This document shows, piece by piece, positions 1 through 64,000 of a stretch of 64,000 bases of DNA. The notes below the pieces were generated by a model. It ran no database searches and was not told the DNA's origin. It worked only from the letters and a program-made list of their open reading frames with translations. The DNA comes from Natrinema halophilum. Lineage in GTDB: Archaea; Halobacteriota; Halobacteria; Halobacteriales; Natrialbaceae. Position numbers and translations under genes: made by a program. The stretch spans positions 2,108,001-2,172,000 of the forward strand of contig NZ_CP058601.1 of the NCBI RefSeq assembly GCF_013402815.2, given 5' to 3'. Positions within the stretch are counted from its first letter, which is position 1; every line of letters starts with the position of its first letter.

Positions 1-1949
1 GGCTTCTCGCGCAGATTCGGACGGTCGTCGACGCGACGAAACGGATCACCGAAACCGGCGACGACGTTCAATCCCCACAGGTCGACCCGGAAACGACCCT
101 TCAAACCGAACGCGATCGGTTCGCCGCGTTCTTCGAACACAGTCCCGATCCAGTCATCGTGACGCGACGGGGTGACCCCATACGGATTGTCGACGTCAAC
201 CCCACGTTCGAGACGGTCTTCGGCTACGACGGATCAGACGTTACCTACACTACGCTTGTCGACGAGATCGTTCCAGAAGGTACGGATCCGGTATCCCTCG
301 CCGACGCCGTCGATCCCGGGGAGGCGATGAAGGCGGAGGTCGAACGGCTGACGACGGACGGTCTCACCGAATTTCGGCTCATCAGTTTCGCGCTCGGAAT
401 AGACGGTGACGTCTACGAATACGTGATCTACAACGACATCAGCGAACAAAAGTCCCGAGAACGCGAACTCGAGCGGTATCGAACGCTCGTCGAAACGGTC
501 GGCGACGCGATGTACGTCCTCGATGCGGCCGGAAAGATCGAGATGGTCAACGACGCGATGGCCGAACAACTCGGCGTGTCGCGGGAGAATCTCGTGGGCT
601 CGGATCCCACGGACTACATGTCAGATGAAGACGTCGAACGGGGACGAGAGATGTTGCGCGAAATCGTCGAGGAAGACGGACGAAACTGGGGGACCTACGA
701 AATACAGTTCGAGCCCGTCGACGGCGAACCGTATCCGGCGGAAGACAACGTCGCACCGATGGTAGACGACGACGGCAATTTTGTCGGCAGCGTCGGCGTC
801 ATCAGAGACGTTAGCGATCGAAAGGAGCGCGAACGTCGAATTCGTCGCCTCCACGACGGAACCCGCCTGCTGATGACGTCGACGAGAGTCGAGGCGGTCG
901 CACAGGTCGCGAGCCGGGTCGCACGAGATGCACTCGATTTGGGCATAAATGCTGTCTATCTCTACGACGAAACCGAAGATGCCCTCGTACCCACCGCAGT
1001 CACCGATCGAACTGAGAAACTGCTCGGTGAGGTGACGCCGATCGAACGCGAAGGTGGCCTCGCCTGGGATGCCTACGAGGCCGGTGAGGCGATCGCCCAC
1101 GGCGATGTTCGCCACGATCCGAACGTCCAAGACTCTGAGACGCCGATCTGCAGCGAGGCCCACATTCCGATCGGCGACGAAGGACTGTTCGTCGTCGGTT
1201 CGACCGAGCCCAACGATTTCGACGAGGAAGCGCTCGCGCTTGCAAAAATCCTTCTCGCTAACGTCGAGGTCGCGATGGAACGTGCCCGCCGCGAGGACGA
1301 ACTCGCCACCCGGACCGCCGAGCTAGAGCGCCAGAATGATCGACTGGATTCCTTTGCAAGCACCGTTTCACACGATCTCCGGAACCCGCTGACGATCGCT
1401 ACGGGTCACCTCGAGAGTCTCGAGAGCCACATCGACGGCGAGGCCGAGAAACATCGAGAAGAGATCGAGTGGGCACTCAACCGGATGGACGATCTCATCG
1501 AGAACGTCCTCACGCTGGCCCGAAGCGGCCAGCGCCTGACGACGACGGAGCCAGTATCGCTCGATGCAGTCGTCGACCAGGCCCATCGGACCGTCGATCC
1601 GACCCTCGAGATCGTCCGAGACGAGCCGTTACCGACGATCGAAGCCGACGAGGACCGCCTGCTCGTCCTCTTCGAGAACGCCCTCCGAAACGCCCGCGAA
1701 CACGTCGGCGAGGACGTGACGGTCACGATCGAGGGCACCGTCGACGGATTCGCGATCGCCGACGACGGCCCCGGAATCTCGGCCGACGAACGCGACGCGG
1801 TTCTCGAATCGGGGTACAGCACCGATTCGGATGGAACGGGCTTCGGACTCGCGATCGTCTCCGAGGTCGTCGACGCCCACGGTTGGTCGGTCGCGGTCGA
1901 GGAGAGCGAGGCCGGTGGATTTCGGCTGGCAATCTCGCTTCAAAACTGA
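1..1949 (+). CDS. PAS/GAF sensor histidine kinase, 5' end cut by the window
   Basis: The reading frame is open from base 3, so the gene begins outside the window; the first internal start is a GTG at 159. Numbering from that GTG: PAS domain (about 1-100), second PAS with PAC (107-222), GAF (235-375), HisKA with the phospho-acceptor His405 in STVSHDLRNP, then an HATPase domain with an N-box (ENALRNAREH), DDGPGIS and GTGFGLAIV. No transmembrane segment is visible, so it is probably a cytosolic sensor. The upstream residues look like a linker after a response-regulator receiver domain, a common haloarchaeal arrangement (inference). The ligand is unknown and no partner regulator is adjacent downstream. 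Confidence 0.93.
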   Translation, partial: LLAQIRTVVDATKRITETGDDVQSPQVDPETTLQTERDRFAAFFEHSPDPVIVTRRGDPIRIVDVNPTFETVFGYDGSDVTYTTLVDEIVPEGTDPVSLADAVDPGEAMKAEVERLTTDGLTEFRLISFALGIDGDVYEYVIYNDISEQKSRERELERYRTLVETVGDAMYVLDAAGKIEMVNDAMAEQLGVSRENLVGSDPTDYMSDEDVERGREMLREIVEEDGRNWGTYEIQFEPVDGEPYPAEDNVAPMVDDDGNFVGSVGVIRDVSDRKERERRIRRLHDGTRLLMTSTRVEAVAQVASRVARDALDLGINAVYLYDETEDALVPTAVTDRTEKLLGEVTPIEREGGLAWDAYEAGEAIAHGDVRHDPNVQDSETPICSEAHIPIGDEGLFVVGSTEPNDFDEEALALAKILLANVEVAMERARREDELATRTAELERQNDRLDSFASTVSHDLRNPLTIATGHLESLESHIDGEAEKHREEIEWALNRMDDLIENVLTLARSGQRLTTTEPVSLDAVVDQAHRTVDPTLEIVRDEPLPTIEADEDRLLVLFENALRNAREHVGEDVTVTIEGTVDGFAIADDGPGISADERDAVLESGYSTDSDGTGFGLAIVSEVVDAHGWSVAVEESEAGGFRLAISLQN

Positions 1950-2042
1950 CCGATTCGAACCCGTCCGTCGACGAGCGGAACGGATACCGATGTGCTCGCG
2001 GACCGAAATCGACCGAGGAGAGACGAACAGCGGGTAACGTAG

Positions 2043-2579
2043 TTACACCGGTCGATCGTGCTCGCTCTCGAAATCGCGCTGGCGGCGGTACTGGTCGACG
2101 AACTCCGAAACGTCGAACTCGAGCATGTGTGACTCGAACTCGGAGACCGCGGCGTCGTTTTCGGCGTGGCTGATCGCGTGTTCCATGAGTTCGACGACGA
2201 GTTCGACGATGATCTCGTGAAGCCGTCGGGAATCGAAATCCGCGATCCATAGCAACGCGTAGCCGACGGCTCCGTCGCCGCTTGCGTCGTAGACGGCAAT
2301 CCGTTCGGGGAACTCCTCCAGGACGACACCCAGCAGATGAGGTGTGCCGAACGCGCCGAACTCGTCGTCGGTATCGATCGTTTCCTGGAGGACGGCAACG
2401 AGCGATTCGGGGAAAAACCGCGACGGGGGGTGAACGTCGGTCACGACGGCGTGGGTGTCGCCGCAAGAACAGTCGTACTCGCGCATCCCCAGATCGATCT
2501 CGTGGGGATCGACGAACTCCCCGCAGGGAAGTTCGAGCCGATCGCCGCCGCCGGAGCCAGGAACGCGGGGCGCTGCCAT
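2043..2579 (-). CDS. DUF5815-like conserved haloarchaeal protein
   Basis: 178 residues starting at the ATG at 2579. The frame stays open further upstream, but the residues there are Arg-rich and atypical, so this start was chosen. It has a Cys pair in YDCSCGD that could bind metal, an acidic alpha-helical C-terminus and no signal peptide or membrane segment. The whole protein matches what I remember of DUF5815, a haloarchaeal family of unknown function. It is convergent with the histidine kinase, 93 bases apart. No function is claimed. Confidence 0.8.
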   Translation of the reverse strand: MAAPRVPGSGGGDRLELPCGEFVDPHEIDLGMREYDCSCGDTHAVVTDVHPPSRFFPESLVAVLQETIDTDDEFGAFGTPHLLGVVLEEFPERIAVYDASGDGAVGYALLWIADFDSRRLHEIIVELVVELMEHAISHAENDAAVSEFESHMLEFDVSEFVDQYRRQRDFESEHDRPV

Positions 2580-2869
2580 GAGACGACCTTCGATCGGAGT
2601 CGGGATAAGAGCGACGACTCGGTATCTCGCTTGCCGGTCGACGATAGCTCCAGAAACGGTTCGGTCGTGGCGAACGGACGGCGACGTCGAATCGCGACAG
2701 AACGATGCCATCGTTCCGATAGAAACGCGGTGAGAACCCACGGTTCGGGAACGGGCGGATAGCGACGGGATGGAGACACCGCCGCAAAGAGAACCCGTCA
2801 TCGCATTCATTTGGCGGTGTCCGCCATCGAAACGCCATCCCGGTGTCTGAACTCGAGTCGGGGTCCGCG

Positions 2870-3202
2870 TTATCGCTCCGGAGCGCCGTACTCGACGTGA
2901 ACCGTCGGGACGCTCGCGGAGTCTGGCGCTTCGTTGCCGTTCCAATCGACGAGACTGACGTTCGCCATCTGCCCAGAAAATCGGAATCGCTGGACGCCGA
3001 CGTCGATCGCACCCTCGGCGACACTGCCAGCGACGACCGTTCCCTCGGCCATCGGATCGTCGGCGAGCATCTCAAGGTCACCGTCTACGGCGACCTCGAA
3101 GTTCGAGGGAACGCCTCGTCCGACGATCGTCACGAGATTGGGAAGCGCACTATCGTCTGCAGCCGAATCGGTTCGATTTCGTACCGGCGTATCGCGTACC
3201 AT
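2870..3202 (-). CDS. conserved haloarchaeal protein of unknown function
   Basis: 110 residues from the ATG at 3202; an upstream in-frame ATG at 3229 would add nine unlikely residues. The centre reads TIVGRGVPSNFEVAVDG and then alternates short beta-strand-like stretches, ending in TVHVEYGAPER. I have seen similar sequences in haloarchaea but know no function. The acidic composition and codon use fit a real gene better than the opposite-strand frame at 2843-3265, which is rich in Arg and Ser. The gene stands alone with about 290 bases free downstream. Confidence 0.65.
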   Translation of the reverse strand: MVRDTPVRNRTDSAADDSALPNLVTIVGRGVPSNFEVAVDGDLEMLADDPMAEGTVVAGSVAEGAIDVGVQRFRFSGQMANVSLVDWNGNEAPDSASVPTVHVEYGAPER

Positions 3203-3427
3203 GCTACGATAAGCCGAGCATCCCGGCATAAGCTTTCCTGTCGATGTAATGGTAAGAATCCGTGAATGCGGCCGAAATCATTCGATCGATCGTCGTTCGG
3301 CGAGCAGAACGACTCCCTCTCGTCGGTCGAAAATACGGTTTAGAGGGACGATACGCACCGACAATCTGTTTTGCATACTTTATCAGTCACGGCAGACGTG
3401 ACAGAACACGGACGTCGGCGAGGAGTG
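3203..3427. other. short intergenic stretch without a gene
   Basis: No convincing reading frame is seen on either strand. It lies between a minus-strand start at 3202 and the 3' end of a minus-strand gene at 3428. The AT-rich bases just after 3210 probably hold the promoter of the 110-residue protein. Confidence 0.4.
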
Positions 3428-3625
3428 TCAATCGCTCGAGGGAACGAGGTCGCGAACGAGAAGGTTGCTATCGACGTCGGGTGTCGTCGGACGGGCAATC
3501 GACGCGCTCGAGTCGATCGTATGGCCCGTCGCGACGTGGTGTTCGATCGCCGCTCGAGAGCGATCGCGTTGTGACGGCTCGTCGCTCGGAGTAGTGCTCC
3601 AGTTGCAGTCGAGGCAGTATTTCAC
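3428..3625 (-). CDS. small zinc-finger-like protein
   Basis: 65 residues, starting MKYCLDCNWST. A CxxC pair at residues 4-7 and a paired-histidine stretch EHHVATGH (about residues 28-35) form a plausible single C2H2-type zinc site. Haloarchaea encode many such small one-finger proteins. The C-terminus is acidic and low in complexity. It is a single gene with no clear operon partner. About 270 bases upstream (3626-3900) hold no gene I can support. Confidence 0.7.
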   Translation of the reverse strand: MKYCLDCNWSTTPSDEPSQRDRSRAAIEHHVATGHTIDSSASIARPTTPDVDSNLLVRDLVPSSD

Positions 3626-3900
3626 GTCGGTCCGTCAGCGGCCGGACCCCTGAATCCCTTTTGGTCTCGGCTCGGATTCGGACTCTGGGGGGTGCATTCG
3701 TCGATTGCGACACATATTCGAAAACCTGGTGTCGTCCCGTGTGTCCAGATGGGTGACGCAGCCGACCGGCGAAATCGGACCGTCTCGAATTCGGCGAGTA
3801 GGATCAGTTACCACACACGGACCCGGAACTCCCGGCCGTCTGCCGAGAGCAGTTCGGCGAGCAGTCTCGGATCTAGGGGGCGAGTACCGCGGGCGTTCGT

Positions 3901-4536
3901 TCAATAGAGTTCGTCGAACGACTGGACGCGATAGTCGCCGAGGACGCACTGTCCGCGACGATCGTGGCCGACTCGCTCGACGTGGATGGCGTCGAGTCCG
4001 GCGTTCCACGCTGCGCCGACGTCGTTCGCACCGTCGCCCGCGAGGACGCCCTGGTGGCCGTTGTGACCGACGCCGAGATCGGCCATGATTCGCTCGACAG
4101 GGTTCGGGTCGGGTTTCCAGCCCGTCTCCTCGGTACAACACAGCTGGGCATCGAACCAGTCACGGATGCCAACGTGATCCAGTACGGGCTCACAGAGGAA
4201 CTCCTGACAGTGGGTCACGAGTCCGACCGGTTCTTCGAGGTCGGAGACGAACGCCGCGTCCTCGTGAAGGTAGGTTTGTTCGGCCCGTACCAGCGGATCC
4301 TCCTCCTCGTGGAATGCCGTCCAGAATTCCTGTGGGTCGACACCCCATGCCTCCAGTTGGTGGTCCCGGGAGCCGGTCAGGCCGTTCCAGAGGATATCGG
4401 CCTCTCGGTCGGTGAACTCGCGACCGATCCGGTCGCCGACCCGATCGAACACCTCACGCGTGTACGACCACTCGACGTCGACGATGGTCCCGTCGAGATC
4501 GAGCAGCCAGAAGTCGTAGTCGGGTTCTGAGACCAT
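3901..4536 (-). CDS. HAD-family phosphatase (phosphoglycolate-phosphatase-like)
   Basis: 211 residues with all four HAD motifs: nucleophile motif DLDGT at 13-17, a helical cap, motif II around GLVTHCQ, the motif III lysine in GWKPDP, and motif IV LAGDGANDVGAAWNAG. The cap size and order match the Gph/PGP-like subfamily, which hydrolyses small phosphomonoesters in the cytosol. The substrate cannot be read from the sequence. The stop at 3901 overlaps no other gene. A short AT-rich stretch precedes the start. Confidence 0.88.
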   Translation of the reverse strand: MVSEPDYDFWLLDLDGTIVDVEWSYTREVFDRVGDRIGREFTDREADILWNGLTGSRDHQLEAWGVDPQEFWTAFHEEEDPLVRAEQTYLHEDAAFVSDLEEPVGLVTHCQEFLCEPVLDHVGIRDWFDAQLCCTEETGWKPDPNPVERIMADLGVGHNGHQGVLAGDGANDVGAAWNAGLDAIHVERVGHDRRGQCVLGDYRVQSFDELY

Positions 4537-4636
4537 TCGGAGGGAAAGATAGGGAATCCTCGAGTAAATGCTTATCGACCGTACGATCGCCAGTCACTCG
4601 TCGACGGACACCGCTCGTTCAGCCGGCAATCGTCGC

Positions 4637-5617
4637 TTACTCGACCGCCGGCCGGATTCGATCGGCGTATTCGGTGACGAGCGACTCGTCGGGCCGGAAG
4701 TCGCCGGTCCAGACAGCGTCCGGATCGATCGCACCTTCTAGCAAGGCCGTCTCGGAGAGCGTCTCGCCGAGTCGGCGCCACCGGTCAGGATCCTGTGCGC
4801 CCCACCCGTGTTTCCGGACGTACGACGTGAACTGGAGTCGATTCGCGGCAGTCTCGAACTTGAGCTGCTCGATATCCCGATTGCGCTCGAGCGTGGCGTT
4901 TCGCCCGACGAGGACGTCGATGGCACGCTCCGGATCGCGGGTCGCGGCGGCCCAACCGCGTGCGCTCGCCCGAAGGAACGATCGGATCGTCTCCGGTCGA
5001 TCACGGGCGAACTCGGGACCGGTAACGAGCGTCATACCGTAGATGTCCAGGTACTCGCCGATCGGGAGTTCGTCGGGGGTCCGGTCGTGTTCGCGGCCGA
5101 TCTCGATTCCGTTGGTGACCACGCCGACTGCGGCGTCGACCGTGCCGTCGATCACCTTGTGCTGGACCCGGTGGTGCGTGTGCGGATCGACGTCCAGAAG
5201 GTCGACCTCGTCGCGAATACCCGCGTTCTCGAGCAGTTGCGCGGTGAGGATCCGCGTCTTCGTCGCGGACGGCGCGACGGTTCGACCCGCCAGCTGTGCG
5301 GGTTTCGAGAGTTGCTCGCCGAAGACGTCCCGCAGGGTGTAGACGGCCGCCGGGGTCTTCTGTGTCACCGCCGCGACCGCGAGCGGTTCGAACCCCTTGC
5401 TCTGCGTCGTCAACACAGCACTGGCCCCTGCGAGAGCGATGTCGGCGTCGCCACGTGCAGCGCGTTCGGCCGCGTACGGCGAACCGTGCCCCTCGACGAA
5501 CTCGATTTCGAGACCCTCTGCCTCGTAAAATCCCTCCTCGCGGGCGAAAAAATAGGGCGACTGGAATCCGTTGGGCTCCCAGTTGAGCTGAAAGGTGACG
5601 GTGTCTGACGCGGTCAT
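4637..5617 (-). CDS. cytosolic substrate-binding-protein homologue (NMT1/THI5-like), third of three
   Basis: 326 residues with the fold signature of NMT1/THI5-type periplasmic binding proteins: FQLNWEPNGFQSPYFFAREE at the N-terminus, then a first-lobe DIALAG motif and a GVVTNG hinge region. There is no signal peptide, twin arginine or lipobox, so the product is predicted to stay in the cytosol, unlike a transport receptor. Its ATG overlaps the stop of the upstream homologue by 4 bases (5614-5617), so the two are translationally coupled. Family members include ABC receptors for pyrimidines, taurine or nitrate and enzymes such as yeast THI5. I cannot tell which applies; the lack of a signal favours an enzyme or sensor. 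Confidence 0.85.
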   Translation of the reverse strand: MTASDTVTFQLNWEPNGFQSPYFFAREEGFYEAEGLEIEFVEGHGSPYAAERAARGDADIALAGASAVLTTQSKGFEPLAVAAVTQKTPAAVYTLRDVFGEQLSKPAQLAGRTVAPSATKTRILTAQLLENAGIRDEVDLLDVDPHTHHRVQHKVIDGTVDAAVGVVTNGIEIGREHDRTPDELPIGEYLDIYGMTLVTGPEFARDRPETIRSFLRASARGWAAATRDPERAIDVLVGRNATLERNRDIEQLKFETAANRLQFTSYVRKHGWGAQDPDRWRRLGETLSETALLEGAIDPDAVWTGDFRPDESLVTEYADRIRPAVE

Positions 5618-6612
5618 GCGTCCACCTCGAGATCCGTTCGGAACAGGCCGTTTGGCAACTCGTCGACGCCGAGGGCGTCAGCGCCGGCGACCGTCTTCAA
5701 ACGGTCGAAGAGTCGCTCCATTCCCTCGACGGTAGACGCGTCCCAGTCCGTGACGACCATCGCGCGCCATCGATCGCGGACGGCCCGGACAACGGCCGGA
5801 TCGTCCTCGTACATGAGTTGCTCGCCGATCTCGTCCCAGAGTGCGTCGTCGCGCTGGAGTCGTTCGACCGCGTCCCGGTAAGCACCCACGAACCCGCGAA
5901 CCGCGTTGGAGTGGACGGACAGATACGCTTCGCTCGTCAGGAACGTCGAGATCGGAGTCGGGCCGTCGGAATCGGCCAGGCGATCGACCAGCCGCGACAT
6001 CGGCAGTACCTCCCGGAAGGGGCCGACTTCGACTATCTCCGGGATTATTTGCCAGAATTGGAGGACCGCGTCGACCTCTCCGTCGCGGAGTAGTCGGGTG
6101 AGTTCGACCTTCGATCCGGCCTCGATCGGCGTCGCCGTCTCGTCCGGATCGAAGCCGTGAAACTCCCGGCAGGCCGCCCTGACGAGGATCCAGTTTTTGT
6201 CGCGACGTCTGACGACGCCGATCCGGCGGCCCGAGAGATCGTTGAGGCCCTCGATCGGCGAGTCGGCCGTCGTGACGAGACCGCCAACCGTCTGTCCGTA
6301 GGGATGAAAGGCGACGATCGACGCGCCGTCGGCACGCTCGCGCGCGGTCGAGAGGTAGTCGATGTCGATCAGATCGGCGTCCCCGTCCTGGAGTTTCGCT
6401 TCGACAGTCTCGAGGCCGTCGTCCAGTTCATCCGAGACGAGTTGCAAGTCGAGGTGGAAATCGTGATCGTGATCGTAGCCGAACCGCTTGATCGTATACA
6501 GCATGTATCGGGGGCTGCCGTTGTGTTCGAATCGAGCCCGCATCACCGGTCGGTCGCCGGCGTGACCCTGAAACTCGTCGATCGCCTTCTGTTGTGAATC
6601 GATGTCAGTCAT
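5614..6612 (-). CDS. cytosolic substrate-binding-protein homologue, second of three
   Basis: 332 residues from the ATG at 6612. The frame runs on upstream to 7332, but that part is Arg-rich and antisense to the preceding gene. It has a two-lobe binding-protein organisation: DADLIDIDYL, GRRIGVVRRRDKNWILVRAA and VDAVLQFW are typical first-lobe and hinge segments. There is no export signal. It lies 35 bases after the first homologue and overlaps the third by 4 bases, so all three form one operon. No permease or ATPase gene is in the window. The ligand is unknown. Confidence 0.85.
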   Translation of the reverse strand: MTDIDSQQKAIDEFQGHAGDRPVMRARFEHNGSPRYMLYTIKRFGYDHDHDFHLDLQLVSDELDDGLETVEAKLQDGDADLIDIDYLSTARERADGASIVAFHPYGQTVGGLVTTADSPIEGLNDLSGRRIGVVRRRDKNWILVRAACREFHGFDPDETATPIEAGSKVELTRLLRDGEVDAVLQFWQIIPEIVEVGPFREVLPMSRLVDRLADSDGPTPISTFLTSEAYLSVHSNAVRGFVGAYRDAVERLQRDDALWDEIGEQLMYEDDPAVVRAVRDRWRAMVVTDWDASTVEGMERLFDRLKTVAGADALGVDELPNGLFRTDLEVDA

Positions 6613-6647
6613 TGGTGGCAAAGTGGGATACTGGTCGGAACGGGCGG

Positions 6648-7541
6648 TCACAGCGGCGCGACGATGTCGTCTATCGCCGCTTTCTCGTCGATCAATCCGC
6701 GAGCCTGCATCCAGGCGAGGTGCTCGTCGAGCGTCTCGCGGTCGACGGGGACTGGCACCCCGAACCGCGGAACTGTAATTTCCTTGCGGACGGTCTCGAC
6801 GTCGACCTCGTCGAACAGTTCCGGAGCCATCGATTCCTCGGCCTCGAGCATCTCGAGGTACGTCTCCCGGAACGCATCCGGATTGGCGTTGATGTCCGCG
6901 ACCGCGCACTCGTAAGCGCGCAGGAAGGCTGCGAGCAGGTCGCGGTCGATGTCGTCGCTTCCGACGATCCCCATGTGATTGTCGTACTCGAGAAGCCGCC
7001 GAAATCCGAGGTGATCGGCCAGGGTACTGTGGGGGTCGATGAGCGTTACGGCGTCGACGCGACCGTCGTGGAGGGCCTGCAACCGGTCGGTCGGCATCCC
7101 GCAGCCGACGAGGTCGATCTCGTCGGGCGGGACGTGATCCTCGAGGGCTTTCCGCGCGGTATACTCCTGGCCGGTTCGCCGATTGACACCGACCGGTACG
7201 TTTTCGAGATCCGCAGGCGATTCGATAGCGGAATCTGGCCGAGTAAAGACGGTATAGGGGAGATTGGCGAACGTTCCGTTCGCGACGATGCGTCCGTCGT
7301 CCATGTCCCACGTTCTGCGGATGCTCTCCCACTTGCAGATGGGGTACAGATCGACGTCGTAATCGCCAGTCAGCGTCTCCTCGGCGGGAATGTACTTGAC
7401 TTCGACGTCCCGACGGTCGCGCTCGACCAGATCGACCGCGATTCCTTCCTCACGAAAGTATCCCCGCTCGACCGCCACCTTCTGTGGCAGCATAAACGAG
7501 AACGGAAGATGAAACAGTCTTACTGGTTGGTGTGTTAACAT
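6648..7541 (-). CDS. cytosolic substrate-binding-protein homologue, first of three
   Basis: 297 residues from the ATG at 7541; a GTG four codons upstream is possible. It starts MLTHQPVRLFHLPFSFMLPQ, with no signal peptide. Binding-protein features are TRPDSAIESPADLENVPVGV, VDAVTLIDPH and a helical C-terminal lobe. It resembles the solute-binding/dihydroxyphthalate-decarboxylase-like superfamily in outline, but the substrate cannot be named. It is the first gene of a three-gene operon and faces a cupin gene across an 83-base divergent promoter region. Confidence 0.85.
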   Translation of the reverse strand: MLTHQPVRLFHLPFSFMLPQKVAVERGYFREEGIAVDLVERDRRDVEVKYIPAEETLTGDYDVDLYPICKWESIRRTWDMDDGRIVANGTFANLPYTVFTRPDSAIESPADLENVPVGVNRRTGQEYTARKALEDHVPPDEIDLVGCGMPTDRLQALHDGRVDAVTLIDPHSTLADHLGFRRLLEYDNHMGIVGSDDIDRDLLAAFLRAYECAVADINANPDAFRETYLEMLEAEESMAPELFDEVDVETVRKEITVPRFGVPVPVDRETLDEHLAWMQARGLIDEKAAIDDIVAPL

Positions 7542-7624
7542 AGAACACCCCACACCGCTGAGATGCTTAAAACGTTTTCACAATACGTTTATCAGTGGCG
7601 GCGTGGGGAGGGAAGCCTGTTCCT
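7542..7624. promoter_or_regulatory. divergent promoter region with a short inverted repeat
   Basis: An 83-base gap between divergent start codons. An inverted repeat AAACGT (7570-7575) and ACGTTT (7585-7590) lies in an AT-rich stretch that must hold TATA boxes for both directions. It could be an operator shared by the binding-protein operon and the cupin gene (inference). Confidence 0.4.
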
Positions 7625-7987
7625 ATGGAACGAGTATCGACGACCCGTGCGGAGTCAGAAGAAGTCGCGGACGGCGTGCACCTGGCACCGCTCTCGACGG
7701 GTAACCGAGCGGGAATGATCTACTGGCGGATCGAGCCGGGGGCGACCTTGCCGGTCCACGCGCACGCAAACGAACAGTTAGGATTCGTCCTCGACGGTGA
7801 ACTCACTGCAATCGCCGAAGACGAAGAGTACGAACTCTCAGCCGGTGATGCCTACCTGTTTCGAAGCGATGAACGTCACGGTGCGGAAAACCGAAGTGCC
7901 GAAGATGCGGTCGGTCTCGGCGTGCTCGCGCCACCACGCGACGAACCGGAGTGGCGTCGGCAACCGTCGGCCGTCGAGGACCCATGA
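7625..7987 (+). CDS. small single-domain cupin protein
   Basis: 120 residues from the ATG at 7625; an earlier in-frame start at 7595 would run through the promoter region. Cupin motif 1 is seen as PVHAHANEQLGFVLDGE (metal ligands His, His and Glu) and motif 2 around AYLFRSDERHGAENRS (metal-ligand His). This is a cytosolic beta-barrel, probably metal-binding. It is divergent from the three binding-protein homologues, which suggests a common pathway, but the reaction is unknown. Confidence 0.85.
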   Translation: MERVSTTRAESEEVADGVHLAPLSTGNRAGMIYWRIEPGATLPVHAHANEQLGFVLDGELTAIAEDEEYELSAGDAYLFRSDERHGAENRSAEDAVGLGVLAPPRDEPEWRRQPSAVEDP

Positions 7988-8119
7988 GCCATCGAGAGAC
8001 TCGACACCGGCCCGCGGTCTACGGTCATTTTCCACGACGACGTCACAGAACGCGGTCGGTGTCACCCATCCATTGCACCACCAGACACTCTCTTGAGGGC
8101 GACCGTCGTAGCACTGGTC

Positions 8120-8548
8120 ATGGACGCCGTCGATCACATCAACCTCGACGTCGACGCGCTCGAGCCCTGTTACGAGTTCTACCACGAGACGCTCGGCCTC
8201 GAACTGGTCAGGCCGCCGGAAGAATTCCAGGGTGATCACGCGATGTTTCGGGCCGGCGACACTATCGTGACGCTAGCTGCGACCGGCCGCGCCGAGAACT
8301 GGGACGACCGGGGTCTCGACCACCCACTCGACAAGGCCCACCTGGCGTTTGCGACCGACCGCGAGAACTACGAGTCAGTGGTGGACAGACTCGGCGGGCA
8401 GTTCCCGAACCAGGGGCCGTACGACTGGGGCGAGTTCGAGGGATTCTACGTTCTCGATCCCGACGGCAATCTCCTCGAGGTCGTCACGTACGACCCCCCG
8501 GACGGCGAGCGAACCCGACCGTTGCTGACACACGACGACGTCGAGTGA
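8120..8548 (+). CDS. VOC (glyoxalase/dioxygenase superfamily) protein
   Basis: 142 residues from the ATG at 8120. Two beta-alpha-beta-beta-beta modules are visible. The likely metal ligands are His in VDHINLDV, His in KAHLAFAT and Glu in GNLLEVVTY. The end DPDGNLLEVVTY is characteristic of the vicinal-oxygen-chelate superfamily (glyoxalase I, extradiol dioxygenases, fosfomycin-resistance proteins). The substrate is unknown. It is a single cytosolic gene, 132 bases after the cupin and in the same direction. The stretch 8549-8806 holds no gene I can support. Confidence 0.88.
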   Translation: MDAVDHINLDVDALEPCYEFYHETLGLELVRPPEEFQGDHAMFRAGDTIVTLAATGRAENWDDRGLDHPLDKAHLAFATDRENYESVVDRLGGQFPNQGPYDWGEFEGFYVLDPDGNLLEVVTYDPPDGERTRPLLTHDDVE

Positions 8549-8806
8549 CGAGATCCACGAGCAACCGTTCGAACCGAAGTGAGCCCCGATAGCAAGACGA
8601 CGGATCGATTCCTCACTGAAGACAACGGATCGACTTCCCGTTACTGGGCCCCGTTGCGCCTTCGTTCCCCGTCGCTCCGTACCCGATTGACAGGGGTCAA
8701 CGCGCTCGCGGTGCCGGATCAGGCCAGGCAGTGTATCAGGTCCACGATCCGCTCGAGAACAGCAGTTGCGGTAGTTTCGGTTCACACCACAGGGGAAAAC
8801 GACCCA

Positions 8807-9367
8807 TCACTGCCGTTCCATCAGCGGCGGTTGATCGGTCTGGGATGCACGGATGGGTTCGTCGAACGCTCGTGTCTCGGCTGCAGTGAGCCACCCGTCT
8901 ACGGTATACGTCCGTTCGTCACCGGTGGCGGAGCGTTCCGTACATGGGACAACGCCGCGAAGGGCGTCGGCATCGTCGTCCTCGTAGAATGCAAGGGCGA
9001 CTAGTGGAACCCGTATCTGTTCACGCCTCTCGGTATCGACGACGAACGGAGCGGGCGGATTCTCTCGCCGACGGAACCCCGGTTCGAGCGAATAGCCGTG
9101 TCGGTTCGCCCACTGTTCGAACTCGGTAACGAGGTCACCGCGGGTCGATCCTGCTTCCGTCGTCAGCAATCGTTGTGGCGGCCACCGGCTAACCTGAACG
9201 TCGTCGATGCAGCCGTGTTCGCGAAGCGACCATAACCGATCGACGAGCGCGCGAATCTGATCGGAAACTGCAGCAGGCACGTTCGACCGCACGTAGCAAT
9301 CGATCCGAACGTATTCACGGTGATCGGGATCGACGACCGGGTGAACTGCGGGTTCACTTGCAGACAT
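8807..9367 (-). CDS. haloarchaeal HTH-type regulatory protein
   Basis: 186 residues from the ATG at 9367. It reads EYVRIDCYVRSNVPAAVSDQ near the N-terminus, then LVDRLWSLREHGCIDDVQVS and a middle region with FEQWANRHGYSLEPGF. I recall this architecture from haloarchaeal proteins annotated only as HTH-domain. No membrane segments are present. Its start overlaps the 3' end of a small winged-helix gene by 14 bases, so the two are cotranscribed and the smaller protein may be its partner. The function is not known. Confidence 0.7.
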   Translation of the reverse strand: MSASEPAVHPVVDPDHREYVRIDCYVRSNVPAAVSDQIRALVDRLWSLREHGCIDDVQVSRWPPQRLLTTEAGSTRGDLVTEFEQWANRHGYSLEPGFRRRENPPAPFVVDTERREQIRVPLVALAFYEDDDADALRGVVPCTERSATGDERTYTVDGWLTAAETRAFDEPIRASQTDQPPLMERQ

Positions 9368-9569
9368 AGCCACCCTCCGTGCGCTCGACGAGATTCTTCC
9401 TCGAAAGCGACTCGAGAACGGCAAAGAGCGTTAATTTGGATAGTCCGAGTGTCTGTTGCAGGTCGGACGCCTTTGCCTCGCCGCTAATGAGGAGTGACAG
9501 ATAGACGAGTTTTGCTTGTGGTGATGCGATTTCGTCCGGAACCACTGGCCGATGTTCGCTCGTGGACAT
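9354..9569 (-). CDS. small winged-helix DNA-binding protein (MarR/TrmB-like)
   Basis: 71 residues from the ATG at 9569. Helices and wing are visible: PQAKLVYLSLLISGEAKAS, LQQTLGLSKLTLFAVLESLS as the helix-turn-helix, and LVERTEGGYVCK as the wing. It is the upstream gene of a two-gene operon, overlapping the next gene by 14 bases. Such small proteins are usually transcription factors. Upstream is AT-rich DNA (9590-9660) with several possible TATA boxes. Confidence 0.8.
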   Translation of the reverse strand: MSTSEHRPVVPDEIASPQAKLVYLSLLISGEAKASDLQQTLGLSKLTLFAVLESLSRKNLVERTEGGYVCK

Positions 9570-9914
9570 CAATGAAGGCGGCCACAAGCGAATACATAAA
9601 GGTGGAGAGATCTATGCTACCATATCCCACTAATTTTTCTAGATTTGAATGTATATTTTAGTCAGACTGCTCGCGGTAGTGACCAGTCCATTGGTGTCCT
9701 GTGAACGCGCGCCGTACAGCGGTACCGACATCCGATGCGCTGGCTATCCGTTGAAAACAAGGTGGCCGACTGCTCGAGGAACGACAGCGTCACGGAGAGG
9801 TCGCTTCCGAGCACTGACGGCCGGCGGTCGTCCGGATTCGACGGTTCCGGCGAAAGTACGAGCGGATCGTCGGCATTGGGGCGGTAGACACAGGTGAATC
9901 GCTTCGAGTTCACG

Positions 9915-10018
9915 TGGTTCGAACGGCCTTCGATCTTTCGTCATAAAGTGGATCGGAGCTCCGCGAACTCAGCGAAACCAACGGTTTCGCCGGATCACGA
10001 GAGGGCTTTGCTCTCTCG
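9915..10018 (+). repeat. 89-base dispersed repeat, copy 1, with a hairpin array
   Basis: From TGGTTCGAACGG (9915) to CGAGAG (10003) this stretch aligns without net length change with 38773-38861. It holds the palindrome CGGAGCTCCG (9954-9963), a hairpin GAAACC-AAC-GGTTTC (9974-9988) and, running past the repeat end, CGAGAGGGC-TTT-GCTCTCTCG (9998-10018, one G-T pair). The hairpin loops are three bases. There is no coding capacity. It may be a MITE-like element. Confidence 0.7.
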
Positions 10019-10096
10019 AACGGGTCCGAGATATTCTCAGATACCGCTGACATCGGGGAGAGACCCGGTGGTGCAAGAGACGGGAGGGTGTGTTGA

Positions 10097-10113
10097 AATT
10101 AGTAAAACTAATT
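10097..10113. repeat. 17-base AT-rich palindrome
   Basis: Perfect inverted repeat AATTAGT-AAA-ACTAATT in an AT-rich island (10087-10165) that contrasts with the GC-rich surroundings. It could be an operator or a hairpin; no nearby gene explains it. Confidence 0.55.
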
Positions 10114-10370
10114 CGTAGTTTATCCTTATTCATTCGATAGTTTTAGATATAATCTTGTGATACTGTCGTGCGGGGCAGGGCTGGGGGCGACCGACGTATC
10201 TCGCATCCCCGACCAATGATCAGAATATCACCATCCGTTTCCCCACTTCACCCGCGCGTCGACACTGAACCAACAGTTCCCGCTGACGCTCTACCATCCG
10301 TCTGCACGCTGCTACCCGCTCGTAGTCAGAAACTATCCACTAACCCGCTCAGCGATCACAGGATCTGCTC

Positions 10371-10412
10371 CGATACCGATACCGATACCGATACCGATAC
10401 CGATACCGATAC
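10371..10412 (+). repeat. hexanucleotide tandem repeat, 7 copies of CGATAC
   Basis: Seven perfect copies of CGATAC in a row. The repeat is directly readable. The frame through it would encode alternating Asp and Thr. Length variation between strains is likely because such arrays slip during replication. Confidence 0.95.
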
Positions 10413-10490
10413 CACGTTCTCCGAGTATCACAGCCGTCTGACCGACCACGACGGACGCAACGACTCGATGGGCCGTGCCGGTGAGACATC

Positions 10491-10724
10491 GTGAGCGACG
10501 ACGATATCGTCTACGTTGCTACCGGCTGTGATCGGTTCCACAAATCCCGGGAGTGCCAGGGACTATCCCACGCTCGAACGGTGGAAGAACGGTCACTATC
10601 GAGTCTTTCCGACGAATTTTCGCTGTGCGAACTGTGTTCGGGTACGTATCGACTCAGTCCATCCGACGGATCGTTCGTTACCGCACGCGTCCTCGAGAAC
10701 CTCGATCCCGAGGACGTGGGATAA
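10491..10724 (+). CDS. small Cys/His-rich protein (zinc-ribbon-like)
   Basis: 77 residues from a GTG at 10491. The spaced pattern CDRFHKSREC (two Cys with an intervening His) followed about 30 residues later by CELC looks like a treble-clef or ribbon zinc site. The N-terminus MSDDDIVYVATGCDRFHKS resembles small haloarchaeal proteins I have seen without an assigned function. It is a single gene with no clear partner. Confidence 0.65.
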   Translation: MSDDDIVYVATGCDRFHKSRECQGLSHARTVEERSLSSLSDEFSLCELCSGTYRLSPSDGSFVTARVLENLDPEDVG

Positions 10725-11127
10725 CGAAGAGGTGCAGACGAAGCGAGCGGTCCAGGCGAAGCGAGCCAAAATTGCCACGGGACGACCGAAATCCGTGGCC
10801 TTCGATTGCAGCGATAGCGAGGCGACCGTCCACGGCCGTCTCGGACGGTGACCTCAGAGCGAGCGCAATTCTACGAGCGCACGGCGAGTCCCGGGGACGA
10901 CCGAAAAAGCGACGCTCTCTCGCAATATTCAGACGAGCTGTCGACTCTCTGGACTGGGGCGGCCCTTCGGAAATGCTCGTCGGCGGCGTGCTCGAAAATC
11001 ATCGGTTTTCGCCGTCGCGAACGGCGAAGCCGCTTCGAACGTCTTCGTGCCGACGTCCTCGCGGATGCTTCGATCCCGCCTTGGGACGGAATGGACCGCC
11101 TCTCGACTCACGCGACTGCGGAGCAAT
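10725..11127. other. 400-base gene-free region with a hairpin array
   Basis: No gene is supported on either strand. It holds the hairpin array at 10993-11037 and several degenerate inverted repeats of the CGAAGCGAG type. It probably derives from repeat expansion or old mobile DNA. Confidence 0.5.
10993..11037 (+). repeat. array of three short-loop hairpins
   Basis: CGAAAATC-ATC-GGTTTTCG (10993-11011, one T-G pair), GCCGT-CGCGA-ACGGC (11011-11025) and CGAAG-CCG-CTTCG (11025-11037) follow one another with shared end bases. The design matches the hairpin array inside tnpB at 50032-50105 and the repeat at 9915. Confidence 0.7.
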
Positions 11128-11526
11128 TCATCCATCTTCCGCGTCAGTCACCCGGATACTCGAGCCCAGGTACTTCGAAAGGACCTCAGAAACGGTATCG
11201 GCGTTGAACACCTCGAGATCGGTCGCAATCGCCGCTTTCAGCGCGTCGAAATGCTCGTCGTCGGTCTGCAGTTCACGAAAGTCGACCGCTTCGATCGACC
11301 GTTCGGGGAGACTGAGCCAGTCGGCGGCGAGGCGGCGGGCGTGTCGCTGATCGGAAACCTCGCCGCGCCACAATGTATTCCGGAAGAAGAGCCAACCCTC
11401 GGTGCCCGGTTTTGGCGCTTCGCGAAAGAGCGTAACCGTCGTCTCGGCGCTGCTCGGCTCGAGCGAGACGACCTCCCGTCCCGGTTCGAGGCGAACCCGA
11501 ACGCGGAATACATAGCGGGCATCCAT
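11128..11526 (-). CDS. LWR-salt family protein
   Basis: 132 residues. The signature FFRNTLWRGEVSDQRHARRL names the family I recall as LWR-salt, known only from halophilic archaea. The rest is beta-rich with a helical C-terminus. There is no signal peptide or membrane segment. It lies 22 bases after the pterin dehydratase gene on the same strand, so the two are probably cotranscribed. The function is unknown. Confidence 0.85.
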   Translation of the reverse strand: MDARYVFRVRVRLEPGREVVSLEPSSAETTVTLFREAPKPGTEGWLFFRNTLWRGEVSDQRHARRLAADWLSLPERSIEAVDFRELQTDDEHFDALKAAIATDLEVFNADTVSEVLSKYLGSSIRVTDAEDG

Positions 11527-11548
11527 CGGAGATCGTTCGACACGCCGT

Positions 11549-11830
11549 TCAGGCGTTTCGTTCGGATTCGATTAGTTCCGCCATGTCGATATCGTCGTCG
11601 GTGATGCCGCCTGCCTCGTGGGAGGTCAAGCGAACTTCGACTTCCGAGTAGCGGATGACGATTTCCGGATGGTGAAACTGCGCTTCGGCGATTTCGCCGA
11701 CCATCTGCGCGAAATTGACGCCGCGAAGGTAGTCGTCGAACTCGTATACGCGCACGATTTCGTCGCCCTCGCGATCCCAGTTGGCAAGAAGTTGGTCTTG
11801 GATCTCCTCATCGGAAAGCAGGTCAGCCAT
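11549..11830 (-). CDS. pterin-4a-carbinolamine dehydratase
   Basis: 93 residues from the ATG at 11830, the usual length of the PCD/DCoH family. The start reads MADLLSDEEI and the active-site region FHHPEIVIRYSEVEVRLTSH gives the expected His-His-Pro-Glu and the later His. These enzymes dehydrate 4a-hydroxytetrahydrobiopterin in the cytosol. Haloarchaea often keep the gene without an aromatic amino-acid hydroxylase, so its role here may differ. It is the first gene of a probable two-gene operon with the LWR-salt gene. Confidence 0.92.
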   Translation of the reverse strand: MADLLSDEEIQDQLLANWDREGDEIVRVYEFDDYLRGVNFAQMVGEIAEAQFHHPEIVIRYSEVEVRLTSHEAGGITDDDIDMAELIESERNA

Positions 11831-12148
11831 GTGATGCCGAACGCAAGCCATCCAAATAACGATTGTGCCCCTCTCAGCGTTTCGCGACGCGTCTCCGTTT
11901 CCCCACAGTAACAGCCCGTATTTCGAGATGCACGGCGATAGAGCGGATAGACGATAAAGAGTCCGTCTGTCGACCTGATCCCCACCGGCTGCTACTCGAG
12001 CCGAACGCACCCTACTCGGCCAGTCAGCCGGACGGCCAGTCAACCAGATTCAGTAATCCACTGCGGGTGACTTAATCCATACACCCGGCTCCCGCTGACC
12101 GGTCTCCGACGAACTCGTAAGTACGATCCGCCGGCAATCGGTCGACCG

Positions 12149-12808
12149 CTAGTCGGCCTGGGATTTCTTGCCTGCGGGCTGGAGTTCGGCGTCGACTAGC
12201 GTCTCGTACGCTCGCCGGAACCGCTCGGAGAGTGCCTGGTGTGAGATCCCCAATTCCTCGGCCAGATCTTCCATCGAGATTCCACGAGGAATCTCGAAGT
12301 ATCCGTACTCGAGCGCAGCCTCGAGGGCCTCCTGCTGTTCGGGCGTCAATCGCGTTCGGTGGTCGGTCGTATCGGTCACGTCGGTCACGCGTCGAAGATC
12401 GGCGTTGATGCCACGGTCGACGAGTTGGTCGTAGGCCTCACAGAGCGCGTCGCGATCGTGGTAGCGAACCGTCACCTGCCACCACCCGTCGGTCGCCCGC
12501 GCCTCGAGTAACGAGCCGCCGTCAGCTAACAGGTCGTCCCAGAGGCGGTTCGTCCCCGAACCCTCGGTAAACGTGACGTCGTACAGCAGCCGCGAATCCG
12601 TTTCGACGAGGAGTTCGGCGACCTCGACCGACGGATCGGCTGCGAATGCTGCACCCGCAGTCTCCTGATCGACGCCGGCCACCCACAGCGATGGCAGCGT
12701 CTTCGACACCGAGGACTCGAGTTCGAACGTGGCCCCTGGCGCTTGCTCGAAGGCGGTCGCCAGCGCCGTGTCCGCCGCCGGAATCCGAAGGTCGGCTATC
12801 GTCGACAT
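12149..12808 (-). CDS. HTH-10 (Bat-like) transcriptional regulator
   Basis: 219 residues. The N-terminal half is a bacterio-opsin-activator GAF/HTH-associated type domain (APGATFELESSVSKTLPSLW). The C-terminal half is the HTH-10 domain, with LTPEQQEALEAALEYGYFEI and the recognition helix in LAEELGISHQALSERFRRAY. The N-terminal domain probably senses a small molecule; target genes are not apparent. It is a single gene. Its upstream region to 13080 (272 bases) holds no gene I can support. Confidence 0.9.
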   Translation of the reverse strand: MSTIADLRIPAADTALATAFEQAPGATFELESSVSKTLPSLWVAGVDQETAGAAFAADPSVEVAELLVETDSRLLYDVTFTEGSGTNRLWDDLLADGGSLLEARATDGWWQVTVRYHDRDALCEAYDQLVDRGINADLRRVTDVTDTTDHRTRLTPEQQEALEAALEYGYFEIPRGISMEDLAEELGISHQALSERFRRAYETLVDAELQPAGKKSQAD

Positions 12809-13080
12809 CAGGCTTCGTACACCACGGCGGCGTAAAAACCGCTGTTACGGCGAAACTGACTGTCCGGTACCGTGATATCCGTTCCCGAACTCGACAGTCA
12901 GTGGGGCGGTCCACACGGGCACCGAAGCGCGACAGTCACGACCGGTTGCGGCGATCGGAACGGGGACGCTGTCGGGCGTTCATCGTTCGCTCGCACAGGA
13001 ACCGATGTGAGGGGCCGGCTCTCGAGGGATGGGAGCTGGTATCCGACCGAAGGTGCATTGCCCACCACGAGCCACAGGGG

Positions 13081-14172
13081 TCACCCACGAAGCCGCGAGA
13101 GCATCGTTTTGATGTGGGTTGGAGAAAGCAGGGACGTCGGACGATCCATGTGTACGCCGATCTCGCCCGATAGCGCGCCCAGTCCGATCCGCTGTGCCGG
13201 TTCCGGCAGCGAGTATGCTCGTCGAAGCCAGCGTCCCAGTTCCATTTCGCGCTCGAGGTCGTCGCGCCAGGCGCGTTCGTAAGCGGCGAGCGTGATCGGT
13301 CGGTCGGGATCGATCTCGCGTGCGGCGTGGTCGGCGCTGGTCATACCGTACAGGATGCCGCCGCCGGTAAAGGGCTTGGTCTGGGCGGCCGCGTCGCCGA
13401 TGAGAAACGCACGACGGGACGTTACTCGATCCGGTGGACCGATTGGGATCGCTCCCGAACAGCGGTGGGAAACGTCGACCTCGTAACCGTCGATCAGGTC
13501 CTCGAAGTGTTTGTTCACGTGGACACCCGGAGGCGCCGCGAGGCCGTACTCGACGCCAGCTTCGCCACGCGGGATACGCCACGCGAAGAAGGTCGGCGGC
13601 GTAAGGTGGACGTCGACGAAGTCCTGGGAGTCGACTTCTGCAGAAAAAGCGAGGACTCCGTGGAGCAATTCGCCGGGCTGGGGCAATTCGAGTTGGTCGC
13701 GAACCCGCGACCGAGGACCGTCACAGCCGGCGACCATTTTCGCCTCGAATTCGACGGTGCCGGCGGGACCGTTCGCGACGACCACGACACTGTCGCGGTG
13801 TTCTGTGACGTCGGTGACCGTATGTTTTTCACGGACGTCCGCCCCCGCATCGCTGGCGAGGTCGGCGAGGTGGCGGTCCAGTTCCACTCGGTCGATGACG
13901 TTCGAGGCCACCTCACGCTTGTAGAAGGGATACGCATCGCTGTGCGGGCCGCCGACGTGGAACCGCGCCCCGTAGATCGCGTTCTGGAACAGCTCCTCGC
14001 GAGCGCTCTCGCCCGTGAACGCCCAGATATCCGTGCTGACGTGACCCGAACAGGCCAGCGGCTCGCCGATCCGCCCCTTCTCGAGGGCGAGCACGTCGTA
14101 TCCCGCGTCGGCAGCCTGCCTGGCAAATCGCGCGCCCGGTGGGCCGACACCGACGACGACGAAATCGTACAT
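13081..14172 (-). CDS. geranylgeranyl reductase family flavoprotein
   Basis: 363 residues from the ATG at 14172; the upstream extension to 14250 is unlikely. The FAD-binding Rossmann motif GVGPPGARFARQAADAGYDV with the following Glu, the middle GCDGPRSRVRDQL, and the second FAD motif RAFLIGDAAAQTKPFTGGGI are all present. FFAWRIPRGEAGVEYG corresponds to the substrate-side motif of the family. Members reduce the isoprenoid chains of archaeal membrane lipids or quinones. Haloarchaea carry several paralogues, so this need not be the main lipid reductase. Confidence 0.88.
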   Translation of the reverse strand: MYDFVVVGVGPPGARFARQAADAGYDVLALEKGRIGEPLACSGHVSTDIWAFTGESAREELFQNAIYGARFHVGGPHSDAYPFYKREVASNVIDRVELDRHLADLASDAGADVREKHTVTDVTEHRDSVVVVANGPAGTVEFEAKMVAGCDGPRSRVRDQLELPQPGELLHGVLAFSAEVDSQDFVDVHLTPPTFFAWRIPRGEAGVEYGLAAPPGVHVNKHFEDLIDGYEVDVSHRCSGAIPIGPPDRVTSRRAFLIGDAAAQTKPFTGGGILYGMTSADHAAREIDPDRPITLAAYERAWRDDLEREMELGRWLRRAYSLPEPAQRIGLGALSGEIGVHMDRPTSLLSPTHIKTMLSRLRG

Positions 14173-14484
14173 GTCCGTCACGTTTTCGGCAGAGAGTAAA
14201 TAGCTTCTCGAGATGAATCCAGTGGCGGTGCTGGAGGCGACGAACGACACGGCAAAAATCGTTCATTCCGCGTTCCTGTTGCTCGATAGAAGATAATCGA
14301 GATAGCTGGAAAACAGCGACGAGGAGATCGGCGTGGCCACCACCTGACGAACCGATCCGAGGAAGACGGAGTCGGCCCGGTCACTCTTCGATCGGATCGT
14401 GATTTCGGTATAAAATCCCGGAAATACCCTCGATAATAGATATCGTCAGCGACGGAATCTAGTCACAAAATACAGTAATCGAGA

Positions 14485-15327
14485 ATGAACGATAGATATA
14501 CCCTCCTGACCGTCTGTCTCGTGGTCGTCGCCGTAAGCGTTCCCAGCGGAGCGTATTCCAGTGTGTCGACTTTGGAATCGAGTACGGATGTAACCAGCAT
14601 ACAACAGGACGAAGACGGGGCCTATCCGGAGATGTGCATTCCGCCCTCGCCCCTCGAGAATATTTCGATGAACGCTTCTCGGCAAAAGGCGACGAACCTT
14701 ACGACGAAATCGGCGGTCGTATCGTCGACAGGTAACGGTACCACGATCAAGGAGGATCTAATAACGATCCAGTCTGAATATATCGAGGGAAGTGAGCTGT
14801 GTTTCGATCGACTAGCAGAAGAAACCAAAACGATGCAGATGCAGCTCTACGACGTTCGATTCGAGAACACATCGATTTCCGGTCCGTGGACCGATATCGA
14901 GTTCAGAAACGGCGACGCGGACGTAATGACGGTGATACTACCGGGGGAAGAATTACTGAACGTCTTACGACAGACGCCTGCGGGACGGCTCCTGATCGAC
15001 GGAGTCAAAGATCGATACAATCTGACTTCGACTGAGAACACATCGGGACGGGCAGGAACAGACAGTCAGGCGAATAGCTCCGGCGATTCCACGGAGAACA
15101 CCACCGGTCAAGACGACGGTAACGACGGGACGACAGTCACGCCCACCGGCGGTATCCAGCGGACGGTAGAAGCGATTGATGCCGGTATCGAAGATGCGAT
15201 AGAAGCGTTTGGCAACACGATTCGGGGAACCGCCGAGACGATGATCGCTCTGACCGAGTCGACCGCCGAATCGAACGAATCGGGCTCCAAAACGCCTGAA
15301 ACGGGGGCGACAACCCACCTCTCGTAA
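14485..15327 (+). CDS. exported protein of unknown function, first of a DUF6230/DUF6114 group
   Basis: 280 residues. A Sec signal peptide is seen (LLTVCLVVVAVSVPSGAYS), then a secreted Thr/Ser/Asn-rich domain with several N-glycosylation sequons (NLTT, NGTT, NTSG, NSSG) and a low-complexity linker. There is no lipobox. An amphipathic C-terminus (residues about 225-260) follows. It precedes the DUF6230 and DUF6114 genes in the same direction, a grouping that also occurs in actinobacteria. I do not recognise the family. AT-rich sequence just before 14485 provides a promoter. Confidence 0.75.
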   Translation: MNDRYTLLTVCLVVVAVSVPSGAYSSVSTLESSTDVTSIQQDEDGAYPEMCIPPSPLENISMNASRQKATNLTTKSAVVSSTGNGTTIKEDLITIQSEYIEGSELCFDRLAEETKTMQMQLYDVRFENTSISGPWTDIEFRNGDADVMTVILPGEELLNVLRQTPAGRLLIDGVKDRYNLTSTENTSGRAGTDSQANSSGDSTENTTGQDDGNDGTTVTPTGGIQRTVEAIDAGIEDAIEAFGNTIRGTAETMIALTESTAESNESGSKTPETGATTHLS

Positions 15328-15413
15328 TCGGTACTGTCATTCCTAACAGTACGGTGATCGGTCCCCAGTGAGACGGGGTGGAGACCCCTTTATACATCCG
15401 TCCATATCCGCAC

Positions 15414-15453
15414 AAATATATACGTGCATCTTTATTGAATTTCCTCGCACCCG
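15414..15453 (+). promoter_or_regulatory. TATA box for the DUF6230 gene
   Basis: AAATATATAC at 15414-15423 lies about 30-35 bases before the GTG at 15453, as expected for a nearly leaderless haloarchaeal transcript. This spacing supports the GTG start over the upstream GTG at 15378. Confidence 0.6.
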
Positions 15454-16061
15454 TGCCAATTGATCGCAAACGATTTATCACCGCGTTTCTCGTCGCGAAC
15501 GTCCTATTGATCAGTGTCTTTGCGGGCCTCGTCTCCACCGGCGTCACTGTCGCCATCCCGATGACCGACGCCAACGGTTTTACAGTTGCGTTCGACGAGC
15601 TCGATGGTGACGGGTTTACTCAGTATTCCACGCTGCAGAGTCGCGACGGCTGTGGCGAGTATCCCGTCAGTGAGACACGAATCAACAACGGAACGATAGA
15701 GGGTCTCCATCTGTTCAAAGACCTCGAAATGCCGGTCACGGATCACAGAGTCAGAGTCTCGATAGAAGCAGAGAACGTGCAATTCCAGGGGCTCAATCAA
15801 CGGTTTACGAACCTGGGGGGAAATCTTTCGTTCGAGGGTGAACAAGTCGTCGAATACAACACGACCAGCGACCGAATGCAGATCTCGTCGCAGAACATCA
15901 CCATCGAAGACGGAACGATCCAGACCGAAACCCAGTACATTGCCCATCTCTCTCTCGACGACGTGGGGGTCAGCGTCAAACCGAACCCGAGCGACTCGAG
16001 AAACGGAGATACAGGCAATACCTGTCGAGAAGTGAATCGTTCTGCGAGTATCGATTCGTAA
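15453..16061 (+). CDS. DUF6230 family membrane-anchored protein
   Basis: 202 residues from the GTG at 15453 (PIDRKRFITAF). One N-terminal transmembrane segment (residues about 10-33) is followed by an external beta-rich domain with Asn-linked sequons. The C-terminal part is repetitive in strands (VSIEAENVQFQGL, ISSQNITIEDG). Family DUF6230 is known from Streptomyces and haloarchaea and is normally next to DUF6114, as here. The function is unknown; surface location is inferred. Confidence 0.8.
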   Translation: MPIDRKRFITAFLVANVLLISVFAGLVSTGVTVAIPMTDANGFTVAFDELDGDGFTQYSTLQSRDGCGEYPVSETRINNGTIEGLHLFKDLEMPVTDHRVRVSIEAENVQFQGLNQRFTNLGGNLSFEGEQVVEYNTTSDRMQISSQNITIEDGTIQTETQYIAHLSLDDVGVSVKPNPSDSRNGDTGNTCREVNRSASIDS

Positions 16062-16071
16062 AGAACTATCG

Positions 16072-16512
16072 ATGAGCACGGACTACCGCGTTCGGTTCGC
16101 CGAGTGGCGGCGTGATCGTCCGTTCTGGGGTGGAACGATGCTCGCGCTCGCCGGTCTGATCATCGCTATCGTTCCACTTACCTTCGTGTTCCGGTTTGGA
16201 ATGGTCTCGACACGCTTCGTCCTCGTCGGATTGCTATCTGCCGGCATCGTCACAGTATCGGGCGTCTTTTCGCTCGTTCGGCCGGCGTACGCGAGTCGGT
16301 TCGGCGTCGTCGGAACTCTGTTTGCGATCGTCTCGATAGTCGGCGCACTTGGAGGGTTCGGACTCGGGACGATTCTCGGAATGGTGGGCGGGTCACTCTG
16401 TATTGCATGGGTTCCCACCACTGCCGCAACCAAAGATCCATCGTCGGATACCGAATCTATGCTGTCCAGAATCCGGACTCACTGTCGCGACGTCATCGAC
16501 GCTTTATCGTAA
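16072..16512 (+). CDS. DUF6114 family membrane protein
   Basis: 146 residues with four transmembrane segments (about 22-42, 48-66, 73-90, 93-115) and a soluble C-terminal tail. The N-terminus FAEWRRDRPFWGGTMLALAG is the hallmark I recall for DUF6114. It starts 10 bases after the DUF6230 stop, so the two are cotranscribed. Its last 9 bases overlap the 3' end of the convergent HTH-10 gene. Confidence 0.85.
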   Translation: MSTDYRVRFAEWRRDRPFWGGTMLALAGLIIAIVPLTFVFRFGMVSTRFVLVGLLSAGIVTVSGVFSLVRPAYASRFGVVGTLFAIVSIVGALGGFGLGTILGMVGGSLCIAWVPTTAATKDPSSDTESMLSRIRTHCRDVIDALS

Positions 16513-17157
16513 CAACGACAAAAAGACGGTCGATTCCGCCTTTCGGAGGTGTTCATCGACGGTGCTCGTTGCACAATCGAGTTCGTTCGCAATATCACGA
16601 TGTGTAGCCTGCTTTGGAACGTCGTAGTAGCCGATCTCGACCGCCGTTCGAAGCACCTCCTTTTGCCGTGTGGTCAGGTCGAAGACTGACCATTTGCACA
16701 TCGGATCGTACTCGCCAGTCTTGATGATCTCGCAGTCGAACTGTTCGGGTATCGCCTGGTATGCGTGCTGGATCATCTCTTCTTTTCCCGCGACCGTCAA
16801 ACGTAGCGAATTGGGCCCGGTAAACTCGATCGGCGTCTCGACGATCAGCCCGTCCTGACCGACGAGCGACATGAGTGTGGAGGCCGGCTCCCCCGAGTTG
16901 ACATACAGGTAACAGTAAACGGTCTCGTTCGTTCCCTCGAAGAGATCGCATTCGAGGACGAGTTGATGGGTTTCAATTTGCGAGTCGACGTTCTCGCCAT
17001 CACCGCGGAGTCGATACAGGAGAACACCGGTACCATCCGGGAACGAATCGACGTAGACGATTTCGGCCCGCTCGAGGCCGGATACGGATGCAAGTCTGTG
17101 GCCGACAGGGTGGATGGCACCGGACGGTGGCGTTAGTTCGAGACGGACGTATCTCAT
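16504..17157 (-). CDS. HTH-10 (Bat-like) transcriptional regulator
   Basis: 217 residues from the ATG at 17157. The N-terminal sensory half has the fold of Bat-like regulators (EIVYVDSFPDGTGVLLYRLR). The C-terminal HTH-10 domain reads FDLTTRQKEVLRTAVEIGYY and then DIANELDCATSTVDEHLRKA. It is convergent with the DUF6114 gene and may regulate that group, but no binding site was found. Confidence 0.9.
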   Translation of the reverse strand: MRYVRLELTPPSGAIHPVGHRLASVSGLERAEIVYVDSFPDGTGVLLYRLRGDGENVDSQIETHQLVLECDLFEGTNETVYCYLYVNSGEPASTLMSLVGQDGLIVETPIEFTGPNSLRLTVAGKEEMIQHAYQAIPEQFDCEIIKTGEYDPMCKWSVFDLTTRQKEVLRTAVEIGYYDVPKQATHRDIANELDCATSTVDEHLRKAESTVFLSLLR

Positions 17158-17721
17158 TGTTCGAACCAAATATGGACGCGGCGTCCGGACTGATCTGCCT
17201 CATCGAGGCGTATCGAACCACCCGACGTCGTTCTATCGAGCGGTCTCGGATCACCCGGTGTCGTCGTACTGTCCGTTTCGTACCGAACTGTGCCGGAGGT
17301 TGGTTGTTCACTACACGTAGTCAGCGCCGTTTCGTCTATCATGGGTCTCGACTGTTTCATCGGTTGGGGTGTCTCGAGCGTTGTGAGCAACGTTGCTACG
17401 CATCGCAGGGTTGGTCCTGATCGTGGTTGCCCCCTATAACTCGGTGTGACTATCCCTGCCTACTGGTTCCCCGTCCAGCCTTTGTATCACAGATACAGTC
17501 TCTTCAACTTTCTACAAAAGTATTATTCCGCGTATGACATGTGGTTTAAATAACCCTGCGGGGTTGGCGAGTACGATCACAACGCGGTCATGAGAGCGAT
17601 ATCGTCGATCGGATACGATCTCGATTTCGTTTGCCGCTTACACCAGAGCGGGTAATACATAGCGAGTGACGTTGTCCCCGACCATCTGCCGGAAGAGAGA
17701 ACCGCTGGCGAGTTCGCGACG
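17158..17721. other. 560-base region without a supported gene
   Basis: No frame looks coding. The part 17420-17560 is AT-rich with possible TATA boxes (for example GTTTAAATAA near 17550) but no gene follows in either direction that would use them, apart from the HTH-10 gene at 17157 on the minus strand. Nothing else is seen. Confidence 0.5.
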
Positions 17722-18327
17722 TTAGCCGTTGGTGCTTGACGCGTCGGTGTCGACTGACTCGAGCAGCGTCCAGAACCGTTCCGTATCGCCCTCGAAGCGA
17801 TCGAGCAACGATCGGACGTCCGCCCGGTGGTCGTCTGTGATCGTTACGTGAACCATCCCCTCGTCAGGCTGGCCGTAGACGACGCTTGCACCGTTGGGTG
17901 CGACGACGATAGCCGGAAGTGCCATCAGGTCTTCCTCCCCTTCGACGAGAATCGTCGTCGGTTCGTCGCTAGAAAGTCCCTCGATCAAGGCCTCGATGAC
18001 GTTTTCGGATATTCCTGCCGGCGGATTGACGGCCTCGATGGTCGTATCTTCGGTGACGGTTCGGCGAATCTCCTCGTCGACCGCCTCGCGTTTGGTTCGT
18101 TCGTCGACGAGCGCGACATCCGGTTGTCGGCCTGCCTGCAGCAAGTGGTAGGTAACGACATCGCCGACGGCAATCAACGGTCCGTCGACGTCCGCAAGGA
18201 GCCGGCCTGCATCGGTTTCGATCGGACCCATCGGTTCCTTGAGTTCGTGCCGGAGTTCGTCAGGTAAGACCAGTAGCTGTTCGTCCTCGTCGGTGCGGTC
18301 TGAAGGCTGGTCGGTATCGCGAGTCAC
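17722..18327 (-). CDS. GTP-dependent dephospho-CoA kinase (DUF359)
   Basis: 201 residues. The family motifs LIAVGDVVTYHLLQAGRQPD, then DERTKRE, VNPPAGISENV and LVEGEEDLMALPAIVVAP are all present. This archaeal enzyme performs the last step of coenzyme A synthesis using GTP. It is the last gene of the eif2g-PIN-rpoE-spt4 cluster, 5 bases after spt4, an arrangement kept across archaea. The N-terminal 20 residues are acidic and disordered. Confidence 0.95.
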   Translation of the reverse strand: MTRDTDQPSDRTDEDEQLLVLPDELRHELKEPMGPIETDAGRLLADVDGPLIAVGDVVTYHLLQAGRQPDVALVDERTKREAVDEEIRRTVTEDTTIEAVNPPAGISENVIEALIEGLSSDEPTTILVEGEEDLMALPAIVVAPNGASVVYGQPDEGMVHVTITDDHRADVRSLLDRFEGDTERFWTLLESVDTDASSTNG

Positions 18328-18332
18328 GTGCG

Positions 18333-18530
18333 TCAGCGGACCTTCAGGGCGTACGCTCCTGGTTCGGTTATCTGCATCTCCGTTGCGATTTCGCTGTCCT
18401 GGGGATGAGCGATGCTGACGTAGCCTGCCCAGTCTTCGGTCAGCGACGAGGAGTTGCAGGCCTCACAGGTCTCTGCGTCTGGATCGTTGACCCGGTGACA
18501 TTCGCGACAGACGAGACGATCGGATGCCAT
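18333..18530 (-). CDS. spt4: transcription elongation factor Spt4 (RpoE2)
   Basis: 65 residues with four zinc-binding cysteines in CRECHRVNDPDAETCEAC, followed by the Spt4 core DWAGYVSIAHPQDSEIA. Spt4 pairs with Spt5 and clamps RNA polymerase for processive elongation. The length is normal. It is separated from rpoE by 2 bases and from the kinase gene by 5. Confidence 0.96.
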   Translation of the reverse strand: MASDRLVCRECHRVNDPDAETCEACNSSSLTEDWAGYVSIAHPQDSEIATEMQITEPGAYALKVR

Positions 18531-18532
18531 AC

Positions 18533-19102
18533 TTATTCACCTGCGGTCGCTTCGCGTTTTTCGCGTTCGTCCTCGAGCCACCCGTGCTTTCCGAGGCCGG
18601 GCTGTTTTGCAGTGAGCCCGATCTTGGAGTCGCGCGGGTTGCGCTCGTCTATGCTCTTGGTGACGATACGGGCCCGGACAGCGTCGTCGACGCCGAGCGC
18701 ACGGGCGGACTCGTTCGAGGCGAGTCGCTGGTTCTCGCCGTCGTATGCGAGATACTCGTCACTGATCTGTGAGACGTGCAACAGTCCATCGACGGGACCG
18801 ATGCCGACGAACGCGCCGAATTCGACGACTTCGACGACGGTCCCGTCGACGACTTCCTGCATCTGCGGATCGAACGTCACCGCGTCGAACTCGGCCTCGT
18901 AGTAGACGCCTGGCCGGTTCGGCAGCACCGTCCCTTCACCGATATCGTGAACGTCGGTGACCGAAACGACGCTCCCGACTTCCTCGTCCATGCGCCCCTC
19001 GAGTTTGTCCTGGAGCAGTCGCTTGACCAGATTCGGTGAGACGTCACCGAGTTCTTCCGGCGGTACTTCCACTGTGTCCTTCAGTCTAACCCGTTTGTAC
19101 AT
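18533..19102 (-). CDS. rpoE1: DNA-directed RNA polymerase subunit Rpo7 (E')
   Basis: 189 residues, starting MYKRVRLKDTVEVPPEELG. An N-terminal RNP-like tip domain (1-80) is followed by an S1/OB RNA-binding domain (82-165; VVEVVEFGAFVGIGPVDGLL). It forms the polymerase stalk with Rpo4. The C-terminal tail is charged. It lies one base after the PIN-domain gene, in the conserved cluster. Confidence 0.97.
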   Translation of the reverse strand: MYKRVRLKDTVEVPPEELGDVSPNLVKRLLQDKLEGRMDEEVGSVVSVTDVHDIGEGTVLPNRPGVYYEAEFDAVTFDPQMQEVVDGTVVEVVEFGAFVGIGPVDGLLHVSQISDEYLAYDGENQRLASNESARALGVDDAVRARIVTKSIDERNPRDSKIGLTAKQPGLGKHGWLEDEREKREATAGE

Positions 19103-19495
19103 CTATGGTTGAGTGATCGCTAACTTGTTTCTCCCGCGTAATGCAATTACCGGTATCCTCGCCTCGAGAATCCGGTCGCGAAGCGGGCGGTCGTTCGTGA
19201 CGACGTAGTCGACGTTTCCTTCGCGTGCGAGTTCGACCAGCGCGTCGTCGGCGTACGATGCCTCCGTATCGACGACGAGACAGCGTTCGGTCGCCAGATC
19301 GTGACCGACGTTCGCGGCCGTCCCCTCCTGTCCTCCTTTCTCGGACAGGCGACGTAATTCCTCCATGACAGCCTGTGGGATCGTCGGATCGAACGAATCG
19401 AGGAGTCGCTCGAGTTCTTCGAACAGCCGAACGTCGAGTTCGACTGGCATCATGAGCGCGCTCGTATCGAGAGCAACTCGCGTCCGCTCTCCCAT
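19103..19495 (-). CDS. PIN-domain protein (Fcf1/VapC9-like ribonuclease)
   Basis: 130 residues. Acidic catalytic residues are visible in VALDTSALMMP (first Asp), a central VMEELRR (Glu), VDTEASYADDALVELA (Asp) and TNDRPLRDR (Asp). This PIN protein is conserved beside eif2g and rpoE in archaea and is thought to act in RNA processing; it is not a toxin-antitoxin pair here, since no antitoxin gene is adjacent. It is 3 bases from the eif2g stop. Confidence 0.92.
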   Translation of the reverse strand: MGERTRVALDTSALMMPVELDVRLFEELERLLDSFDPTIPQAVMEELRRLSEKGGQEGTAANVGHDLATERCLVVDTEASYADDALVELAREGNVDYVVTNDRPLRDRILEARIPVIALRGRNKLAITQP

Positions 19496-19498
19496 GCC

Positions 19499-20731
19499 TT
19501 ACTCCGTGAGCGTTCCCAGACCGATCAGTCGCCACCGTGCGCCGATTCGACGGTTGATTGCGATTTTCGTTCCTGGCTCGGCCGCGACCGGGCGTTTGAG
19601 TCGAACCTCACACTCGCCGCTGCGAGCGCTGGTGACGGACCCGACGGTCGTGGCCGTGCCGACGGTCATCATGAGCGGCTCGCCGGTGCTGATTTCGTCG
19701 ACCGTCTCGCCGGTTTCGGCGCCGACGACCCGCTCGAGCAGGTCGACGTCCATGGTGAACTCGTTCCACGTCGGTGGGAGCGATCCCGGCGGGCCCGCCA
19801 TTCGGCCCGCGAGAGCGTCGCCCTTCGTCAGCGAGGGATCGAGTCCGGTGCCGACGCCGAGCAGACCGCCCGGTGTGACGGTGTCGGCCGTCTCGCCACC
19901 GGCCTGGAGCGACCGGATGGTCGTCTCTATCGGGACGTACTCGGTCCGCCCACCTTCCTCGACTTCTCGTCCGGGACGGATCTCTATCTCGTCGCCGACC
20001 TCGAGTTCGCCCTGCACCAGGCTACCGCCGAGGACGCCACCGGCGAGGTCGTCGGCGGTCGTCCCGGGTTTGTTGATGTCGAAACTTCGAGCCACGTGCA
20101 TGCGAGGGTCGTCGTCGGGATCCCGATCCGGTGTCGGTATTTCCTCCTCGATAGCCTGGATAAGCAGATCGAGGTTGACCTCCTGGCCGGCCGAGATGGG
20201 GACGATGGGTGCGTCTTCTGCAACCGTCCCTGCGACGAACTCCTGTATCTGGTCGTAGTTGTTTCGAGCGGTGTCGGAGTCGACGAGGTCGACCTTGTTC
20301 TGGGCGATGACGATGTTGTCGATTCCGATGATGTCGAGCGCCATCAGGTGTTCCTCAGTCTGGGGTTGGGGAACGGGTTCGTTGGCACTAACGACGAGAA
20401 CGGCGCCGTCCATCAACGACGCGCCGGAGAGCATCGTCGCCATCAGGGTTTCGTGCCCAGGGGCGTCGACGAACGAAACGGTCCGCAGCGGCTCGCTTTC
20501 CGAGCCGTCCGGACACTCCTCCTCGACGGTGTAACATTCGGGTTCGTCTGCGTCTTCGCAGTAGCGGAACGTCGCGTCGGCATAGCCGAGCCTGATGGAG
20601 ATGCCGCGTTTCATCTCTTCCGAGTGCTGATCAGTCCACGAGCCGCTGAGGGCTTGCACCAGCGTCGTCTTGCCGTGGTCGACGTGACCGACGAGCCCGA
20701 TGTTCACCTCCGGTTGTCGATTTCCTACCAT
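19499..20731 (-). CDS. eif2g: translation initiation factor 2 subunit gamma
   Basis: 410 residues. The GTPase motifs are G1 [11 protein letters not shown]3 DAPGHE and G4 NKVD; a Cys-containing knuckle ([19 protein letters not shown]) sits between them, as is usual. Domains 2 and 3 follow. The subunit binds GTP and initiator Met-tRNA with alpha and beta subunits. First gene of the cluster eif2g-PIN-rpoE1-spt4-dephospho-CoA kinase. Confidence 0.98.
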
Positions 20732-20880
20732 AAGACGATGAGTAATCTTAGGTAGTGGTTCCGCTGTGCGCTTGATAAAGGTTGCGAGCTATCCTCGCCT
20801 CTCGCGATTCGGCACGGAGTCACTGCCGACCTGCTCGACGAGTCCGATGACTTATTTCGCTCTCGCTCCTCACCGGTACC

Positions 20881-21885
20881 GTGTCCGAATTCGCGTTCGA
20901 ACTCGAGCTGTGTGCCCACCTCGAGGCGCGCCGCGCCGATATCGTCGCCCGTCAACTGGGCGCAGGCGTCGCCGATCCAGGCGGGCGGATTCTGGACGTT
21001 CTCTGCGTCGAACCGGGACCACAGTTCGACGACCGTGTCGCGATCACGGGCGCATCGATTCCCGACGCCGCCATCGAATCCGCCGTCGGCACCGGACGGG
21101 CGCGCTACTGGAAAGATGCCTTCGACTGCCACCCCGACCGCGCGAGACAGGCCGTCGATCGGGCCCTCGAGATCGGCTTCTTCGAACGCGACCACGAAGC
21201 GAGCGCAGACGCGGGTCGAGACTACGTCCGGCAGGTCGCGCGCTACCCGGACTGGTTCGATCGAATCGTCGGCATCGAGAACAAACCCGATCTCGGCCGG
21301 CCGGGCGACCTCGCGTCCCAGCTACGGACGGACGCCAGCCTCGCGCTGGTCGACGAAGCGATACTCGCGACCGAAAGCCATGTGACGGGCGCGCATCTGA
21401 ATCGACTCCCGGAGGAGATCGGCGTTTGGCGCGTCCACCGCAACGAGAGCGACGCGGGCGCCGACCTCGAGATCGAGGTAGTTCGCGAACCGATGTCTCT
21501 CCCCGTCGACGAGGCTGGAATCGAGCCGCTCGCGTTCCAACCCGGCCGAAGCGAGATTGCCGTCGTCGATGCCGAGGCGAAAACGCTTGCCCGCCGACGA
21601 CTCGCCGAACGAGCCTACGGCAAAGGCTGGCGAACCTTCGATTTCCCCGGCTGTGGCGCCTGTCGTGCGGACGACTCGAGCGGCGCGACGCTTCCCCGCT
21701 GCGACTGGAAGGACCGAGTCGTCGACGCTGCAACGGAGTGTGGTCCGTCGTGTCCGGGCTACGAGCCTGCGGTGATCGACGTCGACGAGGCCGATCTCAA
21801 GGCCGAACGCGATCGACGAACGCTGTGGCGCGCTGATCCGGACGGGAAACGGCGACGACAGTCGGGACTGGACCAATTCGGCTGA
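20881..21885 (+). CDS. DUF5787 family protein
   Basis: 334 residues from a GTG at 20881. It begins FAFELELCAHLEARR and includes LGAGVADPGGRILDVLCVEP, which I associate with DUF5787, a haloarchaeal family. The centre IVGIENKPDLGRPGDLASQL followed by EAILATESH suggests a nuclease-like core (Glu-x-Lys with acidic residues); this is inference. The C-terminal part has four spaced cysteines (CGAC, C, CGPSC) that may bind zinc or an iron-sulfur cluster. It is cytosolic and divergent from eif2g. Confidence 0.85.
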   Translation: MSEFAFELELCAHLEARRADIVARQLGAGVADPGGRILDVLCVEPGPQFDDRVAITGASIPDAAIESAVGTGRARYWKDAFDCHPDRARQAVDRALEIGFFERDHEASADAGRDYVRQVARYPDWFDRIVGIENKPDLGRPGDLASQLRTDASLALVDEAILATESHVTGAHLNRLPEEIGVWRVHRNESDAGADLEIEVVREPMSLPVDEAGIEPLAFQPGRSEIAVVDAEAKTLARRRLAERAYGKGWRTFDFPGCGACRADDSSGATLPRCDWKDRVVDAATECGPSCPGYEPAVIDVDEADLKAERDRRTLWRADPDGKRRRQSGLDQFG

Positions 21886-21904
21886 TCGGTGACGGGGACC
21901 GTTC

Positions 21905-22025
21905 GATCCCCGCAAAGTGCATCCCGTGGAGCGTTTTCCCCGTCCTGGCTGGCCGTAGACTAGATACAACCGCCCGGAGACGAGCCCGCCGTTCAAGATG
22001 TCGTCCAGCCCGGAAACACCGCTGT
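21905..22025 (-). pseudogene. remnant of a KaiC/RecA-like ATPase gene (N-terminal piece)
   Basis: On the minus strand a fragment of about 40 codons reads SGVSGLDDILNGGLVSGRLY and then VYGQPGRGKRS. This matches the start and Walker A region of the haloarchaeal KaiC-like ATPases, which usually read GLDDIL.GGL, LYLV and GxPGTGKT. Here the Walker A Thr is replaced (GRGKRS) and the frame loses similarity after position 21905. No full gene follows. It is interpreted as a decayed gene piece between the DUF5787 and MBL genes. Confidence 0.6.
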
Positions 22026-22158
22026 TAACGGGGGCGCCGCTGCTTGCATATCCGATCAGAACGGGCTTCGCCGTGATTACTAGCTGGCTTGCAGACGTGG
22101 GAGTTGAGTAACAGCAGGTTCGACGAACGGACGACGCGAACGCGGGCGGTACCACCGG

Positions 22159-22983
22159 CTAGAGAACGTACTCCTCGCCGTCGATCGCCAGCGGCTCTTC
22201 GAACGCCTCGTCGGCCGGATAGTAGTGGGCGACGTGGACGAGCCGCGTCTGAGCGGCGTTCAAATCGTCAGCTAGCGCGAGCGCTCCCTCTCGGGTCATG
22301 TGCTTCGTTCCGAACGTTTGAGGGACGCCGTCTGCGTCTTCGTGACGACCACCGAGGGGATGGTGTTCACAGAGGTTGGCGGGAACGATTCCATCGGCCA
22401 GCAGCAAGTCGGCGTCGGCAAGGACGTCACGAGAGACTCGTGGCACGTCGTAGCTCGTATCACCCGACAGCGAGAGCTTCGCACCTGTCTCGGGATCTTC
22501 GATCGCGAGGCCGTAACAGACCAGCGGTGGGTGGTCGACCGGAACCAGCGTCACGTCGAACCCGCAACACCGAATGGGTTCGAGCGGCGTCGTCGGTCGG
22601 ACGGTAACGGGATCGAGGTAGTGGTAGTCGTCCCGAACCGTCTCGGCGACGCTCTTTCCGGTTTCGGGGTCCGTCTCGTCGGCTGCATACACCTCGATGT
22701 CGTCGAAGATTCGAAAGACGTTCCCGAGACCGTCGAGATGATCGAAGTGAATGTGCGTGACGACGGCGGCGTCGGGCAGCGACACGCCGTCCCGGAGAAA
22801 CTGATACCGGAAGTCGGGGCTGAAGTCGACCAGAAGCGATTCGCCGGTGCGTTCGTTTTCGACGTGAACCGAAAATCGCGTGCGCTCGATATCGCGCTCT
22901 CGAGCGGCGCGACAGGTGTCACAGTCGCAGCCGACGGTCGGCGTCCCGGTCGTGTCGCCGGTTCCGAGCAGGGTGACCCGCAT
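22159..22983 (-). CDS. MBL-fold metallo-hydrolase (PhnP/RNase Z-like)
   Basis: 274 residues. The metal site HIHFDHLDG, the later VDHPP and SGDTSYD are as in metallo-beta-lactamase-fold phosphodiesterases. The start LLGTGDTTGTPTVGCDCDTC with a CxCxxC pattern resembles PhnP-like proteins, which bind a structural zinc. The exact phosphodiester substrate is unknown. It is cytosolic. The nucleotidyltransferase gene lies 63 bases upstream in the same direction and may be cotranscribed. Confidence 0.9.
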   Translation of the reverse strand: MRVTLLGTGDTTGTPTVGCDCDTCRAARERDIERTRFSVHVENERTGESLLVDFSPDFRYQFLRDGVSLPDAAVVTHIHFDHLDGLGNVFRIFDDIEVYAADETDPETGKSVAETVRDDYHYLDPVTVRPTTPLEPIRCCGFDVTLVPVDHPPLVCYGLAIEDPETGAKLSLSGDTSYDVPRVSRDVLADADLLLADGIVPANLCEHHPLGGRHEDADGVPQTFGTKHMTREGALALADDLNAAQTRLVHVAHYYPADEAFEEPLAIDGEEYVL

Positions 22984-23046
22984 CGCTACGTCGTCCCTCC
23001 GACGGCTCCGCTCGATCGACGAACCGCCGATTCGAAGCTGTCGCCA

Positions 23047-23373
23047 CTACACATACGCTCGCCCTTCTTCGAACGCCGTTCGGATGAACGGGTGCTCCTC
23101 GTTCGCTTCGAATCGATGAGCCGGCAAGACGTTGACCGAAAACACGACCCCGTGTTCGAGGCCGACCGTTTCGGCGAGGCGCTTGAGTTCCCGCTCGCAC
23201 TCCACGTCGTCATCGAGAACCAATAGCACCTCGACAGCGGTATGGACGCTTCGATCGTCACCCCGTGTCGCGTCCCCGAAAACGACGAGGTGACGAATCG
23301 ACTCGCCGTATGTCTCCTGTGCCCGGCTGGCGAATACGTCCGCGGCATCGCCTCGTTGCGGGTCATCACTCAT
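23047..23373 (-). CDS. nucleotidyltransferase-fold protein, catalytic motif degenerate
   Basis: 108 residues from the ATG at 23373. The segment IRHLVVFGDATRGDD aligns with the GSxARG region of MNT-type nucleotidyltransferases, and VEVLLVLDDDVECERELKRL with the strand carrying the catalytic aspartates. The expected spacing Gly-Ser...Asp-x-Asp is only partly kept (Ser replaced by Asp; first Asp of the pair not obvious), so activity is doubtful. No HEPN partner gene is adjacent. The family occurs widely in haloarchaea. Confidence 0.75.
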   Translation of the reverse strand: MSDDPQRGDAADVFASRAQETYGESIRHLVVFGDATRGDDRSVHTAVEVLLVLDDDVECERELKRLAETVGLEHGVVFSVNVLPAHRFEANEEHPFIRTAFEEGRAYV

Positions 23374-23932
23374 AGGAGTGTGATTAGAAGGCCTCATATA
23401 AAGGGCGTTCCCTGCGACTGATACCGATCGCCGCCTCGTCGTTCATCGGCGGACGGTCACGCTATCGGACAGAGAAAGAAGGTTGCGAACGCTCGAAACG
23501 AAGACCTTGCGAACGCTCGAGACGAAGACCACTGGCCGTCCGCGAGGGATTGCGTCTCGCCCCCACCGTCTCGAGGCGACGTTTCCAGCGCTCGTCGGCG
23601 CCACGACGAAAGGGCTATCACGCTTGCCGGGCCAAGTGACGGATATGTCAGATACCGTCGCGGCCGCGTTCGTTCGCCACGACGGCCGGCGTGGCACCGT
23701 TTTCGTATCCGGGCGGACGTAACGATTCACGGGGGTTCGACCACCGATTCGGTCGACTCGACCGTTGACTTACGTCCGCCCAGATCGGGCCTGTCGCCCC
23801 GGAGTCCCCACCCCGTTTCGACGGATGTATTGTCGCCGACCAGCATTCACAGTACAACGACCGCTCTATGGACGATAATCAACCCAACAGTTCGACGACG
23901 CACCGACGACGCCCGCGACGGGCGGTGAGAGC
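23374..23932. other. 560-base region without a gene, with a tandem duplication
   Basis: No supported gene. A 24-base unit occurs twice in tandem at 23483-23530 (TTGCGAACGCTCGAAACGAA and its near copy). A 25-codon frame MSDTVAAAFVRHDGRRGTVF (23645-23722) has a start but no other support. The promoter of valS must lie in the last 100 bases. Confidence 0.5.
23483..23530 (+). repeat. 24-base tandem duplication
   Basis: Two adjacent 24-base copies (23483-23506 and 23507-23530) differ at one base. It is directly visible. It lies in gene-free DNA. Confidence 0.95.
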
Positions 23933-26605
23933 ATGAGCATGGACTCCCCCGAACAGAATGCGGACGCCGAACGGCGCGAGCCGAGTCTCGAGGGCGGATA
24001 CGACCCCGAAACGGTCGAGTCGAACTGGCAACAACGCTGGATCGACGAAGGCGTCTACGCGTACGAGGGCGACGAAGAGCGGGACCCGAACACGGTCTAC
24101 GCGATCGACACGCCGCCGCCGACGGTCTCGGGGAGCCTTCACATGGGCCATCTATACGGACACACGCTGCAGGACTTTGCGGCGCGGTTCCAGCGCATGC
24201 ACGACGGCGACGTGCTCTTTCCCTTCGGCTACGACGACAACGGAATCGCGAGCGAGCGACTGACCGAAAAGGAACTGGACATCCGCCATCAGGAGTACGA
24301 ACGCCGCGAGTTCCAGGAACTCTGCCGCGAGGTCTGTTCGGAATACGAGGACGACTTCACCCGCAAGATGCAGGGGCTGGGGTGTTCGATCGACTGGGAC
24401 AACACGTACAAGACGATCGAACCGCGCGTGCAGCGCATCTCGCAGCTCTCTTTCCTCGACCTCTACGAGAAGGGCCGAGAGTACCGCAAGAAAGCGCCCG
24501 CGATCTGGTGTCCCGAGTGCGAAACGGCGATCTCACAGGTCGAAATGGAAGACGAAGAGCGCGGTTCTCACTTCAACGACATCGCGTTCGAGCTCGTCGG
24601 AGAAGACGCCCCTCGAGACGAGTTTCTCATCTCCACGACGCGACCAGAACTCATTCCGGCCTGCGTCTCCGTCTTCGTCCACCCGGACGACGACGACAAC
24701 CAGGATCTCGTCGGCGAAACGGCTCGGATTCCGATCTTCGGCCACGAGGTGCCGATCATCGAAGACGAGCGCGTCGACATGGAGAAAGGCAGCGGGATCG
24801 TCATGTGCTGTACCTTCGGCGATCAAAAGGACATCGAGTGGTACCAGGCCCACGACCTGCCGCTGCGCGTCGCTATCGACGAGTCCGCGACGATGACCGA
24901 CCTCGCCGGCGACTACGAGGGACTGTCAACCGAGGAAGCCCGCGAGGCCATCGTCGAGGATCTGGACGAGGCGGGCTACCTCCGCGACCGCTGGGAAATT
25001 TCCCACGCCGTCCAGGTCCACGAACGGTGTGACACCCCCGTCGAATACCGCGTCTCCAAGCAGTGGTACGTCGAGATCCTGGACCACAAGGAGGAGTACC
25101 TCGAGGCCGGCCGGGAGATGGACTGGTACCCCGAGAAGATGTTTACCCGGTACCGCCACTGGATCGAGGGGCTCGAGTGGGACTGGCTGATCTCGCGCCA
25201 GCGCGACTCGGGTATTCCGTTTCCGGTCTGGTACTGTGAGGACTGCGACCATCCGATCATGGCCCACCGGGAGGAGCTACCTGTCGACCCGCTTTCGGAC
25301 GACCCGCCCGTCGAGAGCTGTCCCGAGTGTGGTCACGACGGATTCGAAGCCGAAGAGGACGTCTTCGACACGTGGGCGACCTCATCGTTGACGCCCCTGA
25401 TCAACGCGGGCTGGGACTGGGACGAAGAGAGCGAGGAGTTCACGATGGACAATCCCGAACTCTACCCGTTCGATCTGCGCCCGCAGGGCCACGACATCAT
25501 CTCGTTCTGGCTCTTCCACACCATCGTCAAGTGCTACGAGCACACCGGCGAGGTGCCCTTCGACGCGACGATGATCAACGGCCACGTTCTGGACGAGAAC
25601 CGGGAAAAGATGTCCAAATCGCGGGGCAACGTCGTCGAACCCGACGAGGTGCTCGCGGAGTATCCCGTCGACGCCGTACGGTTCTGGGCTGCCAGCGCCG
25701 CCGTCGGCGACGACTTCCCGTACCAGGAGAAGGATCTCACCGCCGGCGAGAAGCTCCTGCGCAAACTGTGGAACGCGTCGAAACTCGTCGACACGCTCGC
25801 GCCCGCCGATCCCGACGAACCAGACGACCTGGAGGCGATCGACCGCTGGTTGCTCGCGGAACTCGACGCCGCCGTCGCAGACCTGACGGACCATCTCGAG
25901 GCCTACGAATTCGCGAAGGCCCGCGACCGCCTGCGGACGTTCTTCTGGAACACGTTCTGCGACGACTACCTCGAGATCGCAAAGACCCGCGAGGACGAGC
26001 CGTCGACGCAGTACGCGCTGCGGACGGCCCACCGCACGTTCCTCGAGCTGTGGGCACCGTTTCTCCCCCACGCGACGGAGGAGATCTGGCAGGCGACCTA
26101 CGCGACCGCCGACGGAGCGCTCGACAGCATCCACACCCGCGACTGGCCCGAGCCCGAAGGCCACGAGGCCGATCTCGAGGCCGGCGAGACAGCGATGGAG
26201 GTCATCTCCGCGCTGCGGCGCTACAAGAGCGAGAACCAACTACCGCTGAACGCTGACCTCGAGTCGGTGGCAATCTTCGGGCCGATCGAGGGCTTCGAAG
26301 ACGCGATCCAGCACGTGATGCACGTCGCGGATCTCACCGTGCTCGAAGAGCCCCCAGAGATCACGACCGAGGTCGCGTCGATCGACCTCGACTACTCGAC
26401 GCTCGGGCCGACGTTCGGCTCGAAAGTCGGCGAGATCGACGCTGGAATCGAACGCGGCGAGTACGAGATCGACGATGAGGACGGCGTGCTCCGGGTGGCC
26501 GGCGAGGAACTCGCGGACGATCTGTTCGAGGTCGAACTCGAGCGAGCCTACTCGGGCGAGGGTGAGATGATCGAGACCGAATCGGCGGTCGTTATCGTCG
26601 AATGA
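23933..26605 (+). CDS. valS: valyl-tRNA synthetase
   Basis: 890 residues. Class I signatures: the HIGH region TVSGSLHMGHLYGH (residues about 63-76) and KMSKS in ENREKMSKSRGN. The editing (CP1) domain lies between, and zinc-knuckle cysteines are seen (CPECETA, CEDC, CPECGH). The anticodon-binding domain and a short C-terminal arm follow. The enzyme charges tRNA-Val. The stop codon TGA is part of the TGACATCC that begins an IS-type end hairpin (see 26603-26640). Confidence 0.98.
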   Translation: MSMDSPEQNADAERREPSLEGGYDPETVESNWQQRWIDEGVYAYEGDEERDPNTVYAIDTPPPTVSGSLHMGHLYGHTLQDFAARFQRMHDGDVLFPFGYDDNGIASERLTEKELDIRHQEYERREFQELCREVCSEYEDDFTRKMQGLGCSIDWDNTYKTIEPRVQRISQLSFLDLYEKGREYRKKAPAIWCPECETAISQVEMEDEERGSHFNDIAFELVGEDAPRDEFLISTTRPELIPACVSVFVHPDDDDNQDLVGETARIPIFGHEVPIIEDERVDMEKGSGIVMCCTFGDQKDIEWYQAHDLPLRVAIDESATMTDLAGDYEGLSTEEAREAIVEDLDEAGYLRDRWEISHAVQVHERCDTPVEYRVSKQWYVEILDHKEEYLEAGREMDWYPEKMFTRYRHWIEGLEWDWLISRQRDSGIPFPVWYCEDCDHPIMAHREELPVDPLSDDPPVESCPECGHDGFEAEEDVFDTWATSSLTPLINAGWDWDEESEEFTMDNPELYPFDLRPQGHDIISFWLFHTIVKCYEHTGEVPFDATMINGHVLDENREKMSKSRGNVVEPDEVLAEYPVDAVRFWAASAAVGDDFPYQEKDLTAGEKLLRKLWNASKLVDTLAPADPDEPDDLEAIDRWLLAELDAAVADLTDHLEAYEFAKARDRLRTFFWNTFCDDYLEIAKTREDEPSTQYALRTAHRTFLELWAPFLPHATEEIWQATYATADGALDSIHTRDWPEPEGHEADLEAGETAMEVISALRRYKSENQLPLNADLESVAIFGPIEGFEDAIQHVMHVADLTVLEEPPEITTEVASIDLDYSTLGPTFGSKVGEIDAGIERGEYEIDDEDGVLRVAGEELADDLFEVELERAYSGEGEMIETESAVVIVE

Positions 26606-26640
26606 CATCCTCCGCGGCGTGAACGCCGCGGTTTCCCAAG
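26603..26640 (-). repeat. solo IS1341/IS605-type right-end hairpin after valS
   Basis: The sequence TGACATCCTCCGCGGCGTGA with stem CCGCGGCG (26612-26619), loop TGAA and CGCCGCGG (26624-26631) matches the end next to tnpB at 49850. A second weaker stem (CCCA/TGGG) follows. No tnpB is next to this copy. The valS stop codon lies inside it. Confidence 0.7.
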
Positions 26641-26935
26641 CGGTGGGATATAGACGTTCCGTCCTTTCTGCAGTTGTCTCTCGTTCGGGTCTCGGCCGGA
26701 GATATCGTGCTCGATCGCAGACTGGTCAGGGGCGATTTCGATGGCCGTCTGACCACGGCTCTAGCGAGTACCGCACTACTTCTGCCCATTCGGATACTCA
26801 GGCCGATATATGTTGGATATATCGAGGCTTTCAGAAAGACTATGACCACATCGACCAATCAGTGGCTGTGCTCTGCCGAAGTCGATTCGAGCTGATATGC
26901 CGCCCGCTGCCGCGTAAGCCGAGTACAGAGCGCCG
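26641..26935. other. intergenic region with a perfect palindrome
   Basis: No supported gene. Palindrome CGATATAT-GTTGG-ATATATCG at 26804-26824 lies about 110 bases before the DUF7344 gene. The rest may include decayed IS sequence. Confidence 0.5.
26804..26824. promoter_or_regulatory. perfect palindrome, candidate operator
   Basis: Two 8-base arms (CGATATAT and ATATATCG) with a 5-base spacer. The arms contain TATA-like sequence. The nearest downstream gene is a winged-helix protein at 26936, so self-regulation is possible. Confidence 0.45.
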
Positions 26936-27289
26936 ATGAAGACAGACATCACAGACGGTGACGCTACTGGAACCGAAGCCACGCTCCCCCCGGACACGGT
27001 GTTCGAACTCTTACTGGAAGAGCAGCGTCGGTACGCGCTGTATTACCTGTCGCGAAAAGTAGGAGCCGTGAGTGTCGAGGAACTCGTCGACCGGATCGCC
27101 CACCGTGAGGGACAGCCAACCCGCGAACGCATCGATCAAATTGGCGTCGAGTTTCACCACAACCACCTCCGAAAGCTCGTCGATTCGAACGTGTTACGAT
27201 ACGATACGAACGCTGGGACAGTCGAGCGCCGGGCCGCAGCGAGTACGCTCGACCCATATCTCGAACTCGCGTTCGTTACCGACCTGTAG
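26936..27289 (+). CDS. DUF7344 winged-helix protein
   Basis: 117 residues. Core: DTVFELLLEEQRRYALYYLS, then VSVEELVDRIA and a helix with FHHNHLRKLVDSNVLRYD as recognition helix and wing. DUF7344 proteins are small haloarchaeal DNA-binding proteins, mostly uncharacterised. It is cytosolic. A similar protein is encoded at 49472-49852. Confidence 0.85.
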   Translation: MKTDITDGDATGTEATLPPDTVFELLLEEQRRYALYYLSRKVGAVSVEELVDRIAHREGQPTRERIDQIGVEFHHNHLRKLVDSNVLRYDTNAGTVERRAAASTLDPYLELAFVTDL

Positions 27290-27359
27290 CCGGAGACACC
27301 GCCGACGCCGATGCGGGAACCGAAGGCGAGACTGCGAACAGATCCGTTCGCGTCGTCGG

Positions 27360-28064
27360 CTACGGTACGCTCCGGGCCGCTTCGCACTTTTTGACACGGA
27401 TCGCAAGCGCGAGAAATAGCGCGAGAAGGACGAACGTCACTTCGCCGACGGCGATCACGCCGAGCGCGTCGGCTCCGAGGAACATCGGGGTCTCCCGCGA
27501 GACGGGGATCATCGTGTGGTGTGGGTCGCCCACGAAGGGAACGAAATAGTCGACGACCAGGTTACTCCCGTACCAGACGGAAGCCACGGCGACGGCCCAC
27601 ACCGGAAAGTCGCTGATCCGATAGAGGACCAGGGCCTGAACGACCATCGCGAGGTGGCTCCAGAACAGGAAGTTGTACATCCACACGGGGAGATAGCTGT
27701 AGGAATCGGCGAACACGAGCAACGTGTAGGGAGTCCACAGCCCCAGGACGACGTTCCCGAAGAAGGCGAGCGCGGTCAGCCACGGCTGTTCACGTCCCAC
27801 TTTCCATGCCGCGATCGCCAGCGCGACGAACAGCGTCGCGAGCGGACTGTCCGGAACCCAGGGCCACATCACGACGGTCGTCTGGGCCAGTTGGGCGCCG
27901 TAGTACCAGAATCCGAACGCCGTTCCCGCCAGGTTGATCGCGACCACGAGCCATGCGAATCGCAGTCCCAGGTCCTCGAGCCTGCGCGGCACGGGCGCGA
28001 GATACGCCGGAAGCGATGGACGATCGGCCCCTTCGCGGTCTGCCATCCGAGTCGACGCGGTCAT
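27360..28064 (-). CDS. DUF1405 family membrane protein
   Basis: 234 residues, six to seven transmembrane segments from residue 35 on (FAWLVVAINLAGTAFGFWYY, then WVPDSPLATLFVALAIAAW, and others). The motif WPWVPDSPLATLFVA is typical of DUF1405, known in Bacillus and archaea, without known function. A second start at 28046 would shorten it by six residues. It is divergent from the decarboxylase-like gene. Confidence 0.85.
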   Translation of the reverse strand: MTASTRMADREGADRPSLPAYLAPVPRRLEDLGLRFAWLVVAINLAGTAFGFWYYGAQLAQTTVVMWPWVPDSPLATLFVALAIAAWKVGREQPWLTALAFFGNVVLGLWTPYTLLVFADSYSYLPVWMYNFLFWSHLAMVVQALVLYRISDFPVWAVAVASVWYGSNLVVDYFVPFVGDPHHTMIPVSRETPMFLGADALGVIAVGEVTFVLLALFLALAIRVKKCEAARSVP

Positions 28065-28164
28065 CGTCCGGCGCGACGGACGGAATCCGCAAAACAGTAG
28101 CGGTTGCGTCTCCAGTCGTCAGCGAACCCGTACCACTACGAACATGGTGGTCGTAGCGCCAGCC

Positions 28165-28950
28165 ATGTCCACGCCGACCACGACCCCGGTCGACGAACGA
28201 ACGCGAACCCAGCTCTCGACGGGTCACGTCGTCGAACTGCCGCTCGAGTTGTCGTTCACGATGGGCGGCGTTGCCGTTCCGGCTCGCCGTAGCCGACTCG
28301 AGACGGCCCTGCCGGACGGTCTGTCTTCGGTCGCTATCGCACCCGGTGTGGGCTGCGTCGCGCTCGTCGGCATCCAATACCATCGGGTCGGCGGTGGGAA
28401 CCGGGATCGATCGGGCTTCGAGGCCTACGACGAGTTCGCCGTCATCGTCCCGGCCGTTTACGGGAGCCGAACGACCGTCCCACTGGCACAGCTCGCGGAC
28501 GGAACGGTCGGCGGGTTCGTCCACTGGCTCCCCGTTACGACCGAAGAGTCGGTCTCGCTCGGTCGTGAAATCTGGGGATACCCCAAAGAACGGGTCGACA
28601 TGACGGTGACTGACGGGCCCGACGGTCTCCGCACCGTCGTCGGTGGTGGGCGGTACGGCGGTACCGAGACCGTTCGGCTCGAGGTTTCCCGCCCTCGAAT
28701 AACGACTCGAGCGCGCGACTGGACGATGCACAGTTACACGACGAAAGATGGCGACCTGCTTCGAGCGAGGGCTACCGTTCGTGGCGACGTATCGATCGGG
28801 CTCGGCCCGTCAATCGGCACGCGCATCGACATCGCGCCGAGCGTTCGACGGGAACTCGGACTGTGGCAACGCCCACTCGGTCGAGTGTACGGCTCGCAGG
28901 TCCGGGCCCGCCTGCTCGAGGGGGAGCGGTTGACATCCTCCCGCGCCTGA
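28165..28950 (+). CDS. acetoacetate decarboxylase family protein
   Basis: 261 residues from the ATG at 28165; an ATG at 28144 is also possible. The family core SLGREIWGYPKERVDMTV carries the lysine expected to form the Schiff base. Upstream are LVGIQYHRVGG and YDEFAVIVPAVYG. Related enzymes decarboxylate or cleave small oxo acids; the substrate here is unknown. The last six codons (LTSSRA) and the stop are encoded by an IS-type end sequence starting at 28931, so the native C-terminus has probably been replaced. Confidence 0.8.
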   Translation: MSTPTTTPVDERTRTQLSTGHVVELPLELSFTMGGVAVPARRSRLETALPDGLSSVAIAPGVGCVALVGIQYHRVGGGNRDRSGFEAYDEFAVIVPAVYGSRTTVPLAQLADGTVGGFVHWLPVTTEESVSLGREIWGYPKERVDMTVTDGPDGLRTVVGGGRYGGTETVRLEVSRPRITTRARDWTMHSYTTKDGDLLRARATVRGDVSIGLGPSIGTRIDIAPSVRRELGLWQRPLGRVYGSQVRARLLEGERLTSSRA

Positions 28951-28980
28951 AGACGCGGGAATCCCGACTGCATTCGGGAT
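28931..28980 (-). repeat. solo IS1341/IS605-type right-end hairpins after the decarboxylase-like gene
   Basis: TGACATCCTCCCGCG begins a double hairpin: TCCCGCG-loop-CGCGGGA (28939-28960) and ATCCCGA-loop-TCGGGAT (28961-28980). It is the same end type as at 26603 and 49850. The minus-strand sequence up to about 29040 reads VETPV and similar pieces that resemble the C-terminus of haloarchaeal TnpB proteins, so this may be a 3' remnant of such an element. Confidence 0.6.
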
Positions 28981-29159
28981 ATAACCGACTGACGCGTCCG
29001 GACCACCGACGGACAGGGGTTTCGACGATTGACGGTCTCGGACACGTGTTGTTGCTCCCAATCCACAGCGAGCGATCCGTTCCCGTCCGGTATCGGCCAC
29101 CGCGGCCGGGGTCAGCTTCAAAGAACACGTGTAAGTGCTGTGGCTCCTAACCGCGCACT

Positions 29160-30068
29160 ATGGCCGACAACACCGATCTCGAGGAACTGCGTCGCGGGAC
29201 CGAACTCGTCAAGCGCGGCTTCGCGCGCATGCAGAAAGGCGGCGTCATCATGGACGTCGTCGACACCGAACAGGCTCGTATCGCCGAGGACGCCGGCGCC
29301 GTCGCTGTCATGGCTCTCGAGGCCGTCCCCGCAGACATCCGCAAGCGCGGCGGCGTCGCCCGGATGGCAGACCCCGCCGACGTCGCGGAGATCGTCGACT
29401 CGGTTTCGATCCCCGTTATGGGCAAATCCCGCATCGGCCACACCAAAGAGGCCCAGATTCTCGAGGCCGTCGGCGTCGACATGATCGACGAGAGCGAGGT
29501 GCTGACGCCCGCCGACGACGCCTACCACATCGATAAGCGCGACTTCACCGCCCCGTTCGTCTGTGGCGCGCGCGACCTCGGCGAGGCGCTGCGACGGATC
29601 GACGAAGGCGCGGCGATGATCCGCACCAAAGGCGAGGCCGGCACCGGCGACGTCAACCAGGCCGTCCACCACCAGCGCACCATCAAAGGCGCCATCCGCA
29701 AACTCGAGGGGATGAGCCACGAGGAGCGCGAAGCTTACGCCCGCGAGATCGAAGCGCCCGCGGAACTGGTCCACGAGACCGCCGAAATGGGCCGGCTCCC
29801 CGTCGTCAACTTCGCCGCCGGCGGCATCGCGACGCCCGCCGACGCCGCGCTCATGATGCACCACGAGTGCGACGGCATCTTCGTCGGCAGCGGCATCTTC
29901 GGCGCCGAAAACCCGCCCGTGATGGCCGAAGCGATCGTCGAAGCGACCAACAACTGGGACGACCCCGAAACGCTCGCGGAAATTTCGAAGAACCTCGGCA
30001 AGGGGATGAAAGGCGACGCCAACGTCGACCTCTCCGAGGAAGAGAAGATGCAGGGCCGGGGCGTCTAA
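29160..30068 (+). CDS. pdxS: pyridoxal 5'-phosphate synthase subunit PdxS
   Basis: 302 residues. Highly conserved family blocks: [60 protein letters not shown] and [10 protein letters not shown]. PdxS forms the dodecameric ring that condenses ribose 5-phosphate, glyceraldehyde 3-phosphate and ammonia from PdxT. No pdxT is in the window. The codon use is strongly biased, as for an abundant protein. Confidence 0.98.
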
Positions 30069-30166
30069 CCGACGACAGCAGGATCTGGTTTCCGTTTTCC
30101 GATACTCCGAAACAGCGTCTGATCGGCAAGCGCGCTCGTTTTATGCGTATACCGCGTCTCGATTGT

Positions 30167-30946
30167 ATGAGTCAGGCACTGTCCCCGACCAGCGTCGAGC
30201 AACTCGCTCACCGACTGACGGCGGAAATCGAGCGGCTGTTCCGGGAAACCACGACCAGCGAGTCGGACGAGACGCGGGCGGCGACGGTCGCAGAACTCAT
30301 AGACGTCGTCGAGGAAGTGGATGACCTCCTCGAAACGATCGATTTCGAGCAGTTGCCGGGCGCCATCGACGCATCGGCGTTGCCGGACCTCGTCGAGTTT
30401 GGCGGCCTCCCGGACGCGATCCGTGAGAACGATCCGGATCTGGCGCTGGACCTCAGCACGATCGAGAACGTCATCACACTGCGAGAGGTCTGGAATACCG
30501 TCGACATCACCGATTTCGTACGGGAGTTGCGACAGCTCAAGAGCGAACTTGAGGACGTCGCCGGCCCCGACGCGTTCGGATCGTCCGGTGACTCCGAGGC
30601 AGCAGCCGATCTCAGGAACTTCGTCGACGAAGTGAAACCGGACGCGACGAATGCTGCGCTGCAGCAGGAGGCCAAAAAGGGCGCAAAAGCGGCTCGCAAA
30701 GGAGTCATCGACGGCCATTCGAAATTCGAGGAGCTGTACGAGTCGACGCGGCGCGGCTCTGGATACGCCGGTCGGCGGCCGGTTTCGAAGAACCCTACTG
30801 CGGTCTCGTCGGTACCATACGGCCCGCTCCCGGCCGGCGTCTCTACGAGAGTCTCGACGGTGCCGGCGAACGTTCGACATGCGAAGGTCGATGCCCTCCC
30901 GCGGATCTACAGTCGACGCTGGCGGAGCGTCGCGGAGCGGCCGTAA
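30167..30946 (+). CDS. conserved haloarchaeal protein of unknown function
   Basis: 259 residues from the ATG at 30167, preceded by a TATA-like TTTATGC about 25 bases upstream. The N-terminal 180 residues are acidic and helical (VEEVDDLLETIDFEQLPGAI, IENVITLREVWNTVDITDF). The C-terminal 70 residues are basic and Pro/Ser/Arg-rich with no evident fold. I do not recognise a characterised family. No membrane segments. Confidence 0.75.
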   Translation: MSQALSPTSVEQLAHRLTAEIERLFRETTTSESDETRAATVAELIDVVEEVDDLLETIDFEQLPGAIDASALPDLVEFGGLPDAIRENDPDLALDLSTIENVITLREVWNTVDITDFVRELRQLKSELEDVAGPDAFGSSGDSEAAADLRNFVDEVKPDATNAALQQEAKKGAKAARKGVIDGHSKFEELYESTRRGSGYAGRRPVSKNPTAVSSVPYGPLPAGVSTRVSTVPANVRHAKVDALPRIYSRRWRSVAERP

Positions 30947-30981
30947 CACGGGGCCGCGTCCGATGAGACGTCGGGTCGGGG

Positions 30982-32499
30982 TCAATCGTCGATCGACAGT
31001 TCGTATGCGCTCACGTCGAAGTAACGGAGAGGCGACCCCGATTCGGACACGACGTCGGTAGCGGCGATTCGACCGTCGTACGCGATCACGCCGGGCCTGA
31101 TGTTGCCAACGTCGACGTGATCGGCGACGATGCTCCCCTCGATCGTGGGGTTCCCCTGAACGGAAACGTTCGAGTCCGGCGCGTAGACTAGCGCCGCGAC
31201 CGTCGGTCCGCCGGACGCGGTCGTAACGGTTCCGTCGGCCGAAACGAGCAGCTGTGTCTGACCAGGGTCCGACTCGTTTCCGATCACGGCATCCGCACGC
31301 GCCGAGATGGGACCGTCAACGGCGATCGTCAGGTCATTCTCGCCCTCGACGCGGATCTCCTCTTCGTAGTTCGGGTCCCCGATGGCGTCGCGCACGACGA
31401 CTTCGATGTCTCCCTCGGACGTATCGAACGTGAGGTCGTCGTCGATCGTGTCGACGCAGTAGCGGCCGGGTTCGGAGATTTCCCCCTCGAGATCGTCGAA
31501 CTCGGTGGCCTGGCAGTTCTCGACAAGTGCCTCGACGTACGCGTCGGCCGAGGGATAGTCATAGCCACTCTCGAAGACGCGACCGTCGACCCGATCTTCG
31601 TCGACCGTTTCGGCTCTCACGACCCCCTCGATCGGCGGCGCGTTCCGGTGGACGTCGACCACCCGGGCGGCGATGGCGCTATCGACGGTGCCGATCGCGG
31701 GTGGGACGGTCAGTCCGAATCGGACGCGATCCGGTCGGCCTTCCGAACATCCTTCGGTAACGCGTCCGGGAACCGCCTCACCGATCTCTCGTTCCCATCC
31801 GTCACAGTACGCGCTCTCGACGTCGATTCGGACGACGCCACCCTGCCGTCCGACGGCACGGTCGCGTTCACGGAGGTCGACGCTGGTCGGTGGTCGGGAC
31901 TGGCGAACGACGCCGTCGACGTCGCCTCGCCGATTTCCTCTGGCGGTCACCCGGACGGCGGAAAACGTCAGTGTCCCGTCCCGGTACTCGAGGGGTGGCG
32001 ACGAGACCGGGACCGACCCGTTTCCGTCGGATCGCCACAGTCCACCGCCCTGATACGCGATTTCGGTATCTGCGTTGACGTATCGGTGCGCCCCGAGCGG
32101 TTCGTCGTACAGAACCTCGGTCCCCGACGCGGATTCAAAGGTAATGCGCAGGCGACCGACGTCTTCGTCCGTCTCGACCGACCCGTGGTCGACCGAACCG
32201 AGAGTGATGGGAACCGATTCTCCGCTGATCCCCATAGCGGTGTGGGTTGCGTGGGTGAATTCGAGCAGCGAGCGTTCGGCGCGTTCGATCTCGGCGGCCG
32301 ATTCGTACGCGTCGAGACCGGTGACACCGAAGAGAACGACCGCAGCGCTTCCAGTGACGACGATTCCGATGAGCAGAACGATCCCGAGAACGTGCGTCTG
32401 GCCCCGGCGTCGGTCCGTCAGCGTGATGTCGAAACCATTTCCATCCGCTGTGGTATCCCTCGATTCCCCCGCCCATCCTGTGTCGAGAACCTCCCGCAT
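30982..32499 (-). CDS. DUF7289-type protein with a pilin-like N-terminus
   Basis: 505 residues. After a 33-residue basic-polar leader, RGQTHVLGIVLLIGIVVTGS starts a hydrophobic helix like that of type IV pilins; the protein then has a large extracellular acidic beta-rich domain with one or two glycosylation sequons (NGSV, NESD). The C-terminal part (from about 380) is a repeat-like beta helix (SADGTVTTASGG, NVSVQGNPTIEGS), which could be an adhesive surface. I match it to DUF7289 from memory. Surface location is inferred. Confidence 0.78.
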   Translation of the reverse strand: MREVLDTGWAGESRDTTADGNGFDITLTDRRRGQTHVLGIVLLIGIVVTGSAAVVLFGVTGLDAYESAAEIERAERSLLEFTHATHTAMGISGESVPITLGSVDHGSVETDEDVGRLRITFESASGTEVLYDEPLGAHRYVNADTEIAYQGGGLWRSDGNGSVPVSSPPLEYRDGTLTFSAVRVTARGNRRGDVDGVVRQSRPPTSVDLRERDRAVGRQGGVVRIDVESAYCDGWEREIGEAVPGRVTEGCSEGRPDRVRFGLTVPPAIGTVDSAIAARVVDVHRNAPPIEGVVRAETVDEDRVDGRVFESGYDYPSADAYVEALVENCQATEFDDLEGEISEPGRYCVDTIDDDLTFDTSEGDIEVVVRDAIGDPNYEEEIRVEGENDLTIAVDGPISARADAVIGNESDPGQTQLLVSADGTVTTASGGPTVAALVYAPDSNVSVQGNPTIEGSIVADHVDVGNIRPGVIAYDGRIAATDVVSESGSPLRYFDVSAYELSIDD

Positions 32500-32650
32500 A
32501 CCGAAACCGATTCCTGACTGTCACGGAAAGTTATCAATCGTCTTCAATCCCGTAACGGCCGGCCTACCGAGCAGTAGCGGTCGTTTACCGCAGTTCGGGT
32601 TGGCCTTCGGTCGGCAGCGCCGCCCGATCGTACTCCGACTCCGTCGGCCG

Positions 32651-32980
32651 TCACGACCGGGATACGAGAACAAACGAGAGGAACAGCAGGTACGTCGTCA
32701 GTGAACCGATTCCCGCCGAGAGAATACTCGAGGGGGCGACGACGATACCGACGCCGACGATCGCGAACGCGCCGGCAAGCGTCCCTGCCTGCACGACCCG
32801 CCTTTCCCAGTAGTGACTGACGACGTCGCTGTTACTGAACGCGACGGCTTCGAAAGCGAGCGTCCCGAGACCACCGATCGCAACGGACGGAACCGACAGT
32901 GGCGCACTCGTGACGGCCAGCCCTCCAGTGAACGCCATCAGTACGATCACCGCGAGGATGCCATCAGTTCGTTCGCTCAT
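32651..32980 (-). CDS. small integral membrane protein
   Basis: 109 residues from the ATG at 32980, with three to four transmembrane segments (ILAVIVLMAFTGGLAVTSA; VAIGGLGTLAFEAVAF; GTLAGAFAIVGVGIVVA; LTTYLLFLSFVLV). It starts 4 bases after the homoserine kinase stop, so it is in the same transcript. The family is unknown to me. The stretch 32500-32650 has no gene. Confidence 0.72.
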   Translation of the reverse strand: MSERTDGILAVIVLMAFTGGLAVTSAPLSVPSVAIGGLGTLAFEAVAFSNSDVVSHYWERRVVQAGTLAGAFAIVGVGIVVAPSSILSAGIGSLTTYLLFLSFVLVSRS

Positions 32981-32984
32981 CGAT

Positions 32985-33863
32985 TCACCGATACAGCCGC
33001 GCGCCCTCGCCGACGGCGGTCTGGTACGCGCGGCTTTCGACGCCGCCAGCGTCGAATGCGTCGACCATCGCCGAGGCGATCTCCCGCTGATCCTGGCGGT
33101 GACAGACCGCCAGAATCCCCGGGCCCGCACCGCTTACGGTCACGCCGGTCGCGCCCGCCTCGAGTGCGGCCTCGCGTACCCTCTCGTACCCGTCGATGAG
33201 GCTCGTGCGTTCGGGCGTGACGATGTCGTCGCACATTCCCTTTCCGACGAGTTCGGGATCGTTCCGGGTCATACCGACGGTCAGCGTGGCGGCGTTGCCG
33301 ACCGTGTCCACGACGTCCTCGAGCGGAGCCGATTTGGGGATCACGCCCCGGGCGTCGCGCGTCGACACGGACATTTCGGGAAGACAGGCGACGACGGGCA
33401 CGGACGCGTCGACCTGCGTAACGCCGTCATCGGTGACGACGGTAAAGCCACCCAGAAGCGAGGGGGCGACGTTATCCGCATGCGCTTCTCCCGAGACGAG
33501 CGCCTCACCCTTGGCAGCGATCGGGACGAGTTCCTCCCGAGAGCGGCCGCGATCGTATAATGCGTTCAGTGCGACGGCGGCCGCAGCCGCGCTTGCGGCC
33601 GAGGAACCCAGTCCAGAGGACGGACGGACGCCCTTGTCGATTCGGATGCGGGCGGGAGCGTCGAGAGCTTTCGCAACCGCACCGACGGTGTTTTTGGCCG
33701 GGTTTTCCGGGATGTATTTGCTTCCGGCACCGGTCACGGTAATAGTCGTTTTCGGGGCGCGCTCGACACGGACTACGTCGGCGGGCGTTCCGAGGGCGAC
33801 GCCGAAGACATCGAAGCCACTCCCGAGGTTCGCACTCGTCGCAGGTGCCCGCACGGTGAGCAT
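32985..33863 (-). CDS. thrB: homoserine kinase
   Basis: 292 residues from the ATG at 33863. GHMP kinase motifs: APATSANLGSGFDVFG (motif 1), PSSGLGSSAASAAAAAVALN (motif 2, phosphate binding) and TVSGAGPGILAV (motif 3). It phosphorylates homoserine in threonine synthesis. No other thr gene is adjacent; a small membrane protein gene follows. Confidence 0.96.
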   Translation of the reverse strand: MLTVRAPATSANLGSGFDVFGVALGTPADVVRVERAPKTTITVTGAGSKYIPENPAKNTVGAVAKALDAPARIRIDKGVRPSSGLGSSAASAAAAAVALNALYDRGRSREELVPIAAKGEALVSGEAHADNVAPSLLGGFTVVTDDGVTQVDASVPVVACLPEMSVSTRDARGVIPKSAPLEDVVDTVGNAATLTVGMTRNDPELVGKGMCDDIVTPERTSLIDGYERVREAALEAGATGVTVSGAGPGILAVCHRQDQREIASAMVDAFDAGGVESRAYQTAVGEGARLYR

Positions 33864-33996
33864 GGCGATTCCTTCCGAGACAGCAGGCAAAAAGGTAGCG
33901 AACGAAGACGATGCTTCGTCGCAACCAGCACTCGTCGTCGAGGCAACAGTCGAGGTCGGCCGTCGTCGATCCGCTTCGTCGAAACCGCCCTCTCAG

Positions 33997-36900
33997 TTAT
34001 TCGTCGTCGCTGGTCGCTCCAAACGTGAACACGTCCTCGCCATCAACCTCATCGTCGGCGTCGTTGGCGTCGTTGGCGTCGTCAGCGTCAGAAACGGCGG
34101 CAGCGTCGTCTCGGTCGAGGTCGATTTCAGCCGGGGATTCGTCGTCCGCCGAGTCGTCGCGGTCCTCGTCGACGTCGTCGAAAGAATCCGGCTCCCGTTC
34201 GTCGGTGAACTCTGGAGCAGCAACGCTGTCCTCGTTTCCATCGTCGTCGACCAGTTCGAACGACGGCGAATCTGTCTCGTCCGAATCGGGTGCGCCATCG
34301 GAGTCCTCCGTCTGCTCGGACCCAGGGTCGAATTCGCGGGTTGCGTCTCCAGTCGACCCGGCGTCGACACCGTCGTTTACGGGATCGACCTCCGCGTCGG
34401 GATCGTCGCCAGCACGTCCATCGGTCCCATCAGCGTCGCCGACGCCTGCAGCAGCACCATCGTCGCTGTCCTCGAGATCGAGGATCTCGTCTGCACTGAG
34501 GCCGCCCTCGAGATCATCTCGGTCGCCGTTCTGGCCCTCGCTCGTAGGCGTTTTCATCGCGTCGTACTCGGTCTCGTCGTCTGTCGCCATCTCGGACTCG
34601 AACGGATCGGCCGCGCCCTCCTCGGATTCGTCGTTAACTGGCCCGGTGCTATCGTCGACCGTCTCGCCAGAGCCGAATGCGAGCGCGTCATCGGTCTGGT
34701 CATCGTCGAAGGCGAGCGTGCCGTCCGAGTCGGCCTGATCTGCGTCGCCATCCGTATCGAACGTGATCCCCTGGCCCTGGTCGCCCGTTTCCTCGGCGGC
34801 ATCGTCACCGTCAAATTCCGGTTCGCCCACGGCGAGTTCCTCGTCCACGTCGAACGACGACGTAAAGGACACGTCGTCGCGGTCGACATCGGTGTCGAAT
34901 CGGTCGAGCGCTTCGGAAAGTTGTGCGGCCTGTTGAGAGAGGCTCGACGCGGATTTCGTTACTTCGGTCAACGCAGTCGTCTGCTCTTCGGCCGCGGCAG
35001 CAACGTTTTCGGCTTCGGCGGTCGTCTCTTCCGAGATCGTCGCCGCGCCGTCGACCATCGAGACGACTTCCTGGGTCGAAGCCGCCTGCTCTTCGGTTGC
35101 CGCGGAAATCTCCTGTACACCCACGTTGGTCTCTTGGGCGAGTTCGGCGATCTCCTCGAGCGCGGTGACCGCTTCCTGAACCTGATCGCTGGCGTCTTCG
35201 ATGTTGGAGCTCGTCCCCTCGACCTCGGCGGCGGACTCTTCGGTCCGTTCTCGGATCGCCTCGAGTCGGTCTTCGGCCTCGTCGGCTGCCTCGGCGACGT
35301 CCTCGGAGAGGGCCTTGACTTCCTTCGCCACGACGGCGAACCCTTCGTCATCGCTGCTGCCGCCTGCGGAACGTGAGGCCTCGATGTTGGCGTTCAATGC
35401 CAGCATGTTCGTCTGGCGAGCGATTTCGGAAATCGAATTGATCAGTTCGTCGATCTGCTGGACCTCTTCTTCGAGCCGTCGCATCTCGGCGACAGCACTG
35501 CCAGCTTCGGTCTCGATCTCGTCCATCGCGGCGATCGCCTCCTGGGCCGCTTCCTGTCCTTCCCGGCCGGTGTCGACGGTCCGTTCGGCGATGTCGGCGA
35601 CCTCATTCGAGGAGGCGGCGATCTCCTCGGTCGTGGTCGAGAGACCGCTCATCTCCTGGTTGACCGACTGCAGCGACTCGTTCTGCCGATCCGCGCCGTC
35701 AGAAATCTCCTGGACCGATTCCGTGACCTGTTGGGAGGCCGATCTGACCTCTTCACTCGACGCGGTCACCTGTTCGGATGCAGTCGCCACGTCGGTCGCG
35801 AACCGGTTGAGTTCGGCGATGGTTTCCTCGATCTCTTCGAGCATCTGGTTGAAGTCCTCACCGATCTGTTGCATCTGCTCGTTTTCGCTTTCGACCGACG
35901 CGCGGGCGGTGAGGTCGCCATCTGCGGCGCGACCCATAACCGCGCAGTACTCGGCAGCTTTGTCTTCCAGATGGTCGTTCAGTTCCTGGACGCGTTCGCG
36001 CTCGCGTTCGGCTTCCTGACGGGCGGCTTCCGCGTCTTCGATCTGCTTGCGAAGCGTGTCACGCATCGAATCGAATCCGTTGTAGAGACGACCGATGTTG
36101 TCGATTCGTTCGGTCTCGAGGTCGACGTTGAGGTTCCCTTGCTCCATCTGGCTGGCTTTTTCGGTCAGCCGGTCGATCGAGGTGGCCGTGTTTCGGCCGA
36201 GAACGGCACCCACCATGCCGACCATAAACACACCGAGAATCGTCGCGAGGATACCCCATTCCCTGATATTGTTCACGTAGCCGAGTGCCTGGCTCGCGGG
36301 CTCGTGAGTCACGACGACCCAATCAGTGCCGAACACGCGTGCAGAACTGGTAACGTACTCGGAGTGGCCGTCGTTTCCAAAGCCGTATACGTCGTCCACA
36401 AAGGAAAGCGAGGAACTTTCGAGTTGGTACGTGGTCGCCCCTTCAGTTCGCGCGGATTTCAGAAGACCGACGTTGCTGTAATTCAGACCGAGCGCTTCGT
36501 GCTCTCCGCCGTAGTCCTGGTTATCGAGGATGACTTCGTTGTTGCCGTCGACGACCATCGTCGTTACGCCGCCCTCGTTCTGGAAGCTGTCGGAGTACGC
36601 TTCGATATTGGCGGTGTAGACGATCGCTCGGTTCTCGTTTTCGGCGGAAAGTTGGACGTACGTGACGACGGTAGTATCCTGACCGAACTCTCCCTGGGAG
36701 ATATACCCGCTCGAGACCCAGGGTGCGGTTTGACTCGCCTGTGAGAAGGCTTCGGATGGGATATTGTTCAGTTCGCTGGTCGACGCGCCGCGGAGGGACT
36801 CGTTCGTACTCGCACTCACCGTTCCGTCATCGAGATTGACGTAAGAGATATCGAACGTATCTGTATCGAGATGTTCCTTCCAGTCGAGGTATCGTTGTTG

Positions 36901-37179
36901 GATCGCTGCCGGGTCGTCACTGGCGACGACGTCCGACCTTGCGATCATTTCGGTCGTATGTTCGTTCTGCTCGTTCCACATCTGCAGACTCTGTGCTTCC
37001 TGGCTGGCCGAAGACGCGTGATCGGTCTCGACGCGGTTTTCCACTTGATCCGAAATTGCTGCTGTCGCTACGTATCCAATCAAGGCAACCGAGATGCCCA
37101 GAATTAGTAGGGCGATCCCGAATTTAACGGCGTACCTGCGTCGGATAGCTGTTGGCACCAATCGTCGAGCGAAATCCAT
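33997..37179 (-). CDS. methyl-accepting chemotaxis transducer (Htr-type) with a long acidic tail
   Basis: 1060 residues from the ATG at 37179. TM1 about 18-43, an extracellular dCache-like sensor about 45-306, TM2 309-331, HAMP 332-385, a second HAMP-like part to 470, then the methyl-accepting signalling domain 485-765 with the hairpin tip EIARQTNMLALNANIEASRS. The last 290 residues are an Asp/Glu/Ser/Gly-rich unstructured tail, unusually long. It is divergent from a Tat lipoprotein binding protein (37429), which recalls the BasT/BasB and CosT/CosB pairs of Halobacterium. Ligand: probably a small amino-acid-like molecule (inference). Confidence 0.93.
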   Translation of the reverse strand: MDFARRLVPTAIRRRYAVKFGIALLILGISVALIGYVATAAISDQVENRVETDHASSASQEAQSLQMWNEQNEHTTEMIARSDVVASDDPAAIQQRYLDWKEHLDTDTFDISYVNLDDGTVSASTNESLRGASTSELNNIPSEAFSQASQTAPWVSSGYISQGEFGQDTTVVTYVQLSAENENRAIVYTANIEAYSDSFQNEGGVTTMVVDGNNEVILDNQDYGGEHEALGLNYSNVGLLKSARTEGATTYQLESSSLSFVDDVYGFGNDGHSEYVTSSARVFGTDWVVVTHEPASQALGYVNNIREWGILATILGVFMVGMVGAVLGRNTATSIDRLTEKASQMEQGNLNVDLETERIDNIGRLYNGFDSMRDTLRKQIEDAEAARQEAERERERVQELNDHLEDKAAEYCAVMGRAADGDLTARASVESENEQMQQIGEDFNQMLEEIEETIAELNRFATDVATASEQVTASSEEVRSASQQVTESVQEISDGADRQNESLQSVNQEMSGLSTTTEEIAASSNEVADIAERTVDTGREGQEAAQEAIAAMDEIETEAGSAVAEMRRLEEEVQQIDELINSISEIARQTNMLALNANIEASRSAGGSSDDEGFAVVAKEVKALSEDVAEAADEAEDRLEAIRERTEESAAEVEGTSSNIEDASDQVQEAVTALEEIAELAQETNVGVQEISAATEEQAASTQEVVSMVDGAATISEETTAEAENVAAAAEEQTTALTEVTKSASSLSQQAAQLSEALDRFDTDVDRDDVSFTSSFDVDEELAVGEPEFDGDDAAEETGDQGQGITFDTDGDADQADSDGTLAFDDDQTDDALAFGSGETVDDSTGPVNDESEEGAADPFESEMATDDETEYDAMKTPTSEGQNGDRDDLEGGLSADEILDLEDSDDGAAAGVGDADGTDGRAGDDPDAEVDPVNDGVDAGSTGDATREFDPGSEQTEDSDGAPDSDETDSPSFELVDDDGNEDSVAAPEFTDEREPDSFDDVDEDRDDSADDESPAEIDLDRDDAAAVSDADDANDANDADDEVDGEDVFTFGATSDDE

Positions 37180-37428
37180 GGATAGGAAACGCGTGATTTC
37201 GTCACTACATAAATTGCCAGCCACGGTTATCGGAGTTGATAATTGGATCGCGCTGGAAGATACACGAGTTGACCCTTAGTTTTCTTCAAATACTCTATTA
37301 CGGTTTCTTATAAATAACTAAATTTAATGAAAATAAAATTACCAATATTCTACCACCGCTCAAAGTTTAACTCGTATTAATGACACGGCCCAAAGGTTAA
37401 TATTGGTAAGTTAGAATGAGTTACCAGA
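37180..37428. promoter_or_regulatory. divergent promoter of transducer and binding protein, with an 11-base inverted repeat
   Basis: A very AT-rich stretch (37270-37420) shared by two divergent genes. TTACCAATATT (37339-37349) and AATATTGGTAA (37399-37409) are perfect inverted copies 49 bases apart. A partial third copy, TTACCAGAAT, is at 37421. Several TATA boxes can be drawn (for example near 37310 on the minus strand). It looks like a paired operator, inference only. Confidence 0.6.
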
Positions 37429-38754
37429 ATGTCTTATCGTGATGGGGTGAAAAACGGAACCGGTGAAACGGCCGCGTCCAGCGCTCGAGAGATCGGTCTG
37501 AAACGTCGACGGTACCTCGCTGCTGCAAGCGGAACGGCGAGTCTTTCACTCGCGGGCTGTGTGGAAACGATCGGATCCGTAGCTGGTGGGGCAGGGGAGA
37601 ACGTCCCGATCACGATCGGATTGCTCGCACCAAATCCGGATCGGAATTTCATCGGCCGATCGATGGTGCGATCAGCCAAGGTCGCCGTCGATGGACTCGG
37701 TACGATCAATGGCAGAAACGTCGAACTGGTCGTTGGAAATACGGGCCAAAGCCCGCTCGAGGCGCGTCGCCAGTATCATCGACTCGTTCTCGAGGAAGGT
37801 GCGGACGTCACTGTCGGCGTCTTCACGAGCGAAGTGCTCGTAAACATCATGGACGACATCGCAGAGCAGGAGATGATCCACATCACGTCCGGCGCCGCAA
37901 CGACCGAAGCGAGTCAGATGGTTCGAGAGGAGTACGAGAAGTACAAGTACCACTTCCGGGCAGGGCCGAACAACGACCGCGACCTCGGACGGAATCAGGT
38001 CGACTTCGTCACTGCAATGGCCCCCGAGGTTGGCTGGGATTCGATCGCAGTCATCGCCGAGGACTACAAGTGGACCGAGAAACCGTGGGAAGTATACCAG
38101 AACAGCCTCGGGGATACCGACGTCGAGGTCGTGTTGACGGAACGCTATCCCCCGGAAACTGACGACTTCACGGACCTCTACGACAGGGTTCAGGCAGCGG
38201 AAGCGGACCTGGCATTCATAACGACGGCGCATACCGGGACCGCCGCGCTGCTTGACTGGGTCACCCCCCAGCCACGGCCGTTCGCGTTCGGGGGGATTCA
38301 CGTCCCGATGCAACTGCCCGCCTACTACAAGCTGACCAAAGGTGCCTGTCGGTTCGGCATCAGCCAGACCAGTGCGACGCCGACCAGCAAAATTACGCCG
38401 GAAACGAGGCCGTTCGTCCAGAATTATCAGGAGAAATGGGGCGAATCCAACCCGGTGTACACGGGGTATCATACGCACGACGCGATCAAACTGTTCGCTC
38501 ACGCCGTCGAGGAGACCGGAACGCTCGACTCGGACGAGCTGGTCGAATTTTTCGAAGGCACTTCATTTACCGGTGCCGCCGGAACGCTCGAGTTCTACGA
38601 TCGGGATCACGAGTATCCTCACGACCTCAAGTACAACATGGAAGACAACGTCTACTTCCAGTGGCAGGAAAACGACGACGGCGAGGGAGTTCAGGAAGTC
38701 GTCTGGCCCGAGAAACATCGCACGGCGGAGTACAAAGCACCGCCCTGGGTGTAA
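37429..38754 (+). CDS. Tat lipoprotein: leucine-type (branched-chain/urea) binding protein
   Basis: 441 residues. Twin-arginine signal KRRRYLAAASG (residues 25-35) with a lipobox LAGC (Cys44), typical for haloarchaeal surface lipoproteins. The body is a type I periplasmic binding fold as in LivJ/UrtA (ITIGLLAPNPDRNFIGRSMV, HITSGAATTEAS, DSIAVIAEDYKWTEKPWEVY). No ABC permease gene follows, so the protein probably feeds the divergent chemotaxis transducer, as BasB does in Halobacterium (inference). Ligand unknown. Confidence 0.9.
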   Translation: MSYRDGVKNGTGETAASSAREIGLKRRRYLAAASGTASLSLAGCVETIGSVAGGAGENVPITIGLLAPNPDRNFIGRSMVRSAKVAVDGLGTINGRNVELVVGNTGQSPLEARRQYHRLVLEEGADVTVGVFTSEVLVNIMDDIAEQEMIHITSGAATTEASQMVREEYEKYKYHFRAGPNNDRDLGRNQVDFVTAMAPEVGWDSIAVIAEDYKWTEKPWEVYQNSLGDTDVEVVLTERYPPETDDFTDLYDRVQAAEADLAFITTAHTGTAALLDWVTPQPRPFAFGGIHVPMQLPAYYKLTKGACRFGISQTSATPTSKITPETRPFVQNYQEKWGESNPVYTGYHTHDAIKLFAHAVEETGTLDSDELVEFFEGTSFTGAAGTLEFYDRDHEYPHDLKYNMEDNVYFQWQENDDGEGVQEVVWPEKHRTAEYKAPPWV

Positions 38755-38772
38755 ATCGCCTCGGGGATCAAT

Positions 38773-38871
38773 TGGTTCGAACGGCTATCGGCGTTTCATC
38801 ACTAAGCGGAGCGGCGCTCCGCGAGGTCAGCGAAACCAACGGTTTCACCAGATCACGAGAGAGCGACGCTC
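38773..38871 (+). repeat. 89-base dispersed repeat, copy 2, with a hairpin array
   Basis: Same repeat as at 9915, same spacing (38773-38861). Hairpins with three-base loops: GCGGAGC-GGC-GCTCCGC (38806-38822), GAAACC-AAC-GGTTTC (38832-38846), and just past the repeat end GAGC-GAC-GCTC (38861-38871). It is the only notable content of the 213-base gap between the binding protein and the MFS gene. Confidence 0.72.
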
Positions 38872-38967
38872 AGCGGCACGCCAAAAACATTCGAATTTTA
38901 AGCACGCCTCAATCGGCTGCATTTTGCGACCGTGTTCGAAAGCGCGATACCGATTCGCTCGCGACGA

Positions 38968-40245
38968 TCAGTCGTCTGCTTTCGCTTCGGACCGTCCGCT
39001 TCCGTTCAGGAACCGACCGCGACCGACCAGCAGCGCACCGGCAAAGACGCCACCGCCGATCGCGAATCCGCCGATCAGCAGGAAAAACGCCGTTCGAGAG
39101 AGGGCACCGAGTACGAAACCGCCGAGTGCGATGCTTACCGACCCGAGGCCGAACTCGGCGAGATACGTGTACCCATACGAGAGTCCACGCGCGTCCGGAG
39201 GCGTGTAAATCGCGACGGCGTTCTGGTAGAACGGCTGGATCGCGAAGAGGAAAAAGCCGAGTGCCCCACAGAGCGCGATGATCGCACCCAGGCCCACCCC
39301 CGCTGCCGTTATCGGGATAAACGCAAGCGCAAGCGCGACGAGGACGACGAATATGGCCGCGAGCCCGCGGTCCGGATCGACGCGATTCGTCAGTTTCCCG
39401 CCGGTGTACTGACCCGCCATTCCGACGACCAACAGCCCGACGTAGATGTAGTCGCCCGGCTGGATCCCCTCGAGGCCGGTCGGCAGCGCGAGCGATTCGA
39501 TCGCCGGAAGATCGCGGAGGATCTGCGGGAGATAGGTCAGCGTTCCGCGGTAGTAGAGGCCCTCAAACGCGACGAGGACGAAGACCACCGCGAACGCGCT
39601 TGCAAACAACGTCCGCGTATTTTCGACGAGTTCTGCCGGTGACAGCGCCTCGGCGGGGCCGGCATCGCTGTCGTCGGCCACGGCTGCGGTCGGGTCGAAT
39701 TCCGCGCGAAGGCCGTAGAGAACAGCGATGACACCCGGAATGGCGAGCAACGCCGCGACGACGGACCACTCGAGGAATATGAGCAAGCTGGCAGCGACGA
39801 ACGGGCCGAGCGCGATGCCGGCGTTGCCGGCGATGCCGTGCCAGGCGAACACGGTGCCCCGGTCTTCGACGCCGGTGCTGATGAGCGAGAGGCCGGCGGG
39901 GTGGTAGATGCTGGCGGCGACACCCCACAGGATCAGCCCGGCCGCGATGACGACGATCGAGTTCGCGACCGCGAGAACGAGAAATGCGAGGCTCATGCCG
40001 CCGAGACAGGCCAGGATGAGCGGACGGGTGCCGTAGCGATCCGCGAGGATCCCGCCGGGAAGCGCACCTAATCCGAACGGTGCGTATCCCAGCGCGACGA
40101 CGATGCCGAACAGTGTGACGCCGACGTCGAACTCGGTCAGCCAGACGACCAGAAAGATCGGGATCGAGGTCTCGAACCAGTGAACGAGGGAGTGACACGC
40201 CATCGTAAAGCCCGCAATCGCCCGATCGTTCGCGTTCAGGGCCAT
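38968..40245 (-). CDS. MFS transporter
   Basis: 425 residues with twelve predicted transmembrane segments in two halves joined by an acidic loop (about 195-220). The MFS motif after TM2 reads GGILADRYGTRPLIL. TM5 carries the usual GNAGIALGPFVA. The substrate cannot be told. It is a single gene, with a polysaccharide deacetylase gene upstream in the same direction across a 105-base gap. Confidence 0.9.
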   Translation of the reverse strand: MALNANDRAIAGFTMACHSLVHWFETSIPIFLVVWLTEFDVGVTLFGIVVALGYAPFGLGALPGGILADRYGTRPLILACLGGMSLAFLVLAVANSIVVIAAGLILWGVAASIYHPAGLSLISTGVEDRGTVFAWHGIAGNAGIALGPFVAASLLIFLEWSVVAALLAIPGVIAVLYGLRAEFDPTAAVADDSDAGPAEALSPAELVENTRTLFASAFAVVFVLVAFEGLYYRGTLTYLPQILRDLPAIESLALPTGLEGIQPGDYIYVGLLVVGMAGQYTGGKLTNRVDPDRGLAAIFVVLVALALAFIPITAAGVGLGAIIALCGALGFFLFAIQPFYQNAVAIYTPPDARGLSYGYTYLAEFGLGSVSIALGGFVLGALSRTAFFLLIGGFAIGGGVFAGALLVGRGRFLNGSGRSEAKADD

Positions 40246-40350
40246 GGACGAATCGTTGCCCCAACCCGGGCAGTCCGCGTACTTAGCAGCTTGGATACCA
40301 GCGCGGTACGGACGCGTGACAATATTCCTGGTGCCCCTCGCCCCTATTCC

Positions 40351-41619
40351 CTAGTGCCCCTGGTACCTGTATTCGCGCTCGAGGTCCGCAGGAAGGATCA
40401 CGTCGATTGCACCTGCAGACTCGTACTCGCGGATCGTCTCGACAATCGCCTCGAAGTCGGCGATCCGCTCGCCTTCGAGTCGATGAAAGAGCAACGAGGT
40501 AATTCCTCGCATCGATGCCGTGCGCTCGATCGCCGTTCGCGCTCGCTCGACGCTTGGCTCGCCGAACCGCGAGGCTTGGGCGGTGTTCGACAGGTATCCC
40601 TGGGCTGGCATGCCACCGGCGAATGCGATGTCGTGGTGGTTCGCGACGATCTCGAGCGTCGATGCGTCGTACGCGCCAAAGGGGTACGCGAAGTAGTCGG
40701 CGCCCGCCTCGAGCCCCCGATCGATCAGCCACTCTTTCCCGCCGCGGATCTCGGCTGCCTGCGCTTTGGGGGTGAGTTCGGGCAGATCTTCGTGACTGAC
40801 CGTGTGATTGGCGATACACCAGCCCGCGTCGTGGAGTTCGTGGATCTGGTCGGTCGATAGCCGGGTATCTCCCCCGACGTCGCCTTCGTCGACGTAGCCG
40901 GTCGTCACGAACGAGACTGCGGGGTAATCGTACTCCTCGAGTATCGGCAGCGCCTCGGTGTAGTCGGTCACGTGAGCGTCGTCGAACTGGAACATCACCT
41001 TCCCCCGCTCCGGCCGAGGCACGAAGTGGAGGTCGTCGAACCAGACCGACCCGGACGCTCCCTCGCCAGTCCAAACGAGTAGCTGGACCTCCTCGACCGC
41101 AGTCGGATCGAACCCGCCTGCGATCTCTTTGACGCCGAAATTGTACCGAGCGAGTGGTAGATCGGCCTTGATCGCTCGCCGGTAATCGACGCGGTTCCCG
41201 TCGACGTCGACGAGTCGCACCACGGGGACGACGAGGGCGTCCGATGCGACGGCGACGCCAGGAACGACGTCCGAACAATCTATCGGATTCGAAAACCGCC
41301 GCGCGAGGCCGCCGTTCGGTTCGGCCGCCGGAATCTCGAGGCGACCGCTCTGCGTGCCGACGACGGCCCGATCGGAAGCCGGTGAGAGGGCGCCGCCGAG
41401 GATATCCCAGGTGGTCAGATCCTCGAAATCGTCGACGGTGCCGGCTAATTCGGGGTCATCCGTCGAGCGGTCGGACGGAGTAGCGCTTTCGGGTTCCCCG
41501 TCTCCGTTTCCAGCGTCGTTCGCCGGATCGGCCGCTGACGAGGGGGAACTCGTTTCCGACCCGGCACACCCCGCGAGCGGGAGCGTCGCTGCTGCCGCGA
41601 GATACGTTCGTCGGTGCAT
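40351..41619 (-). CDS. Tat lipoprotein with a polysaccharide deacetylase (NodB) domain
   Basis: 422 residues. The start MHRRTYLAAAATLPLAGCAG is a Tat signal with a lipobox (Cys18). A Ser/Asp-rich linker (20-60), a beta-sandwich-like domain (62-210) and a NodB domain (from about 215) follow, with the metal site FQFDDAHVTD and HTVSHEDL. Such enzymes remove acetyl or formyl groups from surface sugars or act on other amides. It is probably on the cell surface. The downstream MFS gene may be linked. Confidence 0.88.
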   Translation of the reverse strand: MHRRTYLAAAATLPLAGCAGSETSSPSSAADPANDAGNGDGEPESATPSDRSTDDPELAGTVDDFEDLTTWDILGGALSPASDRAVVGTQSGRLEIPAAEPNGGLARRFSNPIDCSDVVPGVAVASDALVVPVVRLVDVDGNRVDYRRAIKADLPLARYNFGVKEIAGGFDPTAVEEVQLLVWTGEGASGSVWFDDLHFVPRPERGKVMFQFDDAHVTDYTEALPILEEYDYPAVSFVTTGYVDEGDVGGDTRLSTDQIHELHDAGWCIANHTVSHEDLPELTPKAQAAEIRGGKEWLIDRGLEAGADYFAYPFGAYDASTLEIVANHHDIAFAGGMPAQGYLSNTAQASRFGEPSVERARTAIERTASMRGITSLLFHRLEGERIADFEAIVETIREYESAGAIDVILPADLEREYRYQGH

Positions 41620-41810
41620 TGGCGACAGGACACGTCATCCGGATGTATTGTTACGGCGTCCTTACTGTCACGCTCGACCGACAGTAACGTTGGAGCGTCG
41701 GAACGCGTCGGTACGTCGTCCGTTCGTCGGAATGCGAACCAAGCGGTGCAGCGACGAATTTACGTCGACCTCTTGAAGATCGGTGGATAGATCAGTCGAC
41801 GATGATGGAC

Positions 41811-42395
41811 TCAGTCTTCGTCGCGAGTACCGACGGCCTGGGAAACGTCGACCTCGTCGGGTTCGTCCACTCCGCCGACGACGAGTTCACCGTCCTCGGT
41901 TTCGACGTAGACGTCGTCGGCGAAGCCCCCCTCCGCGTGTGGATGTTCGGGATCGTCGAGTTTGTCCGGCGTCGACGGGGCATCGGGCAGTCCTTCTGGC
42001 GGTGCGAACTGACCGAGGGGCTCGTCGATCGTCACGTCCCACCGCTCGAAGAACTCCCGGTAGCGATCGTAGTGGGTCTCGAGTTCGTCGACCGGGAACT
42101 CCATCATCTCGGTCCAGCCGTGGTTGTAGAAGTCGAAGTTGGCCTGAATGTGGGTTATTTCGCGGGCTTCGGCCTCGGAATAGCCCTCCTGAAGTGCCCG
42201 CAGGTAACTGTCCATCGTCGCGTCGAAGAGTCCGTCGAGGTGGGCCGTTCGTTCGTCTGCGCGGTCGGGATCGGCCTTGCCGGCAAAAATTTTGGTATGG
42301 AGTGAGACGAGACCCGAGTTGGCGACAGATCGGATTCCCGGCGTTTCGAGGGCTTTCCGATAGGCGAAGTGTTTCACGTTCTGTCGGAGTTTCAT
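41811..42395 (-). CDS. DUF6149 family protein
   Basis: 194 residues. The N-terminus MKLRQNVKHFAYRKALETPG and the helical centre (ITHIQANFDFYNHGWTEMME) match DUF6149 as I remember it, a haloarchaeal family without known function. The C-terminus is acidic. There is no signal or membrane segment. It stands alone. 41620-41810 and 42396-42687 hold no supported gene. Confidence 0.85.
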   Translation of the reverse strand: MKLRQNVKHFAYRKALETPGIRSVANSGLVSLHTKIFAGKADPDRADERTAHLDGLFDATMDSYLRALQEGYSEAEAREITHIQANFDFYNHGWTEMMEFPVDELETHYDRYREFFERWDVTIDEPLGQFAPPEGLPDAPSTPDKLDDPEHPHAEGGFADDVYVETEDGELVVGGVDEPDEVDVSQAVGTRDED

Positions 42396-42657
42396 AGATC
42401 AGCGTTGGGGGCAGACACTAAAGAACGGTTCGGACAGCAGTGTTCGGATCGACTCCCGTTCGATATCGATCGCTTTCCGTGCGCTCGATCGCCGCCGCGA
42501 GACGGGAATCCGTCAGAGGTAGCAGCAATCGTTGCCTGCTCGAGAGACGCGTCCAGCCTCGTACGGTCGTATACACGTCGGTAAACGGATTCGGCGTTCA
42601 GTTGACGATTGTTGTGTCATGACACCTCATCCGGCAAAATAGACGAGATAGCAACCC

Positions 42658-42687
42658 ACTTTAACCCGCATTACGAACGTTCGAGAT
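42658..42687 (+). promoter_or_regulatory. TATA box of the FAD-reductase gene
   Basis: ACTTTAACC at 42658-42666 ends 21 bases before the ATG at 42688, the spacing of a leaderless haloarchaeal promoter. Confidence 0.5.
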
Positions 42688-43926
42688 ATGACTCAGTACG
42701 TCATCATCGGTGACGGGATCTCGGGTAGTTCGGCTGCCGAGACCCTCCGGGAGGAAGACCCGGACGCGAAGATTACCGTCATCACCGATGAGGGGGAGCC
42801 GCTGTATAATCGGATTCTGATCAAGGAACACGCGAAAGGAAAGCTCCCCGAAGCGCCGATTTCGATCCACGACGAGGGGTGGTACGAGGAACGCGACATC
42901 GACCTCTCGTTGAACACACACGTGACGAGCGTCGATACCGACGAAAAGATCGTGTACACCCACGATAGCGGAGATATTCCGTACGACAAACTGCTCGTCG
43001 CCACCGGTGGAACGCCGACGCAACTGCCCGTCGAGAACAGCGACGCGGACGGAATACACCACTTCTGGACGTTCCAGGACGCCCGCGGAATCCGCGAGCA
43101 CGCCGAACGAGCCGACAAAGGAGTCATCGTCGGTGCGGGGCTTCTCGGCATCGACTTCGCGGCCGTCTGTGGTGCACAGGGCATCGAGGCCGACTACGTG
43201 ATGCGCGGAGACCGATGGTGGCGCTACGCCCTCTCGGCCGACGGGGCAGAGATTATGCACGATGGGATGCGAGAAGTTGGCGTCGAACCCGTCTTCGACA
43301 GCGGCGTCGACCATTTCGAAACCGACGACGACGGACACGTCACCGCCGCAGTCGATCCGAACGGCGACCGCTACGACTGCGACTTCGCGGGTGTCGCGAT
43401 CGGGTTGTCGTTCAACACCGAGTATCTTCGCGGAGCGGGCATCGAGGAGAAAAACGGCATCGTCGTCGACGAATACATGCAGACGAGCGTCGACGATGTC
43501 TACGCCGCGGGTGACATCACACGATTTTACGACGTCCTGCTCGGCGAGCACGCTCAGAACGGGTCCTGGGGCTCGGCCAAGGAACAGGGTCGGGTCGCCG
43601 CGATCAATATGGCCGCCGACGACGACGCCGAGGAATTTCAGTGGGTCTCCTCGTACTCGATTACGCACTTCGATTTCCCGTTTCTCTCCTTCGGCCACCC
43701 GACGCTGGGCGACGAACACGCCGAACGCCGCTACAGCGACACCGAGTGGCGCCGCGTTGCCTTCAAAGACGGCAAGATCGTCGGCGGCGTCCTCATCGGC
43801 GACCTCTCACCCCAGAGCACGTTCAAGCAACTCATGCGCGAACAGCGTGTCGTCGCCGATCAGGCAGACGTGCTCATGGAGCAGTCTGTCGACCTCGACA
43901 ACCTCGCGCCCCAACAGGAACAGTAA
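42688..43926 (+). CDS. NAD(P)/FAD-dependent oxidoreductase (NirB/rubredoxin-reductase-like)
   Basis: 412 residues. FAD motif IIGDGISGSSAAETL at the N-terminus, the second nucleotide motif VIVGAGLLGIDFAAV (about 146-160) and the C-terminal FAD motif VDDVYAAGDITRF. This is the pyridine-nucleotide-disulfide-reductase class II architecture without the CxxxxC disulfide, as in rubredoxin, ferredoxin or nitrite reductase FAD domains. The partner is not known; no ferredoxin or nitrite reductase gene is adjacent. It is cytosolic. Confidence 0.9.
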   Translation: MTQYVIIGDGISGSSAAETLREEDPDAKITVITDEGEPLYNRILIKEHAKGKLPEAPISIHDEGWYEERDIDLSLNTHVTSVDTDEKIVYTHDSGDIPYDKLLVATGGTPTQLPVENSDADGIHHFWTFQDARGIREHAERADKGVIVGAGLLGIDFAAVCGAQGIEADYVMRGDRWWRYALSADGAEIMHDGMREVGVEPVFDSGVDHFETDDDGHVTAAVDPNGDRYDCDFAGVAIGLSFNTEYLRGAGIEEKNGIVVDEYMQTSVDDVYAAGDITRFYDVLLGEHAQNGSWGSAKEQGRVAAINMAADDDAEEFQWVSSYSITHFDFPFLSFGHPTLGDEHAERRYSDTEWRRVAFKDGKIVGGVLIGDLSPQSTFKQLMREQRVVADQADVLMEQSVDLDNLAPQQEQ

Positions 43927-44135
43927 CCGATCCCGAACTCACGAGTCGTCCATTTCTTCCGGCTTCGATCCAATCGGTTTCGCTCGCGACGACTTTCCTC
44001 GAGCGTGGCAGAAAACCGGCCGTACTGGCGACGACAGCGTCAACTGCAACCGCACCGTCGGCGTTTGGCCGACCGCGTTGCCCTATCGGCAACCGTATCG
44101 AAGTCGTTTTCCCGCCTGCGAACCTTCGGTAACGC

Positions 44136-44546
44136 ATGAACGGCGAAAGCGACATGACCCTGGCATTTGAGCTCGAGGCGCTAACGGAACTCGCCTCGCC
44201 CGAGCGCGTATTCGAGGATGCCAGAGGCTGGACCGAGTACATCGGCGTCGTCTCCGAGAAGCCGACCTACGTCGTAACGAACTTCACGCGGAAGAACAGA
44301 ATCCGTCAGGATTTCTTCTCCGGTCCACGCGGAAAAGAAGAGAGCCTCGAGGGCGTCAAAGATCAGTTCGACACCGAACGCTACGTCTACATCGGGGCCA
44401 GCGACGAAGACGAGGAGTTGGCCGAAACGGTCGGCTGGGAGTATCTCGCCGTCGAGGACGCGTCCGAAGCGGCCGACTGGATTCTGGCGACCCACGCCGA
44501 AGACGAAGACGAAGACGCGGAACCGGTCCGCGACGACTGGCCCTGA
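44136..44546 (+). CDS. conserved haloarchaeal protein (DUF7124-like)
   Basis: 136 residues, start at 44136 or 44154 (MTLAFELEALTELASPERVF). Conserved core WTEYIGVVSEKPTYVVTNFT and RIRQDFFSGPRGKEES, acidic C-terminus. I have seen this family in many haloarchaea; the DUF number is recalled with less certainty. No function is known. It is a single cytosolic gene, convergent with hemA across 188 gene-free bases. Confidence 0.78.
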   Translation: MNGESDMTLAFELEALTELASPERVFEDARGWTEYIGVVSEKPTYVVTNFTRKNRIRQDFFSGPRGKEESLEGVKDQFDTERYVYIGASDEDEELAETVGWEYLAVEDASEAADWILATHAEDEDEDAEPVRDDWP

Positions 44547-44734
44547 GAGTCAACGGATACCTGACCTGGCCGGATCGGCCAGAGAAGGCGGCGGTGTTCT
44601 TTCGTTCCTCGCTCACCGACGACAAACGGGCGTTCGCCGGTGGTACGTTCTGTCGCTATGAGACGACCAGCACCGGCCGGTGACTGTTGTGCGATTCAAT
44701 CGCCTCACTTCGACGTGACGGGCCCGGAAACCGA

Positions 44735-46081
44735 TCAATCGTCGTCCGTGGCACTGATGCCCGGATTGCCGTTCGTCACGGTGGCGATCGACGACGGTGC
44801 GATCGGCCCGTCGTTCGCACCGAACTCCGGATCGAACAACTGGAGAGCGGTGTGGATGGTGCTCCAGTCGTCTTCAGCCGCCGCTTCACGCAGGCTTTTG
44901 GTCGGCGGGGCGAGTAGTTTATTCACGAGCGAGTCGGCCATCGCTTCGACGACCTCGCGCTGTGCTTCGGAGGCCCCGTCGCCGTCGAGTCGCGAAAGGG
45001 CCGTCTCGACTTCTCGGTCTTTGATACGTTCTGCTGATTCGTACATCGCGGCGATCGCCTCGTCGGCGCGAGCGCGTTTGTATTGTTCCGCCAGAAGCGT
45101 AAATTCGCGTTCGATCATCGCTTCGACCTCACGAGCGGCGTCGGCCCGTTGCTCACGGGTTTCTACAGTAACCGACTCGAGATCGTCCAGATCGAAGACC
45201 CGAACCGCGGGTAACGCATCCGTCGTCGGCGCGACGTCGCGCGGCTGACCGAGATCGACGATTACCTGTTCGGTATCGGTTGCTCCCGCCTCTGCCTCCT
45301 CGAGATGGCGCGGTTCGAGTATCGGTTCCTCGCTCGCGGTCGCGGTAACGACGATGTCCGCGCGAGCGGCAACCGTATCGAGGTTCTCGAGCGGTGCGAC
45401 GCTGGCGTCGGTCTCGTCGTCGACGTCGTCGACGATGTATTCGGCGTGGGCGACGGTTCGATTGGCAACGACGAGTTCGCCGACGCCAGCGGACTCGAGA
45501 TTGCGTGCTGCGAGTTGCCCCATCTCGCCGGCGCCGACGACGAGCGCAGTCGCCCCTTCGAGGTCGAGTTCCTCTCCGGCGCGTCGCGTTGCCGCCGATC
45601 CCAGCGATACGACTCCGTCGTTGATCGCGGTCTCGGTGCGAGCGCGCTCCCCGACGTGTATCGCTTTCGTGACTGCGGCTTCGAGCATCGAACCGATGCC
45701 ATCGGCGTCGCGGGCGTCTTCGTAGGCGGTTCGGACCTGGCCGAGGATCTGATCCTCGCCGAGGATCACTGATTCGAGGCCGGCGGCGACTCGAAGCAGG
45801 TGCCTGAGGCTTTCGTCGTGGTGTGTCGTGACGACGGCGTCGTCGTCGGCCCCGGCAAAGAATTCCTGAAGAGCGGCCCGGCCGATGGCGTGGTCCGGGC
45901 CGACGACGTACGCTTCGACCCGGTTACACGTCGAGAGGACGTACGCTTCCTCGATTCCTGGAACGGTCAGCAACTCCGTTACAGCGGCCTGCTGACTCTC
46001 GGGACTGGCAGCGGCGAGCTGATCGACGCTGCCACTCTCGTGGGTAACTCGCGCTGCGGTGACGACCCCGGTCGATATCAC
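44735..46081 (-). CDS. hemA: glutamyl-tRNA reductase
   Basis: 448 residues. The catalytic Cys52 is in LSTCNRVEAYVV. The NADPH domain reads ALVVGAGEMGQLAARNLESA, and a helical dimerisation domain follows. The enzyme makes glutamate-1-semialdehyde, the first committed step of tetrapyrrole synthesis. Its start overlaps the stop of the precorrin-2 dehydrogenase gene by 4 bases. It is the last gene of a three-gene haem set. Confidence 0.97.
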   Translation of the reverse strand: MISTGVVTAARVTHESGSVDQLAAASPESQQAAVTELLTVPGIEEAYVLSTCNRVEAYVVGPDHAIGRAALQEFFAGADDDAVVTTHHDESLRHLLRVAAGLESVILGEDQILGQVRTAYEDARDADGIGSMLEAAVTKAIHVGERARTETAINDGVVSLGSAATRRAGEELDLEGATALVVGAGEMGQLAARNLESAGVGELVVANRTVAHAEYIVDDVDDETDASVAPLENLDTVAARADIVVTATASEEPILEPRHLEEAEAGATDTEQVIVDLGQPRDVAPTTDALPAVRVFDLDDLESVTVETREQRADAAREVEAMIEREFTLLAEQYKRARADEAIAAMYESAERIKDREVETALSRLDGDGASEAQREVVEAMADSLVNKLLAPPTKSLREAAAEDDWSTIHTALQLFDPEFGANDGPIAPSSIATVTNGNPGISATDDD

Positions 46082-46734
46082 GGCCGTTCACCCCCAGTAG
46101 ACAGTTCGTCGGCGAGCACGTCCTCGATCACTTGGGGACAGTTGGAAGTACCCGTACGTAAAGCTGTCCAAAGGTCCGGAGAATTGACGACGTCGGTGAC
46201 GACCGACCGGCGGCGTTCGGCCGGCACGTTTCGGTCTTTGAGCTCCTCACGGAGGCCTGCACAGACCCGGGCCATCTCGCCGGCCCCGTCGAGCGTCTCC
46301 TCGAGTTCCTGTCGAAGATGCTTGCTCAGTGCGGGCGCAGTCCCGCCAGTCGCAATCGAGACGACGACGGGATCGTCGCGCACGGTAGCGGGAACGACGA
46401 CGCTACCGGCGTCGCGCTCGCCCGATCGATCCGCACGGTTGACGAGGATACCACGCTCGCGGCTCGCGTCGGCGACCGCCTCGTTGATCGCCGCGTCATC
46501 CGTCGCTGCAACGGCGAGGGCGGGCGCGGCCCGCTCCAGCCAGTCGGCAGCGTCCTCGGGGGCCGGGAGTGCGCGGATCAGTTCGGCGCCGCCGAAATCA
46601 CGGTCGCCGAACGTCGGGCTGACGACGATGACCCGAGCTTCGCAGGCGAACCGCCGGGCCTTCCGGGCGCCGACGGGACCACCGCCGAAGACGAGTACCG
46701 TCGCATCCGTGAAATCGTGCAGAAGTGGTATCAT
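46078..46734 (-). CDS. precorrin-2 dehydrogenase (Met8-like)
   Basis: 218 residues. Rossmann motif ATVLVFGGGPVGARKARRFA, then NRADRSGERDAGSVVVPATV, the signature of precorrin-2 dehydrogenase, and VVSIATGGTAPALSKHLRQE. There is no C-terminal uroporphyrinogen methyltransferase domain, so it is monofunctional. It oxidises precorrin-2 to sirohydrochlorin, which leads to siroheme. It couples to hemA by a 4-base overlap, 29 bases after the siroheme decarboxylase gene. Confidence 0.94.
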   Translation of the reverse strand: MIPLLHDFTDATVLVFGGGPVGARKARRFACEARVIVVSPTFGDRDFGGAELIRALPAPEDAADWLERAAPALAVAATDDAAINEAVADASRERGILVNRADRSGERDAGSVVVPATVRDDPVVVSIATGGTAPALSKHLRQELEETLDGAGEMARVCAGLREELKDRNVPAERRRSVVTDVVNSPDLWTALRTGTSNCPQVIEDVLADELSTGGERP

Positions 46735-46763
46735 TGTGGCGAATGTGTTCCAGTATTCAGGAG

Positions 46764-47846
46764 TTATCGCTCTCTGGTATTGGCATCAGCTCGCTCTGCC
46801 ATTCGAATTCCGGTTTTCTTCAAAATGTTCGTCGAAAACAGGGTGTCCCAGTCGTCGTCGGTTACGTTCCAGTGGTCGGCCATGGTCCGTCGTACCTGCT
46901 CGATGCGCCGTTTGCTCTCCGCCTCGTTGCGGCCGTGGGTCATCGCGAAGAAGTTGTACGGCCAGACGTCCTCGTGGCGGGGTCGCCGGTAGCAGTGGGT
47001 GACGAACGGCAGCGAAGCGACATCGGGGCCGACCTCCGGGACCAGTTCGTCCGGAACGTTCCAGACCGTCATCCCGTTTTCCGTGTAGCCGAGCGCGTAG
47101 TGATTCGGGACGACGCCGATCCGGCGAATTTTTCCGTCGCGTTCGAACCGCGTGATCGTCTCGAGTACCCACTCTGGTTCCTGTCCGATCGCGTCGGCCA
47201 CGTCGCCGTACGGCGTTTCGGTGAGCGGAAGTCCGTCCTGCACCTCGAGGACGAGGTCCCGCTCGGCCGGCGAAAGGGCGGACTCGTCGGTCGGCGCGAC
47301 CGTCGGACCGAGATGGGTGAGATCGATCCCTGCCTCTTCGTCGTCTCTCCCACCGTCGAGCGGACCGTCGACGTAGAACTTGGCCTCGACGCGAAACTCC
47401 TCTCGTTTCGGTAGGTTGTGCGTTTCCTGCCCCGTCTCGGCTTCGATCTCCGCGAGAACCCCCTCGACGCGGTCTTCGTCGGCAACGCTCACGACGAACC
47501 AGACGTTCAGATGCGGGTGTTCGCGCTCGTAGTTGTGGGCGACCTCGCGGTGATCGTTGACGAGCTCGACGATCTCGTCGAATCGGTCTTCGGGCGCGTG
47601 CATTGCCACGAGCGTCGCTGCACCGCCGATTTCCTGTGCGTTGACTAGGGGGCCGAACCGCGAGAGGACGCCTCGTTCGTCGAGGGTTCGAACGGTCTCG
47701 AGTAACTCGTGTGCGTCGATGTCGACCCCGCGATCGCACATTGCGTCTGCAGCGGGTTCGAAGGGCCGCTCCACGACTGGGAACCCGCCCTGAAAAGCGT
47801 TGACGACCGCCCGCTCGCGTTCGCTGAGGTCGACGTCCGTGGACAT
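46764..47846 (-). CDS. ahbAB: fused siroheme decarboxylase (AhbA-AhbB)
   Basis: 360 residues made of two Lrp/AsnC-like halves, each a winged helix followed by an AsnC ligand-binding fold (about 1-160 and 185-345). Segments: ERAVVNAFQGGFPVVERPFE and LHVEVQ-type start of half 2 at DLVLEVQDGLPLTETPY; the second half has RIGVVPNHYALGYTENGMTV and PFVTHCYRRPRHEDVWPYNF. These match siroheme decarboxylase subunits AhbA/AhbB, which remove the two acetate carboxyls to give didecarboxysiroheme in the alternative haem pathway. Archaea often have them as two genes; here they are one. Confidence 0.9.
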   Translation of the reverse strand: MSTDVDLSERERAVVNAFQGGFPVVERPFEPAADAMCDRGVDIDAHELLETVRTLDERGVLSRFGPLVNAQEIGGAATLVAMHAPEDRFDEIVELVNDHREVAHNYEREHPHLNVWFVVSVADEDRVEGVLAEIEAETGQETHNLPKREEFRVEAKFYVDGPLDGGRDDEEAGIDLTHLGPTVAPTDESALSPAERDLVLEVQDGLPLTETPYGDVADAIGQEPEWVLETITRFERDGKIRRIGVVPNHYALGYTENGMTVWNVPDELVPEVGPDVASLPFVTHCYRRPRHEDVWPYNFFAMTHGRNEAESKRRIEQVRRTMADHWNVTDDDWDTLFSTNILKKTGIRMAERADANTRER

Positions 47847-47910
47847 ACCTGTCCGTCGGGACTGCGGTCGTATAAGCGAACCGGGACTGTCCGATCACGC
47901 AACGGTCCGT

Positions 47911-48312
47911 TCAGCCTTCGACGCCCGTTACGTCGAATCCGAGGGCACGAACGTCCGCGAGGATCGCTTCGTGATCTGCGCTCGCTTCGTAGTAGATGAC
48001 GATGTCGAAACTACCCTGACGCAGTAACTGCTGGCATTCCCAGACGAATGCTTCGTCCTCGAGAGTCAGACCTTGATGCTGATTCGAGGAGAAATCCGTA
48101 TCGTCGTTGCCCGAGTAAACGAAGCAGTCGTTCGGATCGTATCCCGAATGTTCGGCGATGATGTCGCCGACGTCGATCGTCGCCTGCATCATCTTGACGT
48201 CCTCGCTGCCGTCGAAATCGGTGTGAACGATCGCCCCATTCAGTTCGATGTCGCCGGGTTCGAGCAGCGCCCTGGTCCGCTGGTAGAGATCGTCGTCGGT
48301 AGCGTCTGCCAT
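47911..48312 (-). CDS. DUF5778 family protein
   Basis: 133 residues from the ATG at 48312. Core: LLEPGDIELNGAIVHTDFDG, MMQATIDVGDIIAEHSG and FVWECQQLLRQGSFDIVIYY. I recall this as DUF5778, a haloarchaeal family of unknown function, cytosolic. It lies 64 bases upstream of the siroheme decarboxylase gene in the same direction and could share its promoter. Confidence 0.85.
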   Translation of the reverse strand: MADATDDDLYQRTRALLEPGDIELNGAIVHTDFDGSEDVKMMQATIDVGDIIAEHSGYDPNDCFVYSGNDDTDFSSNQHQGLTLEDEAFVWECQQLLRQGSFDIVIYYEASADHEAILADVRALGFDVTGVEG

Positions 48313-48453
48313 CGGTGGATCGTTCACGCGCGGAACGGATAGCCGTCACGATTCGAGCGCTCGGCTGGCCGTAACCGACCTACCACGGCGCCGCTCGGAT
48401 TGACGAATCGTAACACACAAGACACATAGTTATCGGTGACCTTTTGGTGGATA

Positions 48454-49386
48454 ATGAAGCGGTGGCTCCGTCAGCGCGTCGATGCGGCCTACGAGCGGCT
48501 GCTCTCGCGAGAAATTTCCGGCGCGCCGACCCACGTCGCGGTGATTCAGGACGGTAACCGACGGTATGCCCGAAAGCATGGTGGTACCGCCCACGAGGGC
48601 CACCGTGCCGGTGCCGAAACGACCGAACAAATACTCGAGTGGTGCCACGATATCGGCGTCGAGGAACTCACCCTGTATGCGTTCTCGACTGAGAACTTCG
48701 AGCGGCCCGACGAAGAAAACGAGGCACTGTTCGATTTGCTCTGTGAGAAGCTTCGAAAGTTCGCAGAGGCTGAACGCGTCCACGATAACGAAGTCCGTAT
48801 TCGGGCCCTCGGCGACGTCGAACAACTCCCGGACCGAGTTCGGGAAGCCGTCGCCTTCGCCGAGGAGCAAACCCGAGACTACGACCGGTTCGTCCTCAAC
48901 ATCGCACTGGCCTACGGCGGTCGCGCACAGTTACTCGAAGCCGTTCGCGGCGTCGCCGACAGCGTCGACGATGGCGACCTCGAGCCGGACGAGATCGACG
49001 TCGAGGACATCGAAGACCGACTGTACGACCGGCCCGTCCGCGACGTCGACCTGATCATCAGAACTGGCGGCGACGAGCGCACGTCGAACTTTCTCCCCTG
49101 GCACGCCAACGGCAACGAGGCAGCCGTGTTCTTCTGTACTCCGTACTGGCCTGAGTTCTCGAAAGCCGACTTCCTGCGCGGGATCCGCACGTACGAACAC
49201 CGGGAAGAATCCTGGCGACGGACTCGTGCTCGACGAGCGCTTGCACTTCTCGGCGCTATCAGCGAACCCGAACTCGTCGAAGCCCACTCGATCGTCGACC
49301 GATTCCGCGATTCCCTTCCATCAGCCGAACGACCCGATTCCAGGGACGTCGAGGCCAACGACTCGAGTGGCCGGGCGGCCGACTGA
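48454..49386 (+). CDS. uppS: cis-prenyltransferase, catalytic subunit type (undecaprenyl diphosphate synthase family)
   Basis: 310 residues from the ATG at 48454. The catalytic P-loop motif HVAVIQDGNRRYARKHGG (Asp33) and the C-terminal IIRTGGDERTSNFLPW and YWPEFSKADF are present. The C-terminal RxG motif, which E. coli UppS carries as RRFG near its end, is missing; here the region reads HREESWRRTRARRALALL. The second homologue at 51443-52048 has RRFG but lacks DGNRR. Together they suggest a heteromeric enzyme for the polyprenyl sugar carrier (inference). An acidic C-terminal extension of about 40 residues follows. Confidence 0.93.
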   Translation: MKRWLRQRVDAAYERLLSREISGAPTHVAVIQDGNRRYARKHGGTAHEGHRAGAETTEQILEWCHDIGVEELTLYAFSTENFERPDEENEALFDLLCEKLRKFAEAERVHDNEVRIRALGDVEQLPDRVREAVAFAEEQTRDYDRFVLNIALAYGGRAQLLEAVRGVADSVDDGDLEPDEIDVEDIEDRLYDRPVRDVDLIIRTGGDERTSNFLPWHANGNEAAVFFCTPYWPEFSKADFLRGIRTYEHREESWRRTRARRALALLGAISEPELVEAHSIVDRFRDSLPSAERPDSRDVEANDSSGRAAD

Positions 49387-49436
49387 CGGATGTGAGTCTC
49401 CCGACGTAACAGATATGTCGTGTTACCACACACCAT

Positions 49437-49471
49437 AACTTTTATCAGTAAATATAGCAACAATTCCGGCG
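49437..49471 (+). promoter_or_regulatory. TATA box of the DUF7344-like gene
   Basis: AACTTTTATC at 49437-49446 ends 25 bases before the ATG at 49472, the spacing of a leaderless promoter. Confidence 0.5.
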
Positions 49472-49852
49472 ATGTCGTCCCTCGAAACCGCGCCCGCTGT
49501 CGACGTCGAGCGGTTCGTTCGGCTCACCGATGTGTCCCTCGACGAAGCGTACGCGCTCCTCACAAACCCCCGGACTCGCCTCACTCTCCACGTCCTCTCG
49601 TCGTGCGGACCGCCGCTTCCGGTCAGCAAACTGATCGATATCGTTTGCAGTCGGGACGACGGGGATACATACGACGTCCGCGTCTCGCTCGTTCACGTGA
49701 TTCTACCGAAACTCGAGTCACACGGCATCCTCGAGTACGATCGCGACGCAGGATTGGTGTACCTCGATCGGCCAGTCGTTGCAGTCGATACGCCGATTAC
49801 GGAACTCAGAGACGATTCCGACTCACCGGGCACGAACAGTTCGCCAACATGA
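49472..49852 (+). CDS. DUF7344-like winged-helix protein
   Basis: 126 residues. Core SLDEAYALLTNPRTRLTLHV, VSKLIDIVCSRDDGDTYD and VHVILPKLESHGILEYDRDA give the winged helix, with the wing at the end. Ser/Asp-rich C-terminus. It sits between the two cis-prenyltransferase genes. Its stop TGA is part of the TGACATCC start of the IS element end at 49850, so the insertion lies directly at its 3' end. Confidence 0.78.
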   Translation: MSSLETAPAVDVERFVRLTDVSLDEAYALLTNPRTRLTLHVLSSCGPPLPVSKLIDIVCSRDDGDTYDVRVSLVHVILPKLESHGILEYDRDAGLVYLDRPVVAVDTPITELRDDSDSPGTNSSPT

Positions 49853-49904
49853 CATCCTCCCCGGCGTGAACGCCAGGGTTTCCTCCGTGGAAGTCCCAGC
49901 CGGT

Positions 49905-51118
49905 CTACGACTCGCCGGAGGCAACATTCCCGTCACGGTGGACGGTACTCGGGTCTGTGCGCTGTTCTTTGGGACGTTCGTGGGGGTGTGGTGTCCCCGA
50001 CCAGTCGTGGTCGTCCCCCTCGAATCGTGCTCGAAAACGCTGCGCGTTTTCGGCATTGCGGGATCGAAGATCCCGCTTGCAGTCAGAAATCGACTGATTT
50101 CTGACGACATCCCGGAACTCTTTGATTTCCGAGGACACGGGCCGTGCCATCGGCCTGACGGCCTGTTCTGTGTGCCGCTTCAGGAACGTTTCTGACGCTG
50201 TGAGATCGGCGTGCCCCTCAAACCCACACGGACAGGTGAGCGTGTCCTGATGCCGTGTCGGTCGGTCTGTGCCGCCACACTGCGGGCACTCTTGGCTGGT
50301 CCACGCTTCCGACCGGACTTCGACCGAGATACCGTATTCCTCGGCGGTACAGACCAGTCGCTCGGTGAATTTCTTGAACGACCAGAAGTTGTGGGTCTTG
50401 GCGTTGGTCTCGACCGACCAGTGCGTGTCCAGCACGTCGGTCAGGCCACCGATATACACTGTGTCCACGCCCTCCTCGTACAGTCGTTCCAGCAGGTCAC
50501 GACACAACGCTTCTTGAGCGTGGTCGCGGCGACGGGTTCGCTTCCGATACAGTCGCCGGATACGCCCGCTGCTGTATTGGCCTTCTTCGAGTTTCGACTG
50601 CAACCGGGCGATTTCTCGCGTCGTCTCGCGGAACCGCTGGAACAACTCACGGCCCTCGTACAGGTATTGCTCGCCGGTCGTCGTGGTACAGGCGACGAGA
50701 TTGTTCGCACCAATGTCCAGAGCGGCCGTCTCTGCGGCCAGTGGAGTTGCCCGTGCATCGTCAGAAACAGTCACGGGTTGCGAAGCCCTGAACGTGCAAT
50801 CAGTCTCGTCGTCCCACAGGTCCAACCGGCCCTGTTTCTCGTAGTCGGGCCAAGTCGGGTCGCCAGCGATCTCCAAGCGGAGACGCCCGGTGTGGTCGTA
50901 TCGGTCTTTCAACTCACTCCCAACCAGTATCTCAAGTCGGGAGCGGTCGCCCCATTCGACGGTGTATGACGTGTTGCGAATGACGCCTTTGAGTTGTCGC
51001 CCATCGTCCTCGTTGCCACGGAGTTCCAGAGAGCGGCGGAAGCGTCCAACAGATCCCGTAGCAGTTGCTCTCCGGTATCGGAGAGCGGTCGCACGGTGAA
51101 CGTGTTGGTACGCTTCAT
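49905..51118 (-). pseudogene. tnpB: tnpB (RNA-guided endonuclease family), internally deleted and frameshifted
   Basis: The true start is [20 protein letters not shown] at 51118. After about 30 residues (SAALWNS) the frame changes, and the other frame continues with [20 protein letters not shown]. Compared with full haloarchaeal TnpB, roughly 90 codons are gone at this junction, so no complete protein is made. The rest is readable: [15 protein letters not shown] (first RuvC Asp), [19 protein letters not shown] (no Glu where TnpB usually has its catalytic Glu), SQECPQCGG...[15 protein letters not shown] (zinc ribbon, last Asp). A hairpin-rich insert of about 35 codons interrupts the C-terminal part ([19 protein letters not shown] onward). 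Confidence 0.85.
50032..50105 (-). repeat. array of three perfect hairpins inside the tnpB reading frame
   Basis: CGAAAACGC-TGC-GCGTTTTCG (50032-50052), GCGGGATC-GAA-GATCCCGC (50058-50076) and GTCAGAAATC-GACT-GATTTCTGAC (50082-50105). It is in frame with the tnpB C-terminal part and adds about 35 residues. Each arm pair is perfect. The design matches the arrays at 9954, 10993 and 38806. Confidence 0.85.
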
Positions 51119-51165
51119 ACCACAATCGTTATCACGTCTTCGCGTCAAATAAGTCTTGTGAGACA

Positions 51166-51309
51166 ATGCGACCAGCAATAGATATTTCGTATGGACTCCA
51201 CGGACGGGTGAAAGACTACGCCGAAGCAACCGACCAGTCGCTCGATGAAGCGTATATCGAGGTGCTAGAAACAGGACTCGACACGTTGGAGACTCCAGAC
51301 CAGCAGTAA
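51166..51309 (+). CDS. 47-residue protein, ribbon-helix-helix-like, divergent from tnpB
   Basis: ATG at 51166, stop TAA at 51309. The product begins MRPAIDISYGLHGRVKDYAE, a short strand, a helix and a second helix (SLDEAYIEVLETGLDTLE), like an Arc/CopG-type ribbon-helix-helix DNA-binding protein. An AAATAA TATA-like element lies just upstream. It lies in the 5' flank of tnpB with 47 bases between the divergent starts and is probably part of the element; a repressor of tnpB is possible. Too short for usual gene calling. Confidence 0.6.
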   Translation: MRPAIDISYGLHGRVKDYAEATDQSLDEAYIEVLETGLDTLETPDQQ

Positions 51310-51442
51310 TGCGGCGGTTTCACACAGGAGTTACCGCGATTCACGCCCGCCCTGTTCGATCCTCAGTTCCGACAGAACGTCGGAACACTCGTCCCTCACG
51401 GGAAGGGCAGGACTCTCTCGCTGTTACAGGTAGTGCGACCGC

Positions 51443-52048
51443 CTATCGGCCGAACCGACGCGATCGATTGCAGTATTCTCGGACCGCTCGCAGGAAATCC
51501 CGTTTCCGGAAATCCCGCCAGTTCACGTCCGTGAAATACAGTTCCGAGTAGACCGACTGCCAGATCATGAAATCCGAAAGCCGTTCTGCGCCGGTCTTGA
51601 TAACGAGATCCGGCTCCGATTGGAACACGAGGTGGCTTTCGACGTGTTGATCGTCGATTTCGTCGGGTTCGAGATCACCGGCGTCGACCCGCTCGGCGAG
51701 CGTTCGAACGGCGCTGGTAAACTCGTGTTTCCCGCCGAGACCGATTCCGATCTGGATCGGCGCATCGGCCCGTGTCCTGTCTTCGGGTCCGCGAACGGCG
51801 ACCTCCCGGGGTGCGTCGAGCGTCTCGAGTTCGCGACGCAGAGCAGGCACCGCGGCCGCGTCGAGGACGCTCACGTAGACGGTTATCTGTGACGCGTACT
51901 CGACCGCCCACTCGAAGAACTTGGTGAGCGTTTCGTAGGCCCCCCGTTCCAGCAGGTCGCGTTCGGTGATCACGAGCGCAACGTGATCGGGCGGATCGGC
52001 CCCGTGGCGACGAATCCTGAGCCCGAGATACCGTTCGTAAACTCCCAC
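51443..52048 (-). CDS. cis-prenyltransferase homologue lacking the catalytic motif (regulatory/partner subunit type)
   Basis: 201 residues from a GTG at 52048; the frame is open further but upstream residues are atypical. It aligns with UppS along its length: DHVALVITERDLLERGAYET where the catalytic subunit has HVAVIQDGNRRYARK, so Asp, Asn and both Arg are lost; then VIKTGAERLSDFMIWQSVYS and LYFTDVNWRDFRKRDFLRAV. It ends NRSRRFGR, which keeps the RxG motif. This is the pattern of NgBR/Nus1-type partner subunits. It is divergent from the DUF92 gene. Confidence 0.82.
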   Translation of the reverse strand: MGVYERYLGLRIRRHGADPPDHVALVITERDLLERGAYETLTKFFEWAVEYASQITVYVSVLDAAAVPALRRELETLDAPREVAVRGPEDRTRADAPIQIGIGLGGKHEFTSAVRTLAERVDAGDLEPDEIDDQHVESHLVFQSEPDLVIKTGAERLSDFMIWQSVYSELYFTDVNWRDFRKRDFLRAVREYCNRSRRFGR

Positions 52049-52208
52049 GACAGTGATTTTCTCGGCCGATGTGATACGGGTTACGGGTCGTCCCCGCCCG
52101 GATTGGCGGAGACGAACTTCCCCGCTATCCCGGCCGCTGACGGCGATAAAACCGGCTCGAGCGGGTTCACGAACCTTGAAGTAATCGCCACAGAAAGGAA
52201 CCGGTATC

Positions 52209-53534
52209 GTGACAGCACCCGTTCGGCGAGCCGGCGTGTTTGCACTTATCTGTACGTTCTCGCTCGCCGTTCCGCTCTTCGGACCACGGGTGGGGGCCGC
52301 GCTCGCTGGCGGCATCCTGCTGGCCGCCTACGTCGTCACCGACGGTCCAATTTTCGAACTGCTTGCCTATCCGGGCGATTACGAGGATTCACGTCTGTAC
52401 GGTCTCATAACGTTCGTTCTCTCGGGGGTCGCACTCGGCCTTATGGCGACTGCAGCGTCGATGCCGGTCGCCGTTTTCGTCGGAACGCTACTGCTCGTCG
52501 GCTTCGGCAACCTCGGCGAGCAATTGGTCAGACTACGGACCGAACGATCCGTCGTTCGCGTCGGTGCGTTCTGTCTCGCTGGCACGGCGGCCGCCGTCGT
52601 CGGGCAGACCATTTCGCACTCGCTTGCCAGCAACGTCGTCGCGTCGATAATGCCGAACGTCATCTTTCTCGCCGCGAGCGGGGCATTTCTCGCCGCGCTC
52701 CTCCGGGACGTTTTGTTGCGCTCCGACGATCCGATCGTCGTCCTCTCAGTTGGGCTCCTCCTCTGGCTGCTCGCCGAACTCGAACCGTCGATCGGCGAGT
52801 GGGAGATACTCGTTGCGCTCGCCGTCACTATCGCCCTCGGGTACGCGTCCTACCACCTCGAGACGGCATCCATCGCGGGTATGCTCACCGGGATCCTACT
52901 CGGCCTGCTGACGATCGTGCTGGGTGACTACCGCTGGTTCGCCGTCCTTATCTCGTTTTTCGCAATCGGTGGCCTCTCGACGAAGTTCCGGTACGAGCGA
53001 AAAGAAGCCCTCGGTGTCGCCGAAGACAACAACGGTGCACGCGGCAGCGGAAACGTCCTCGGCAACGCCGCCGTCGCCCTCGTTGCGGTGTTGGGGTATG
53101 CAGCCAGCGACGCTGGCTTTCTCCCCTGGGATCCCGTCCTCCTCCTGTTTGCCTTTGCCGGTTCCATTGCGACTGCGATGAGCGATACCCTCTCGAGCGA
53201 AATCGGCAGCGTCTTCGAGACGCCGCGACTGATCACTACTCTCGAGCCGGTCGAACCCGGCACGGACGGGGGCGTCACGTGGCAAGGCGAACTCGCGGGT
53301 ATCGCTGGTGCGGCGGTCGTCGCGGGTATCGCCTACGGGCTGTTCCCCGACGTTGGGAGCACCGGTGTGGCGATCATCGTCGCCGCCGGCATCGTCGGAA
53401 TGACCGTGGATAGCCTGCTGGGGGCGACGCTCGAAGGGACCATGCTGGGTAATCAGGGCGTCAACTTCCTCGCGACGTTGTCCGGTGCGCTCATCAGTGC
53501 CGTACTGGTGCTTACGTTCCCCGTCATCGCGTGA
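52209..53534 (+). CDS. DUF92 family membrane protein
   Basis: 441 residues from a GTG at 52209, with about ten to twelve transmembrane segments. The C-terminal half (from about 230) holds the family core FFAIGGLSTKFRYERKEALG, then GNAAVALVAVLGYAAS, SIATAMSDTLSSEIGSVF and GALISAVLV. DUF92 includes plant VTE6, a phytyl-phosphate kinase, so a polyprenyl or phytyl phosphate kinase role is possible. The location beside a cis-prenyltransferase homologue supports a lipid-carrier role (inference). The N-terminal half is a long membrane extension. Confidence 0.87.
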   Translation: MTAPVRRAGVFALICTFSLAVPLFGPRVGAALAGGILLAAYVVTDGPIFELLAYPGDYEDSRLYGLITFVLSGVALGLMATAASMPVAVFVGTLLLVGFGNLGEQLVRLRTERSVVRVGAFCLAGTAAAVVGQTISHSLASNVVASIMPNVIFLAASGAFLAALLRDVLLRSDDPIVVLSVGLLLWLLAELEPSIGEWEILVALAVTIALGYASYHLETASIAGMLTGILLGLLTIVLGDYRWFAVLISFFAIGGLSTKFRYERKEALGVAEDNNGARGSGNVLGNAAVALVAVLGYAASDAGFLPWDPVLLLFAFAGSIATAMSDTLSSEIGSVFETPRLITTLEPVEPGTDGGVTWQGELAGIAGAAVVAGIAYGLFPDVGSTGVAIIVAAGIVGMTVDSLLGATLEGTMLGNQGVNFLATLSGALISAVLVLTFPVIA

Positions 53535-53982
53535 GTCCACCAGGTATCCCGTGCTGCCGATTCCATGACGAAAAACATCGGTCAATCGTCCGCGGTCGGG
53601 AACCCATCGTCGACGAGACGCTATCCGCCGGCTGTTCAGTGGGAATCGACTGCTCGTCGGACCGCGAATCGTTCGACCGAATATCGGTCCATACCAGAGT
53701 AGGCCTGGTGGAACTCGTCGTCCAGACGATCATGAGTGCCCAGCTACCGAGCAGCGCGAGTGCGGCCAGTGGCGGAGGTGTCATCGCGGGTCGTTCGGTA
53801 CTGGCTCGGTATCAACGACGTGGTTCGACCGACGATGCCTCGATCCAAACCTGATCGGAGGTTCCGAAGCAGCGGAGCCCGCGATGAGCGCCTACATCAC
53901 CGCTGTGACGCTGGATTGAAGAATATTCCATATTGGTTCATTCTCGGCATACGCTTATTATTCAGTAGCTTCACTGGGAAAT
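53535..53982. other. 450-base region without a supported gene
   Basis: Both strands have only shadow-like frames. The last 60 bases are AT-rich (GAATATTCCATATTGG, TATTATTCAG) and hold the promoter of the DoxX gene. Nothing else was seen. Confidence 0.5.
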
Positions 53983-54393
53983 ATGTCGAGCGTCCGCCTC
54001 GAGAACGACCAGTCGACTCAACGGCGAATCCTGAAGTGGTCCCGTATCGCCCTCCGCCTCGCTCTCGTCGCACTTATCGCGAAGCCGGCACTGAGCAAGT
54101 TCGTCACCTACGGAACGTCGGTGTCTTTCTTCGACGCGATTGGAATGCCGATTCCCAGCCTGACCGTCATCGTCGCGGGACTCGTCGAAGGAGTGGCAAT
54201 CGTATTGCTGCTCGTCGGGACCCGCGAACGGATTGCGATTCTGTCGCTGATACCTGTGATGGTAGTCGCGGTCCTCTACGCCGGACCGAGCTGGAAGAAT
54301 ATCGCCGTTCTCGTCTGCTGCGGGGCGTTCCTCGCGGAAGACATCTGGATGTTGGCCGCACCACTGTGGACGGCCGATAGGTCGGTCGAATAG
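53983..54393 (+). CDS. DoxX family membrane protein
   Basis: 136 residues with four transmembrane segments (IALRLALVALIAKPALSKFV; LTVIVAGLVEGVAIVLLLVG; IAILSLIPVMVVAVLYAG; IAVLVCCGAFLAEDIWML). The fold and the KPALSKFVTYGTSVSFFDAI start fit DoxX-like proteins. Members are linked to redox or quinone processes, but no function can be assigned here. Single gene, convergent with the primase gene. Confidence 0.82.
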   Translation: MSSVRLENDQSTQRRILKWSRIALRLALVALIAKPALSKFVTYGTSVSFFDAIGMPIPSLTVIVAGLVEGVAIVLLLVGTRERIAILSLIPVMVVAVLYAGPSWKNIAVLVCCGAFLAEDIWMLAAPLWTADRSVE

Positions 54394-54496
54394 TCCTCAC
54401 CACCAGGCACGGGACGAATAACTGAAAAGCTAGCCATAGGATGGAATACCCTGCGACAAATCGTCGTCGCTCGCGCTCGCCCCGATTTCGACCGAG

Positions 54497-55954
54497 TTAG
54501 TCGGCGTCCGGTCGCCGTTGCGCGATATCGTCGATCGCATGGATTCGAACGTCGGTCGGCCGCTTGGTGAACTGCCCGATCGAACGGGCGACAATCCGGT
54601 CGACGCCACTATCGGCGGCCAGATCGAGCAGGCGCTGGCCGAGGATGTCGTCGAGGACGACCGTCGCCGGGGCCGTTTCGGCCGACTCGAGGGCATCGTA
54701 GGCCTCGCTCGCATCGACTTCGTCGATCGTCTCACCGTTTGCGTCTATGAGCCGAACGCGATCGGTGTCCGCCCGGATGATAGCCGACGCATGGCCGTAG
54801 ACGGTTTCCGGGTCGCGCTCATCGGCCGGTTCGGCCTGGACCTCCGCGTCGTTTTCCTCGCCGCGATCCGGTTCGGATCGTTCCGATTCGGGGGTCGCTG
54901 AATCGAGTTGGCCCCGGTTTCCGGTCGCTCGATCGGTTTTGGCTCTCGCCTGCGACTTGGAATCGGTTTCGGCTTCGCCGCTCGAGTCGAACACTGATTC
55001 CGTTCGGGCGGACGATGCGCGGTCGTGATGGTTCGAAGTAGTCGCTCCCTCCTCGATGGTCGCCGAAGAGGCGGTTCCGGCGTCGGACACCGGCGGTGCT
55101 GGCGTGGTACTGCCGTCGGTCGCGGCGACCGCTTCGCGGGGTTCGTTCAATTCGGAGACGGTCTCGTACGGGACCTTGTTTCGGAGGGCGGCGAACAGTT
55201 CGTGGTGATCGAGGTCTTCGACGGAGCTATCGGCAGGGGCGAACGCAACGTAATCGACGTCGCCAACCTGCGACAGTTCCTCGAGAATGAGGTCGCCGCC
55301 GCGGTCGCCGTCGAGGAAGGCCGTCACGGTTCGGTGGCGGGTGAGTTCGGAGACTGCGTCCGGGACGCTCGTTCCTTCGACTGCGATGGCGTTTTTGATG
55401 CCATACTTGAGCAGCGTCTGGACGTCGGCCCGTCCTTCGACGACGATAATGGCGTCGCTGTCGGTGACGCGGGGACCGGCGGGCAACCCCTCGTACTCGG
55501 TGATGTCCTCGACGCGAACGTGCTGGCGCACCTCAGTGAGGATCTCGTCCGAGGACATGATCGTGTCGTCGAACCCCGTCTGGAGCAGTTCCTTCGCGCG
55601 GTCGACGACTTCCTTTCGTTTCGCAGCCCGAACGTCCTCGAGTTCTCTCACCTCGAGAGTGGCCCGACACGGGCCGACTCGGGTGATCGTCTCGAGGGAT
55701 GCGGCGAGAGTGGCGGTTTCGACTTTGTCGAGGCTGGTCGCTATCGTTACCTGACCATGGGATTGGCCCTGTGTACTTGCAATTTCGACGTCGATACGGC
55801 CGACTTTTCCCGACTGACGGAGGTCGCGAAGATCGAGTTCGTCGCCGAGCAGGCCTTCGGTCTGGCCGAATATCGCGCCGACGACGTCGCTCCGTTCGAC
55901 GACCCCGTCAGCCGTCACGTCCGCGTGAATGAGGTATTTCGAAGTGTCTTCCAT
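54497..55954 (-). CDS. dnaG: DnaG-type primase / exosome-associated protein
   Basis: 485 residues. Starts MEDTSKYLIHADVTADGVVE, the archaeal DnaG N-terminal domain. The TOPRIM domain reads AIIVVEGRADVQTLLKYG and AFLDGDRGGDLILEEL. Archaeal DnaG is found mostly as a component of the RNA exosome and can make RNA primers in vitro. The middle region (about 280-380) is a Ser/Glu/Asp-rich disordered linker before the C-terminal domain (DETVYGHASAIIRADTDRVR region). 55955-56235 holds no supported gene. Confidence 0.96.
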   Translation of the reverse strand: MEDTSKYLIHADVTADGVVERSDVVGAIFGQTEGLLGDELDLRDLRQSGKVGRIDVEIASTQGQSHGQVTIATSLDKVETATLAASLETITRVGPCRATLEVRELEDVRAAKRKEVVDRAKELLQTGFDDTIMSSDEILTEVRQHVRVEDITEYEGLPAGPRVTDSDAIIVVEGRADVQTLLKYGIKNAIAVEGTSVPDAVSELTRHRTVTAFLDGDRGGDLILEELSQVGDVDYVAFAPADSSVEDLDHHELFAALRNKVPYETVSELNEPREAVAATDGSTTPAPPVSDAGTASSATIEEGATTSNHHDRASSARTESVFDSSGEAETDSKSQARAKTDRATGNRGQLDSATPESERSEPDRGEENDAEVQAEPADERDPETVYGHASAIIRADTDRVRLIDANGETIDEVDASEAYDALESAETAPATVVLDDILGQRLLDLAADSGVDRIVARSIGQFTKRPTDVRIHAIDDIAQRRPDAD

Positions 55955-56235
55955 TGGAGATCTGTCCCCGCGAGGGGCGCGGTGACGCGGGAGTCGCGTG
56001 CAGAGACCGATTTATATAAGAATTCGTTCGTGAGGGGGAAATAGCTGTTGACCGCCGGAGAACGGACCACAGGTCGAGAACCGCGACCGCTTCGTTCGTG
56101 GGTCGGATTCCGGTGACACAGATGCTGTCGGCCGCGGCTTCACCGAGCAGTCCGATCGACTTCGTCGACCGCCACTTCCCGACCAGACGGATCACGATGC
56201 GACAGACCAGACGAACCGACGTACATCGTCCATTC

Positions 56236-57024
56236 TCAGTACGACGGCCGATACCAGTACCAGTAAACCATCACCGCAAGCAAGACGGTCAGTCCACCGA
56301 GGAAAAAGAGTAATCCGGGCGGGACGGTTTCGAACACCGCATCGGCGACCTCGAGACCGCCGTCGCTGGCGTTCTGAACGCTCTCGTTTCCGGCGTCGAG
56401 TGCGGAATCAGACGAACCTGCACTACCCCCGGCGGTATCGGTTCCCGTATTATTAGTTTCGTTGATAGTTTCGATCCCGAAATCGCCGCCGCCGTCGGTC
56501 GAATCCCCGCTCGATCCGTCGTCGACTGCCCCAGCCGGTTCCGTCGGGTTCGAACCCTCGTCCTGCGATCCTGACTTAGTCGGTGTAAGCCACCGGATAA
56601 CGCCATACTGGACTAGCAGACTGCCACCAGCAAGTGCGCCGACACCGCCGATAAACCGCGTGAGCGCGTCTTTCAGCTGCGTCGCACGTGATTCGTCGCT
56701 CGTTACGATCAGGGGGCCGTCAGTCGTTGTATAGACGCTCATCTCGTTCCCGCGCGAGGAGTACCAGGTGTCGATCACCTCCACGAGGCCGGCATCCTCT
56801 AAGTTCTCCAGGTGGTAGCGAACGTTCTGGATCGAAGAGTCGATCGCGTCGGCGATGTCGCTTGGCGTCCCGGGTTCGTCGTCGAGTCGGGAGTAGATTC
56901 GTCGAGCCGTCGTCGAGGAGAGGGCGGCAAACACCGCGTCGGCATCCTCACCCTCGAGGTCGACGATGCGGGGTTTTCCCTCCTCGGCGGCCGTCTCGGA
57001 GCGAAAGGGAAACAGACGGGCCAT
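56236..57024 (-). CDS. ArsR-type HTH protein with membrane segments
   Basis: 262 residues. N-terminal winged helix with DADAVFAALSSTTARRIYSR and PSDIADAIDSSIQNVRYHLE. Two transmembrane segments (LTRFIGGVGALAGGSLLVQY; LLFFLGGLTVLLAVMVYWYW) flank a Gly/Ser/Asn-rich linker. The C-terminus is near the membrane. Haloarchaea have many such membrane-linked ArsR-type regulators. The ligand is unknown. Confidence 0.88.
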   Translation of the reverse strand: MARLFPFRSETAAEEGKPRIVDLEGEDADAVFAALSSTTARRIYSRLDDEPGTPSDIADAIDSSIQNVRYHLENLEDAGLVEVIDTWYSSRGNEMSVYTTTDGPLIVTSDESRATQLKDALTRFIGGVGALAGGSLLVQYGVIRWLTPTKSGSQDEGSNPTEPAGAVDDGSSGDSTDGGGDFGIETINETNNTGTDTAGGSAGSSDSALDAGNESVQNASDGGLEVADAVFETVPPGLLFFLGGLTVLLAVMVYWYWYRPSY

Positions 57025-57200
57025 TTCGAGTGTAATACGTATTTGCTATCAAACACGTAAACCCTTTTTCCTCGGTGAAAGAGCGTTTTCAGCTAGGGAA
57101 AACCACGGGACGTAACCACCCTGGCGGATCGATGAACAATTCTCTTCGATATCGATGATCGAATAGAAAGAATTACCCATACTCGGACGAACCGAGAGGC

Positions 57201-57482
57201 ATGCGCCGTACCGAACTCGGACTCTGGATCGGCGTCGCCGTCGTCCTCGCCAGCTTCGCAATTCCGTGGTTCCTGTGGGGATCCGCGACCGTCGTCGCCG
57301 GGCTACCGATGTGGCTCTGGTGGCACGTCGGCTGGATGGGACTGGCGTCGATCGTATTCTGGGTGTTCACCAGACGCGCGTGGGGTATCGGTATCGAACC
57401 AGGCGGTCGGAACGCGAGCGAAGCAGCCCGCGGAAGGACCGACGCCGCTCGAGGGTCGGATGCCGGGGGTGAGTCGCCGTGA
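57201..57482 (+). CDS. DUF3311 small membrane subunit
   Basis: 93 residues with two transmembrane segments (LGLWIGVAVVLASFAIPWFL; LWWHVGWMGLASIVFWVF) and a Ser/Ala/Arg-rich tail. DUF3311 genes nearly always precede a sodium:solute symporter gene, as here, with a 4-base overlap (57479-57482). It is likely an accessory part of that transporter. Confidence 0.88.
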   Translation: MRRTELGLWIGVAVVLASFAIPWFLWGSATVVAGLPMWLWWHVGWMGLASIVFWVFTRRAWGIGIEPGGRNASEAARGRTDAARGSDAGGESP

Positions 57483-58957
57483 ACGCGGTTACGCTGCAAC
57501 TCGCCATCATCGTGGGCTACCTCCTGATTGCGCTCGCGGTCGGGCTGGTCGCCTACCGGCTGACCGAGCGGACCGCAGAGGACTTCTACCTCGCGAGCCG
57601 AACGCTCGGGACCGTCGTCCTGCTCTTTACGACCTTCGCGACGTTACTGTCCGCGTTCACGTTCTTCGCCGGGCCGAACATCGCGTACGCGAACGGACCC
57701 GAGTGGGTTCTGGTCATGGGGCTGATGGACGGTATCATCTTCGCCGTCCTCTGGTACGTGATCGGCTACAAGCAGTGGCTGCTCGGCCAGCAGTATGGCT
57801 ACGTGACTCTCGGCGAGATGCTCGGCGACCGCTTCGGTTCGCGGTGGCTCCGCGGCCTCGTCGCCGGTGTGAGCCTGCTGTGGCTATTCCCGTACGTCAT
57901 GCTCCAGCAAGTCGGCGCAGGGACCGCACTCGAGGCGCTCACCGAAGGAACGGTCTCGTACGCCGCCGGTGCCGGGCTGATCACGGCGTTCATGATCCTC
58001 TACGTCGTCGCCGCCGGGATGCGGGGGATCGCCTGGACCGATACGATCCAGGGAGCGTTCATGCTGATTACGACCTGGGCCGCGCTGCTGTGGGTTCTCG
58101 CGGCCGTGGGCGGGCCCGGTGCTGCGACGGAAGCGCTCGCGTCGAACCCCGACACTGCCGGCTTCCTCTCGCTCGGGGGCGGTGTCTACTCGGTCCCGTG
58201 GATCCTCTCGACGGCGATCACGATCGGCTTCGGCGTCGCGATGTTTCCACAGGTCAACCAGCGCTTTTTCGCGGCTGGGTCGCGGCGGGTCCTCCAGCGC
58301 TCGTTCGCGCTCTGGCCGATCCTTTGCGTGTTGCTATTCGTACCTTCGTTCATGCTCGGCGCGTGGGCCGCCGGTCTCGGGGTCGCGGTGCCGGACGGCG
58401 CGAACGTTCTCCCCATCGTCCTCGCGGAGTACACGCCGCTCTGGTTCGCAGCACTCATCATCGCCGGCGCGATGGCGGCGATGATGTCCTCGTCCGATTC
58501 GATGCTCCTCTCCGGTTCGTCGTACTTCACGCGGGACCTCTACCGCCCGTTCGTCGACCGAACCCTCTCCGATCGCCGCGAGGATCTGCTCGCCCGCGGC
58601 GGAGTCGTGATCTTTGCAACAGCTGCCTTCGTCGCCAGCCTGTTCCAGCCCGCGACGCTGTTCGAGATCGGTGAGGCCGCCTTCAGCGGCTTCGCTCAGC
58701 TCGCGCTGCCCGTCCTGCTCGCGCTCTACTGGCGACGGACGACGCGAGCCGGCATCACTGCCGGCATTCTATCGAGCCAAGCGTTCTACATGATGAGCCT
58801 CTTCCTCGCCATCGTTCCCGGTTCCTACGCGGGCTGGTCGGCCGGTCTCGTCGGAATGGGACTCAGTCTGCTCGTCACCGCCGCCGTCTCCCTGGTCACG
58901 ACGCCGGCCGCCGCCGAGCGCCGCGCGATCTACTTCGATAAGCTCGGAGCGGACTGA
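57479..58957 (+). CDS. sodium:solute symporter (SSS family)
   Basis: 492 residues from a GTG at 57479, thirteen transmembrane segments. Family features: TAEDFYLASRTLGT, FTFFAGPNIAYANGPEW near the start, AFMLITTWAALLWVL and MAAMMSSSDSMLLSGSSYFT (sodium-site region). Transporters of this DUF3311-linked type carry small acids such as pantothenate or acetate; the substrate is not clear. Translationally coupled to the DUF3311 gene. Confidence 0.92.
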   Translation: MNAVTLQLAIIVGYLLIALAVGLVAYRLTERTAEDFYLASRTLGTVVLLFTTFATLLSAFTFFAGPNIAYANGPEWVLVMGLMDGIIFAVLWYVIGYKQWLLGQQYGYVTLGEMLGDRFGSRWLRGLVAGVSLLWLFPYVMLQQVGAGTALEALTEGTVSYAAGAGLITAFMILYVVAAGMRGIAWTDTIQGAFMLITTWAALLWVLAAVGGPGAATEALASNPDTAGFLSLGGGVYSVPWILSTAITIGFGVAMFPQVNQRFFAAGSRRVLQRSFALWPILCVLLFVPSFMLGAWAAGLGVAVPDGANVLPIVLAEYTPLWFAALIIAGAMAAMMSSSDSMLLSGSSYFTRDLYRPFVDRTLSDRREDLLARGGVVIFATAAFVASLFQPATLFEIGEAAFSGFAQLALPVLLALYWRRTTRAGITAGILSSQAFYMMSLFLAIVPGSYAGWSAGLVGMGLSLLVTAAVSLVTTPAAAERRAIYFDKLGAD

Positions 58958-59008
58958 ACGGAGCGCGAACCACCACACTGAACGGTCCCGTCACTGTACG
59001 ACCCGTCG

Positions 59009-59671
59009 ATGGCAATCGACCTGCCGCCCGCGGTCGCCGACGACTGGCAGCGCGTGGGCCGCCGAACCGACGATCGGACCCTTTCGCTCGCAACGATCAC
59101 GACCGAGACGGCCGTGTTCGAACACCAGCCGACCGCCGACGCTCTCGAGCGGCTTCGATCCGTTGGCGACGTTCCGGTGCGGTCGCTGTTCACCGTCGAC
59201 GTACGCATCAGCCCATCTCTGGAGACGATCGGCCTTTCGGCAGCCGACGCGCTCGAGGTCGCCGCCCCCAACGCTCGCGACCAGTTCGTCGACACCATCG
59301 AAGACGACGAAATCGCCGTTCGAGGCGAACGCACGAGCGAACACATCGATCGACCGGACGGGGCGGTCGGTCACCTCAGCGTTCTCGAGACCGCGTACCC
59401 GATCGACACGACGAATACGTCCGATACGGTCGAAGCCGCTGGCGCAGACGCCAGCATCGACGCGGAAGCACACGTGGCTATCTGGCCCGCCGACGACGCG
59501 TACGTCCTGGCCGGCGGGCTGCTTCCGCTCGAAGGTCCCGACGGCGCCGACCTCCTCGCCGCTGCGCTCGACGTCGATCCGGCCCGCGATCGCGAGGCAA
59601 TCGTCGACCTGTTTCGGGGACTCGATCTCGGAGCGCCAGCCGGAAACGGGGTTTCCGACGGTCTCGAGTGA
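59009..59671 (+). CDS. conserved haloarchaeal protein of unknown function
   Basis: 220 residues, begins MAIDLPPAVADDWQRVGRRT. A beta-rich fold with an acidic surface (LFTVDVRISPSLETIGLSA, HVAIWPADDAYVLAGGLLP). No signal, lipobox or membrane segment. I do not recognise a named family. It starts 51 bases after the symporter and could be cotranscribed. It is convergent with the M50 protease gene, 93 bases away. Confidence 0.75.
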   Translation: MAIDLPPAVADDWQRVGRRTDDRTLSLATITTETAVFEHQPTADALERLRSVGDVPVRSLFTVDVRISPSLETIGLSAADALEVAAPNARDQFVDTIEDDEIAVRGERTSEHIDRPDGAVGHLSVLETAYPIDTTNTSDTVEAAGADASIDAEAHVAIWPADDAYVLAGGLLPLEGPDGADLLAAALDVDPARDREAIVDLFRGLDLGAPAGNGVSDGLE

Positions 59672-59764
59672 AGTCACTCTCAGATCGAACGGGAGCGTTC
59701 GCGCTCGGGATGGCGAAATGATCGACGGAAGACCCCAATCGAATGCACGACGGGGTTTCCAGGC

Positions 59765-60685
59765 TCAGAGAAGCCCCAGCGCGCGTCCGAGAAAGTAGCC
59801 GCTCGCGGCGACGAACCAGCCGGTAAAAACGACTATCGCGAGTCCGAACGCCGCTTTTGGCGTCGGTCGCCCTCGCTTGAGATCCCTGAACGCGTGGTTG
59901 CGAAGGTTGTGGGTCCCGAATACGTCGACGAACAGCCAGTAGCCGTCGCCGTCGATGAGCGGATTGAAGACGAACAGCAGCCGAAACAGCTGGACGAGGA
60001 TTAGCGAGCCGAGGATGGCGGAGTCGGGAGAGAGCGTCAGCGCTATCGCAAGGCCGAGCGTGACGACGATATCAACGATCGGTCCGGCGAGGCTAATCCA
60101 AATGCGAACGTTTCGCGGACACTGCCAGGCGTCCCTGGTTCGAGTTATCACTGCCGGAATGATGCCGTTCAGTCGCCCGATCGTGATCGACGGTTCGAAA
60201 TAGGGCCGGCTGGCGGCGTAGTGGCCGAACTCGTGGAGAAGTGTCGCTCCGATGAAAAACGGCACGATGACGAACGTATTCCCGATCGAACCCGGTGGAC
60301 TCCAGATCGGTCCCCAGTTGGCGACCACCAGCGCGCAGAGTGCGAGCGTCATCCCTGCAGCCACTACGAGTCGCGGCCACAGACGGATATCCCCCGGAGT
60401 CTCGACCCGTCGTATTTCGCCTCCCGGCTCGAGGTATCCGCCTTCGGCCAGCAGGTCGACCGCCTCCAGAACCTTCGGGTCGACTGACGATGGCTCGCTC
60501 TCACCGACGGCGAGTTTGCGCAACGGCTCCTGAAACGCCGGATCGATGCGCTTGTATTCGCCGTCGTCGTTTCGGATCCAGATCGTCCCGTCGGTTTCGC
60601 CCCAGGTATACCCGAAATTTCGGCGTATTTCGGTCCCGTCCCGTTCCGAATCGTCATCGGAGATTGCATCGCTGGAAACCGTCAT
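59765..60685 (-). CDS. M50 (site-2-type) metalloprotease with a PqqD-like N-terminal domain
   Basis: 306 residues. N-terminal about 25-95 (GTIWIRNDDGEYKRIDPAFQ, VDPKVLEAVDLLAEGGYLEP) has the length and pattern of a PqqD-like RiPP recognition domain. Transmembrane segments from 105 on. Zinc site HEFGH at 151-155 and NPLIDGDGYW at 241-250 (Asp245 likely ligand). Site-2-type proteases cut within the membrane. Its start overlaps the stop of the ATP-grasp gene by 4 bases (60682-60685), so the two are cotranscribed. Likely processing or export of the small peptide at 61867 (inference). Confidence 0.82.
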   Translation of the reverse strand: MTVSSDAISDDDSERDGTEIRRNFGYTWGETDGTIWIRNDDGEYKRIDPAFQEPLRKLAVGESEPSSVDPKVLEAVDLLAEGGYLEPGGEIRRVETPGDIRLWPRLVVAAGMTLALCALVVANWGPIWSPPGSIGNTFVIVPFFIGATLLHEFGHYAASRPYFEPSITIGRLNGIIPAVITRTRDAWQCPRNVRIWISLAGPIVDIVVTLGLAIALTLSPDSAILGSLILVQLFRLLFVFNPLIDGDGYWLFVDVFGTHNLRNHAFRDLKRGRPTPKAAFGLAIVVFTGWFVAASGYFLGRALGLL

Positions 60686-61617
60686 GGGTCGGCGAGAAAC
60701 GCAGCGAGTTCGTCGGCGACACGCGTACCCGCGAGTTCATCGAACGTCGCGAACATCGGCGACGGGTTCGCCTCGAGAACGACGAAGCGGTCGGAGCCGT
60801 CGATGACGTCGACGCCCGTAAACGGGAGTTCGAGTTGCGTGGCTGCACGGCACGCTGCTCGTTCGATTTCGGGATCGAGAGAGTCGAGTGGAATCCGTTC
60901 GACGTCGTGTTCGACGCTGCGATAATCGAGCGCGTCCGAGACGATGCGGGCGGCGGCGACTGCCTCTCCGTCGACGACGAACACGCGAACGTCGTCCCCG
61001 TCGATCCGCTCTTGAAACTGTACCGGGGAGTTTGCGAGCCGAGTGAGGCGTTCGTCTTCGAGATCATCCTTCTCGAGGCGGTGTGCGTGGCCGCCACCGG
61101 TGACGGGTTTGTAGATGACGTCCTCGACGCGGTTTGCGAACGTCCGTACCTCGTCCGGATCGTTCGTCGAGCACGTCTCCGGTACCGGAACCCCGGCCGC
61201 AGAGAGCGTCGAGAGCTGCCAGGGTTTCAGATCGTGAATACTCATCGCCTCGGGCGGATTTATTACCCGTACACCTTCGTCCTGAAGACGCTTGACTGCA
61301 GATAGAAGGAGACCCCGGTATTCGCGTATCTGATTGATCACTGACAGCGGGCGCTCATCTAACTCGGACTCGAACTCCGGATAGCGGGCATCGAAGCCGA
61401 GCTGTCGCAAGTAAATCGTGTGATATTCCGCCGGGATCTCTTCGGTGTCGGCTACCGAAACGCTCGTTTGGTCTCCGACGTGTCGAACCGTCGCCGGCAC
61501 GTCGCCGGGCCAAGACGATGCGTCCCACAGCGCCGTTTCGACCCCCCGTTTCTCGAGTTCTCGTGTCACCGCTTTCACCTGCAGGTCCGCTTCTGGACCG
61601 ATTAACAGTACACCCAT
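60682..61617 (-). CDS. ATP-grasp ligase (RimK/graspetide-type)
   Basis: 311 residues. N-terminal preATP-grasp fold (VLLIGPEADLQVKAVTRELE). ATP-grasp core: DLKPWQLSTLSAAGVPVPET with Lys131, VIYKPVTGGGHAHRLE (Lys170, glycine loop), RIDGDDVRVFVVDG and the metal-site end FTGVDVIDG/VLEANPSPM with Asp270, Glu282 and Asn284. This is the family that includes RimK, tubulin-like ligases and MvdC/MvdD, which form ester or amide bonds between side chains in graspetides. It is next to a short precursor gene and a PqqD-like/M50 protein. Confidence 0.87.
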   Translation of the reverse strand: MGVLLIGPEADLQVKAVTRELEKRGVETALWDASSWPGDVPATVRHVGDQTSVSVADTEEIPAEYHTIYLRQLGFDARYPEFESELDERPLSVINQIREYRGLLLSAVKRLQDEGVRVINPPEAMSIHDLKPWQLSTLSAAGVPVPETCSTNDPDEVRTFANRVEDVIYKPVTGGGHAHRLEKDDLEDERLTRLANSPVQFQERIDGDDVRVFVVDGEAVAAARIVSDALDYRSVEHDVERIPLDSLDPEIERAACRAATQLELPFTGVDVIDGSDRFVVLEANPSPMFATFDELAGTRVADELAAFLADP

Positions 61618-61866
61618 ACGCCGAATTATTTAGCTACTATACCAATAACACTATTGAAGTTAGATTGCGTATTTTACGTATCGATGTAGATATATAACCG
61701 TCCTTTTGAACCCGAAGAGGTTCACGATCCAATCCGTGACCGGAATTGGGCCCGTTACCGAGCCGCAGCCGTGTGTCAATGTCATCTGGTAACAGCCATC
61801 AATAATTGCGTGAACTTGCATGATTTAGAAAGTTTAATAGTGAGTTGTCTTCAACCAGCAATTTGC
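61618..61866. promoter_or_regulatory. divergent promoter region of the RiPP locus
   Basis: An AT-rich 249-base gap between the ATP-grasp start (61617, minus) and the precursor start (61867, plus). TATA GTTTAATAG (61832-61840) is 27 bases before the precursor ATG. Hairpins GAACC-CGAAGA-GGTTC (61708-61723) and TCACG-loop-CGTGA (61722-61739) could be regulatory. A TATATA stretch near 61690 could serve the minus-strand operon. Confidence 0.6.
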
Positions 61867-62007
61867 ATGACAGCAGAAAATAACGACGGTGTGCACTTCG
61901 TCGAAGACCTCGAAGAACGATCGAACGCCTCTCCGATGGTTACGACACTGGCAATCGGTGAGGAAGGTGGAGTCACGACGCTGGCCTGTGCGGAAACGGG
62001 CTGCTAG
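61867..62007 (+). CDS. RiPP precursor peptide candidate (graspetide-like)
   Basis: 46 residues, ATG at 61867, stop TAG. Leader MTAENNDGVHFVEDLEERSN (1-20), then ASPM and a 22-residue core made of two 11-residue repeats: VTTLAIGEEGG (25-35) and VTTLACAETGC (36-46). Thr and Glu residues sit five apart in both repeats (Thr27-Glu32, Thr38-Glu43), as expected for side-chain ester links made by ATP-grasp ligases. Two Cys are at 41 and 46. A TATA box lies 27 bases upstream; a terminator-like hairpin follows. An upstream in-frame extension to 61771 is unlikely. Confidence 0.78.
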   Translation: MTAENNDGVHFVEDLEERSNASPMVTTLAIGEEGGVTTLACAETGC

Positions 62008-62046
62008 TGTCGCTCGAGGCCGAACTGACGAGTGGAACCGGACGCA

Positions 62047-62110
62047 CTTTCCCGGATAGCCGCCTCGGCTGACACCGGGAAAGACACGAGAGAAACGCTC
62101 CTCTGTTTTT
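62047..62110 (+). terminator. stable hairpin after the precursor gene with a following T run
   Basis: CTTTCCCGG (62047-62055) pairs with CCGGGAAAG (62075-62083), with an inner stem AGCCG-CCT-CGGCT (62058-62070). A T5 run lies at 62105-62109. It could terminate or stabilise the short precursor transcript. Confidence 0.5.
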
Positions 62111-62238
62111 GTGACACACCGTTGCGTCGAACAGCAGTTGGCAGATCGGTACTCGACTGAAAAAGCCCGCAGCAGGTTTTCGTCGGACGCGTTCGGGAGT
62201 CTGGTGGTTTTTATACCGTCCGGTCACCTCTACAGTAT

Positions 62239-63150
62239 ATGCAAACGCACATCGTTCCGGTCGGCTTCGACTACGACCGGCTGATCGCGCCGCTCGTCCG
62301 TGATCAGATCGACGTCGACAGCGTCATCCTTCTCGAGGGAGCCGTCGGCAGCGAGGCCAACGTCGAATACTCCCGGCACCTCTCGAAGAAGCTCGAAACG
62401 GATTTCAAAAACCTGCTCGGCGCGCAGACGAACCGATTTATTCTTGAGGATGTGTACAACTACGACGAGGCCTTCGAACAGGCTTACGACCTTATTACGG
62501 CGGAACTCGACCGAGGAAACGAGGTCTGGGTTAACGTCGCTGCAATGCCTCGGACCGTGAGTTTCGCCTTCGCGAACGCCGCCCACTCGCTGATGGTCGA
62601 GCGCCAGGAGGATCGAGAGGGGATACATACCTACTACACTGCCCCCGAAAAGTACCTCGAGACAGAACTCGCCGAAGAACTGCGCGAACAGATCGCACTG
62701 CTCGAGGAATTTCTCGAAGCAGAGACGGCGCCCGATATCGAGGGCGACCGAATCGAGACCCGCCTGGAAAGTGCCCGCCACCTACTCGACGAATTCGACG
62801 AACGCGGGACGACCATCGGCGCGAAGGAGATCGCCGGCAAACACATCGTCGAGTTGCCGGTCGCCTCTTTTTCGAACGTCAAGCCGTTCGAGGAGCTCAT
62901 CCTGTACAAGCTCGGTGAAGATGGAGAGTTCGATTCGGTCTCGGAACTCGCGGAGTCGTTGGCCCGCGAACTCAACGAGGAGTACACCGACAGTTTCCGC
63001 TCGAAAGTGATCTACAACGTCGACCGCCTGGGACCGGGTGGGAAAGGTTACATCGAACGCGAGGAACACGGCAAATCGTACCGGACGCGATTGTCACGAA
63101 TCGGCGAACTGTGGGTGCGCGCTCACTCCAACGACGACATCGACGACTGA
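62239..63150 (+). CDS. CARF-like HTH regulator (HFX_2341/DUF6293 type)
   Basis: 303 residues. The N-terminal Rossmann-like half (HIVPVGFDYDRLIAPLVRDQ, WVNVAAMPRTVSFAFANAA) resembles CARF domains; the C-terminal half is a winged-helix (FEELILYKLGEDGEFDSVSE, SKVIYNVDRLGPGGKGYIER). I recall this family as HFX_2341. Members are related to the CRISPR regulator Csa3, but no CRISPR array or cas gene is in the window. It begins 231 bases after the RiPP precursor stop; a link to it is open. Confidence 0.88.
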   Translation: MQTHIVPVGFDYDRLIAPLVRDQIDVDSVILLEGAVGSEANVEYSRHLSKKLETDFKNLLGAQTNRFILEDVYNYDEAFEQAYDLITAELDRGNEVWVNVAAMPRTVSFAFANAAHSLMVERQEDREGIHTYYTAPEKYLETELAEELREQIALLEEFLEAETAPDIEGDRIETRLESARHLLDEFDERGTTIGAKEIAGKHIVELPVASFSNVKPFEELILYKLGEDGEFDSVSELAESLARELNEEYTDSFRSKVIYNVDRLGPGGKGYIEREEHGKSYRTRLSRIGELWVRAHSNDDIDD

Positions 63151-63591
63151 GTGCCAGTGGCGCGGCCCTGACCTGCCTCCGCTGTTTTTGCTCGAGATTC
63201 GATCCGGCCGTTTACCGGCTCCGATCGAGAGCCGCGAGCGTCGACGAGCGCACTCCGAATCGGGTTTGACGTCGCAACGAGTGCGTATAGTACCGACGTG
63301 CCTCGAACGACGGTAGTCCCGCGAACGACGGGAGGGAGTACGTCGGAGACGAACCGTTGCTCTCGGCTCCGGCTACGAGTCGATCAGTTGCCGGGTGATC
63401 GCCATCGATTCGTCAGGTTCTCCTCGTTTGTGGACGTGTTCGACGCGAATCGGGGACACGATATCAAAGGGACCGCGGAACCACAGCTTCGGAACCGGAA
63501 CGACGCGGAATGAAAGCGGTATCGAGGACCCGAACGTGGCCGAAACGAAGACGATGGCAATCGATAGCGACGGAATGCCGGCCGAAAGAGG
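63151..63591. other. 440-base region without a supported gene
   Basis: Shadow frames on both strands; no signature motifs. Nothing else seen. The next gene on the minus strand ends at 63592. Confidence 0.5.
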
Positions 63592-63822
63592 CTATCTGAT
63601 GAGGTTTCGAGTTGAAAGCCGCTCGAGAGACATGAGAATGTCTTCGAGAAGCGTAAATATACTCTCTTTGTGCTTTCGTTTGTTGTAATGGATCTCCGTG
63701 GGCAAGATGCCGATCTGATCGTAGGTCGCAAACGCGCCCATGGGGACGGATTCGCGTTCCATAATGAACGCGCGTATTTCCGATATTAACGCGTGTATAT
63801 GGACGAGCGCTTGTTTTCTCAT
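63592..63822 (-). CDS. UPF0058 family protein
   Basis: 76 residues from the ATG at 63822. The start MRKQALVHIHALISEIRAFI and the end IHYNKRKHKESIFTLLEDIL match UPF0058, a haloarchaeal helical family without known function. Its start overlaps the stop of the upstream HalOD1 gene by 4 bases (ATGA), so they are coupled. Confidence 0.85.
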   Translation of the reverse strand: MRKQALVHIHALISEIRAFIMERESVPMGAFATYDQIGILPTEIHYNKRKHKESIFTLLEDILMSLERLSTRNLIR

Positions 63823-64000
63823 CGGCCGTACCCCTCCTGTGAATGGATGAGCCGTGGTGACCCGTCGTGGACGTGGATGCATCCACACCCGCTGACGGTG
63901 ACGGTGAATTCATCGTACGTGAATTCCACACCGACGCGGCAATCCCGTTCGGCTGCATGCTGTAGAAGCCGAAATACCGCCTCCGGTTCAACGGACTCGT
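63819..64000 (-). CDS. HalOD1 domain protein, N-terminus outside the window
   Basis: The last 59-60 codons read in frame on the minus strand: EPEAVFRLLQHAAERDC, RVGVEFTYDEFTVTVSGCGC and IHVHDGSPRLIHSQEGYGR. The alternating VEFTYDEFTVTVSG is typical of the haloarchaeal output domain HalOD1. The start lies beyond 64000. It is coupled to UPF0058 by a 4-base overlap. Confidence 0.8.
   Translation of the reverse strand, partial: ESVEPEAVFRLLQHAAERDCRVGVEFTYDEFTVTVSGCGCIHVHDGSPRLIHSQEGYGR

Follow-up and report, generated by a model that had tools for sequence, protein, structure and literature searches.

A conserved three-gene cassette of haloarchaea probably encodes a compact graspetide-type RiPP pathway

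Introduction

In the group 2 (plesiocin-like) graspetides, the peptide core is built from a unit of the pattern TTxxxxEE, which occurs in repeats. This group shows a high co-occurrence with an NHLM-type transporter (PMC13097080, excerpt), and in plesiocin, thuringinin, and microviridin the acidic residue is described as following the nucleophile (PMC7823629, excerpt). Among the M50 proteases of RiPP clusters, the epipeptide protease EpeP is thought to both cleave and export its peptide (PMC10885120, excerpt). For archaea, a survey of RiPPs names YcaO, radical SAM, lanthipeptide, and lasso types, and the terms "graspetide" and "ATP-grasp" have 0 occurrences in its main text (PMC12144867). A preliminary description of the locus studied here knew of no characterised archaeal graspetide; predicted archaeal graspetides are already in print, namely group 36, which is stated to occur only in Thermoprotea (PMC13097080, excerpt).

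Here we describe three adjoining small genes of Natrinema halophilum that very probably serve to produce a short peptide, to close rings between its side chains, and to shorten it by means of a membrane protease. The window analysed is a stretch of 64,000 nt of contig NZ_CP058601.1.

Results

Gene layout of the locus

The cassette consists of genes for a precursor peptide (MTAENNDGVHFVEDLEERSNASPMVTTLAIGEEGGVTTLACAETGC), an ATP-grasp ligase, and an M50 protease (Table 1). The three reading frames, the 4-base overlap of the protease and ligase genes, the HEFGH zinc site (protease residues 151-155), and the two 11-residue repeats at the end of the precursor (residues 25-35 and 36-46) were all found as they had been described. 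A TTTAATA stretch is located 34 bases upstream of the precursor ATG, which would fit a leaderless haloarchaeal start. Near this distance, a simple promoter pattern was observed in few of the precursor homologues, and we make no promoter claim.

Table 1. Features of the cassette, with positions in the window.
Feature	Position	Strand	Remarks
Precursor gene, 46 aa	61867..62007	+	Leader residues 1-21, core 22-46 (presumed boundary); homologues at 24 further distinct loci
Leader motif HFVEDL, residues 10-15	61894..61911	+	Presumed recognition site
ERSNA motif, residues 17-21	61915..61929	+	Presumed leader end or processing region
Core repeat 1, VTTLAIGEEGG	61939..61971	+	TTxxxxEE pattern; Thr26/Thr27 and Glu32/Glu33 predicted to be linked
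Core repeat 2, VTTLACAETGC	61972..62004	+	Predicted Thr38-Glu43 link; two Cys
ATP-grasp ligase, graspetide-synthetase type	60682..61617	-	7drm match, TIGR04187, conserved residues
Membrane M50 (site-2 type) protease, N-terminal leader-binding-like domain	59765..60685	-	Invariant M50 motifs, NF041824 match
N-terminal domain, residues 18-98	60392..60634	-	Predicted RiPP-recognition-element/PqqD-like fold
HEFGH zinc site	60221..60235	-	Sequence; H, E, H invariant in 16/16
NPLIDGDGYW stretch	59936..59965	-	N241, P242, G246, D247, G248 invariant in 16/16

Distribution among haloarchaea

In 22 haloarchaeal genomes, the ligase and the precursor were found together at 25 distinct loci, of which 24 also contain the protease, L032 being the sole exception. 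Lack of a conserved short gene near homologous ligases had been named beforehand as the observation that would speak against the proposed pathway; a short gene with a homologous leader was in fact found near the ligase at 25 distinct loci. Across the haloarchaeal trios, the front half of the precursor is fairly constant and the back half changes. The position of the short gene varies: it precedes the ligase in divergent orientation, follows it on the opposite strand, or, at L027, lies upstream on the same strand. Three further loci (L041, L042, and L043) are identical over a stretch of 1000 bases to L020, L021, and L022 and were not counted again. Also excluded from the count was L036, a distant ligase homologue on a long branch that was retained in the ligase alignments and has neither a short gene nor a protease within about 5 kb.

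The distribution was further analyzed in 391 genomes, a sample drawn from the class. An independent M50 search (E<=1e-15) yielded 15 places in 14 genomes, all adjoining the ligase among the matches listed. Likewise, among the matches listed, all 16 of the 16 places found at E<=2e-7 with a precursor profile fell at these loci, from which the profile itself had been built. At most 5 initial candidates per genome were scored for the ligase and the M50 protease, and at most 19 for the precursor profile; because these numbers are limited, absence from a genome is not proof. The profile was also applied to 18 genomes from a single genus, a group from which some of its rows had come. It predicted five new short genes before their neighbours were inspected, and all five adjoin a ligase and an M50 gene. 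A phylum-wide M50 search returned four partial matches (about 85 bits or less) in genomes of the same phylum; none of the stretches fetched for them contained a ligase of the cassette family, and they were set aside. Two scans of viral contigs revealed no relative.

The precursor peptide

The reading frame of the precursor is more than a chance occurrence. A profile made from ten homologous precursors, with that of the window left out, recovered the window frame at an E value of 6e-23 in a search space of 6574 frames, read from stop to stop and 20 or more residues long. When 20 precursors were left out one at a time, E values ranged from 7e-14 to 8e-5 for 17 of them (1.3e-11 for the window), the weakest being 6e-4 (L037), 0.056 (L032), and 0.14 (L038), and the best frame that is not a precursor had an E value of 0.59 or worse. 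In the closely related pair L024-L026, there were 1, 0, and 10 changes at codon positions 1, 2, and 3, respectively. The comparison of the window with L020 was less clear-cut, with 11 amino-acid-changing codons exceeding 8 silent ones over 38 codons. Searches with the precursor gave no match in the PDB, no family in Pfam, and in NCBIfam solely a chance match to shikimate dehydrogenase (E 0.11).

In the alignment of 20 precursors, His10, Glu13, Glu16, and Arg18 are at least 90% conserved, and the sequences downstream of Arg18 are diverse. The window core contains the group 2 unit as TTLAIGEE, and TTxxxxEE is also present in L020, L021, L027, L028, L029, and L040. The second window unit, TTLACAET, is a reduced form of it, and repeat 2 is kept as T-[ML]-[AS]-C-x-E-T-G-C in L020, L021, L028, L029, and L040.

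The ligase

The closest solved structure to the ligase is 7drm (E 2e-49), which we take to be PsnB, the plesiocin ligase; it scored 171.7 bits versus 49.2 bits for the runner-up structure (262.7 versus 104.0 in the profile version). This agrees with the earlier assignment to the RimK/graspetide type; RimK structures were far behind. All 21 aligned ligases match TIGR04187 at E<=1e-10, and the window ligase belongs to the graspetide-synthetase branch of the ATP-grasp enzymes, though its TIGR04187 score of 106.8 bits is below the curated cut-off of 350. It also matches the RimK/MptN families (TIGR00768, 94.4 bits; NF040720, 91.9 bits). Arg211, Asp270, Glu282, and Asn284 are identical in all 28 aligned ligase rows; Arg211 aligns with Arg233 of the 7drm chain, presumably Arg213 of PsnB, the reader of the acidic residue.

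Core types with and without acidic residues

The 25 precursors represent 14 core types, some of which are interrelated. The pattern [ST]x4[DE] is present in 10 of the 14 types, that is, in all 10 that bear an acidic residue, compared with a mean of 2.57 after shuffling; none of 2000 shuffles reached 10, with all spacings from 2 to 8 residues tried and the rule for the core boundary set after the sequences had been seen. The organization of a graspetide precursor, a conserved leader followed by Ser/Thr/Lys and then Asp/Glu, is found in the window and in these 10 types. The other 4 core types have neither Asp nor Glu and so lack this organization. Their ligases belong to one clade of seven rows (support 82/94), shown in the ligase tree as an open fork, in which five of the seven precursors (L031, L032, L034, L140, and L142) have acid-free cores such as ...VVSTPITWFGG and ...RVTCPLSC. 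The ligases of this clade retain the four invariant residues.

The acid-free cores are unexplained by standard graspetide chemistry. The known chemistry depends on an acid that follows the nucleophile, and this clade may therefore form a bond new to graspetides, a possibility that we regard as doubtful. In the simplest case, a Ser, Thr, or Cys side chain would be joined to the C-terminal carboxylate; alternatively, leader acids would be used in reverse order. In L032, the core is acid-free under the boundary rule, yet D and E sit immediately before the boundary.

The protease and its N-terminal domain

As expected for a site-2 protease of the M50 family, His151, Glu152, and His155 as well as the NPxxxGDG stretch are invariant in all 16 proteases; within this stretch, Asp247 is presumably the third metal ligand, as in the M50 family. 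Pfam M50 was matched at E<=1 by 16 of the 16 proteases, the window protein reaching 15.3 bits, under the cut-off of 27.2. The best NCBIfam models for the window protein were those for daptide and epipeptide maturation proteases, both under cut-off. NF041824 (daptide protease) gave an E value of 1.5e-13 and 50.7 bits, under the equivalog cut-off of 300, and NF058609 gave 5e-6, below its cut-off.

Modelling of the full-length M50 protein from four sequences gave a poor result (pLDDT 47), and the fold searches used the N-terminal domain alone. For this domain, AlphaFold2 predicted a bbb-a-a-b arrangement (mean pLDDT 91.7). Its top structural match in VIA-align was 6jx3_B, a lasso leader-binding protein with its leader (66 aligned residues, rmsd 2.3), at Z 6.4, a value in the range where a match may reflect merely a common arrangement. 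Further matches at Z 4.4 to 5.1 were 5v1u, 5v1v, 5why, 5wgg, and 8t19; proteins from outside RiPP pathways, namely GdmN (Z 5.1), NovN, and NO66, are in the same list. Because the Z score is modest, this result denotes resemblance of fold and is no proof of kinship. Foldseek alone found nothing significant for the domain (best E 0.2). Pfam PqqD (PF05402) was matched neither by the window protein nor by its N-terminal part alone, nor, at E<=1, by any of 16 M50 homologues.

The profile of the archaeal M50 proteins aligns co-linearly with a set of bacterial M50 proteins, one of them a PqqD-M50 protein (hhalign probability 99.7%, whole alignment), a value to which the M50 part probably contributes most. 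This PqqD-M50 protein, from Anoxybacillus amylolyticus, heads the bacterial alignment, whose co-linearity with the window family starts at window residue 30. Compared with the haloarchaeal stand-alone PqqD, the domain profile had a local score of 24.7, whereas none of 60 column shuffles exceeded 15.1, but a probability of only 45.7% over 24 columns (15% in global mode); this is no more than suggestive of kinship. Taken together, a winged-helix RiPP-recognition fold of the N-terminal domain is predicted with confidence from the model. The PqqD-like N-terminus of the preliminary description is thus supported by the predicted fold and by the co-linearity with bacterial M50s, but not by the Pfam family. 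Its remark that the fusion of a leader-binding domain to an M50 protease is unusual needs correction in that a precedent exists: the A. amylolyticus protein is a bacterial one, and the daptide protease MpaP is a weaker parallel.

Discussion

The type of the ligase, the leader/core pattern, the predicted N-terminal fold, and the M50 site agree with the proposal of a graspetide-type pathway, and we consider it quite probable that the cassette is a compact haloarchaeal RiPP pathway of this type. The gene trio, its conservation, the ligase type, the leader/core pattern, and the zinc site are read from sequence; the formation and number of ester bonds, the pairing of each protein with a part of the leader, the cleavage site, and export by the protease are inferred. 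The ATP-grasp ligase would bind the leader (HF[V/I]ExL), phosphorylate core Glu side chains, and couple them to Thr hydroxyls. Up to three ester rings could be formed, between Thr26/27 and Glu32/33 and between Thr37 or 38 and Glu43, which would lower the mass by as much as 54 Da, and a disulfide may subsequently form between Cys41 and Cys46. The RiPP-recognition domain of the M50 protease would hold the leader, and the protease would cut near the ERxN[A/T] motif so that the core is released outside. The most likely roles of the product would seem to be protease inhibition, as for plesiocin and the microviridins, or antagonism among haloarchaea.

Several other explanations were weighed. The ligase might add an amino acid or another amine to a peptide carboxylate in the manner of RimK, without cyclisation, with the M50 protease trimming the product as TglG and TmoG do on pearlins. 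The RimK fold of the ligase, its RimK and MptN family matches, and the four acid-free core types could be understood in this way, and TglG and TmoG are indeed M50 proteases that remove modified residues from peptide C-termini (PMC10885120, excerpt). Nevertheless, TIGR04187 outscores the RimK-type models, 7drm is far above the RimK structures, and the [ST]x4[DE] spacing would have no purpose if residues were merely added, so that amine addition appears very unlikely.

A graspetide-type ligase could also act next to a protease with another task. Neighbouring proteases within graspetide clusters may be either maturation or resistance proteins (PMC13097080, excerpt), and the M50 protein might serve in immunity or regulation while a general protease removes the leader. 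We regard this as improbable because the N-terminal domain resembles leader-binding RiPP domains, the best NCBIfam models are maturation proteases (both below cut-off), and the M50 gene adjoins the ligase at 24 of the 25 loci and is found nowhere else among the matches listed at E<=1e-15 in 391 genomes. Finally, the varying position of the short gene relative to the ligase might indicate an unrelated small protein, a regulator or part of a toxin-antitoxin system, that lies there by chance. Given its presence near the ligase at 25 distinct loci, five of them foreseen by the profile, and a core type that tracks the ligase clade, we attach hardly any credence to such a coincidence.

On the graspetide-type reading, three defined genes are a candidate pathway by which haloarchaea would make side-chain-cyclised peptides. 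Because its leader is fairly constant and its core variable, with one ligase and one protease, the cassette is a small system in which leader recognition by a membrane protease can be tested. Since one clade has acid-free cores, the question of what else a graspetide ligase can join becomes directly testable.

Among the described systems, the plesiocin pathway likewise has a single ATP-grasp ligase and a Thr-Thr-x4-Glu-Glu unit in repeats, whereas the window system is archaeal and its precursor of 46 aa has one full and one reduced unit; the gene tables (incomplete) of two haloarchaeal loci contain no ABC transporter. The daptide protease MpaP resembles the window protein in being an M50 protease that belongs to a RiPP cluster and carries an N-terminal extension (BLAST, 26% over residues 5-295), but the window protein is shorter (306 versus 543 aa), and the daptide cluster compared carries mpaB, C, D, and M, with no ATP-grasp gene among the genes shown. 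The epipeptide protease EpeP/YydH and LiaK are also small M50 proteases, but epipeptides are products of radical SAM enzymes, in which they differ from the cassette. Group 36 shares with the cassette the prediction of archaeal graspetides; compared by description only, it differs in its frequent co-occurrence with a protein weakly similar to a chromosome-segregation family (PMC13097080, excerpt). The A. amylolyticus protein, from a thiocillin-family cluster, is the same kind of fusion, with Pfam matches to both PqqD (32.2 bits) and M50 (37.8 bits); unlike the window protein it is bacterial and adjoins a lantibiotic dehydratase and a thiopeptide-type gene, with no ATP-grasp gene among those shown.

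Conservation of the cassette and its arrangement

The three reading frames of the cassette were found exactly where the preliminary description had placed them. The precursor gene is divergent from the ligase gene, at a distance of 249 bases, and the ligase and protease genes overlap by 4 bases. This overlap recurs in the fetched haloarchaeal loci L020, L021, L023, L027, L028, L029 and L034; in L022, L024, L025 (start uncertain), L026, L031 and L037, the spacing is 0 to 7 bases, in L038 the overlap is 11 bases, and in L033 the protease lies on the opposite strand, 369 bases off (L030 and L035, with guessed M50 starts, were left out of this comparison).

In 391 sampled Halobacteria genomes, a search for the ligase (E ≤ 1e-20) gave 18 places, spread over 15 genomes, and an independent search for the protease (E ≤ 1e-15) yielded 15 places in 14 genomes, all 15 of which adjoin a ligase place. 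Three ligase places have no protease of their own: G147:C9, the second ligase of the G176 locus, and L036 in genome G381. Natrinema gelatinilyticum, Halovivax sp. KZCA124 and Natronolimnohabitans sp. A-GB9 joined the set when named genomes were scanned, and a family-wide search (9 of 125 genomes positive) contributed one more distinct locus, L040. A conserved short gene had been expected beside homologous ligases, and a precursor indeed lies there at 25 distinct loci in 22 genomes (each locus counted once), 24 of which include the protease, the exception being L032. At least two loci are plasmid-borne (Halocatena salina and Halorussus salilacus); the gene tables of these plasmids, known to be incomplete, list no gene at the precursor position. 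The L036 ligase is a distant homologue on a long branch of the ligase tree, with neither an M50 gene nor a recognizable precursor found within about 5 kb.

Coordinates of the cassette, its surroundings and related loci
Feature	Sequence	Position	Strand	Basis
M50 protease gene	window	59765-60685	-	reading frame
N-terminal domain of the protease (residues 18-98)	window	60392-60634	-	
ATP-grasp ligase gene	window	60682-61617	-	reading frame
Precursor gene	window	61867-62007	+	reading frame
HFX_2341-family regulator, right-hand neighbour	window	62239-63150		566 bits
Interval between the two flanking genes	window	59671-62239		
Tandem ligases	L033 (Halorussus salilacus)	5688-6644 and 6740-7666		
Tandem ligases	L143	5015-6385 and 6027-7124		
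Tandem ligases	L144	5002-5943 and 6043-7254		
Degraded precursor	L145 (genome G203)	about 4640-4760	-	
M50 protease with neighbouring 309-aa protein and 49-aa gene	L092 (Hymenobacter plasmid)	2692-5019		M50 protease: daptide model, E 7e-29, below cut-off

The precursor family and the apparent mobility of the cassette

A profile of ten homologues, with the window excluded, recovered the window precursor at E 6e-23 among 6574 frames. Of 20 precursors, each withheld from the profile once (for four pairs, the closest relative was withheld as well), 17 were recovered at E 7e-14 to 8e-5, and the weaker ones were L037 (6e-4), L032 (0.056) and L038 (0.14); the best unrelated frame scored 0.59. The strongest test of the family was a forward prediction. 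It covered 18 genomes of a single genus, to which G172 belongs and which had supplied some of the profile rows. The profile hit 11 places there at E ≤ 0.001, of which five were new, and once the surroundings of these were fetched, all five proved to have a ligase and a protease beside them. Over the 391 genomes, the 16 places at E ≤ 2e-7 were all already known, followed by one relic (3.2e-4), and no further intact precursor was found; the 27 weaker matches (0.004 to 0.1) are taken for chance. Genome G203, of the same genus as the window, carries a degraded precursor (DVHSVEDLEERSNAPPMATVLAP...) with no ligase or protease within the 10 kb fetched around it, probably the relic of a lost cassette.

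In 28 further members of the genus, matches to the two genes flanking the window cassette share contig and strand, separated by 49 to 3128 bases. The gap is below 1100 bases in 19 of these 28 genomes, which therefore have no room there for the cassette, which needs 2243 bases. Genomes G396 and G397 carry the cassette on the opposite side of the HFX_2341 gene. Given the variable gaps, this placement and the G203 relic, the cassette seems to come and go. The HFX_2341-family regulator, present in all 29 genus members searched, is not part of it. The flanked interval may be a site where differing material comes and goes.

The ligase

The window ligase is RimK-like by Pfam; its best NCBIfam model is TIGR04187 (ribosomal-peptide maturase; 106.8 bits, cut-off of 350 not reached), with the RimK and MptN models scoring lower. 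Among solved structures, 7drm is the top match both to the window ligase (E 2e-49, 171.7 bits; runner-up 49.2 bits) and to the family profile (262.7 bits; runner-up 104.0 bits). We take 7drm, labelled in the structure table only as 'ATP-grasp domain-containing protein', to be PsnB, the plesiocin ligase. Arg211 of the window ligase aligns with Arg233 of the 7drm chain, presumably PsnB Arg213, the residue recognizing the acidic residue; Arg211, Asp270, Glu282 and Asn284 are identical in all 28 ligase rows compared.

Tandem ligase pairs occur at three loci of one genus (L033, L143 and L144), with cores of the TSxxxDD/TSDPTWD kind. In one copy of each pair, Lys131 is replaced by Arg and Lys170 by Gln (both positions are lysine in most other rows), whereas Arg211, Glu282 and Asn284 are retained; this copy may serve as an inactive partner subunit.

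The protease and its N-terminal domain

The HExxH motif and, distal to it, an NPxxxGDG stretch show no variation among the 16 aligned protease homologues (L030 and L035, with unclear starts, omitted). The Pfam M50 model (15.3 bits) and the daptide protease model NF041824 (E 1.5e-13) both match the window protease under their cut-offs. The N-terminus had been described as PqqD-like. Pfam finds no PqqD match there, but the domain modelled alone with three homologues (mean pLDDT 91.7) has a confidently predicted fold of three strands, two helices and one strand that resembles leader-binding domains. Foldseek by itself returned no significant match for this model; a second structural comparison placed 6jx3_B at the top (Z 6.4, rmsd 2.3, 66 of 81 residues), a lasso-peptide leader-binding protein in complex with its leader, with 5v1u, 5v1v, 8t19 and the sactipeptide enzyme 5why/5wgg among the further rows at Z ≤ 5.1. 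Furthermore, the alignment of a profile of the 16 archaeal proteases with three bacterial proteases (probability 99.7% and E 3e-25 over its full length) begins at window residue 30 and runs, with an insertion in the Anoxybacillus protein, along the PqqD domain of the latter (residues 34-101). From the predicted structure and this co-linearity, a RiPP recognition element is very probably what the domain represents. Its fusion to the protease, previously considered unusual, thus has a bacterial precedent in the Anoxybacillus protein.

The Hymenobacter M50 protease adjoins a protein of 309 aa, which matches no family clearly, and a 49-aa gene; these genes are possibly an uncharacterized RiPP cluster.

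Core patterns

Most leaders contain H-[FYLV]-[VI]-E-x-[LI] or a near variant (e.g., TFIEAL or HLIGEL), followed by an E-x-R-x-[NS]-[AT]-like motif, beyond which the sequence is highly variable. Of 14 core types, 10 bear Asp or Glu, and [Ser/Thr]-x4-[Asp/Glu] is present in all 10, a value reached in none of 2000 trials with shuffled cores (mean 2.57), the core types being partly related and the core boundary having been chosen after the sequences were seen. Among spacings from x2 to x8, x4 was the best and x5 the second (6 of 14, equalled in 14 of 2000 shuffles). The plesiocin-type core unit, TTxxxxEE, shares this x4 loop. On this spacing and unit, the links predicted for the window core would be Thr27-Glu32, Thr26-Glu33 and Thr38 (or 37)-Glu43.

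The remaining four core types, in five precursors (L031, L032, L034, L140 and L142), are acid-free. Either their ligases form another bond, or the pathway has been partly misread. These ligases group together in a seven-member clade (support 82/94), which also holds two with acid-bearing cores, L030 and L035; the L030 core TGPNGDIFV resembles the L140 core TGVMGNVYFGA, with Asp in one corresponding to Asn in the other.

Comparison with known systems

No account of this cassette was found in the available literature text on graspetides in archaea or halophiles, M50 proteases and haloarchaeal RiPPs. The main text of Makarova et al. 2022 (PMC8939145) lacks the terms 'halo' and 'M50'; in the text available, a 2025 survey of archaeal RiPPs (PMC12144867) does not name graspetides, and PMC10105419 contains neither 'graspetide' nor 'ATP-grasp'. 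The available text of PMC13097080 (2026) reports 21,584 predicted graspetides, with group 36 confined to Thermoprotea, and has no occurrence of 'archaea' or 'M50', although haloarchaeal entries may be in its tables.

Homologues of the three genes co-occur. In the further steps that we infer, the ligase would bind the leader and form ester rings in the core, and the M50 protein would grip the leader via its recognition domain and cleave the peptide, releasing the ring peptide. Cut-and-release by a protease has an analogue in EpeP, which, according to the available text of PMC10885120, is thought to cut its peptide and let it out. Group 2 graspetides, as described in the available part of PMC13097080, often have an NHLM-type transporter, which the M50 protein would replace here.
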